A stretch of 32,924 nucleotides of DNA. Source: a virus. Made by a program: the position numbers and the translations under genes. Each line of letters opens with the position of its first letter. Within the stretch, counting starts at the first letter, position 1. The DNA lies in the IMG/VR virus record IMGVR_UViG_3300045965_000212, positions 1 to 32,924 of that record; one strand, written 5' to 3'. Under the pieces are notes generated by a model. It saw only the letters and a list, made by a program, of their open reading frames with translations. It made no database searches and had not been told where the DNA came from. Shown here piece after piece: positions 1 to 32,924 of the stretch.

Positions 1-1
1 G

Positions 2-130
2 TTTGCGGAGGGCACCCCCGCCGAATGGGTCCGGGCTCTCGATCATATCCAGGCCGTCCTGACGGCCTGCAAGCGCGAGGCCGCCGACGCCGACCGGGCC
101 CACCGTGCCCGGCTCGCGGCCGCGCAGTAA
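2..130 (+). CDS. C-terminal fragment of an unknown protein (5' end outside window)
   Basis: An open frame enters at the window edge and ends at the TAA at 128-130. The visible 42 residues are Ala/Arg-rich and look helical (ending in RLAAAQ). No family is recognised. It is followed after 53 nt by the next plus-strand gene, so it is probably the preceding member of the same operon. GC-rich third positions match the neighbours, which supports the frame. Confidence 0.55.
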   Translation, partial: FAEGTPAEWVRALDHIQAVLTACKREAADADRAHRARLAAAQ

Positions 131-183
131 CTGCCCCTGCTGCCGGAGGCCGCCGGGCACGAACCAGTGCTGGAGGATAGGCC

Positions 184-480
184 ATGCCGCGCGGCCGCAA
201 AACGTCCCTGACTCTCACCCTCACGCCGGAAGAGCGCCAGGTACTTACCACCTGGCAGCGGCAACACCTGATCCCGGTAGGGCTGGCCCGACGCGGCCGG
301 GTCATGCTGCTCGTGGAAGGCGGCATGCCGCTCACGCACGTGGCCGCCCGGGTGGGCTTCAGCCGCCGCTGTGTGGCAAAGTGGGTGCGGCGCTTCCTGG
401 CGCATGGGCTGGACGGGCTGAGAGAAAGGCCACGCGGGCGGCGGGGCGACGCAAGGATGGGGCGGGAGGAGGGGGCATGA
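184..480 (+). CDS. Small helix-turn-helix protein resembling the N-terminal domain of IS630-type transposases
   Basis: The protein has 98 residues. Residues about 14-85 carry the homeodomain-like HTH layout typical of IS630-family transposase N-termini: an LTPEER start, an LARRGRVMLL helix, a recognition-helix region (THVAARVGFSRRCVAKWVRRF) and a GLDGLRERPRGR exit. No DDE catalytic domain follows and no terminal inverted repeats are seen, so this is a stand-alone DNA-binding domain, not an IS. A strong GGAGGA ribosome site lies 7 nt before the ATG. It overlaps the next gene by ATGA (477-480). A role as a phage transcriptional regulator is inference; the target is unknown. Confidence 0.75.
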   Translation: MPRGRKTSLTLTLTPEERQVLTTWQRQHLIPVGLARRGRVMLLVEGGMPLTHVAARVGFSRRCVAKWVRRFLAHGLDGLRERPRGRRGDARMGREEGA

Positions 481-707
481 GCGCGCCTCTGCGTCTGCCC
501 TGCACCTGTACGCCGGCGCACCAGCCCTGTGACGCCTGCGTCCGGTGGGCGGAGCGGCGGCGGCCGCTCCGGGGTCGAGCACGCCAGGCGGTGGCGCCGG
601 CAGCCGAGCTCCGGCTGCGCGGCCTGGCGCACCACTATGCGCCGGCGGCGACGACCCCGCTGCTGGTGCCCCTCACGCCGTGGGAGGTGCGATGGATCAG
701 TCTGTAA
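477..707 (+). CDS. Small cysteine-rich protein, possible zinc-binding
   Basis: The protein has 76 residues. The N-terminus shows a C-x-C-x(6)-C-x(2)-C cluster (CTCT then CDAC) followed by an Arg/Ala-rich helical stretch. The start is set by the ATGA overlap with the preceding HTH gene. Its last codons overlap the start of the next gene (ATG at 692) by 16 nt. Family unknown; zinc binding is inferred from the cysteine pattern only. Confidence 0.5.
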   Translation: MSAPLRLPCTCTPAHQPCDACVRWAERRRPLRGRARQAVAPAAELRLRGLAHHYAPAATTPLLVPLTPWEVRWISL

Positions 708-1591
708 GGCTGTGCGTCGTCTGCGAGACACGGCCGCGGCGCAACGCGCACGCCAACACGAAATACTGCACGGCCTGCCAGCAGGCGTTGTTGCACCAGC
801 CGCCCAGTCGCGTCACGCCGGCGCAGGCCGCCGCCATCCAGCGCCTGTGTGGGACGATGACGCGCACGGCCATCGCGCAGCAGCTCGGGCTCAGCCATGC
901 GAAAGTGCAACGCTTTCTCCGTGAGCAGGGACTGCGCTCGAACGCGCGGGATTATCCCCCGGAGGTCGTCGAGGCCGTGGCGCAGGTCTATGAGTCGGCC
1001 CCACCGGGCCAGGGGAAGCGCACGATCGAGCAGCTCTTTCCCGCCGTGGTGGTGCGCTCGATCGTGGAGCGCCGCCAGCACCACCGTCCGGTGTATCAGC
1101 CGCGCCAGGTGCGCTGGCAGGGCGAGCAACTCCTGGACGCGGTGCGGATGGCCGGCCTGGTCAGCCATCATGCCCAGGCGCGGTACTTTGGCCGCCCCAA
1201 TGCCTATGCCGGGTCGATCACGTCTCTGTGGCAGAAGCATTTCCGCTGTCCCCCACGGGATGTGCATGGCCTGCCCTTGCACCTGAGCTGGCTCGTGGCC
1301 ACCCCTGGCGTGCCAGCCGTCCTCGTGAAACACCAGCAGGTGGCCGGTCCTGCCGCCAAGGTCCTGTGGCTCGACCTGGTGGGGTGGCTGCGTGAGGACC
1401 TCGACCCCACGATACGAGACGCCGTCGAGGTCCTGGCGCAGTTCCAACGTTGGTTGTTTCACACATCGTCAAGTGACGATATTCGGCGCATGATTACCGA
1501 GAGGGAGACGACGTATGGCGACGACTGGCACCGTAACGACGAACGGACAGACCCCGGCCCCCCCCGCGCCCGTCGAGGCACCGCTGTTTAA
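692..1591 (+). CDS. Putative DNA-binding protein with N-terminal zinc ribbon and helix-turn-helix
   Basis: The protein has 299 residues from the ATG at 692; the open frame extends upstream but overlaps the previous gene. Residues about 8-30 hold two CxxC pairs (CVVC, CTAC), a likely zinc ribbon. Residues about 43-75 look like a helix-turn-helix (MTRTAIAQQLGLSHAKVQRFL followed by REQGL). A second helical segment around residues 145-185 (VRMAGLVSHHAQARYFGRPN) resembles another HTH-like module. No nuclease or ATPase motif is seen. It is probably a regulator or replication-accessory DNA-binding protein of the left operon. The C-terminus overlaps the next gene by 77 nt. Confidence 0.65.
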   Translation: MDQSVRLCVVCETRPRRNAHANTKYCTACQQALLHQPPSRVTPAQAAAIQRLCGTMTRTAIAQQLGLSHAKVQRFLREQGLRSNARDYPPEVVEAVAQVYESAPPGQGKRTIEQLFPAVVVRSIVERRQHHRPVYQPRQVRWQGEQLLDAVRMAGLVSHHAQARYFGRPNAYAGSITSLWQKHFRCPPRDVHGLPLHLSWLVATPGVPAVLVKHQQVAGPAAKVLWLDLVGWLREDLDPTIRDAVEVLAQFQRWLFHTSSSDDIRRMITERETTYGDDWHRNDERTDPGPPRARRGTAV

Positions 1592-1763
1592 CGCGCGCTC
1601 GGTGGTGCAGGTCCTGGAGCGGTTGATGACGGAAGTGACGAAGGAGGAGTGTACGCCATCCACAGTCAACGCGGCCTGCAACGCGGCCGCAAGGATCACG
1701 GATCTGCTCAGGGTCCATCTGGAGGCAGAGCGGCTGCAGATCGCCAGGAGACGGCAGCCATGA
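1515..1763 (+). CDS. Small helical protein of unknown function
   Basis: The protein has 82 residues: a Pro/Thr-rich N-terminal 25 residues, then a helical region (VVQVLERLMTEVTKEE, then NAACNAAARITDLLRVHLEAERL) that could form a coiled coil. A GAGAGGGAG ribosome site precedes the ATG. It begins inside the end of the preceding gene and overlaps the nuclease gene by ATGA at 1760. The same general layout is seen in small phage proteins near packaging or replication genes, but no family is assigned. Confidence 0.6.
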   Translation: MATTGTVTTNGQTPAPPAPVEAPLFNARSVVQVLERLMTEVTKEECTPSTVNAACNAAARITDLLRVHLEAERLQIARRRQP

Positions 1764-2185
1764 GCGTCCTCCACTTCTTGCCCGCCCTCGACGCCCCACC
1801 CCTGTGCGATGCCGAGGGGCCCTTCTACGCCAGCCTGGAGGCCAGTCGCGTCACGTGCCACAAATGCTTACGGCAGATGGCGCCGCAGGTGAGCGAGAAA
1901 GCGCTCCAGCTTGCCATCCGACGTCTGGCGGTGCGGGACAACTGGCTCGTACACTGCACCACCGATAGCCGCCGATCGCCGCCAGGGTATCCCGATCTGA
2001 CGTTACTCAAGCCCACGGGGGGCCTCATGCTGGTCCTGGAACTGAAAACCGACACCGGGATCGTCACCCTGGAGCAGGCGCGCTGGCTGGATGCCCTGGG
2101 GAGAGTCACCCGCGTCCACGCGCAAGTGGTGCGCCCGGGGGACCTGGCGGTGGTGCACGCGCTGCTCGCCGGGCACGCACCATGA
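1760..2185 (+). CDS. VRR-NUC domain nuclease
   Basis: The protein has 141 residues. The PD-(D/E)XK-type VRR-NUC core is visible: GYPDL (Asp about 79), LVLELK (Glu about 94, Lys about 96) and a downstream Gln in LEQARWLDAL. This family comprises small phage and bacterial DNA nucleases, often encoded with replication genes, some acting as Holliday-junction resolvases. Length is typical of stand-alone phage VRR-NUC proteins. An extra CxxC (CHKC, residues 33-36) lies N-terminal to the core. It is coupled to both neighbours by ATGA overlaps. This is the only clear enzyme of the left operon and suggests a DNA metabolism role for the block. Confidence 0.85.
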   Translation: MSVLHFLPALDAPPLCDAEGPFYASLEASRVTCHKCLRQMAPQVSEKALQLAIRRLAVRDNWLVHCTTDSRRSPPGYPDLTLLKPTGGLMLVLELKTDTGIVTLEQARWLDALGRVTRVHAQVVRPGDLAVVHALLAGHAP

Positions 2186-2409
2186 CCCCGCCGCTCAGTC
2201 CTGAAGGCTACGCGGCCACGGGCGGGACCGCCTGCCCGGCCTGCGGGGGCAGGGACCTGGCCCACGGGCGTTTCGACTGGACACACGCCGATACCGTCAC
2301 ACGGCGCTGGGCCTGCGAGCACTGCGCCGCCAGATGGACGGCGGTGTATGAACTGACCGGGTATGAAGGCCTGGAGACGCTCCCCGCCGGGCCTATGCCT
2401 GAGCCCTGA
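2182..2409 (+). CDS. Small zinc-ribbon protein (paralogue of the 6157-6342 gene)
   Basis: The protein has 75 residues with two CxxC knuckles, CPACG at about 18-22 and CEHC at about 43-46, separated by a beta-rich stretch: a classic zinc ribbon. The spacing and flanking residues (CPxCGxxDLA, then WxCExCAAxWxxVYxx) match the protein encoded at 6157-6342, so the two are paralogues. Start fixed by the ATGA overlap with the nuclease. Function unknown. Confidence 0.7.
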   Translation: MTPPLSPEGYAATGGTACPACGGRDLAHGRFDWTHADTVTRRWACEHCAARWTAVYELTGYEGLETLPAGPMPEP

Positions 2410-2426
2410 CGGGGAGGCGCGAGAGT

Positions 2427-2477
2427 CCTCTCCAGTGTCGGAGAGGGTGCTAGGATACGCCAGGCACGACCCTGGCG
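2427..2477 (+). promoter_or_regulatory. Two tandem perfect hairpins in the intergenic gap 2410-2548
   Basis: Hairpin 1 pairs CCTCTCC (2427-2433) with GGAGAGG (2440-2446) over a 6-nt loop. Hairpin 2 pairs CGCCAGG (2458-2464) with CCTGGCG (2471-2477) over a 6-nt loop. No T-tract follows, so this is not a canonical intrinsic terminator. This is the only sizeable gap in the left operon; it may mark an internal RNA processing or regulatory point. A good ribosome site (AGGAAAAGGGGG) follows before the next gene. Confidence 0.4.
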
Positions 2478-2548
2478 CAAGGTTACGGGCAGGGTCGGGA
2501 GAGAACATCGATTCCAGGCGAGAGGTTAACAGGAAAAGGGGGTATCTC

Positions 2549-2884
2549 ATGCATACGCTCCCGCTCGAGTGGTCGAGAGGTAGTTGGACCTACACGCAGG
2601 TCAGTCGCGAGGGCGATGTGGCTCTCTACCGCCAGACACATCGCGAGGGCTCTGCGGTACGGTTCGAGGTCATTATCGTGCAGCACGCGAAGGAACGCCT
2701 TGCCCCTGGGGGCAAAGTCGTGGAAGCGGGGGAGTATTATCCCAGTTCATCGCAGTGGGGCAAGGGCGGATGGACGTGCTATACGCTGGAGGAAGCGCAC
2801 GCGCTCACGCGGGATCTGGCATGCGCGTGTCAGCCATCTGCGGGCGACTGGAGTGCCGAAGCCGAGCTGGAGGACACCCCATGA
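2549..2884 (+). CDS. Hypothetical phage protein
   Basis: The protein has 111 residues from the ATG at 2549, which follows an AGGAAAAGGGGG purine-rich ribosome site after the only sizeable gap of the left operon. The sequence has a mixed alpha/beta look: a beta-rich first half (EGDVALYRQ, RFEVIIVQ), a conserved-looking WGKGGWTCYTLEEA segment and a C-terminal helix. It resembles small uncharacterised phage proteins, but no named family is claimed. It ends in the recurring acidic EDTP tail whose codons serve as the ribosome site of the next gene. Confidence 0.6.
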   Translation: MHTLPLEWSRGSWTYTQVSREGDVALYRQTHREGSAVRFEVIIVQHAKERLAPGGKVVEAGEYYPSSSQWGKGGWTCYTLEEAHALTRDLACACQPSAGDWSAEAELEDTP

Positions 2885-3135
2885 CCCCTGAGTACACCAT
2901 TACCTACTGGGCGCCCGATGAGACGATGGGCGACACGCCGCCGCTGGCCTGCGAGCAATTTCGCGGCTGGGCGCTGCGCCAGTTGCACGCCGCCTTTCCG
3001 GGCTACTATGTGCGCGTCCTGGCCGAGCCCGGCCTACGCCAGGCGTCGACCAATGACGACCGACGCGAGGGCGAGATTGCCGACTTCTGCGCCCGCCTCT
3101 GGGATCGCTGTCCCTGGGATTGGAGGAACGTATGA
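2881..3135 (+). CDS. Hypothetical protein
   Basis: The protein has 84 residues. The start is set by the ATGA overlap at 2881-2884. It is Trp/Tyr-rich and acidic (WAPDE, FPGYYVRVL, LWDRCPWDW). No recognised motif. Tight coupling to both neighbours and matching codon use support expression; function is unknown. Confidence 0.55.
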   Translation: MTPEYTITYWAPDETMGDTPPLACEQFRGWALRQLHAAFPGYYVRVLAEPGLRQASTNDDRREGEIADFCARLWDRCPWDWRNV

Positions 3136-3305
3136 GCATACAGGCCCTGATTGACAGTCTCGTTACGGAGTGGCACGCTGAGGACCTGCGTCCCCTGATT
3201 ACCCGCTGCGTGCTGCGCGCCTATGCCCTGGGCGTGGAGGACGGCGAGAAAGACATGGCGGCACAGGAACACGGCGACACGGCGCGAGAGGAGGACACGC
3301 GATGA
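3132..3305 (+). CDS. Small helical protein (paralogue of the 5635-5796 gene)
   Basis: The protein has 57 residues from the ATGA overlap at 3132. It shares the pattern L-x-DSL-x(9)-L-x(3)-I-x-RCVL-x-AY-x-xG-x-E-x-G with the product at 5635-5796. It is amphipathic helical, with an acidic hydrophilic C-terminus ending EEDTR whose codons form the ribosome site of the next gene. Function unknown. Confidence 0.55.
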   Translation: MSIQALIDSLVTEWHAEDLRPLITRCVLRAYALGVEDGEKDMAAQEHGDTAREEDTR

Positions 3306-3463
3306 GCAGATACTGCGGAGCCTGCCAGCAAGCGGTGCACTGGGCCTGCGAGGGGCGGGGGTGCGCCTGCCCCTGCGATCCCGACGCCGCCTTTGAGGCC
3401 GCGAGCGCGGCGCTGGACGACGCGGACGTCCCGCCGCTGGACGAGGAGGAAACACCGCCATGA
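3302..3463 (+). CDS. Cysteine-rich microprotein, probable zinc-binding
   Basis: The protein has 53 residues with CGAC, then C-x(3)-G-x-CACPC in the first 25 residues: seven cysteines and a histidine. The C-terminal half is acidic (DDADVPPLDEEETPP). Start and stop both overlap neighbours by ATGA. Zinc binding is inferred. Function unknown. Confidence 0.5.
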   Translation: MSRYCGACQQAVHWACEGRGCACPCDPDAAFEAASAALDDADVPPLDEEETPP

Positions 3464-3708
3464 GCACCACCTGCACCATCTGCAACGCCCTCTGCGCCGG
3501 CCATGCCGACAGCAGCAACCCGCTGTGCGAGGATTGTCGCCGGCTGTCGTTCAGCGGCAACCCCCATGACCGCTGGCCGGATGACGATCCCCCAGCGCTC
3601 ACGCTCACGCCGCGCCAACTCCAGCAACTCGCGCGCCTGGTGGCCGCGGGGGGGGCTGGCGGCGCAAGGAGACCGACTGATGCGCCGTCTCGCCAATGGC
3701 ACGTATGA
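3460..3708 (+). CDS. Small zinc-finger-like protein
   Basis: The protein has 82 residues. The N-terminus has CTICNALC and, 14 residues later, CEDC, a probable zinc site; a helical LTPRQLQQLARLV segment follows. The start is fixed by the ATGA overlap at 3460. It overlaps the next gene by 29 nt, more than other junctions here, so the C-terminal extent may include low-complexity read-through. Function unknown. Confidence 0.5.
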   Translation: MSTTCTICNALCAGHADSSNPLCEDCRRLSFSGNPHDRWPDDDPPALTLTPRQLQQLARLVAAGGAGGARRPTDAPSRQWHV

Positions 3709-3901
3709 TTTCCGCTGCCCAACCTGCGGGGCCGAGGGTGAGTTGTCCATGCCCGAGGATATGCGCGAGCCGTTTGGCTGCCCGGAGGGCTGTGGTACCA
3801 CCTATGTGCAGTACCGGGCGCACACGCATCTGCATCTGCGCTGTGTCGCCTGGCCGGTCCTGCCCGCCAGGCGCTGGCAACCCCACGAGGAGACCCCCTG
3901 A
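3680..3901 (+). CDS. Small zinc-ribbon protein
   Basis: The protein has 73 residues from the ATG at 3680, 5 nt after an AAGGAGA ribosome site. It has CPTCG at about 13-17 and C-x(3)-C at about 34-38, plus a His-rich stretch (HTHLHLRC). It is a zinc-ribbon-like fold by pattern. The stop overlaps the next start as TGATG. It ends in the HEETP tail duplicated in the next gene. Function unknown. Confidence 0.55.
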   Translation: MRRLANGTYDFRCPTCGAEGELSMPEDMREPFGCPEGCGTTYVQYRAHTHLHLRCVAWPVLPARRWQPHEETP

Positions 3902-4074
3902 TGCCTGGCGACCACCTGACGACCCACTGCGACTGGTGCGGCAGCCCCACGCCCGCCGCCTGGCTCGACCCCTGCGCCCCCCCCAGCGACGCCGAGGTGT
4001 CCACGTGGTGGCTCTGCCCCGTGTGTGTGCAGGCCGGCGCCTGGCGGGATGCCCACGAGGAGACCCCCTGATGC
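3882..4074 (+). repeat. 23-bp direct repeat at two gene junctions
   Basis: Positions 3882-3904 and 4052-4074 are identical over 23 bp. Each copy encodes the last residues of one gene (HEETP), contains the GAGGAG ribosome site, and includes the stop/start overlap TGATG of the next gene. The gene between the copies (3901-4071) could have been gained or could be lost by recombination between them. Confidence 0.7.
3901..4071 (+). CDS. Cysteine-rich microprotein, zinc-ribbon-like
   Basis: The protein has 56 residues with CDWCG near residue 10 and CPVC near residue 40, the spacing of a small zinc ribbon. It is bounded on both sides by copies of the 23-bp junction repeat, so it behaves like a movable cassette. 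The ATG overlaps the previous stop (TGATG). Function unknown. Confidence 0.5.
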   Translation: MPGDHLTTHCDWCGSPTPAAWLDPCAPPSDAEVSTWWLCPVCVQAGAWRDAHEETP

Positions 4075-4211
4075 TCGACACCATCGTGTTCTGGGTCGCA
4101 TGCGCCACCGTCGTCTACGCCCTCGCCATGGGCAGCCGTAACTGCTACCGTGCCTGGAAGATCTGGCGCACCCTGCGCCACGAGAGGAGCCAGAGATGCC
4201 CACCATCCTAA
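4071..4211 (+). CDS. Single-span membrane microprotein
   Basis: The protein has 46 residues. Residues about 2-20 form a hydrophobic span (TIVFWVACATVVYALAMG) followed by an Arg/Lys/Trp-rich cytoplasmic-type tail, so the orientation is probably N-out, C-in. Start by TGATG overlap. It overlaps the start of the beta-helix gene by 16 nt. Possibly a small inner-membrane partner of the exported neighbour; this is inference. Confidence 0.45.
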   Translation: MLDTIVFWVACATVVYALAMGSRNCYRAWKIWRTLRHERSQRCPPS

Positions 4212-5638
4212 TCGTGCTGCTCCACGCACTGCTCTTCCTCGTGCTGGCCTGGGTGCCAGCGTGGGCTCAGACCACCTATCACACCCGTCAGCAGGCCCAG
4301 ACCCGGCAGGGGCGGACCCTCCCCGCCGGCAGCGATAGCTACACGTGCCAGCAGGCCACGTCGCCACAGACACCCAAAGGCAGCGTGAATGGCGGCATCA
4401 GTTGCCTGGCCGGAGGCGATACCCTGCTGATTGGCCCGGGCACCTACAACGAGATCGTCGTGACCTACTATAGCCAGGCCACCTGTCTCAGTGGCGACGC
4501 CGCCGTGCAGCAGCCCTGCGCCGTGATCCCGAACGGCCTGGACCCGGACCGCCCGACGCGCCTGCTCGGCACAGGCCAGGCGGTCATCTCCCCCAGGGGC
4601 AAAGCCAGCCCGGGAGGCGGCGGCATCCTCACGGCCTATGACCAGTCGCGCGCGCTGCACATCGAAGGCCTGCGCTTTGTGGCGGATAACACCCCGGGCT
4701 CCGCCGTCGGCGTGCACCTCGGCCACAGCCAGTACGTCACTGTGACGCGCAGCGAGATCGCCGGCAACAGCCTCCAGAGTACGGGCGCGCTGCTGGCGTC
4801 CTCCGGGCAGAGCCGCTACCACACGCTCACGCACAACGAGGTGCATCATGCCGGCCAGCAGTGCAACCCGCGCACGCAAACCTCGCCCCCCTGCCCCCAC
4901 GGGCTCTACATCCAGGGGCAAGATCACCTCATTGCCGATAACTATGTGCACCACAATACCGGCTATGGGGTGCAGGTCAGCGGGGAATCGGGTGGCCTGG
5001 CCCGCGTGGTCGTGACGCGCAATAGAGTGGCGTACAACCAGGGCGTCGGCATCCGCGTGCAGGGCAGCGACCATCAGGCCACCGCCAATCTGCTCGTCGC
5101 CAACGGCCTGGGGATGACCATCACGGGCACCGCCCTGATTGCGCATAACACGTTTGACGGCGTGCATCCTGAGACCGCCTACGACGATCCCTTTGGCCTC
5201 TGGGTCGATGGCACCGGCAGCACCATCGTCAACAACCTGTTCACGCGCCAGCAGTCGGCCTGGCTCCTTATGCAACGGCGAGACGGCTCGACCTTCGTCC
5301 CGGTCGATCCGGCCTGGGCACACCACAACGGCGCCGACGTGAGCGGCAACGTCGGCGCCACCATCGTCCACCCCCTGGACACCTGGTATCGTGACGCCGC
5401 CAGTGGGGATTACACGCTGCCCAGTACGTCACCTGCCATCGCCGCCGGGGTGACGGGAACCGGGGTGGACGTGGATCTGGTGCACCATGCCTACCAGACT
5501 CCGGATCTGGGGAGCTATGCCGCCAGCCCCCAGGTTCCGCCCACGCCCACACCGCCCGGGGCCATGGTGTGCCGTGGGGAATTAGGGGCGAAGGGGATGA
5601 TCGAACTGCTTTGTAGCCCGCAGGAGGGCCGCCGATGA
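4196..5638 (+). CDS. Secreted right-handed parallel beta-helix protein (NosD / pectin-lyase-like fold)
   Basis: The protein has 480 residues. It starts with a signal peptide: a long hydrophobic core (ILIVLLHALLFLVLAWV) and a likely signal-peptidase site after AWA at about residue 24. The mature part reads as parallel beta-helix coils with many Asn-x-Val/Ile turns (ADNYVHHNTGYGVQVSG, VTRNRVAYNQGVGIRVQG, IVNNLFTRQQ). The opening segment, a GDTLLIGPGTYNE motif, and the DxGSYAAS-type end are typical of DUF1565/NosD-like beta-helix proteins. A GAGGAG ribosome site precedes the ATG. It is by far the largest gene of the left operon. It could be a secreted polysaccharide-active enzyme or a surface protein; no catalytic residues are assigned. 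It lies far from the tail-fibre region and on the other strand, so it is not an obvious virion tailspike. Confidence 0.75.
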   Translation: MPTILIVLLHALLFLVLAWVPAWAQTTYHTRQQAQTRQGRTLPAGSDSYTCQQATSPQTPKGSVNGGISCLAGGDTLLIGPGTYNEIVVTYYSQATCLSGDAAVQQPCAVIPNGLDPDRPTRLLGTGQAVISPRGKASPGGGGILTAYDQSRALHIEGLRFVADNTPGSAVGVHLGHSQYVTVTRSEIAGNSLQSTGALLASSGQSRYHTLTHNEVHHAGQQCNPRTQTSPPCPHGLYIQGQDHLIADNYVHHNTGYGVQVSGESGGLARVVVTRNRVAYNQGVGIRVQGSDHQATANLLVANGLGMTITGTALIAHNTFDGVHPETAYDDPFGLWVDGTGSTIVNNLFTRQQSAWLLMQRRDGSTFVPVDPAWAHHNGADVSGNVGATIVHPLDTWYRDAASGDYTLPSTSPAIAAGVTGTGVDVDLVHHAYQTPDLGSYAASPQVPPTPTPPGAMVCRGELGAKGMIELLCSPQEGRR

Positions 5639-5796
5639 CCCTGGAAGACCTGATGGACTCTCTTGAGGACGCGCGCACGGACGAGACCCTGACGCGCAAG
5701 CACATCGAGCGCTGTGTCCTCCTGGCGTACGAGATGGGCATGGAGGCGGGACGCCTGGAGATGGCCCGTCCGCTGGCGCAGGAGGAAGGCCGATGA
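5635..5796 (+). CDS. Small helical protein (paralogue of the 3132-3305 gene)
   Basis: The protein has 53 residues. It shares the LxDSL...ITRKHIERCVLLAYEMGMEAG-like layout with the product at 3132-3305. The ATG overlaps the beta-helix stop (ATGA at 5635). It ends EEGR, with GGAGGAAGG in those codons acting as the ribosome site of the next gene. Function unknown. Confidence 0.55.
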   Translation: MTLEDLMDSLEDARTDETLTRKHIERCVLLAYEMGMEAGRLEMARPLAQEEGR

Positions 5797-5957
5797 GTTG
5801 GATGGGAGCCTGGTGCTTGTGGAGTATCGCGTATGCCGAACTCGAATGGACCTCTCTTCATAAGTCGCGTGGACGGCGTGGCTGGAAAGCGCATTTGGAG
5901 GCGTATGCTCGCGCACGCGGCCTCGAGATCTGCGAACCGCAGGAGGTGCAGCGATGA
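5793..5957 (+). CDS. Hypothetical microprotein
   Basis: The protein has 54 residues, from ATGA at 5793 to ATGA at 5954. The N-terminal half is Trp-rich (WMGAWCLWSIAYAELEW), the rest is basic helical (KSRGRRGWKAHLEAYARARG). It may associate with membrane or nucleic acid. No family is recognised. Confidence 0.45.
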   Translation: MSWMGAWCLWSIAYAELEWTSLHKSRGRRGWKAHLEAYARARGLEICEPQEVQR

Positions 5958-6160
5958 CCGAAGCGCAGGCCCAGAAGCTCCTGCGGTGGTTGGATCGGAC
6001 GCACCACTTGGAACGCCTCAGCGATAGCGCGCTGGGCGATCTGCTGACCGCAACGCTCTGGGCCTCGCTCCGTCTGGGGACGCCGGACAGCGATGCGTTG
6101 GCGGAAGCGATCGCGCGCCTCAAGGGAGAACGCCCCTCTGAGAGGGAGGACACGCCATGA
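5954..6160 (+). CDS. Hypothetical small helical protein
   Basis: The protein has 68 residues, all predicted helical (EAQAQKLLRWLDRTHHLERL, then LGDLLTATLWASLRLG). An AGGAGGTG ribosome site is placed 4 nt before the ATG. It ends in the EREDTP tail common in this operon. Function unknown. Confidence 0.55.
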   Translation: MTEAQAQKLLRWLDRTHHLERLSDSALGDLLTATLWASLRLGTPDSDALAEAIARLKGERPSEREDTP

Positions 6161-6342
6161 CCGACACCACCTGTCCCGTCTGCGGCGCCCATGACCTGGC
6201 CAGTCGTCCGCCCGGACTCACGGCAGATGGCGAGATCCACCGCGACATGACGTGCGAAGATTGTGCTGCCACCTGGATCCTGGTCTACCGCTTTGCGGAG
6301 ATCCGTTTCATCGAGAGCGCCCCACCCCAGGCCCCCGCCTGA
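6157..6342 (+). CDS. Small zinc-ribbon protein (paralogue of the 2182-2409 gene)
   Basis: The protein has 61 residues with CPVCGAHDLA and CEDCAATWILVY, closely paralleling the two zinc knuckles of the 2182-2409 product. Start by ATGA overlap; stop overlaps the next start as TGATG at 6340-6344. Function unknown. Confidence 0.65.
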   Translation: MTDTTCPVCGAHDLASRPPGLTADGEIHRDMTCEDCAATWILVYRFAEIRFIESAPPQAPA

Positions 6343-6605
6343 TGGCCCGCACCGCTGTCCGCGCCATCTACAAACGCCAGGGCCGCTGCCCCTGGTGCGG
6401 CAAAAAACTGGGCCAGGATGGCCCACAACACTGTGCGCGCTGTGGCGCCTGGAACCGCGCCTATCAGCGCCGGCGGTACGCCACGTTGCGCGAGGCTGGC
6501 CGCTGCGTGCAGTGCGCCAAAGCCGAGGCGGTGTCCCCGTACGTGCGCTGCGAGGCGTGTCGGACGTACATGCGGGAGTACCACCGGACGTATCAGCGCA
6601 GTTGA
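6342..6605 (+). CDS. Double zinc-ribbon, basic small protein
   Basis: The protein has 87 residues. Four CxxC units (CPWC, CARC, CVQC, CEAC) suggest two zinc sites, each followed by a basic Tyr/Arg-rich helix (NRAYQRRRYATLREAG, MREYHRTYQR). The basic charge suggests nucleic-acid binding. It is the last gene of the plus-strand block; its final 13 nt overlap the end of the convergent minus-strand lipoprotein gene, leaving no room for a conventional terminator. Confidence 0.65.
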   Translation: MARTAVRAIYKRQGRCPWCGKKLGQDGPQHCARCGAWNRAYQRRRYATLREAGRCVQCAKAEAVSPYVRCEACRTYMREYHRTYQRS

Positions 6606-6784
6606 CAGGGACATTCCACGCGCAAGCAGCGCTCCAGAGGCACGCCGCCAGTCGCCGTGACGCCGTGTCCCAACCAGTTACTCCAATACACGCAACTCTG
6701 GGCCTCGCGCTCCTCCAGGGCGGCGACGAGCGGGCCCGTACAGCCGCCGGTGAGCAGGCACGCCAGGAGGAGCAAGGTGGGCAT
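6593..6784 (-). CDS. Small lipoprotein, candidate outer-membrane spanin or similar
   Basis: The protein has 63 residues. The N-terminus is a lipoprotein signal: hydrophobic LLLLACLLTGGC with a lipobox cysteine at about residue 15. The mature part is short and has further cysteines (CVYW, CLRVECPC). It starts 1 nt after the stop of the upstream small membrane protein and lacks an obvious Shine-Dalgarno, so it is probably translated by coupling. Position at the distal end of the late operon after the fibre gene fits a lysis role (o-spanin-like); this is inference. Confidence 0.5.
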   Translation of the reverse strand: MPTLLLLACLLTGGCTGPLVAALEEREAQSCVYWSNWLGHGVTATGGVPLERCLRVECPCQLR

Positions 6785-6785
6785 G

Positions 6786-6926
6786 CTAGCGGCCCAGGGG
6801 CAGCGCGCGCAGCAGCTCCATCACGGCCAGGACGAGGACCGCGGACCAGAGCGGCGCACGGTTCATGGCCGCAGCGACCGTGAGGGCCAGGGCGACAATG
6901 CCCATGAGCAACATGACGGTAAGCAC
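6786..6926 (-). CDS. Small two-span membrane protein, candidate holin
   Basis: I place the start at a GTG (6924-6926), 5 nt after a TAGGAG ribosome site that contains the fibre gene's stop codon. The product has 46 residues with two hydrophobic spans (about 3-20 and 26-43) separated by a short NRAPLWS turn, a class II/III holin-like layout. An open frame continues upstream into the fibre gene but lacks support. It sits directly before the lipoprotein gene. The holin call rests on topology and position only. Confidence 0.4.
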   Translation of the reverse strand: MLTVMLLMGIVALALTVAAAMNRAPLWSAVLVLAVMELLRALPLGR

Positions 6927-6934
6927 AATATCTC

Positions 6935-9900
6935 CTACGCCTCCGCCTCGAGGGCCTGCACCCGCGCGCTGAGGGCCTCCACCTGCGCCAGCGTCTCTTG
7001 CAAGGCCCCCCACAGCCACGGCACCAGCTTACTCAGGTCTATTTGCTGGGGCTGGATACGCCCCTCCTCGTCCACCGCATCCACTTCGCCGCTGACGACG
7101 CCCTGCACCACGCCCTGCACCTCGTGCCCGACAAAGCCCACGCCGGGCGAGTCGTCAGCCCGCCAGCGCCAGGTGCGAGCCGGGATGGTGCGCAGCACGT
7201 CCAGGGCGCCGGTGAGGGGGGCGATAGCCGATTTGAGCCTGGCATCGGAGGTGGTATTAAAGGCCGTGGCTGTTTCAGAACTCGTAATGCTGCCGACGAT
7301 CGTATTGGTGGTATTATGGCACAACAGGACGGTGACGGTGCTCGCCTGCGTCGAGCGTGTCCCCAGTGCTGCCCCAGAGGCCACGTCAATCTCGACCGAG
7401 AGCCAGTCCGGGATGTTTGAGGTATTGACGCCCACTTTGCCCGCAAAATAATTCGGCGCGGTGCCATCGGCAAAGATATTATACTTCTCCGTCCCACTCG
7501 CCACCTGAGAGCGGATACCGTAGAGGCTAGAACCAGCGGCGTCTTCAATCCATATCCCCCCAACAGTAGATTGCACAGGCAGCCGGATTGTCCCCCCCGT
7601 AATCGCCACCGCATTGGCGTTCTGCGTGGCCATGGTGCCGAGCGCATCGCCAAACTCCGTGGCATTCGCCGCCGCGTTGACGCGCAGCACTTTGCTGGCG
7701 TTGCCGGCGTAATCGTTGGGGGTATCGTTCAATCCCAGGAACGTCGTGGCAATCCCCAGGGTGCCCTGCGCGGCGGCCTGATCGGTGTCATCGAGGAGCG
7801 TGCGCGCAAAGGCCGTCAGGGGCGTATAGTCCAGCGCGGTCGCCCCGGCATTCACGGTGACGAGGTTCCCGCCCTGCCCCGTATACGCGGCTGGCGTGTC
7901 TGTCAGGCCCAGAAACGTCGTGGCCCCCATCTCGCCTGGCACCACGCTGCGTGTCCCTGCCAATGACAGCCCCAGGTCCGCCAGCGTGGCATCGGCACTG
8001 GCAGGCGCATGCACGGTGAGGATATCCCCCGCGGTAAAGCTCGTCGCACTCGCCATGGTGAACGTCGCCGTGGTGGCACTGGCAGCCCACTGCACACTGC
8101 CCACGCTGGTGTTGTTTTTACGGATGTCCAGGGTCGTGGTCGCGGTGGCAGCCACAGCGGAGACGCCCCGTGAGCCCGTGAGTCCCGCCGGGAAGTCCAC
8201 GCCACGTGGGAAGGGGTAGCGCAGCAGCACCTGTGAGGCAGGGAGCGTCTCGGCCCAGGTGAGCCCCAGGTCGTAAGAGCCTGTGGCCGCGGTGGTGAAC
8301 TCCAGGCCCGTCGCCGTGCCGTTCACCACCACACCCTTCCCCGCCTGGCCGACATACGAGTCTGGCGTATCGCTCAGCCCCAAAAAATCACTACTGCCGC
8401 CCCCACCGCCAGGAATCTCCAGTGTCGCACGCATCGTGGCAGCATCTGGGTCATCGAGGAGCTGGCGCGCAAAACCGCTGAGCACGGTGGTTTGCGCCAC
8501 GTCCACGCCAGTAAAGAAGGGGAGCAAGTCGGCGCCCGTCGTCAGGCCCGCCAGCGCCTGGAGGGTGGCGTCCTGCGCCTGCACCGTGGTGCCAGGGAGC
8601 AGCCCCAGCGTCGTCTGTGCGGCCGCCTGATCGGCGTCATCGAGGAACGTCCTGGCGTAGGGAGTCACGGTGAGCAGCGCGGCCGTATCCACCCCGGTAA
8701 AGAGGGGCACGGTATCGGCCGCCGTCGTCAGTCCCGCCAGCGCCGTCAGCGTCGCATCGAGCGGTTGAAAGCTGCCGCCCGGCGCGTCGACAAATTCCAG
8801 CCCGGTCGCGGTGCCATTCACCACCACGACTTTCCCGCTCTGGCCCGTATAGCTCGTCGGCGTATCGGTGAGTTCGGTAAAGGCGATGGTCGGTTCCCCG
8901 CTCTCGGCAATCCCCAGCGTGGCGCGGGCTGACGCCGCATCCGGGTCATCTAAGAGCCCGCGCATAAACGCCGTCAGCGTCGTGAGCGAGGCGGTGTCCG
9001 TGCCGGTAAAAAACGGCAGTTGATTGGCCCCGGTGGTGAGGCTTGCCAGGGCCGTGAGGGTGGCGTCCTGCGCCTGCACATCCGTGCCAGGGGTGAGCCC
9101 AAGCGTGGTGCGCGCCTGCGCCTGCGTGGCATCGTCCAGGAGCGTGCGCATATAGGCCGACAGGGTGGTCTGCGCCGCCGTGTCGGTGCCGGTAAAGTAG
9201 GGCAGGGTATCGGCCCCCGTGGCGAGCCCGGCCAGCGCGGTCAGTGTTGCATCGAGGGGCTGCGCGTTCGTCACCGTGGCATTGAGGACACCGCCCACGA
9301 GACTCATGTTAGCGCCCAGGGTCAGCTCTTCGATATCACCCGCACCGGCCGTGGAGCGTCCCAGTACCCGTTGGGGTTGCACATTCTGAATCTTGTTATA
9401 GGCCACACTATCGACGACAAGCGCCAGTTTCGCCTGCCCGGCGGTGGCGAAATCCCAGGCAATCTCTGGCGTGTTGGTCGCCACCCGGTCGTCCGTGAGC
9501 AGGCTGTGGCCGGCAGCGACCAGGTAACTGGCCTCCGGTGGCGCCGCCGGTTCCGGGACAAAGTTGCGGATAAAGCGCACGATAATGACGACATTATTGG
9601 CGAGCGTTCCCGCGCCCAGTTCCCAGGTGATGGGCAGCGTGGCGTAGGTGCCCTGATCCACTGCCGGTCCCGTCAGGAGATAGCGCAGGGTGATGTTCGC
9701 GTCATTGAAATCCTGGATGGTCAGTTCATCGTCCGTCTCCAGCGCCAGAATGACGTTACGGCTATCGACGCCGGTATCGCTCAGATAGGCCAGGCGTACC
9801 TCGGTGGCAGCACTGTAGGTGGCGTTGTTGACGCCGAGGATGCCGGTGTTTGGGGCACCGCTCAGTGTCGTGGTCCAGCGCCAGTTGCTCGTGGCCGACT

Positions 9901-10297
9901 CAGAGCCGCCCCCACCGCCGCCGACGCCGCCAGCCACGGGATAGACATTGCTTGCGTCACAGTAGAGGAGGGTGCGCTCGCCCTGTTTCACCGCCAGACC
10001 GCTGCCCGTTGGCGGAGCAAGCGTCACGGTAAACGCCCCGGTGGTGCGGTTATCGGCAATGTAGACGCGGCTTTCCGCCGGCACGGTGACGGTCACGTTG
10101 GCCGTCAGGGCGCCCGTGAAAATGAGCACAAAGTGGCGCGCTTCGGTGGGCGTGAGCGTGCGGTTGCCAGTCAGCGGCAGCGTGATGGTGCCAGAGATGC
10201 CCTGTTCCAGATTGGTGAAGGCATCATTTGAAAGAGTCTCTTTCGAAACACTCCCTATGTCGATAAACTCTATATCTCGAAAGGTGCTGTACGGCAT
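6935..10297 (-). CDS. Tail fibre protein with C-terminal Peptidase_S74 intramolecular chaperone domain
   Basis: The protein has 1120 residues. The N-terminal part (1-130) is probably the tail attachment and beta-rich region, followed by a Gly-rich linker (about 124-131). Residues about 346-670 are built of two repeat types: a 62-residue DATLTALAGL...LPFFTG...LLDD...TLGL unit and an FLGLTDTPxxYxGQ unit; partial copies recur at about 790-890. The C-terminal 104 residues form the S74 domain: the SDARLK motif (Ser about 1017, the usual self-cleavage serine), WRWRADDSPGVGFVGHEVQ, then a coiled-coil end. In this family the domain trimerises the fibre and cuts itself off. The ribosome site TAGGAGAGAGG contains the stop of the upstream gene. 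It is the likely receptor-binding protein. Confidence 0.9.
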   Translation of the reverse strand: MPYSTFRDIEFIDIGSVSKETLSNDAFTNLEQGISGTITLPLTGNRTLTPTEARHFVLIFTGALTANVTVTVPAESRVYIADNRTTGAFTVTLAPPTGSGLAVKQGERTLLYCDASNVYPVAGGVGGGGGGSESATSNWRWTTTLSGAPNTGILGVNNATYSAATEVRLAYLSDTGVDSRNVILALETDDELTIQDFNDANITLRYLLTGPAVDQGTYATLPITWELGAGTLANNVVIIVRFIRNFVPEPAAPPEASYLVAAGHSLLTDDRVATNTPEIAWDFATAGQAKLALVVDSVAYNKIQNVQPQRVLGRSTAGAGDIEELTLGANMSLVGGVLNATVTNAQPLDATLTALAGLATGADTLPYFTGTDTAAQTTLSAYMRTLLDDATQAQARTTLGLTPGTDVQAQDATLTALASLTTGANQLPFFTGTDTASLTTLTAFMRGLLDDPDAASARATLGIAESGEPTIAFTELTDTPTSYTGQSGKVVVVNGTATGLEFVDAPGGSFQPLDATLTALAGLTTAADTVPLFTGVDTAALLTVTPYARTFLDDADQAAAQTTLGLLPGTTVQAQDATLQALAGLTTGADLLPFFTGVDVAQTTVLSGFARQLLDDPDAATMRATLEIPGGGGGSSDFLGLSDTPDSYVGQAGKGVVVNGTATGLEFTTAATGSYDLGLTWAETLPASQVLLRYPFPRGVDFPAGLTGSRGVSAVAATATTTLDIRKNNTSVGSVQWAASATTATFTMASATSFTAGDILTVHAPASADATLADLGLSLAGTRSVVPGEMGATTFLGLTDTPAAYTGQGGNLVTVNAGATALDYTPLTAFARTLLDDTDQAAAQGTLGIATTFLGLNDTPNDYAGNASKVLRVNAAANATEFGDALGTMATQNANAVAITGGTIRLPVQSTVGGIWIEDAAGSSLYGIRSQVASGTEKYNIFADGTAPNYFAGKVGVNTSNIPDWLSVEIDVASGAALGTRSTQASTVTVLLCHNTTNTIVGSITSSETATAFNTTSDARLKSAIAPLTGALDVLRTIPARTWRWRADDSPGVGFVGHEVQGVVQGVVSGEVDAVDEEGRIQPQQIDLSKLVPWLWGALQETLAQVEALSARVQALEAEA
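8283..9262 (-). repeat. Tandem A-A-B super-repeats in the fibre shaft
   Basis: Type A units (QPLDATL or QAQDATL start) begin at 9262, 9076, 8767 and 8581 on the minus strand: within each pair the spacing is exactly 186 nt (62 residues). A type B unit (LTDTPxxYxGQxGK) follows each pair. The A-A-B block recurs with a 495-nt (165-residue) period. Degenerate B, half-A and B units follow at about 7925-7640. All copies stay in frame, so the repeats are selected as protein structure. Confidence 0.8.
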
Positions 10298-10306
10298 ACC
10301 TCTCTC

Positions 10307-10477
10307 CTACGCCATCACCTGCACATGCGGCTGCGGCGCCATCTGTGGCAGTGGCTCCTCAGGGCCGTTCACCCGCAACACTTCGAGCACCACCTGTGCG
10401 AGCTCTGCGGGGACCTGCGTGCCAGTCCGCAGGACCTCCAGCACCACCTGTGCGAGTTGGGCTTCTGTCTCAGCCAT
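10307..10477 (-). CDS. Microprotein made of two 18-residue AQVVLEVLR repeats
   Basis: The protein has 56 residues from the ATG at 10475-10477, which overlaps the upstream stop as TGATG. Two copies of LAQVVLEVLR occur exactly 18 residues apart, followed by a Pro/Glu-rich tail (EEPLPQMAPQPHVQ). The repeat matches the N-terminal repeats of the protein at 15796-16560, which also follows a GFDH-type structural gene. The stop codon is embedded in the ribosome site of the fibre gene. It is probably a minor virion component or adaptor between the 10477-11478 protein and the fibre; this is inference. Confidence 0.6.
   Translation of the reverse strand: MAETEAQLAQVVLEVLRTGTQVPAELAQVVLEVLRVNGPEEPLPQMAPQPHVQVMA
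10386..10456 (-). repeat. 17-bp direct repeat with 54-nt period
   Basis: Positions 10386-10402 and 10440-10456 are identical (17 bp) with a 54-nt period, equal to the 18-residue protein repeat. The same period is found in the longer repeat at 16418-16506. Confidence 0.65.
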
Positions 10478-11478
10478 CAGACCACCTCGGCACCGACCTG
10501 GAGGTTGTTCACCGCGCCCTCATTCCAGAGCCCGCCGGTGGCAGGATCAATCGCCTGCACCTGGAGCAGATACAGTTGCCCGGTGCTGAGTGCGGTATCG
10601 GCGCTGCCCATTTCCGAGGCCCCCGAACGGATCACGCCCTTGATACTGCGTGCCCCGGCATCCGACTTCTGCACCGCCAGTCCGAGTTGCACGCCATAGA
10701 TCGTGCCGGTCTGCACCGTGAGATCCTGCATGCCAAAGAGTTCGCGATGCGTCGGGGTAACACTGCTCACGTAATCCGTCGTAGTGGGCGCGGTCTCATC
10801 CACGAGTGTGTAATGCGTGCCAGGCGTTGATGGCGTCCACTGCTGCGTACTGCCCTCGGCATTGGGCAGGAGGGTATCCACGCGGCAGTCGCCCAGGAAA
10901 TCATTGTAGGGCGCCCCCCCAGTCCCATCGCAGAGATAGAGGTCGTCATAATCCAGCACACTCCCATGCCCCGCCAGGCTGAGCCCATTGGCAGAGGCAT
11001 TGGCCGTCGCCTGCGTATCGGTCCCCGCCGCAAGAGTGAGGCATTCCGTGCCATTGGCGCGCAGCACGCACGTATTGGCCAAAATACTGTTGGCAATCGT
11101 GACTTTCCACTCCACGTAGTAATACACGTTTGGTGCAAAGGCCACCGAGGAACTGCCGAGAATCGTCGAGCCACCACGCCGTATATAGAGCTTCGAATCA
11201 CTGCTAAAGACCAGGTCAATCTGCTTTGCGCCGCCGTCCGTCAACGTGATCACCGGGATAAAGGCATTCGTCTGCCCCCACCGGCCGGCCCAGCCAAGGA
11301 TCCAGGTGGGTTGATTATCCAGCGTGAGCATCGTGTCGGTGCCACCAGGATGCCGCAAACACGCCGTAGCGCGCCGGCCATTGCCCGCACTAATGGTGGC
11401 GCCTCCTGCCGCGGTCCATTTCTTGCCGATATCCGCCGTCGCGCAGTGATCAAACCCATCCATGAACCTGAGCGCCAT
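10477..11478 (-). CDS. Phage structural protein, GFDHYAT-type (copy 2)
   Basis: The protein has 333 residues. It opens with MALRFMDGFDHCATADIGKKW, closely matching MSLRFIDSFDHYATGNLYEKW of the product at 16560-17576; other shared segments are the INDDCYICD/YDDLYLCDGTG region, FLGDCRVDTLLPNA, and a C-terminal VQLGLAVQKSDAGARS block. The first two-thirds look beta-sandwich (lectin/LamG-like jelly roll). Such proteins occur in tail-tip regions of phages and probably form part of the tail tip or fibre network. A TAGGAGGGACG ribosome site overlaps the upstream stop. Precise role unknown. Confidence 0.7.
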   Translation of the reverse strand: MALRFMDGFDHCATADIGKKWTAAGGATISAGNGRRATACLRHPGGTDTMLTLDNQPTWILGWAGRWGQTNAFIPVITLTDGGAKQIDLVFSSDSKLYIRRGGSTILGSSSVAFAPNVYYYVEWKVTIANSILANTCVLRANGTECLTLAAGTDTQATANASANGLSLAGHGSVLDYDDLYLCDGTGGAPYNDFLGDCRVDTLLPNAEGSTQQWTPSTPGTHYTLVDETAPTTTDYVSSVTPTHRELFGMQDLTVQTGTIYGVQLGLAVQKSDAGARSIKGVIRSGASEMGSADTALSTGQLYLLQVQAIDPATGGLWNEGAVNNLQVGAEVV

Positions 11479-11486
11479 CGTCCCTC

Positions 11487-13868
11487 CTACGCCGCTGCCG
11501 GCCGCGACACATCGTTGCGCCCCACCTGATAGACCTGCGCATACAGCACGCTTTGTGCCCCGCCAAAATCCGCGCTCTGTTGGGCCAACGTATACACGTA
11601 CCCCTGCCTGGCCTGATAGTCCCCACTGTCGCCCTGGTCCACCTGTCTGACGATGGTCGCCTGCGTGGCGTCACTATAGATCACCACGCGGTACGTGAGA
11701 AAATCCGGGTCCGGTGTCGCCTGCGAGCCGTCGACCCACGCCCCCGTAAAGCGTGCCCGCCCTCGCCAACTGATGAGCCAGTCCGTCCCGCTCTGTTCCA
11801 GCCGCAACGTCGCCACCGACCAGGGGCGTAAATTCTCCATGGTCGGCGCATAGTCAAACGACGTTACCTGGCTGATGTCGAGCCCGCGGGTCACCGCCTT
11901 CCAGGGCCTGACCACATACCGATCGCCCAGCCCTTGCTCGAAGCGGTAGACCGCCTGATCAATCCAGGCAAACCTCTCCCCCGCCACATGCGTGCCTGTC
12001 GCCCACTCGGTGCCCCGCCGCCCGCGCCACAGATGTCGCAGCAGATACGTCTGCTCGTCAATCAAGACCGCATCACGAAACGCGATGAGTTCTGAGCCCA
12101 GCATGGCCAGATTCGCCCCCGCCTGAAACGCCGCCGGCGTCACACTCACCAGCTCTCCAAAGCTGAGCTTCACCTGCACCGTGGACGTGGTATCGGTGAG
12201 ATGCGCCGGGGCATCCGGGAGTACCGTCAACGCTTCCCCGCTATACGCTTCGAGCGTGCCAATATGCAGCACCTGGTAGGAATCCCCGCCGTCGACCGAG
12301 CGGTGCAGGGTGGCTCCGGGCCAGCTCTCCGGTTGCGTCGAGCTATAGATGACATACGCCCTGGGCGCCTGGTCCTGCGCGTCCATCGCTGGCAGTTCGA
12401 GGAAGACAGCCGTCGTGTGCTCCAGGTACAGGAGTATCTGGTCCGTCGAAATCCCTTCCGCCGCCGCCGCCCCCTCGACAAACACCACCGGCGCGCTATC
12501 GGCCCGCGCCTTACAGGTGAGCAGCCCAGGACGGCCGTAGCCCAGCTCACTGAGCGTCATGGTGTACACGGCGCCGCGGCTCTCGACCGCCAGACGATCG
12601 CCCGGCTCCAGTGCGGCCCAGCGCCGACCCAGCACGAAATCGTAGCCGGTGCGCTCAATCCAGAGTCGATCGAGCGTTTCCTGCGCTAACGCTTTGGCGT
12701 CGGCGTCCTCCATGGCCAGCGACGTGGACACCGCGCGCGGTTGCTCCACCGTCTCCAGCGTCCCCAGGGTCGCCACCTGCGTCGAGGCCTGATAGCTTCG
12801 GCGCGGCGCCGTGTAGGCCACGCTGAGCTGCGTCGGCAACAGGCGGCTACGTTCACGCGCAATCGCCAGACCCCGTTTCTCGCTGCCCTCCCGCTCGGCG
12901 GCATCGAGATCGCCAGCCGGCACCTGCGCCACGACACCGCCCGAGCCCACCCGCCGGGCGACAATCTGAAACCCGCTTTCCAGGAGAAAAAAGCGGTACG
13001 CCACGGTGAGCGATTCGAGCGTCGCCCGCACCGCCTGCACCGACATAATCCCCAGGCGTACCCGCAGATCGGGGAGATCAGCGATATCCAGCGCCGCCTC
13101 CGGGAGCCCCGCCCCCACTGCTAACGTCTCAACCACCTGCGGCAGTGGCGTGCCCGCCCCGTCCCCCTGATACACCTCGAAGGTAAAATTGGGCAGACGG
13201 GGATAGGACCCCATATCGTAATCGTTCATGACCACGTAGCACGTATAGATATAGCCCGGAATTTGCTCGATGCCGCCAAAAAAGGCCCGAATAACCGGAT
13301 CGGGGAGCTGATCGCCGGTGCCCCGATAAAAGGTCCAGTTGCTGGGCCAGGGCCCCTGGTCACTGGCATAGATCGCCGTCCCATCCGCCCAGGCAAAGCG
13401 GATACCGTCCATCGGCCCCGTCAGCAACGTATCACACAGGGCAATAGCCACGTCGACGCTATACGTATAGGTAATGGAGACCCGCTTCGGACCACCCTTG
13501 CCGCCTTGCTCCTGGCGGTGCGCGTTGCGCTTCTTAAAGCTGATCCAGATAATGTTCCCGGCTAAGCGCCAGGCGCCAAACACCTGCGCCACCGGTTGCC
13601 CGTAGGCACTCGTCTGGATCTGCATCCCGGCCACCGATTCCTGACGGTTCACCACGTCAGGCGCGGTCATGAAATCGACCAGCCCGCCGATGGTGCCGCC
13701 AACGGCCGCCCCGAGCATGGCGCCTTTCATGACCAGCGCCAGAGAAATCGGCGTCCCCGCTCCGGCCGTGGCGATGGCAAAGGCCGCCCCCAGGGCAATG
13801 CCGGCAATAGTGCCGATGGTGGACCCACTCAGGGAGCCTCTCTGGCTGCTCATGATGGCCTGTGGCAC
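11487..13868 (-). CDS. Large tail-tip protein (host-specificity / GTA gp15-like region)
   Basis: The protein has 793 residues and starts at a GTG (13866-13868) 6 nt after GAGGAG. Residues about 15-65 form a Gly/Ala-rich hydrophobic helix region (GTIAGIALGAAFAIATAGAG and KGAMLGAAVGGTIGGL). A conserved QPVAQVFGAWRLAGNIIW strand and a middle domain (about 200-480) like the Phage-tail_3 / baseplate hub segment follow; the C-terminal 300 residues look fibronectin-like beta (YRVVIYSD). It lies directly after the NlpC/P60 and DUF2163/DUF2460 genes, the gene order of gene transfer agents, where this product forms the tail-tip hub/megatron. Function by position and fold pattern. Confidence 0.8.
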   Translation of the reverse strand: MPQAIMSSQRGSLSGSTIGTIAGIALGAAFAIATAGAGTPISLALVMKGAMLGAAVGGTIGGLVDFMTAPDVVNRQESVAGMQIQTSAYGQPVAQVFGAWRLAGNIIWISFKKRNAHRQEQGGKGGPKRVSITYTYSVDVAIALCDTLLTGPMDGIRFAWADGTAIYASDQGPWPSNWTFYRGTGDQLPDPVIRAFFGGIEQIPGYIYTCYVVMNDYDMGSYPRLPNFTFEVYQGDGAGTPLPQVVETLAVGAGLPEAALDIADLPDLRVRLGIMSVQAVRATLESLTVAYRFFLLESGFQIVARRVGSGGVVAQVPAGDLDAAEREGSEKRGLAIARERSRLLPTQLSVAYTAPRRSYQASTQVATLGTLETVEQPRAVSTSLAMEDADAKALAQETLDRLWIERTGYDFVLGRRWAALEPGDRLAVESRGAVYTMTLSELGYGRPGLLTCKARADSAPVVFVEGAAAAEGISTDQILLYLEHTTAVFLELPAMDAQDQAPRAYVIYSSTQPESWPGATLHRSVDGGDSYQVLHIGTLEAYSGEALTVLPDAPAHLTDTTSTVQVKLSFGELVSVTPAAFQAGANLAMLGSELIAFRDAVLIDEQTYLLRHLWRGRRGTEWATGTHVAGERFAWIDQAVYRFEQGLGDRYVVRPWKAVTRGLDISQVTSFDYAPTMENLRPWSVATLRLEQSGTDWLISWRGRARFTGAWVDGSQATPDPDFLTYRVVIYSDATQATIVRQVDQGDSGDYQARQGYVYTLAQQSADFGGAQSVLYAQVYQVGRNDVSRPAAA

Positions 13869-13871
13869 GTC

Positions 13872-14306
13872 TTACTCCTCGGCATAGGGGAAGGCCCAGG
13901 CGCGGTCGTGCAAGGCCAGCAGCGCGCCCCTGAGCGGGTCTCTGACGACCCCACGGTCCACCAGGGCGTGCACCACGTCACCTCCCGCAAGGAGGAAGGC
14001 CGCGTGGCTCACGGTGAGGCCGACCCGGAAGGTCAGCACATCCCCTGGCTGCTTCGCTTCCCAGGCCACCGGTGTGCAGCCACAACCCTCCAGGATGCGG
14101 CTCATGAGATCGTCGCGCTGGTGCCAGTGGCGTGTGGGATGATAGGTCTCACAGTGCCAGTGCGGGGGGAGCACACCGACCGCTTTCGCTACCCCGATAA
14201 TGAACTGCCCACAGTCCACGCCGATCCCCTTCAGGCATGCTTGCGCATGGTAGGGCGTGCGCAGCCACGTCTGGGCTTCCTGGAGAATCATCTCGCGTAA
14301 GGTCAT
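13872..14306 (-). CDS. NlpC/P60-family tail-tip peptidase
   Basis: The protein has 144 residues. The papain-like NlpC/P60 triad is visible: Cys 32 in GVDCGQF, His 101 in VSHAAF and His 113 in VVHALVDRGV. In phages and gene transfer agents this small cysteine hydrolase cuts peptidoglycan peptides at the tail tip during DNA entry. The start overlaps the upstream stop (ATGA at 14303-14306). The terminal Glu-Glu codons plus stop provide the ribosome site for the tail-tip gene. Confidence 0.88.
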   Translation of the reverse strand: MTLREMILQEAQTWLRTPYHAQACLKGIGVDCGQFIIGVAKAVGVLPPHWHCETYHPTRHWHQRDDLMSRILEGCGCTPVAWEAKQPGDVLTFRVGLTVSHAAFLLAGGDVVHALVDRGVVRDPLRGALLALHDRAWAFPYAEE

Positions 14307-15184
14307 GACACATCCGCTTGATTTGCTGGCTGTTGGAGCGGATTATATAAAACTTGATCCATACCTGGAAGGTGGGGATACCCACCGTAGCGCGGCGCGT
14401 TACTAAACACGTTGATACACGTCGCGTAGGTTTTATCGTCGCCATGCAGCGCGCTGTAGGTGTCGCCCGCTGCGACTGGGTACGGCAGTGGCCGGTGCAA
14501 GGTAAAGGTCGGCGGATGCCAGGTGCGCACATCCATGCGCCGCCCACTGTTGGCCCCACTGGTCATGGTCATGACGCCCTCGCTAAAAAACCCGTCCGCT
14601 TCCCCCTGGCCGGTATCATCGAACGTATAGCGGGCATCTGCTCCCACTGCCGTGACCGTGCCGGTGCGTGTCCATGGCCCCAGATCGACGCCGCAGCGGC
14701 TATCGCCCAGGCGCCACGGACAGCCCGGCATATAGAGGCGCCCGATACTCGTATCGAGTTGCTCCAGCAGCCCGTGCAGTTGCGCGCTAAAGCGTCCGTC
14801 CTGGCGCTGGGTGGCGCCGAGGCGGCCATGACTCAGGATGTTGCACGTGTCGGGGCTGAGTGTCTCCGGTGGAACATCCCACGGCGCTTCAAAGACGGTC
14901 ACCTGCGCCTCGTCCCACAGGCCGGCTTCCATCTCGGCTTCGGTGCTTGCCAGTAAAAAGGCGCTGACGTCCAGGCTCCCTGGCTGCAGATCGGCGGTCT
15001 GCTGCGTCGCGGTGGCGCCCAGCCCGAGTGCGGCGCGGTAGAGGAGGCCGTCAATCGTTACGTCCTGGTCATGGTCAATAAAGCCAAACACCTGCGCGTC
15101 ACTGCGCACCACTTTCCAAAAGGTCGCCAGGCGCGTCACGGCTTGCGCGTAATGGGTGCGTAAGGTCGTGTTCCAGGGTTTCAT
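14303..15184 (-). CDS. DUF2163 / BR0599 tail-tip protein (GTA gp13-like)
   Basis: The protein has 293 residues. The N-terminal DUF2163 part (about 15-170) has FGFIDHDQDVTIDGLLYRA and the IGRLYMPGCPWRLGDSRCGVDL signature. The C-terminal BR0599 domain (about 200-290) ends with the conserved Cys and RYGGYPHLPGMDQ motif. In gene transfer agents the cysteines bind an iron-sulfur cluster in the hub protein. ATGA overlaps at both ends place it in the DUF2460-DUF2163-NlpC-megatron series. Confidence 0.88.
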   Translation of the reverse strand: MKPWNTTLRTHYAQAVTRLATFWKVVRSDAQVFGFIDHDQDVTIDGLLYRAALGLGATATQQTADLQPGSLDVSAFLLASTEAEMEAGLWDEAQVTVFEAPWDVPPETLSPDTCNILSHGRLGATQRQDGRFSAQLHGLLEQLDTSIGRLYMPGCPWRLGDSRCGVDLGPWTRTGTVTAVGADARYTFDDTGQGEADGFFSEGVMTMTSGANSGRRMDVRTWHPPTFTLHRPLPYPVAAGDTYSALHGDDKTYATCINVFSNAPRYGGYPHLPGMDQVLYNPLQQPANQADVS

Positions 15185-15789
15185 GGCTCGTCCTCCAGCC
15201 TCACTTCGACCAGTTCGATGCGCTCCAGGCTATACACGGCCGGGGCGACACGGGTGATGGGCAACACCTCAGTGGCAAAGCGCGTTGGTACCTCAAAGGT
15301 CCCACTGGCCTCGACGACCTCCCCGACGGCTGGCGGCGTCCACAGGGTCATCTGTCCGGTGAAAAAATCTGGGTCATAGTCCTCCCGCACCACCCCGGCA
15401 ACGCGGACCTGGAGCGATCCGGCCATCGGTTTTTTGACGGGGCGTGTCACACTTCTGGCGCCATAGGTGTAGACCTTGACCAGTTGAAACGTCGTCGTCG
15501 TGCCATCGCCCACCCCGATAGCATTGTCGAAGGCATCGTCGGTAAAATCCCGGAACCGAAAACTGTGCAGCGTGCCCTGGGCGACGGCGTGAAAGAAATG
15601 CAGCAGTGCCTCGATCTCCGCCTGCGTGCGATGTTGCGAGCCCACATCCCACCGACACAGCGGTTCATGCCAATTCTGGTTGCGGCTTTCCTCGCCCCCC
15701 GCACACACGACGATATCCGTGTGGTAGACGGGCCCACCGCTGGCCCCGAAAGACAAGACGGTCGGAAAAGACGGTGCCTCGATAAACAT
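15181..15789 (-). CDS. DUF2460 distal tail protein (copy 2, GTA gp12-like)
   Basis: The protein has 202 residues. DUF2460 hallmarks: FGASGGPVY near the start, a WDVG strand, LLHFFHAVAQGTLHSFRFRDFTD, and then the FQLVKVYTYG...TRPVKKP beta section. In gene transfer agents this protein forms the distal tail ring. It is paralogous to the gene immediately upstream (15796-16560). The ribosome site TAAGGA includes the upstream stop codon. It ends in an ATGA overlap with the DUF2163 gene. Confidence 0.85.
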   Translation of the reverse strand: MFIEAPSFPTVLSFGASGGPVYHTDIVVCAGGEESRNQNWHEPLCRWDVGSQHRTQAEIEALLHFFHAVAQGTLHSFRFRDFTDDAFDNAIGVGDGTTTTFQLVKVYTYGARSVTRPVKKPMAGSLQVRVAGVVREDYDPDFFTGQMTLWTPPAVGEVVEASGTFEVPTRFATEVLPITRVAPAVYSLERIELVEVRLEDEP

Positions 15790-15795
15790 GGGTCC

Positions 15796-16560
15796 TTACT
15801 CGCCAAGAAGCTCCAGCAGACTGAGATTGGCCGCACTAAAAACCCCGGGCGCCACGCAGGTGAGATCCAGGCGATCACTCGCAAAACGCACCAACGTCTC
15901 AAATTCCCCAGCCGCCCACACGAGTGCTCCCGATGCTGGTGGCACGTCAAAGATCACTTCGCCGCTCGCCAGATTGACCTCGAAATCCTCCGTAGGCACC
16001 CCGTTGAGTGTCACGGTGAGCGTGCCAGGGATGGGGCGCGTGAGCGGCCGCGTCGCGGTGAGGCTGCCACTCTGGTACACCTTGACCAACTGAAACGTCT
16101 GTGTCGCACCGGTGCCGATACCGATCTGATTGTCGAACTGATAATCGGGGGTGATCACGTCCTTGAAGCAAAAGTTGTCGGCCTGGCCATGCGCGACGGC
16201 CCGCATAAAGGCCACGAGTTCCGCAATCTGTGCTGCCGAACAGTTGACGAAACTCACGTCCCAACGGCCACGAACCTGGGGCCAATGCTTGATGCGTTCC
16301 TCCCAGCCCCCAGGCGACGTAAAGAGACTGACCCCAAAATCTGGCCCGCCACTGGCCCCGAAGGCGATCCAGCCGGGCAAGGGCTCGCAGGGCAGTGGCG
16401 TGCGGTCCTGGGCTCTCAGCACCTCCAGCACCTGGTGCGTCAGGCGTGCCGTTGGGACAATCGTGGTACTGAGCACCTCCAGCACCTGGTGCGTCAGGCG
16501 TGCCGTCGGAGACGTGGTCGTGACGACTTCAAGAACCTGCTGCGTCAGGCGCGACGACAT
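15796..16560 (-). CDS. DUF2460 distal tail protein (copy 1) with N-terminal triple LEVL repeat
   Basis: The protein has 254 residues from the ATG at 16558-16560, which overlaps the upstream stop as TAATG. Residues 1-50 are three 18-residue repeats (RLTQQVLEVV, then RLTHQVLEVL twice). From about residue 60 it is a DUF2460 domain (FGASGGPDFG, WDVSF, LVAFMRAVAHGQADNFCFKDV, FQLVKVYQSG), clearly paralogous to the next gene. The repeat part matches the free-standing microprotein at 10307-10477, so repeat and DUF2460 are separable modules, here fused. Confidence 0.8.
   Translation of the reverse strand: MSSRLTQQVLEVVTTTSPTARLTHQVLEVLSTTIVPTARLTHQVLEVLRAQDRTPLPCEPLPGWIAFGASGGPDFGVSLFTSPGGWEERIKHWPQVRGRWDVSFVNCSAAQIAELVAFMRAVAHGQADNFCFKDVITPDYQFDNQIGIGTGATQTFQLVKVYQSGSLTATRPLTRPIPGTLTVTLNGVPTEDFEVNLASGEVIFDVPPASGALVWAAGEFETLVRFASDRLDLTCVAPGVFSAANLSLLELLGE
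16418..16506 (-). repeat. 35-bp perfect direct repeat encoding the LEVL repeats
   Basis: Positions 16418-16452 and 16472-16506 are identical over 35 bp with a 54-nt period. A third, diverged copy lies at about 16527-16556. The DNA identity implies recent duplication or gene conversion of the 18-residue unit. Confidence 0.8.
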
Positions 16561-17576
16561 TAGGCGTGCTCCACCCCCGCCTCCAGGGCATTCACCGTCG
16601 CCGACGTCCAAGGAACCAGCCCATCAGGATTCGTTTCCCAGATGTCGCTATACCACGCATACGTATTGGGCAACGTGATGAGCGTCGATCCCACCTGGGT
16701 GGTCAGGCCACTTTTGAGCAGCGTGCGTAGCTGCTGCAATCCCGCATCATCTTTCCGCATCCTGACGCCATGCTGTACCGCATAAATAATCGGATTGGGC
16801 ATCGACGGCAACGCGGTAAAATGATGCGATTCGCGTGCGCCTGCCACCAGAGTGCTCACATAATCCACGTCATCAGTCGAGGGCGTGTCATCCACCAGAC
16901 TAAAGTGAGCGGCGGCGATCGACGGCGTCCAGTCGCTATAGGTCCCGTCGGCATTCGGGATGAGCATATCGACGCGACAATCGCCCAGCAGCGTGTTGTT
17001 CGTTGGGCCGGTCGCATCACAGATATAGCAATCATCTATCCACCCAAGGGCCATAATGCCGGCCGTCAAATAAATTTCATTGGCAGCATTATTGCTTGTC
17101 GTGCGCGTATTCACATTGCTGAGAGCTATCCGTGTGGTGCCGTCAATCGCCAGAGTGGCGCTGCCAGTCGTGGGATGAATGGTGGCCATCAGTTCGATAT
17201 AGTAGTAGACGGTTGCCACCATGCGAAAGGCCCCCGCCGTGCCCAACTCGACCCCATTGCGCGTCACAATGGGGCACCCATCATTGCGGATGCGGACTTC
17301 CACCTGATTGGTGCCATTATCACGCAAGGCCAGGACGGGCTGTGGCGCGGCAGAGCTGTTGGGCAAATAACTGAAACGTAAGGCAAAACCCACGATCCAT
17401 GTCGGTTGCGCCTCCAGCACTTTGCTGACATAGGCATTAATGGCACCCAAACCCAGCGCCTGTGTGCCACGACGTCCGTCGCCGGCCCGGATATCGCAAT
17501 AGTTCGTATCCGTCCATTTCTCGTACAGATTGCCCGTGGCGTAATGATCAAAGGAGTCGATGAATCTAAGGCTCAT
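16560..17576 (-). CDS. Phage structural protein, GFDHYAT-type (copy 1)
   Basis: The protein has 338 residues and is a paralogue of the 10477-11478 product (shared MSLRF-DxFDHYAT opening, CYICDATG, LLGDCRVDMLIPNADG, GVRMRKDDAG near the end). Mostly beta-strand, probably a jelly-roll (lectin-like) domain. It is TAATG-coupled to both the tape measure upstream and the repeat/DUF2460 gene downstream, placing it in the tail-tip assembly set. Its exact role is unknown. Confidence 0.7.
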   Translation of the reverse strand: MSLRFIDSFDHYATGNLYEKWTDTNYCDIRAGDGRRGTQALGLGAINAYVSKVLEAQPTWIVGFALRFSYLPNSSAAPQPVLALRDNGTNQVEVRIRNDGCPIVTRNGVELGTAGAFRMVATVYYYIELMATIHPTTGSATLAIDGTTRIALSNVNTRTTSNNAANEIYLTAGIMALGWIDDCYICDATGPTNNTLLGDCRVDMLIPNADGTYSDWTPSIAAAHFSLVDDTPSTDDVDYVSTLVAGARESHHFTALPSMPNPIIYAVQHGVRMRKDDAGLQQLRTLLKSGLTTQVGSTLITLPNTYAWYSDIWETNPDGLVPWTSATVNALEAGVEHA

Positions 17577-20038
17577 TACATATTCCTCTGCGCCTGCTGC
17601 ATGGCCTGCATCATGGCGCGTGACACCGCCCCGCGCGAGGCCACGAAACTCTGCGCGTTCTGCACGCCACTCACATGCACGTTGACCACGGTCGTCCCTC
17701 CCATGGCCTGGCCATTGGGCACCACCGTGCCACTTTGTCTCGGCACGAACAGTTCCGGCCCTCTTTCTCCAACCCAGTACGGCTGGCCGCCAACAACCGG
17801 GCCGCCGTGCTGCATACCCGGCGCATCGCCCCCCACAAAGGCCAGGGCGCTCACGGCCGTCCCTGCCCCACCGCCTCCCCCAGCGCCGGCCGCGGCACTG
17901 CCGAGCTTGAGGACGGCTTTGAGTGCCACATCGAGCCAGCCGCCCTCCTGGGTGGCCATCTTGCCAATCGTCTGCAAGGAGAGGCGGTAGAAGTCCTCGG
18001 CAATACTACTCACCATGTCCTTAAAGGACGCCTTGCCGTGAAACACAAAGTCGGTGAGGGCGTCGCCCATCTTGTCAAAGGTGCGGTCGGTGAACTCGCG
18101 CAGGGTCTCCAGGTCCTCCTGCATGCTCTCGAAGGCCAGGGTGCGTTCCATCTGCGCCCGCCCACGCGCCAACGTTTCTGGATCGCTCGTCACTTTCTTG
18201 AGATCCTCGAAGCTCTTGGCCAGTTGCTCTCGGCGCGTCAGTTGGATATCGGGCTCAAAGTCCTGCATGATCTCCTTGATCGCTTCAAACTCAGCCGCAC
18301 TGGCTTTGGCCTGGGAGCGCAACGCTGGCAGTTGCGCTTCCACTCGCTGCACGTCTGCAATAGCCGCAGCCAGCTCCCTGGCTTTTTCTGCGTATTGCGA
18401 AGTAGCAAGTGAAGCCGCGAGCATGCTGGCGCGATCAGCATCCCGTTCGGCGCGCACCTCGGTATAGCGTGAGGCCAGTTGCCGGAGGGCCTCCATCGAG
18501 GTAGCATGCACCCGCGCCACTTCCTCGGCTTGCTGCCGATCAAGGCGCGCCTCTTCTTCCTGGGCTTGCTGCCTCTTGCGCTCGGCTTCTTCGCGTGCCT
18601 GGTCGGCTTTGCGCTGGGCCGCGGCCAGATCCTGGATGGCTTGTTTCTTCGCCTCGATTGCCGTGACATCTGCGCTGTACTGGCGGCGCAATTCCGCCTG
18701 CTGCGCCACGAGTTCTGCGGGCACGGGGCCAGCGCGTTCGGGACGGCCGGTGATCGTGGCCGTGATGGCTTCGAGACTCTTGGCCGTGAGATCCTTGCGG
18801 CGTTCCAGAAACTGAATTTGCTGCTGGAGGGTGCCGTTTTCCTTGCCATAGATTTCAGGGGTGAGCGCAGAGGATTTATTGAGGGCATCCCTGGCTTTTT
18901 TCTGATCCTCAAGCGTGGTCGTCAGGGCCTTATTGTTGGAGGCTTGATCCCGGAGAATCGCCTGGTTGGCAATCTGCTGTTCGTTAATTTCCTTCTGGCG
19001 CGCCGCGGCCCGCTCCTGTTCCACGGCCCGTTTGCGAATGTCTTCAATATCGCGTTGTAGAATGCTTTCGGGATGGCGCCCCATGGCCGTTTCGGTCATG
19101 GCCGCCTTTTCTGCCTCCGTCGTCCACTTTGACAGAGGCCCTAACATTTGCTCTACCTGGGCACGTGCATTCTCGGCGGCAGTCCGCGAGGCGGTAAACA
19201 GCCCGGCAATCTTGCCAGCAGCAGCATCGAGGAATTGCAAAAGACCAGATTGTGCCATGCGGTCTTTGAGGAGCAGGATCTCATTGCCTAGCTGGGCAAT
19301 CCCTTTCCCGGCCCGCTCGGCAGCGAGTGGGGCTTCGACCTTGAGCTGTTGCGTAAAGCGCTGCGTGAACTCGACCGCATCGAGCCCTTTGGCGATCATC
19401 TCTTCGAGGGCTTTGGTATTGGTGCCATAGGCTCTGGCAGCGATCTGCATAGCCCCAGGCAACGCTTCACCCAATTGCCCGCGTAACTCCTCCATGCTGA
19501 CCTTGCCCTTACTCACAATCTGTTGAAAGGCAAGGAGAGCACGTCCTGTTTGATCGGTGGAGAGACCAAAGGTCGTTGAGGCTTGTGTCAATGCCGTGAA
19601 GAGATCGCGTGTTGCCTGACCTTCAAGTGCCGTGCCACGTGTCGCCGCAGTGAGACTGCGGTACTGATCGGCCAGCTTGCTCAGCTCCAAACCAAGCGTA
19701 TTGGCGGTCTTCACGACAAAGGCAAATTGCTGACCACCCGCTTGCGCGCCGCCAGCAATGGCGTTAAACGAGGTGCGCAGGTTCTGCATCTCGATCCCAG
19801 TGCGCACGACGTCCTGCATGGCACTGGTAAGCGATTGCACCGTGAGGACACCCGCCGCCAGGCCCAGGAGCGAACTGGACAGACCACCGACGCTCGTCCT
19901 GGTATTGCCGATGGCGGTAGCGGTAGCATTGGCACGAGTAGTGACACCGGAGAGGGTCGTGCCGAGCTGGGAGAAGGTCGAGGTGAGACCCTTCACTTCC
20001 TGCTCGGTGAGGCGCAAGGTGGCCGTAGTCTTGCGCAT
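17576..20038 (-). CDS. Tail tape measure protein
   Basis: The protein has 820 residues from the first ATG. Residues about 45-260 contain the tape-measure N-domain (QQIVSKGKVSMEELRGQLGEALPGAM). Hydrophobic segments and a long coiled coil (about 440-545, KRQQAQEEEARLDRQQAEE) follow. The C-terminus has the lambda-type FHGKASFKDMVSSIAEDFYRL and GGPVVGGQPYWVGERGPELFVP motifs. It fixes tail length and is ejected with DNA. The open frame continues 26 codons upstream to a TAG at 20117-20119 and encodes family-typical GSLVVTVSAKTDAFEQG, but contains no ATG, GTG or TTG; the real start may be an ATC at 20099-20101, after AAAGGG. Confidence 0.9.
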   Translation of the reverse strand: MRKTTATLRLTEQEVKGLTSTFSQLGTTLSGVTTRANATATAIGNTRTSVGGLSSSLLGLAAGVLTVQSLTSAMQDVVRTGIEMQNLRTSFNAIAGGAQAGGQQFAFVVKTANTLGLELSKLADQYRSLTAATRGTALEGQATRDLFTALTQASTTFGLSTDQTGRALLAFQQIVSKGKVSMEELRGQLGEALPGAMQIAARAYGTNTKALEEMIAKGLDAVEFTQRFTQQLKVEAPLAAERAGKGIAQLGNEILLLKDRMAQSGLLQFLDAAAGKIAGLFTASRTAAENARAQVEQMLGPLSKWTTEAEKAAMTETAMGRHPESILQRDIEDIRKRAVEQERAAARQKEINEQQIANQAILRDQASNNKALTTTLEDQKKARDALNKSSALTPEIYGKENGTLQQQIQFLERRKDLTAKSLEAITATITGRPERAGPVPAELVAQQAELRRQYSADVTAIEAKKQAIQDLAAAQRKADQAREEAERKRQQAQEEEARLDRQQAEEVARVHATSMEALRQLASRYTEVRAERDADRASMLAASLATSQYAEKARELAAAIADVQRVEAQLPALRSQAKASAAEFEAIKEIMQDFEPDIQLTRREQLAKSFEDLKKVTSDPETLARGRAQMERTLAFESMQEDLETLREFTDRTFDKMGDALTDFVFHGKASFKDMVSSIAEDFYRLSLQTIGKMATQEGGWLDVALKAVLKLGSAAAGAGGGGGAGTAVSALAFVGGDAPGMQHGGPVVGGQPYWVGERGPELFVPRQSGTVVPNGQAMGGTTVVNVHVSGVQNAQSFVASRGAVSRAMMQAMQQAQRNM

Positions 20039-20138
20039 ACCCTGCTCGAAGGCATCGGTTTTAGCAGAAACAGTTACTACTAAACTTCCTGCGATAGCGA
20101 TGGCTTTACCCTTTCGCTAAAGTTCTTTCTGCTGTCGG

Positions 20139-20166
20139 TCGATACGAGGTATAGTTATGTTATGAT
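20139..20166 (+). promoter_or_regulatory. Promoter-like sequence for the plus-strand cassette (extended -10)
   Basis: The -10 hexamer TATGAT (20161-20166) is preceded by TGT (20158-20160), an extended -10 arrangement. A weak -35, TCGATA (20139-20144, 4 of 6 matches), lies 16 nt upstream. The predicted transcription start, about 20172-20174, coincides with the first base pair of the leader's outer stem. The surrounding sequence is AT-richer than the neighbouring phage genes. This is sigma-70-type by pattern only. Confidence 0.55.
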
Positions 20167-20172
20167 ACTGAC

Positions 20173-20249
20173 GTGGTAAGGTGTGGGTCGCTCCCACAGA
20201 CATGCCTTAACCATGTCAGCCTTACCACATACACCTGTTAAGGAGGTGT
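20173..20249 (+). promoter_or_regulatory. Structured leader: three-way junction plus Shine-Dalgarno hairpin with complementary loops
   Basis: Outer stem GTGGTAAGG (20173-20181) pairs with CCTTACCAC (20220-20228). Inside are hairpin 1, TGTGGG/CCCACA (20182-20187/20193-20198), and hairpin 2, GACATG/CATGTC (20199-20204/20212-20217). Then ACACCT/AGGTGT (20231-20236/20244-20249) forms a hairpin over the AAGGAGG ribosome site. The 7-nt loop of hairpin 2 (CCTTAAC, 20205-20211) is the exact complement of the 7-nt loop of the ribosome-site hairpin (GTTAAGG, 20237-20243), allowing a kissing-loop. AGGTGT also occurs at 20179-20184, so ACACCT has an alternative partner. These repeats could instead be DNA operators for a repressor. 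Confidence 0.65.
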
Positions 20250-20252
20250 CCT

Positions 20253-20609
20253 ATGTCCCGCATCATGTACGGTTTCGTTGGTGTTGTCCTCCTTGTGGCC
20301 ATGTTTCTCATCAAAGACATGGTCAATCCTACTTACCCTGCGCATGCCAAAAACGTTGCCCACACGTTTTGTCGAGATTTCGGCAACATTGCTGCCACTG
20401 TCGTCCGAGCAAGAGATCGTGGAACCATCCCATCATTGCTTCTCCAAGAGATACGAAATAGTGCCGTGACCTATCCCATACCGATGCCAGGCGTTGATGC
20501 CATGAACACAGAGATCGTTCTCTATGTATATGGCAATCCGCATGTGACAGAAACATCAGCCAGGCAGCGTATAGAAACACTGTGTCATCAAGTCATCCAC
20601 GAAATGTAA
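20253..20609 (+). CDS. Membrane-anchored protein of unknown function, first gene of the immunity cassette
   Basis: The protein has 118 residues. The N-terminal span (about 5-21, MYGFVGVVLLVAMFLIK) is a signal anchor; the rest, about 95 residues, is probably periplasmic and contains two cysteines (FCRDF, TLCHQ). A very strong AAGGAGGTG ribosome site lies in the structured leader. It is oriented against the surrounding tail operon and starts the run of membrane-protein genes that includes superinfection immunity. No family recognised; a role in exclusion or membrane is inference from context. Confidence 0.65.
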   Translation: MSRIMYGFVGVVLLVAMFLIKDMVNPTYPAHAKNVAHTFCRDFGNIAATVVRARDRGTIPSLLLQEIRNSAVTYPIPMPGVDAMNTEIVLYVYGNPHVTETSARQRIETLCHQVIHEM

Positions 20610-20621
20610 AGGAGCCATCCC

Positions 20622-20819
20622 ATGTCTGATGTCACAGGTCCACTTTTACTGCTATTTCTGATCTTCATGTACTTCTTGCCTGCTGCCAATGCTTACTGGC
20701 GCGGCCATCACAATGCCGAGCCCATCTTGATTATCAATCTCCTGCTCGGCTGGACGTTCGTAGGCTGGGTCGTTGCCCTGGCGTGGTCTGCCACACAAAT
20801 CATCGACAATCGCGTGTAG
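20622..20819 (+). CDS. imm: Superinfection immunity protein (T4 Imm-like family)
   Basis: The protein has 65 residues with two membrane spans. It fits the Imm_superinfect pattern: LLFLIFMYFLPAANAYWRGHHN, then IINLLLGWTFVGWVVALAWS. The family member T4 Imm blocks DNA injection by superinfecting phages at the inner membrane; homologues are widespread in bacteria and prophages. An AAAGGAG ribosome site precedes the ATG and the gap to the upstream gene is 12 nt. Function is inferred from the family; specificity towards a particular phage is unknown. Confidence 0.8.
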   Translation: MSDVTGPLLLLFLIFMYFLPAANAYWRGHHNAEPILIINLLLGWTFVGWVVALAWSATQIIDNRV

Positions 20820-20828
20820 GAGAGCACC

Positions 20829-20969
20829 ATGGATCACCAGCATATCCATCATTGCCACTGCCAGCATACGCATCGGCATACCTCTATGTGGACCATTTCC
20901 CCCTGGGTCATCTGGTTCACCATCGGGAGTATGGTGCTTGGGTATGGCCTTCTCATCGCTTTTCTGTAA
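20829..20969 (+). CDS. Membrane microprotein with histidine/cysteine-rich N-terminus
   Basis: The protein has 46 residues. The first 18 hold eight histidines and two cysteines (HQHIHHCHCQHTHRH), followed by one membrane span (about 24-45, WVIWFTIGSMVLGYGLLIAF). A weak AGGAGAGC ribosome site lies 5 nt before the ATG. It sits between the immunity gene and a coiled-coil membrane gene in the same orientation. The His/Cys cluster suggests metal binding, which is inference. Too short to assign to a family. Confidence 0.55.
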   Translation: MDHQHIHHCHCQHTHRHTSMWTISPWVIWFTIGSMVLGYGLLIAFL

Positions 20970-20980
20970 CGAGGGATGCC

Positions 20981-21229
20981 ATGCCAATCACCTTTGACAC
21001 ACACAAATTGATTACCCGCCTGACGCAGGGGCAGATGTCCCTGGAACAGGCCGAAGCCGTGTCCGATGCACTGCAAGAAGCGGTCGAGGGCAGCATTGGC
21101 CAGCTCGCCACAAAAAGCGATATCGCCGATTTGAGAACCGAACTGAAACACGTCAAATGGATGATCGGCGTCAATATGACCCTTGTGGTGCTGATCCTCG
21201 GCAAACTCTTACTCTTCATGAAACCATAA
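20981..21229 (+). CDS. Coiled-coil, C-terminally membrane-anchored protein (DUF1640-like)
   Basis: The protein has 82 residues. Residues about 1-58 are helical (FDTHKLITRLTQGQMSLEQAEAVSDAL, then ATKSDIADLRTELKHVKWM), a pattern shared with short DUF1640 / coiled-coil CCDC90-like bacterial proteins. A C-terminal membrane span follows (about 62-80, GVNMTLVVLILGKLLLF). Ribosome site CGAGGGATG. It has the same plan as the next gene, so the two are probably distant paralogues. Confidence 0.65.
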   Translation: MPITFDTHKLITRLTQGQMSLEQAEAVSDALQEAVEGSIGQLATKSDIADLRTELKHVKWMIGVNMTLVVLILGKLLLFMKP

Positions 21230-21249
21230 CCATTAGGAGAGACTGTCCC

Positions 21250-21483
21250 ATGTCGTCGATTAATTTCGAACTCTACCAGGCTCTGCAATCCGCCGGAACC
21301 CCTGAACCAGAAGCCCGCCAGGCCGCCATGGAAGTCGCCACTATGGGTGGTATCCTCGCGGTCCTTGCCGAACGGGTCAACGGGATCGACAGTAAGCTTA
21401 ATGTCGTCATCGGCGTCATGCTTGTGGGCTTTGGCGGCATCCTCGCCGCCCTGTGGCAAATCTTCCTGCGCTTGCCGCGTTAA
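21250..21483 (+). CDS. Coiled-coil, C-terminally membrane-anchored protein
   Basis: The protein has 77 residues: a helical N-terminus (NFELYQALQSAGTPEPEARQAA), an AERVNGIDSKLN segment, then a membrane span (VVIGVMLVGFGGILAALWQIF). A TTAGGAGAGA ribosome site is 8 nt upstream of the ATG. It is the last gene of the cassette; its stop TAA lies in a GCGTTAACGC palindrome (21477-21486) shared with the stop of the convergent tail chaperone gene. Confidence 0.65.
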   Translation: MSSINFELYQALQSAGTPEPEARQAAMEVATMGGILAVLAERVNGIDSKLNVVIGVMLVGFGGILAALWQIFLRLPR

Positions 21484-21773
21484 CGCACCGTACCCCCCGC
21501 CGCGCGCGTCAGGGACTCTAACATCTGTTGCTGCTGGAGGATGGCCGCGTCCCGGTCCTCCTCCGCGCTGCCGTCACGGTCAAACGTCGGCATAAAGTCG
21601 CTCGGCGTAAAGGGTCTCGTCTCACGGCTACGATGAATATTGGCCAGCGTCGACGTGAGTATCCCCGTCCGCAGATCCGCGCGCCCTTCGCCCCACGGCT
21701 CCAGATGCCAGTACGCCAGCCACTCGCTAAACTCCCGGCTATCGACTTCCTGCATACACCGCTTCACCGACAT
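21480..21773 (-). CDS. Tail assembly chaperone, gpT-like (probably made as a -1 frameshift fusion)
   Basis: The 97 residues from the ATG at 21773 match the minor-tail T/DUF4035 pattern (EVDSREFSEWLAYWHLEPWGEGRADLR, then TLANIHRS and TPSDFMP). The open frame extends upstream in the same frame past the ATG (LRGNASRRFWFRLALSLG), and these residues also fit the family, so the functional product is probably the fusion with the preceding gene through slippage at 21827-21833. Such fusions (lambda G-GT) chaperone the tape measure during tail assembly. The stop overlaps the convergent cassette gene. Confidence 0.8.
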   Translation of the reverse strand: MSVKRCMQEVDSREFSEWLAYWHLEPWGEGRADLRTGILTSTLANIHRSRETRPFTPSDFMPTFDRDGSAEEDRDAAILQQQQMLESLTRAAGGTVR

Positions 21774-21781
21774 CCCCAGAC

Positions 21782-22177
21782 TCAGGGCGAGTCGGAACCA
21801 GAAGCGCCTGGAGGCGTTGCCACGGAGTTTTTTGTCAGGGCGTCCACATCCTCTTGACGAATACCACTCAGACGTACTGCCACTTCATAGAGCCGATCGA
21901 GGACTTTGCCTGATTTTTGGCCGAGACGTGAGGCATCGGCTAACATAAAAACCGGCATGCCACGGTCATCACAGACAGCCATCACTACCAGGCGCGCACG
22001 GAAATTGGCATAGCGTTTCTGCGCATCCGGTTCTACATCCTGGAGGGTGTGCGTTTCCCACAGATCCCGTTCAGCCCCAGTGAGACAACGTACATACACA
22101 TCCCCGCCCCACTCAGGCACCTGTACCAGCTCCCGCTGCAGATCATCTGCACCTAATATGTCATCACGACTGAGCAT
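21782..22177 (-). CDS. Tail assembly chaperone, gpG-like
   Basis: The protein has 131 residues from the ATG at 22175-22177, chosen over an upstream in-frame ATG because AGGA lies 6 nt before it and the upstream part runs into the major tail gene. It begins MLSRDDILGADDLQRELVQVPEWGG and has the VYVRCLTGAERD segment typical of siphovirus tail assembly chaperones between the major tail and tape measure genes. Near its 3' end lies an A AAA AAC heptamer for -1 frameshifting into the next frame. Confidence 0.85.
   Translation of the reverse strand: MLSRDDILGADDLQRELVQVPEWGGDVYVRCLTGAERDLWETHTLQDVEPDAQKRYANFRARLVVMAVCDDRGMPVFMLADASRLGQKSGKVLDRLYEVAVRLSGIRQEDVDALTKNSVATPPGASGSDSP
21827..21833 (-). 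other. Probable programmed -1 ribosomal frameshift site (A AAA AAC)
   Basis: On the minus strand the zero-frame codons ACA AAA AAC contain the canonical X XXY YYZ heptamer. The -1 frame is open from here through the gpT-like gene with no stop. A short CGCC/GGCG hairpin begins about 11 nt downstream and could stimulate slippage. Position, spacing and gene order match the known G/GT frameshift of long-tailed phages. Confidence 0.75.
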
Positions 22178-22184
22178 AATTATC

Positions 22185-22631
22185 CTAAGCAAATAAAGTA
22201 GGTTTATCGTACAAATAGGCCCCAGTAAAAGCAATAATAATTGTGGCCATCATAATTTCGTTAGGCTGCATGGAGACTTCGACGTCCTTCACCCAACCGG
22301 TGGCCTGCCATTTGGCGGGGGTCGATTCGTTGGCACGTCTGGGGAGCACCAGTTGAATGGTCTGCACCTCATGCACTTTGGGGAGGCCGATGGCACTATC
22401 AAAGTGGACGTTCAAGTTCCAGTCTTTGAGTTGCGCGATGCCGCCAGGAATTTGCTGCCCGTTACTGTTGACCTCATCCAGGGTGGGCATCATCATGTGC
22501 GACGCATCCAGGGAGGTCCCGGCCAGGCCCATGGCGCCATTAATGGAGACAATTTCGCCAATGGTCCCCGACGACGTAAAGATGATTTGAGTACCGAGGC
22601 CGATCTTGGCCCGGCTATTCGATTCGGCCAT
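22185..22631 (-). CDS. Major tail (tube) protein
   Basis: The protein has 148 residues: IGLGTQIIFTSSGTIGEIVSING, then GIAQLKDWNLNVHF and VSMQPNEIMMATIIIAFTGAY. Size, position after the tail terminator and before the tail chaperones, and the beta-rich character with a cluster of conserved Gly/Asp fit a siphovirus tail tube protein. The ribosome site TAGGAGAGACC includes the stop of the upstream gene. Low GC compared with flanking structural genes. Confidence 0.8.
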   Translation of the reverse strand: MAESNSRAKIGLGTQIIFTSSGTIGEIVSINGAMGLAGTSLDASHMMMPTLDEVNSNGQQIPGGIAQLKDWNLNVHFDSAIGLPKVHEVQTIQLVLPRRANESTPAKWQATGWVKDVEVSMQPNEIMMATIIIAFTGAYLYDKPTLFA

Positions 22632-22639
22632 GGTCTCTC

Positions 22640-23065
22640 CTACGCTGGCACCTCACGCATGTGCCAGCACGAAATAGTCAGAATGCGTCTATAATAGGCA
22701 CGCTCAGATCCATCCTGCGCGGGCTCGGGCGCGTCGAGTTCGCTGTCCACAAAGACGCCATCCACCTCCAGACCGTCCCAGGCAGCCGGCATGCCGTCCA
22801 TACTATTCCTGATAATACGGGCCATCTGATGCGCTTGCATGGGCTCCAGGGACCAACAATCAATCTGAACCATAGAATCAAAGGTTGCTGTAGCACCATC
22901 CAGGTAGTAGTGAGAAGCAATATTCAGGTCCTGGAGCGTGATATAGGGAAATGGCGAGCTTGTTGGTGCGATAGAAGGAAAGATCCTTGTACCTACGATG
23001 GCCGTCAATGGCGGATAGGTACTTAGGAAACTATATAGAGCACGCGCTAAACTTGGAACTGCCAT
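22640..23065 (-). CDS. Tail terminator / completion protein, DUF3168-like
   Basis: The protein has 141 residues. An N-terminal helix (LARALYSFLSTYPPLTAIVGTRIFP), the SPFPYITLQDL strand and DSMVQIDCWS followed by a C-terminal YYRRILTISCW strand are the DUF3168 pattern, the family of tail-completion (SPP1 gp17-like) proteins that cap the tail tube at the head end. TGATG overlap with the upstream gp10-like gene. Confidence 0.8.
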   Translation of the reverse strand: MAVPSLARALYSFLSTYPPLTAIVGTRIFPSIAPTSSPFPYITLQDLNIASHYYLDGATATFDSMVQIDCWSLEPMQAHQMARIIRNSMDGMPAAWDGLEVDGVFVDSELDAPEPAQDGSERAYYRRILTISCWHMREVPA

Positions 23066-23514
23066 CAGGACATCCCTCGCATCGCTGCCTCGATGCCGTT
23101 ATCCAACTCCTGACGCAAGATCGCAAAGATCGCCTGTTGCCCTGTGCGTAACGAACTGCGCATATAGGGGTTCGCCGCATGATGCACACCGCTCCTATCT
23201 CGATGCCCAAATTCTACGTGCGAGGGGTAATAGCCACGTTGTTTCGGGTCAATACCGAGTTGTGACCGTGTGCCAGTCTGTACCATGATGCCAATGCGGC
23301 CCTTACGTCTTTTGAGACTTCTGAGACGCATCGTTGTTGAGAGTCGTCCGCTTTCCCTTGGAGCCCGCGCTTTCGCCAAAGCCATGTAGTATTTCCCGGC
23401 CTGCCTGAGTGCCTGACGCATGACTTTTTGCTCCAGTTTGTCAGGCAACGCTGCCAGGGCTCTGGAGAGTTCCGGGACACCAAGCATGCTGATATCAAAT
23501 CTATTGCTTGCCAT
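23065..23514 (-). CDS. HK97 gp10-like neck protein
   Basis: The protein has 149 residues. It has the ELSRALAALPDKLEQKVMRQALRQAGKYYMALAKARAP segment, characteristic of HK97 gp10 / minor tail neck proteins, and the HVEFGHRD motif followed by NPYMRSSLR. This family joins head connectors to the tail tube. Gene order (head-tail joining, gp10, DUF3168, tube) is standard. Confidence 0.85.
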   Translation of the reverse strand: MASNRFDISMLGVPELSRALAALPDKLEQKVMRQALRQAGKYYMALAKARAPRESGRLSTTMRLRSLKRRKGRIGIMVQTGTRSQLGIDPKQRGYYPSHVEFGHRDRSGVHHAANPYMRSSLRTGQQAIFAILRQELDNGIEAAMRGMS

Positions 23515-23517
23515 AGG

Positions 23518-23838
23518 TCATTTCAGTTCCGGTTCGCCTACCGTTACATCGAGCGATGCCGCCGTTGCGGATACCACATGCGCCGTGAGCGTATCCGTCA
23601 CAGTCGTAATCCCGGCGCCCAGATCGGCATCGCAGGTCATGGTGATGAGGCTATCGCCTGGCGCATTGCCACTCACCACATAGGCACTGGTGCCGTCCAC
23701 AGCCTGAATCGTGCACGTGCCACTGGTCACCGCAAACGCCACCGCCCCATCAATCGGTGCGGGATTCCCCGCTTCGGTCACCGGCTCGGCAACAATCAGG
23801 ACTTTTTGCTCAGTAGAGAGTGTGACTTCACTTGGCAT
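23518..23838 (-). CDS. Small Ig-like (BIG-type) structural protein
   Basis: The protein has 106 residues. Its beta-strand pattern with TVTDTLTAHVVSATAASLDVTVGEPE at the end resembles bacterial Ig-like modules that decorate phage heads and tails. An AGGGGAAAC ribosome site precedes the ATG. It lies between the head-tail joining gene and the gp10-like gene, so it probably is a virion-surface or neck protein. Function not assigned. Confidence 0.6.
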   Translation of the reverse strand: MPSEVTLSTEQKVLIVAEPVTEAGNPAPIDGAVAFAVTSGTCTIQAVDGTSAYVVSGNAPGDSLITMTCDADLGAGITTVTDTLTAHVVSATAASLDVTVGEPELK

Positions 23839-23846
23839 AGTTTCCC

Positions 23847-24173
23847 CTAATCAAGAATTTCCCAGGCCAGACATTCGATGGTCCTGTGCCGCTCCCCCAG
23901 ATCCCGCACGGAATAGAGCTGAAAAGCCCTATCTTTCTCCAACCATACCAGTCGCCAGCGTGGATCAAGCTCCACCAGACCGCGCAGGAGAATCTTATGA
24001 CTCAGTCGCCCCTCGATACTCTGCGCTTCATAGAGTTCACGGCCCTTGATGGGCTCAATAGCGCCCCAGACATCACCGCCGCTCATCCAGACCTGGCGGT
24101 AGCCACCAATATCATCGCGGGCTTCCACCGGCATCTGGATCTGCAGCCGATGCCTGAGCGCTCCCGCCCGCAT
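23847..24173 (-). CDS. Head-tail joining protein (SPP1 gp16 / Phage_H_T_join-like)
   Basis: The protein has 108 residues from the ATG at 24171-24173, which starts with the family-typical MRAGALRHRLQIQMP; an earlier in-frame start would overlap the upstream gene. Further family features are VWGAIEPIKGRELYEAQ and a WRLVWLEKDRAFQLYSVRD strand. Members bind below the connector and stop DNA leakage. Confidence 0.85.
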   Translation of the reverse strand: MRAGALRHRLQIQMPVEARDDIGGYRQVWMSGGDVWGAIEPIKGRELYEAQSIEGRLSHKILLRGLVELDPRWRLVWLEKDRAFQLYSVRDLGERHRTIECLAWEILD

Positions 24174-24175
24174 GT

Positions 24176-24589
24176 TTACGCCACCGTGCGCGAGGGAAAC
24201 AGCGACATCCGCAGCGTATTGCCCGGCGCGCCAACTCCCAAGAGGGTCGTGTACCAACCCGCGAGCTTGTCTCCCACGGGGGCAATGCCGCCAGGGGTGG
24301 CTCCCGCGATATAGACGGTGGCATTGACTGGCGCCGCCCCCGCCCCGAGCGTCAACGTGCCGTCCGTCTGAATCCGCAGCGGTTGCTCCGCTGCTGCCTC
24401 ATGCAGGGCAATCCCCAGGACCTCGGCGCTATCCTGCGAGCCATTGGCATCGGCCAGGCGCAAGCGATTGGTGAGTGTATCGAGATAGACGGCCTGCCCG
24501 GCGGTCACGGCCTGCCCGGCAATGCCCTGAAAAAAGTCCGCATCGGCGCCAGAGAGCACCTGCGCCGGCGTAATCGTCAGTTCCGCCAT
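24176..24589 (-). CDS. Structural protein, tandem paralogue B (capsid decoration-like)
   Basis: The protein has 137 residues. It begins TITPAQVLSGADADFFQGIAG and continues with GQAVYLD, LGIALHEAAAEQPLRIQTDGTLTLG and a GGIAPVGDKLAGWYTTLLGVG end, the same order as the next gene upstream (24599-25018). The beta-rich repeats suggest a particle-surface or capsid stabilising protein; such genes appear near head-tail genes in many siphophages. Ribosome site TAGGAGGCG contains the upstream stop. Confidence 0.7.
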   Translation of the reverse strand: MAELTITPAQVLSGADADFFQGIAGQAVTAGQAVYLDTLTNRLRLADANGSQDSAEVLGIALHEAAAEQPLRIQTDGTLTLGAGAAPVNATVYIAGATPGGIAPVGDKLAGWYTTLLGVGAPGNTLRMSLFPSRTVA

Positions 24590-24598
24590 ACGCGCCTC

Positions 24599-25018
24599 CT
24601 AGACTGGCGAAGGCGCCGGTTGCCCTGACGCCGCAATCGCCAACTTCAGCGTATTATTGCTCGCCCCGACGCCGATCAGCGTGACAAACGACCCCAGGGC
24701 CAGTTCGGTTGCGGGCACAATGGCACCAGCAGTTTCCCCCAGGGCGTATTGCTCGCCCACCACGGTCGTCCCGCCAATACTGATGACTCCCCCGGTTTGC
24801 ACGCGCAAGGGTTGCCCATCGGCGGCCCCGTGGAGGGCAATGCCTTTGACGTTGGCCGCCCCGGCGCCGCCGTCGGCATCGGCGCCACGCAACTTGTGAT
24901 CGTTCGGATCTTCATAGACCGCCATGCCAGCGGTCACCTGCGCCCCAGCATAGCCCTGAAAAAAATCCGCACTCGCGCCAGCCACGACATTGGCTGGCGT
25001 AATCGTGATGGCTGGCAT
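24599..25018 (-). CDS. Structural protein, tandem paralogue A (capsid decoration-like)
   Basis: The protein has 139 residues from the ATG at 25016-25018. It shares the ITITPANVVAGASADFFQGYAG opening, GMAVYEDP, VKGIALHGAADGQPLRVQTGG and LALGSFVTLIGVG segments with the next gene, so the two arose by tandem duplication. They are possibly alternative or joint decorations of the capsid; this is inference. Confidence 0.7.
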   Translation of the reverse strand: MPAITITPANVVAGASADFFQGYAGAQVTAGMAVYEDPNDHKLRGADADGGAGAANVKGIALHGAADGQPLRVQTGGVISIGGTTVVGEQYALGETAGAIVPATELALGSFVTLIGVGASNNTLKLAIAASGQPAPSPV

Positions 25019-25020
25019 CT

Positions 25021-25611
25021 CTAGTACATCTCCAGGTTGCGGTATGGGCCAATGAGGCGACATACCGTGAGGTTTTCGGTTAACCGCTGCTCGGCCTGCG
25101 CTTCCGTGTGTTCATACATATCGGCCGCACACAGTAAGATGGCCTGCCTGAGTGGCGCCGGCACATCCGTGGCCAGATCCCCGTACCCAGCCTGGTAGGT
25201 CACCGTCACTGGCGTCAGACCATCCCCGAGTGGCGGCATGCTGGTGAGCTTGATGCGCCCCGGTTGCGAGGCCGTGTCCACCTGATACGTCGCCGGATCG
25301 AGGACCTGCACCACGCCACTGCTATCGATGTAGGCAATGCCCAGGTCCGGCTCGCCCACCGTGGGGACCATGTTGACCAGTGGCGGTCTGGGCACCGCAA
25401 TGACCGTCTGCCAGGTATCGAGTGACAGCGACCAGGTCGCCATAACAAACTGGCGCCAGAGCGTCTCTTCGAGCATCTGCCTGGCCGCCGTAATGAGCAC
25501 GGCCAGCATCGTGTCCTGCACGTCCGTATCGAGACGCAGGTGCATCTTCAGTTCGTCGACGCTCACCGGCTCCGTGGCCGGCGGGGTCACCTGCACCAGC
25601 GAGAGCGGCAT
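25021..25611 (-). CDS. Head-tail connector protein (HK97 gp6 / phiE125 gp8-like)
   Basis: The protein has 196 residues. The N-terminus (PVSVDELKMHLRLDTDVQDTMLAVLITAARQMLEE) is the connector helix-hairpin motif of the HK97 gp6 / phage connector family. A long extension with beta-strands (VTVTYQAGYGD, DVPAPLRQAILLCAADMYEH) fits the phiE125 gp8 type. It forms the adaptor ring below the portal. Confidence 0.85.
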   Translation of the reverse strand: MPLSLVQVTPPATEPVSVDELKMHLRLDTDVQDTMLAVLITAARQMLEETLWRQFVMATWSLSLDTWQTVIAVPRPPLVNMVPTVGEPDLGIAYIDSSGVVQVLDPATYQVDTASQPGRIKLTSMPPLGDGLTPVTVTYQAGYGDLATDVPAPLRQAILLCAADMYEHTEAQAEQRLTENLTVCRLIGPYRNLEMY

Positions 25612-25615
25612 AGGA

Positions 25616-26104
25616 TCAATCGACCTTGGCGTCCGGCATCAGGGTGCCCTGATACCTCGCGCCGCTCAGCACATAGAACACGCACAGCAAATCGGCGTTG
25701 GTGCCAGGCGAGGCGACGCTCACCGAGAGACAATCAAAGCCGCCATCCACATCCAGATCATCCCCGTCAATTTCGATGAGGGTGACGGTATTAGGCACGG
25801 CGCCCAGATTGAACGTGTTACTCACCACTGCCAGTTTGGTAAACTGGCTGCCCGTCCCAAGCCCGACCTTGCTCCAGCGGGCATCAAAGGCCAGGGCTTT
25901 GGCATCCGCGCCGCTCACATCCGTGGCCTGTTGCAGGGTCACGGCCGGCGTGCCCCCGGCCCAGGCCCCTTGAATAATCACGATGGTGGCATGCGAGTAG
26001 TCCTTGAGAGACATCCAGTCGCCCACCTGGGCCACCCCGGTAATATCTTTGGGCGCTACGGCGGTCTCAAATCCCAAGAGTTCCACGACATTGGGCAGGG
26101 TCAT
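25616..26104 (-). CDS. Phage structural protein of unknown role
   Basis: The protein has 162 residues. It is beta-strand rich (DYSHATIVIIQGAWAGGTPAVTLQQATDVSG, then VTLIEIDGDDLDVDGGFDCLSVSVASPG). It lies between the capsid gene and the connector; size and position fit a capsid cement or head-decoration protein. Ribosome site TAGGAGGACC contains the stop of the capsid gene. No named family is claimed. Confidence 0.6.
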   Translation of the reverse strand: MTLPNVVELLGFETAVAPKDITGVAQVGDWMSLKDYSHATIVIIQGAWAGGTPAVTLQQATDVSGADAKALAFDARWSKVGLGTGSQFTKLAVVSNTFNLGAVPNTVTLIEIDGDDLDVDGGFDCLSVSVASPGTNADLLCVFYVLSGARYQGTLMPDAKVD

Positions 26105-26114
26105 ACCGGTCCTC

Positions 26115-27530
26115 CTAACGTGCCGCCAGGGTCACGAATGGGCTGAGAGTGAGCGTGCTATAGGCCGGCGTCAGCGGTTGCTGGAGCCACGGTTGCCCGT
26201 CCACACTGAACAGGAAGCGGAATGCCACCTCGTCGTAATCAAAGCGCAAGTGGATGGACATGGCTTCGTTAATCCCGCCCCGAATCCCTACGGCGTAGTA
26301 GCCGAGATTGGCAAAGATCACATCGCCCTTGTCCCCCAGCGTTTTACAGTATTCGATAGGTTGCACCGGGCGGCCTTTGAGACGATTCTGGGGCGGCTCT
26401 GCCACATTGGGAAAGCCGGTGGGTGAGGCGAGATAGACCGGCAGACCGCCGGTGCCCACTACGGCATTGAGGGTTTCGAGCGCGGGCTCGACGTCCTGAT
26501 TGATAAACCAGCGGGCCCCGGCGCGGGCTCGGGCGTGCATGCGGCTGTACATATGATTGACGTTTTCCAGCAGAAAGGTGTCCGGGTCCTGACTGGCTTC
26601 CGCAGCCACTTCGAGCGTGCACGCACTGCCCAGCACTCCCAGCGGTTGCCCCACGCCCGTGCCTGAAATAATGGCATCGTTCACCAGCCACATGATTTCC
26701 TCGCCAGCAGCACGTCTGATGTACGTATCCAGGGCAGTCGCGTTACTCATAAGCTCGTCGGTCGCATACACCAGGACCCCCAGCTTGTGCGGCTCCAGCT
26801 TCATCTGCCGGAACGTCGGCATGCTGGACGTCATCTGCGCTGCTTCGGCCAGCCAGTAGGCCCGTATCCCGCCGTAGCGGCTGCCCGTGGCGCGGCTGGT
26901 TTCGGCATTGGCCGGGAAGGTCAGGGAGGACCCGGTCACCGGGTACACGTCGCAGTACTGCATGAGGTTATCGGGCATGGCGTTGAGACCATCCCAGATT
27001 TGCGTGGAGAACTCGGGTGGAATGAGATACCCGCCCTGGGAGCCAATACCCTGATTCATGCCACTGGCGGCCGCCTGAATTTTCAGCAGCCGGTGATCCG
27101 GCACGCCCATTGAGGGGTTGTAGGCCTCCATCACGCGCAGGGCAAATTCCCCCATGTGCGCAAAGCCGCGGCGCGGATCGGCCATAGTCATGTCAAAGAC
27201 CTGGACCGAGCTACGCACTTGCGAGCGGCTGACGATCTGTGCCGCGTTGGGACGGTTTTGGATACGCATGCGCCCCTCTTGGAGGGCGATCGCTCTGGCG
27301 TTGCGCTGATCGAGTTCTTCAATACGGTCCGCTTCCTCCTCGCAGCGCTTGTGTTCTTCCCAGTAGGCATCCCACTCGGCCTGTTCGTCGATGGTCAAAT
27401 TCCGCTTGCCGTCTTTTTCGGCGATCTCCTCCAGGGCCTGCGCCTTATCGAGCGCTTCCTGGCTCATGCGGCGCAAGTCATTGAGGGATTGCACAATTTG
27501 CCCTGGGCTGGGCACGGTTGCTACCGGCAT
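26115..27530 (-). CDS. Major capsid protein (HK97 family) with N-terminal coiled-coil delta domain
   Basis: The protein has 471 residues from the ATG at 27528-27530 with AAGGAG 6 nt upstream. Residues about 10-85 are helical, the delta/scaffold domain (LRRMSQEALDKAQALEEIAE) removed by the protease in this family. The HK97 fold shows in GSQGGYLIPPEFSTQIW, the IWLVNDAIISGTGVGQPLGVLG loop and VIFANLGYYAVGIRGG. Gene order portal-protease-capsid is the HK97 arrangement. The start overlaps the protease gene by 10 nt. Confidence 0.93.
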   Translation of the reverse strand: MPVATVPSPGQIVQSLNDLRRMSQEALDKAQALEEIAEKDGKRNLTIDEQAEWDAYWEEHKRCEEEADRIEELDQRNARAIALQEGRMRIQNRPNAAQIVSRSQVRSSVQVFDMTMADPRRGFAHMGEFALRVMEAYNPSMGVPDHRLLKIQAAASGMNQGIGSQGGYLIPPEFSTQIWDGLNAMPDNLMQYCDVYPVTGSSLTFPANAETSRATGSRYGGIRAYWLAEAAQMTSSMPTFRQMKLEPHKLGVLVYATDELMSNATALDTYIRRAAGEEIMWLVNDAIISGTGVGQPLGVLGSACTLEVAAEASQDPDTFLLENVNHMYSRMHARARAGARWFINQDVEPALETLNAVVGTGGLPVYLASPTGFPNVAEPPQNRLKGRPVQPIEYCKTLGDKGDVIFANLGYYAVGIRGGINEAMSIHLRFDYDEVAFRFLFSVDGQPWLQQPLTPAYSTLTLSPFVTLAAR

Positions 27531-28453
27531 TGTTTGCTCCTTCTTGCTCCAAGGTGCTGCGCCCGTTTCAGGGCAAGATGTGGCACACTCGCCCCCCACC
27601 TGCGTGCCGGTGGCTCCGGTGCTGGTGGCAGGACCTCTCCCCGTTTTGCCTCCTCCATGGCGTCATCAAAACTCTCCACCGCATCGATCAACCCGTAGCT
27701 CTGGGCCACGGACGCAATGTGCACCCGCCCGTCACTGATGCGATCGACGTCGGCGGCCGTCATGCCCCGCCCGCGCTGCACGGCACTCAGGAAGTGACTA
27801 TTTAAACTCTCGACGCGGCCCCGAAAGTACGCCAGGGCTTCAGCGCTGAGTGGTGCCCCCTCCACACCCGCCCCTTTGTAGGGCCCCGTCGAGAGCACAT
27901 GCACCTCGATGCCTAAGCGGTCCATGCGCTTGCTCGTGTCCTCCAGCACGGCTACCGTGCCGATAGAGCCCACCTCAGCCGTCTCATTCGCACTGATACG
28001 CTGCGTTTGTGAGGCCACCCAATAGGCCGCACTCGCCCCTAAGTCCTCAATGTGCGCATACGTCGGCTTGACCAGGCCGACCCGCGCCACATCGGCGGCG
28101 AGCTCATGCGTGCCGTCCACATGACCGCCAGGTGAGTAGACGTGCAGCATGACGCGCTCCACCGCCTCATCCCGAGCCGCCTGGCGCAGCATCTGGCGTA
28201 TCTGCACGGTACTGGCTTCCTGAAATTTCCAACTCCCCGCTTTCGACATCGGACCGTGCAGAGGGATCACCGCCGTACCGTCGACCACGTCGTAGGGGCG
28301 CAGTTCCCGCCCACGGGGGTTGTCGGCGGCGTCCATCTGCGCGGCATAGAGCCCGGCCTTATAGAGCGCTACTGCCTGCATGAACCAGAGCGGCTCGATA
28401 CACCATAGACCTAAATGGTTTGACCAACACTGCGTGGTCTCAGTCAAGTCCAT
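27521..28453 (-). CDS. Head maturation protease, S49 (SppA/lambda C) family
   Basis: The protein has 310 residues from the ATG at 28451-28453 (GGAG 6 nt upstream); an ATG four codons earlier is possible but its ribosome site is too close. VMLHVYSPGGHVDG and DLGASAAYWVAS (catalytic Ser about 141) and the LSTGPYKGAG lysine (about 193) give the Ser-Lys dyad of S49 serine peptidases. It cuts the capsid delta domain. It overlaps portal and capsid genes at both ends. Confidence 0.9.
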   Translation of the reverse strand: MDLTETTQCWSNHLGLWCIEPLWFMQAVALYKAGLYAAQMDAADNPRGRELRPYDVVDGTAVIPLHGPMSKAGSWKFQEASTVQIRQMLRQAARDEAVERVMLHVYSPGGHVDGTHELAADVARVGLVKPTYAHIEDLGASAAYWVASQTQRISANETAEVGSIGTVAVLEDTSKRMDRLGIEVHVLSTGPYKGAGVEGAPLSAEALAYFRGRVESLNSHFLSAVQRGRGMTAADVDRISDGRVHIASVAQSYGLIDAVESFDDAMEEAKRGEVLPPAPEPPARRWGASVPHLALKRAQHLGARRSKQCR

Positions 28454-29768
28454 GGTGCGCTCCATTGCTCCCGTTACGGCCTGGCGGTGTCGGTCCCATA
28501 GGCACCATGGCGGGTTGTGGCTGCTCGGCCTGTTCGACGACTTGCTTGAGTGGCATCAAGTTGTTACTCGCGACGAAGTATTCGTCGCCTTCCTCGCCAA
28601 TCGGCGACATATTCTCCAATTCCCGAATATCGTTCGGACTGAAGACCCCTATGCCAAACAACGAGGTATAAAACTGACTCCTTGCCGCCTGATCGCCCCG
28701 CATAAGCCCCTGGATAGCGTGCTCACAGAAATACCGGCTGCCGATACCAAATAACTTGCGGTGCAGGTGCTCTTCCCAGCGCTTGCACCACGGCATCAGC
28801 GTATCCACGACGTACTCAATGGCCTGTTGCTCAATGTTGGTGTACGTCGCGTTTTCCAGTTCGTTCACTTTGTGCAGTGGGATACGAAAGATGCGCGCAA
28901 TCTCATGGACCTGAAAGAGCCGTGTCTCCAGAAATTGCGCATCATTGGGCGGGATGGCCATGCGGCTATACTTCATACCCTCTTCCAATATGCCGACCTT
29001 GCCCGTATTCTGGGGTCCCCCGTACACCGCTTGAAACGATTCCCGCAGATGCGTTGCCGCCTGATCGGAGAGCTTGCCAGGATGTTCGAGGACACCAGAC
29101 ATAGAGGCGCCATTGCCAAAAAAGGCGGCACCAAACGTCTGCGCGGCCAGCGTCAACCCGAGCGACTCCGCCATGAGTTGCGCCACGGAGTAGCCCACAA
29201 TGCCCTCGGCGCCGAGCCCGCGGATGTGGATCATGTCGTCTGCGCGCACGCGGTAGACCTGCTCCAGGTGCGCGCCAGGCAGGAGCTCGCCGCCGTAGAC
29301 GTCATAGACCAGCAGCCCATCGTCATCCCGGCGCACCACCACACGGCTGGGATGGATCGGGTGGAGGGAGATCGGCTGCATGCGGCTATCGCGGTCAATC
29401 AGCGCATACCCGTTGCCCCAGGCCAGGGCGTAGTGGGTGAGCGTTTCACGAAACGTCATCGCTTCCATGTCATCGTTGGGGGCATCGTGCAGGAGGGTAT
29501 AGAGGGGATGGTCTGGGGCACGTTCCTTGCCCCGCGGTTCCAGACGGCGATAGGTGATGAGCGGCAGCTTGCCAATATCTTCCGAGATGGCCCGGATACA
29601 GGCATAGTACGTAGGCAGGGTCATGGCGGACGCGGGGGTGACCGACACGCCGGCCAATGTCGGTCGCCCCAGCGCCCAATCGCGCAACCAGGCGGTTGGG
29701 TGCAGCAAGTCGGAGAGGGCGTCGGCTTTAGGGGTGAACCAGCCACGGATACGGTCCGTGAGCCACAT
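28440..29768 (-). CDS. Portal protein (HK97 family)
   Basis: The protein has 442 residues from the ATG at 29766-29768, preceded by GGAG; an earlier ATG lies inside the terminator T-tract and has no ribosome site. Portal hallmarks are PTYYACIRAISEDIGKLPL, FRETLTHYALAWGNGYALI and VHEIARIFRIPLHKVNELENATYTNIEQQAIEY. The dodecameric ring is the DNA entry channel. It overlaps the protease gene by 14 nt. It lies only 18 nt downstream of a strong terminator, so its expression needs read-through or antitermination. Confidence 0.93.
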   Translation of the reverse strand: MWLTDRIRGWFTPKADALSDLLHPTAWLRDWALGRPTLAGVSVTPASAMTLPTYYACIRAISEDIGKLPLITYRRLEPRGKERAPDHPLYTLLHDAPNDDMEAMTFRETLTHYALAWGNGYALIDRDSRMQPISLHPIHPSRVVVRRDDDGLLVYDVYGGELLPGAHLEQVYRVRADDMIHIRGLGAEGIVGYSVAQLMAESLGLTLAAQTFGAAFFGNGASMSGVLEHPGKLSDQAATHLRESFQAVYGGPQNTGKVGILEEGMKYSRMAIPPNDAQFLETRLFQVHEIARIFRIPLHKVNELENATYTNIEQQAIEYVVDTLMPWCKRWEEHLHRKLFGIGSRYFCEHAIQGLMRGDQAARSQFYTSLFGIGVFSPNDIRELENMSPIGEEGDEYFVASNNLMPLKQVVEQAEQPQPAMVPMGPTPPGRNGSNGAHHGLD

Positions 29769-29786
29769 AGTCCCGACTCCAGGCAT

Positions 29787-29831
29787 AAAAAAAGGGCAAC
29801 GACCGGCTGAGGAGCGGTAAGGTCGTTGCCC
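29787..29831 (-). terminator. Strong intrinsic terminator on the minus strand, upstream of the portal gene
   Basis: The perfect 11-bp stem GGGCAACGACC (29794-29804, plus strand) pairs with GGTCGTTGCCC (29821-29831) around a 16-nt loop. Read on the minus strand, it is followed directly by seven T residues (plus-strand A run at 29787-29793). There is no T-tract on the plus-strand side, so it acts on minus-strand transcripts only. Confidence 0.85.
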
Positions 29832-29883
29832 TGTGAGGCGTAACGTGTATGTTTGGGGGAAGGATACTACGATAATTCAGCAA

Positions 29884-30240
29884 TTACAATTCGTGTGTAT
29901 ACGTCTCGTCTTCCTGGGTGGACAAGGGCGAGTATCCAGTTTTACTCCCATTTGCTTTATCGCACAACTGATCATCCACGCCATAACAGATGAGATAATA
30001 GGAATTTTTGGGAGAGTCAGGCCGATACCCTTCGAAATACTCCGGATGATTCATGGTCCAGACAATCTCTCTGGCGTTTTCCAAACCGATGTCGATCTCC
30101 ACGATATAGCGCATAGCCTGCTCAATAGTACTAAAAATCCCGCAAGGGAAATATGGTGTCTCAGTAACATCAGTTTCTTGAGCCAAAACGCTCAGCGGAC
30201 CACACGTCAACAACCACAATCGCTGCTCTCCATTGCTCAT
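29884..30240 (-). CDS. Hypothetical protein in the terminase-portal gap
   Basis: The protein has 118 residues and is acidic. It contains EQRLWLLTCGPLSVLAQE near the start, FSTIEQAMRYIVEIDIG, and an FEGYRPDSPKNSYYLICYG segment. Composition is AT-richer than the flanking late genes. It is the last gene before the terminator at 29787-29831. Genes inserted here, ahead of a terminator, fit the moron pattern; function unknown. Confidence 0.55.
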   Translation of the reverse strand: MSNGEQRLWLLTCGPLSVLAQETDVTETPYFPCGIFSTIEQAMRYIVEIDIGLENAREIVWTMNHPEYFEGYRPDSPKNSYYLICYGVDDQLCDKANGSKTGYSPLSTQEDETYTHEL

Positions 30241-30450
30241 CTAGTCGACCTTTGGTGGGCACAGCGTAATACGCGGTCTGACCGATTCCCGTGTGCCATG
30301 GCGGGCAAAGTGGAACTCCAGGCTGCCCTGATCGCAGGCGTTAATCAACTCGGCATCCCTCAAAATGAGGCTGATCATGCTCTGCACGCGGGGTGCCAGC
30401 GCGGTCATATCCACGCAGTGGACCTGGGTGGTGAGTTTGATGACTTTCAT
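30241..30450 (-). CDS. Hypothetical small protein
   Basis: The protein has 69 residues. It overlaps the terminase stop by ATGA (30447-30450). Helical N-terminal half (LAPRVQSMISLILRDAELI), then EFHFARHGTRESVRPRITLCPP. The start of the next gene follows immediately after its stop. No family is recognised. Confidence 0.55.
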   Translation of the reverse strand: MKVIKLTTQVHCVDMTALAPRVQSMISLILRDAELINACDQGSLEFHFARHGTRESVRPRITLCPPKVD

Positions 30451-32123
30451 AGCACTGTGATAATCCCACGACTATCGTAGACAGAACCATCCTCCGGCCG
30501 CACCATCGCACGCCCCAGGGCCATCACGAGGGCAACAACGAGGTCAATCTTCTTCTTACTGAGTGCTTTGCTGGGCTTCAGGTTATCCGCAGGGTCCTTT
30601 TGCACCGCCACATTGCCTACACACCACGTCAGGACGGGATGATTGCCATGGCGTATCTCATGACTTAAGATGAGCCGTTCTAGCTCTTTCGATGGGGCAT
30701 TCATGCTGGCAAACCCCTGGCGATATTGGACAATCTCGTACCCCTCAGCCATGAGTTGCGTCTGCATCTGGGTACTATTCCATGGATCAATGCCAATTTC
30801 GCGTATATCAAAGCGCTGCGAGAGTTCCCGGATGTCATGCTTGATACAGTCGTAATCTGTGACGTTCCCCTCCGTCACCCGTAAATAGCCTTGTCGCTCC
30901 CACATGGCATAGAGCGGGTCCCCCTTCACCTCCAGCATCGTCACGGTATCACGCGGTACCCAGGCATAGGGCAACACGGCATTGCCACAGGTAGGGAAGT
31001 ACAGAACCAACCCGCAGAGATCTGAGGTCGTAGCCAGATCCAACCCGGCCCAGCATGGCTGCCCGTGCAGATCCGCCTCGGTGAGCCGCTCCCCACACGC
31101 CAGCCAGTGATCCATCGACAGCCAGCGCTCCACCTGGGCTGTCCAGATGTTCAGCCGGTAGCGCTTAAACGCGTTTTCCAGCCGCGGCGACTGCACCGCG
31201 CGCTGAAAATCTTCCCGGAAACTCTCCAGACTTATCACCGATCCGAGTGCTGGATTCGCCTCATGCCAGACCGCCTCATCCTTCCAGCACGCTTCCTTTG
31301 CGGCGTCCTCCTCGACTCGGCGCATGGCCCACTCAGCGGTGCGCACATAGGCAAAAAACCCGTCATCCTGGACGCTCCCCTCCATCACCTGCATGGCCTT
31401 GGTGTGATACTCGTAACAGAGGCTCTCCGGGTCGACGCCAGCGGTGGTGATGATCACCTGCAGGGGCTGCCGCCTGGCCGCGCCACCATACATCAGGGCA
31501 TTCCAGAATTTATCGTTCGGCTGGGCATGCATCTCGTCCATAATGAGCATCGAGATGTTCATGCCTTCGTTGGTACCCGCCTCAGCCGAAAGTGCCTTGT
31601 AGAGGCTCCTGGAGGCCACATCCGTCATATGCTTCTGGGATTCGAGGAGTGTGAGGCGTTTGTAGAGACCAGGGGACGCTTTCACCATGTTCACCGCTTC
31701 CCGGTAGACAATGGCGGCCTGGTCCCTCGACGCTGCGGCTGAGTAGACCTCAGCGCCCTCTTCACCGTCACCTAACAGACCATACAGGGCCAGGCCGCTA
31801 CACAGGCTACTTTTACCGTTCTTTTTGGGCACTTCGATATACGCTGTGCGGTAGCGCCGTGTCCCATCCGCCCGCATCCAGCCAAACAGGGGCTTGATAA
31901 TCTCATCACGCTGAAACGGCAGGAGCTTGAACGGCTGCCCGGCCCATTCGCCCTTGGAATGGCGCAGGAAGGTCTCGAAAAACGTCACCACACGCCCGGC
32001 CGCCACGGTGTCGAACCAGCACCCATGCGCCACGGCCATGGCGTCAGCGGCGCTGCGGGTCCAGCGCTCGGTCGCACGCTTCTGGGCGGCGGTGAGCTTG
32101 CGGGATGAGTACGAAACGCTCAT
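30447..32123 (-). CDS. Terminase large subunit (HK97-type, Terminase_1)
   Basis: The protein has 558 residues from the ATG at 32121-32123, preceded by AAGGA; an ATG nine codons upstream has no ribosome site. ATPase: Walker A EVPKKNGKSS (residues about 97-106), Walker B LIMDEMH (Asp 196, Glu 197). Nuclease: Asp 362 in GLDLATTSD, Asp 446 in IGIDPWNS and Asp 527 in KIDLVVALVMALG. It is the packaging motor and headful/cos cutting enzyme. It is complete and typical in length. Confidence 0.94.
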   Translation of the reverse strand: MSVSYSSRKLTAAQKRATERWTRSAADAMAVAHGCWFDTVAAGRVVTFFETFLRHSKGEWAGQPFKLLPFQRDEIIKPLFGWMRADGTRRYRTAYIEVPKKNGKSSLCSGLALYGLLGDGEEGAEVYSAAASRDQAAIVYREAVNMVKASPGLYKRLTLLESQKHMTDVASRSLYKALSAEAGTNEGMNISMLIMDEMHAQPNDKFWNALMYGGAARRQPLQVIITTAGVDPESLCYEYHTKAMQVMEGSVQDDGFFAYVRTAEWAMRRVEEDAAKEACWKDEAVWHEANPALGSVISLESFREDFQRAVQSPRLENAFKRYRLNIWTAQVERWLSMDHWLACGERLTEADLHGQPCWAGLDLATTSDLCGLVLYFPTCGNAVLPYAWVPRDTVTMLEVKGDPLYAMWERQGYLRVTEGNVTDYDCIKHDIRELSQRFDIREIGIDPWNSTQMQTQLMAEGYEIVQYRQGFASMNAPSKELERLILSHEIRHGNHPVLTWCVGNVAVQKDPADNLKPSKALSKKKIDLVVALVMALGRAMVRPEDGSVYDSRGIITVL

Positions 32124-32401
32124 TGGAGTCCTTATGACCTTTTGCAACATGACAGCGGAGGACTAATTGAGAGAATTTCTCCTTCGTTGGGGCAAGGAAT
32201 ATCCATGGACAACGTGCAAGATTCATTTCAGCAACAAGATGGTAGGCATGTCTTTTGATATGACACCTTGCTCGCTCAACAAAGATTTGCCTGGTATATG
32301 ACAAGAGTCTACGCGAGAGAAAAGTTTGAATATACATCAGATGTGTCCCGTAGAAATCCATCCACGCATGCGCACGGAAGTCACACCCAGGGTCGTGCAT
32401 G
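32124..32401 (-). other. Intergenic region between terminase small and large genes, no supported gene
   Basis: The 278-nt stretch is AT-rich relative to the flanks. A 118-codon minus-strand frame crosses it but overlaps the large subunit start by about 80 nt, has no ribosome site and an atypical composition, so it is not called. The gap is unusually long for this otherwise overlapping operon and could hold a promoter, a packaging (cos/pac-type) site or the remains of an inserted gene; I see no decisive motif. Confidence 0.4.
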
Positions 32402-32878
32402 CTACGCCACTTTCGCCTTGCGCTTGGCCGTATTCACGAACTGATCCAGCAGATCACCCTCAGTCGGCGTGCCACTGGCCAGGCGCACCCGTGCCGCTGG
32501 TGACAAGCCCAGGTCAGTCATGTACTTGTGCATGGTATCGAGGCACTTATGGGCCACCTGGATACTCGGATGCATGGTTTTTTGCCCGTTACCGCCCCGC
32601 ACAATCACCTCATCGATCAGGCTCTCTGCTTCCCGCCAGCGGGCATACACCGTGCAGTAGGCTGCCAGGACCGTCTGATCGACAATGGTGAGTATGCCAA
32701 TGCGGTGCAGCTCACCAGCCACGCGGTGCCACTCTTCCAGGGCAACATCGGTCAAATAATCGGGGGTTGTAGGCATGCCAGGGGCAGGTTTGGGCTCTCC
32801 CTGGGGCTTGGGATGGTGCGTGCCGATGCCCTTCAGTTTGCGCAGAGGTGAGGGGACTGGTTTCCTGCCACGGGCCAT
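32402..32878 (-). CDS. Terminase small subunit, P27 family
   Basis: The protein has 158 residues. MARGRKPVPSPLRKLKG at the start, PTTPDYLTDVALEEWHRVAGELHRIGILTIVDQTVLAAYC and MHPSIQVAHKCLDTMHKYMTDLGLSPAARVRL are the signatures of the P27-type small terminase that binds the packaging site. A GGGTG ribosome site sits 7 nt upstream of the ATG. It is the first late gene seen in the window; any promoter lies in the last 46 nt of the window or beyond. Confidence 0.92.
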   Translation of the reverse strand: MARGRKPVPSPLRKLKGIGTHHPKPQGEPKPAPGMPTTPDYLTDVALEEWHRVAGELHRIGILTIVDQTVLAAYCTVYARWREAESLIDEVIVRGGNGQKTMHPSIQVAHKCLDTMHKYMTDLGLSPAARVRLASGTPTEGDLLDQFVNTAKRKAKVA

Positions 32879-32924
32879 ACGTCATCACCCTTTATGGTTT
32901 ATTTAGGGATAAAAAGCGCGTTTG

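Follow-up and report, generated by a model that had tools for sequence, protein, structure and literature searches.

The window, i.e. the whole stretch of viral DNA analysed here (32,924 nt; IMG/VR record IMGVR_UViG_3300045965_000212), carries terminase, portal, tail terminator, and tape measure genes on its minus strand. Five plus-strand genes (20253-21483), flanked by a tail-region gene and the tape measure gene, are oriented opposite to these late genes, which pass antisense through the cassette:

20253-20609, plus strand: first cassette gene, 118 aa, N-terminal hydrophobic segment, phrog_2315 (function unknown)
20622-20819, plus strand: second gene, superinfection immunity protein (PF14373 / phrog_1039), 65 aa
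20829-20969, plus strand: His-rich protein with a hydrophobic C-terminal half, 46 aa
20981-21229, plus strand: protein with a coiled coil and a hydrophobic segment, 82 aa, CCDC90-like match slightly under the cut-off
21250-21483, plus strand: small putative membrane protein ending in IFLRLPR, 77 aa

This cassette is a moron, that is, an accessory cassette of a tailed phage: it has a promoter of its own (recognized as a sequence match only), an orientation opposed to that of the late genes, and a gene content that varies at the same slot. A terminator was sought behind the cassette and none was found, and a host search with the portal protein in about 900 genomes gave a best match of just 45-46% identity. 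The product of the second gene matches PF14373 with an E value of 3.9e-16 and 59.1 bits (curated cut-off 27.9); the other cassette genes are small, and most of them encode a hydrophobic segment. The IFLRLPR-ending putative membrane protein matched no family at the curated cut-off and has homologues in the cassettes of two of the related contigs described below, L087 (2779-3012; 58%, immediately after its leader) and L088 (about 1866-1991), and a weak homologue of the phrog_2315 protein (26% identical and likewise assigned to phrog_2315) is encoded by the second gene of the L007 cassette (5276-5620). With respect to the tape measure protein, its conserved N-terminus AIAGSLVVTVSAKTDAF (minus strand) extends 21 codons upstream of the first ATG (20038) without an ATG, GTG, or TTG, and an ATC codon (20101-20099, minus strand) aligns with the start ATG of the L007 homologue; an AUC start is possible for the window protein.

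The region in front of the first cassette gene contains the promoter elements and the hairpins P1 to P4, which are as follows:

20150-20155, plus strand: distal -10-like hexamer TATAGT, recognized in the sequence 11 bp upstream of the proximal one
20158-20166, plus strand: extended -10 TGTTATGAT, the proximal promoter element, with TATGAT at 20161-20166 preceded by TG
20168-20176, plus strand: CTGACGTGG, complement of CCATGTCAG at 20211-20219; candidate alternative helix given an upstream start
20173-20181, plus strand: 5' strand of P1, GTGGTAAGG; 9 bp, closing a three-way junction
20182-20198, plus strand: P2 hairpin TGTGGG-TCGCT-CCCACA, arms 20182-20187/20193-20198
20199-20217, plus strand: P3 hairpin GACATG-CCTTAAC-CATGTC, arms 20199-20204/20212-20217, loop 20205-20211 complementary to the P4 loop
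20220-20228, plus strand: 3' strand of P1, CCTTACCAC, pairing with GTGGTAAGG
20231-20249, plus strand: P4 hairpin ACACCT-GTTAAGG-AGGTGT, arms 20231-20236/20244-20249, loop 20237-20243 complementary to the P3 loop
20240-20246, plus strand: Shine-Dalgarno sequence AAGGAGG, with AAGG in the P4 loop and AGG in the P4 stem, 6 nt before the ATG at 20253

The stems and loops proposed in the initial annotation are present in the sequence at these positions, and, in agreement with that annotation, the start predicted from the proximal -10, 7 nt past it at 20173, coincides with the first nucleotide of P1. The start site is ambiguous, because two tandem -10-like elements are present; the paired hexamers (20150-20166) could be a tandem promoter or a protein site. 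For an RNA starting at 20173, the P1-P4 hairpins constitute both the MFE and the centroid structure in folding predictions (-36.8 kcal/mol). Since a different long hairpin is preferred in the prediction when 34 nt of upstream sequence are added, the P1-P4 fold of the window depends on the start site.

The P3 and P4 loops had been described as exact complements over their full length, which they are (CCTTAAC, 20205-20211; GTTAAGG, 20237-20243). A scan for two hairpins with stems of at least 5 and loops of at least 6, the loops being fully complementary and located within 60 nt, gave one match in the window, namely this leader; neither 200 dinucleotide shuffles of the window (6.6 Mb) nor 2.7 million strand-bases of other real sequence contained a match. 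In the nested fold alone, the loop bases AAGG are largely free (0.70-1.00 unpaired), and the stem bases AGG are paired. Calculated as free duplexes, kissing loops not being handled in three dimensions by the folding tools, loops 3 and 4 pair with -6.6 / -5.6 kcal/mol, and P4 alone has -5.9 to -6.9 kcal/mol. P4 and the loop-loop ("kissing") interaction together should hide the ribosome site, because the loop pairing of about -6 kcal/mol is similar in energy to P4 itself.

Homologous leaders were obtained in two ways. A search with the tape measure protein led to L007 (with the near copies L008 and L009), whose tape measure protein is 52% identical and which carries a leader with 75% identity in the same slot, and pattern scans of viral contigs, each requiring different parts of the leader, led to L087, L088, L091, and L157. 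The leader of record G001 is identical to that of the window, and the set analysed below consists of six distinct leaders (window, L007, L087, L088, L091, and L157), with one copy per record. The remaining pattern hits (L085, L086, L089, L093-L156, and L158-L167) were discarded as chance matches in which the fold was absent by eye, as were, after inspection, all 37 hits of the leader pattern in the genomes of 84,980 species. A blastn comparison of the leaders with phage and plasmid records gave no genuine match, and the RNA model R3, applied with a weak first filter, had no matches in 46 and 246 genomes. As had been presumed at the outset, no named leader with this layout was recovered: the window and the five homologous loci gave zero matches to Rfam 15 at the gathering threshold, and scans at E <= 10 returned unrelated chance hits only. 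A literature search in which few subscription journals were covered yielded no comparable phage leader and no description of a structured leader for superinfection-immunity moron cassettes. A conserved leader peptide was considered and rejected: in the window, a GTG frame from 20173 stays open as far as a TAA within the P4 loop, whereas the corresponding frame in L007 ends after a few codons.

All six leaders possess the three-way junction, the ribosome-site hairpin, and loop-loop complementarity along the entire loop, and the P3 and P4 loops are exact complements in each of them. Transcripts from the +1 position are predicted to adopt the same P1-P2-P3-P4 layout, P3 being weaker or partly displaced in class B of the two classes. 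Class A (window, L091, and L088) has the loops CCTTAAC/GTTAAGG, and class B (L007, L087, and L157) the loops CTTCAC/GTGAAG together with an insert starting with CGTAAGC between P2 and P3; one loop-loop pair is A-U in class A and C-G in class B, and both loops of class B lack the outermost pair. The Shine-Dalgarno sequence in P4 and the start codon behind P4 hold their positions in 6/6 leaders, and each of them has a -10-like hexamer at about the same distance from P1, accompanied in five (window, L091, L088, L087, and L157) by a second one as a tandem spaced by 10-11 bp. The P2 loop and its three closing G-C pairs are invariant in 6/6 leaders, including those from a search in which the P2 loop was not required. 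The insert of the class B leaders (L007 5770-5857, minus strand; L087; L157) contains a GTAAG that could pair, with one bulge, with the P3 loop CTTCAC, and it is possible that this insert acts as a local competitor of the kiss.

Compensatory changes are distributed over most of the structure. In the joint alignment, 3 pairs of P1, 3 outer pairs of P2, and 1 loop-loop pair are changed on both sides (7 pairs, 17 cells), the P1 pair at columns 5/62 taking the four types U-A, C-G, G-C, and A-U; in the hand alignment, compensatory changes are seen in P4 as well, whereas P3 varies by G-U changes and mismatches only. The covariation looked for on the basis of the initial annotation is thus present in P1, P2, P4, and the loop-loop helix and absent from P3. 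Of the cells in the joint alignment, which was built with the structure model and is biased towards it but is in agreement with the hand alignment, 97.8% are paired. The covariation score is 0.312 compared with 0.140 in shuffles (0/500 reach it) and at most 0.071 when slid; the number of double-changed pairs and that of pair types do not exceed the shuffles, 31 and 57 of 500 of which, respectively, reach them. A model built from class B only finds the class A leaders with E values of 5e-9 to 2e-5 over 0.93 Mb, and a model built from class A only finds those of class B with E values of 1.8e-7 to 4e-3. The covariation comes from six leaders in which P3 and P4 hardly vary and in which the P4 loop is itself constrained as Shine-Dalgarno sequence, and given the one class split, that between the loops may represent a single evolutionary event rather than independent replication. 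On the plus (sense) strand, 7 cells are G-U and 1 is A-C, and selection therefore probably acts on the plus-strand RNA. Among the marks of a structured cis-regulatory leader, covarying pairs and a position overlapping an expression signal of the gene behind it were found.

The leader is not tied to one genomic environment. Identity among its members is 62-88%, compared with 42-54% for the flanks upstream of the -35 and 44-55% for the coding starts, except for 76% between L091 and L157; these flank and coding values are mostly what unrelated DNA would give, and the downstream genes differ from leader to leader. The leader is located opposite the tape measure gene of the window, L007, and L088 and beside the head-closure region of L087, L091, and L157, where its neighbours are Hc3 (phrog_578; L087 and L157) and phrog_12985 / Ad3-like genes (L087 and L091), as in P22-like phages. 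The gene adjoining the L091 leader was judged by its start, PxLPNFCGPSG, which resembles that of the L157 Hc3 protein. There are two kinds of site and two phage types, and the loop class is independent of the phage type. Conservation of the leader amid unlike flanks and genes, with a loop class that does not track the phage type, points to transfer of promoter and leader as one unit. The description of the locus as the control region of an immunity cassette applies to the window, where gene 2 exceeds the PF14373 cut-off; among the cassette genes tested, the Imm domain is confined to the window, and the remaining cassettes encode other small proteins. Judged by these gene contents, the leader is not specific to immunity genes.

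Very probably, the element is a real, conserved, structured, and formerly undescribed 5' leader RNA; it probably functions as a translational brake or switch. The reading that we prefer, and to which we assign a fairly good probability, is that of a promoter-borne 5' RNA leader, some 80 nt long, which rides with reverse-oriented moron cassettes and in which the kiss masks the Shine-Dalgarno sequence, possibly as a fixed brake. The three-way junction and P1 would form a frame presenting the P3 loop to P4; the kiss between the two loops would stabilise P4 and cover AAGG, the part of the Shine-Dalgarno sequence left free in the nested hairpin, so that the translation of the first cassette gene would be low by default. 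Of the RNA switch or kissing-loop control suggested in the initial annotation, a control of translation is retained on the strength of the Shine-Dalgarno position in the P4 loop and stem of 6/6 leaders. The switch part fared less well: the second copy of AGGTGT (20179-20184, in addition to 20244-20249), which had been proposed as a mutually exclusive partner of ACACCT, exists in the window, but this partner is absent from 5/5 homologues, and no ligand pocket is visible. The leader might simply be a brake that never switches. The invariance of the P2 loop suggests a partner acting in trans, and the GGG-UCGCU-CCC hairpin would be the most probable place for a protein or RNA to dock and strengthen or break the kiss. 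An extended version, in which a pocketless mobile leader fully kisses the Shine-Dalgarno loop and a phage or host factor recognizes the invariant P2, confining the release of accessory membrane proteins to a particular stage of infection or lysogeny, is regarded by us as tentative.

The best rival is based on the alternative helix CTGACGTGG/CCATGTCAG (20168-20176/20211-20219) and supposes a start-site or read-through switch: RNA starting at or upstream of 20168 would form this helix, with disruption of P1 and P3 and release of P4 from the kiss, whereas RNA from 20173 would kiss. The helix retains 7-9 of its 9 pairs in all six leaders, with a swap from A-T to G-C at one pair in L157; it is the MFE structure of the L091 RNA when this is extended upstream, it also belongs to the MFE of the window once more upstream sequence is included, and the tandem -10-like hexamers of 5/6 leaders would suit such a switch. 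The inverted repeat overlaps the predicted start. However, most of this conservation is not independent, since the helix uses the conserved P1 and P3 strands; it contains mismatches in L157 and L087, and the MFE structure of the window RNA still includes the P1-P4 fold after an upstream extension by 6 or 11 nt. We consider the start-site switch rather unlikely. That the structured 5' end serves chiefly mRNA stability or transcription, by 5'-end protection or put-like antitermination, with the loop-Shine-Dalgarno pairing being secondary, would agree with the start of P1 at the predicted first nucleotide and with the late genes running antisense through the cassette; as it leaves the complementarity between the P3 loop and the Shine-Dalgarno loop in two classes unexplained, it is given little credence.

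Two further explanations concern what might bind the element. A ligand riboswitch with the kissing loop as expression platform can be conceived by analogy, because the layout would bring the loop of a junction domain to that of a ribosome-site hairpin, like L5 and L13 in cobalamin riboswitches (PMC10653944). Neither the window nor the five homologues match Rfam, the junction linkers are minimal in class A and different in class B, which argues against a conserved pocket, and the genes downstream of the leaders share no metabolic theme, so that a riboswitch of this kind appears very improbable. The initial annotation had also considered that the inverted repeats might be DNA operators bound by a repressor or activator. 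The elements are indeed located at a promoter, and a protein might bind the -10-like repeats with their spacing of 10-11 bp, but the arms vary with compensation, which an operator read by a protein does not need, and their spacing is variable owing to the class B insert. With the excess of G-U (7) over A-C (1) cells on the plus strand also opposing it, this explanation is considered extremely unlikely.

The control of phage accessory (moron) gene expression is poorly known, and a portable leader whose fold persists through changes of genes and phage would represent a regulatory element under selection of its own. The six natural variants with their two loop classes allow a direct test of translation control by a kissing loop, and they raise the question of what, if anything, reads the invariant UCGCU hairpin; if the tentative version set out above is true, accessory membrane proteins would be freed solely at a certain stage of infection or lysogeny.

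Several known systems share individual traits with the phage leader. In common with the superinfection-immunity morons (T4 Imm-like, PF14373), the leader cassettes consist of reverse-oriented accessory genes with their own promoter among late genes; the Imm domain itself occurs in the window cassette alone. The closest mechanism is that of translational cobalamin riboswitches (btuB, env8HyCbl), in which L5 of the junction domain kisses L13 of a downstream hairpin and thereby governs access to the ribosome-binding site (PMC10653944). In the phage leader, the loop of the junction domain and that of the ribosome-site hairpin are complementary and covary, and a kiss between them would be the counterpart. 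Unlike the cobalamin riboswitch, the phage leader has no RF00174 match, is smaller, and is built on a three-way junction without a cobalamin core; moreover, its Shine-Dalgarno sequence is located inside the kissing hairpin, and all 6-7 loop bases can pair. Purine riboswitches combine a three-way junction with a loop-loop contact between the two junction arms, whereas in the phage leader, which has no conserved pocket and no Rfam match, a junction arm would contact a hairpin outside the junction. The ColE1 RNA I/RNA II and TAR/TAR* kissing complexes are intermolecular and have loops of 7 and 6 nt, respectively, that pair over their full length; these are the two loop sizes of the phage leader, in which the pairing would take place within one leader. 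In the RepZ mRNA of IncI/IncB plasmids, a long-range loop-loop pseudoknot activates translation and is blocked by an antisense RNA. Translation would be set by leader loop pairing in both systems, but the pairing in the phage leader would cover the Shine-Dalgarno sequence itself and repress.
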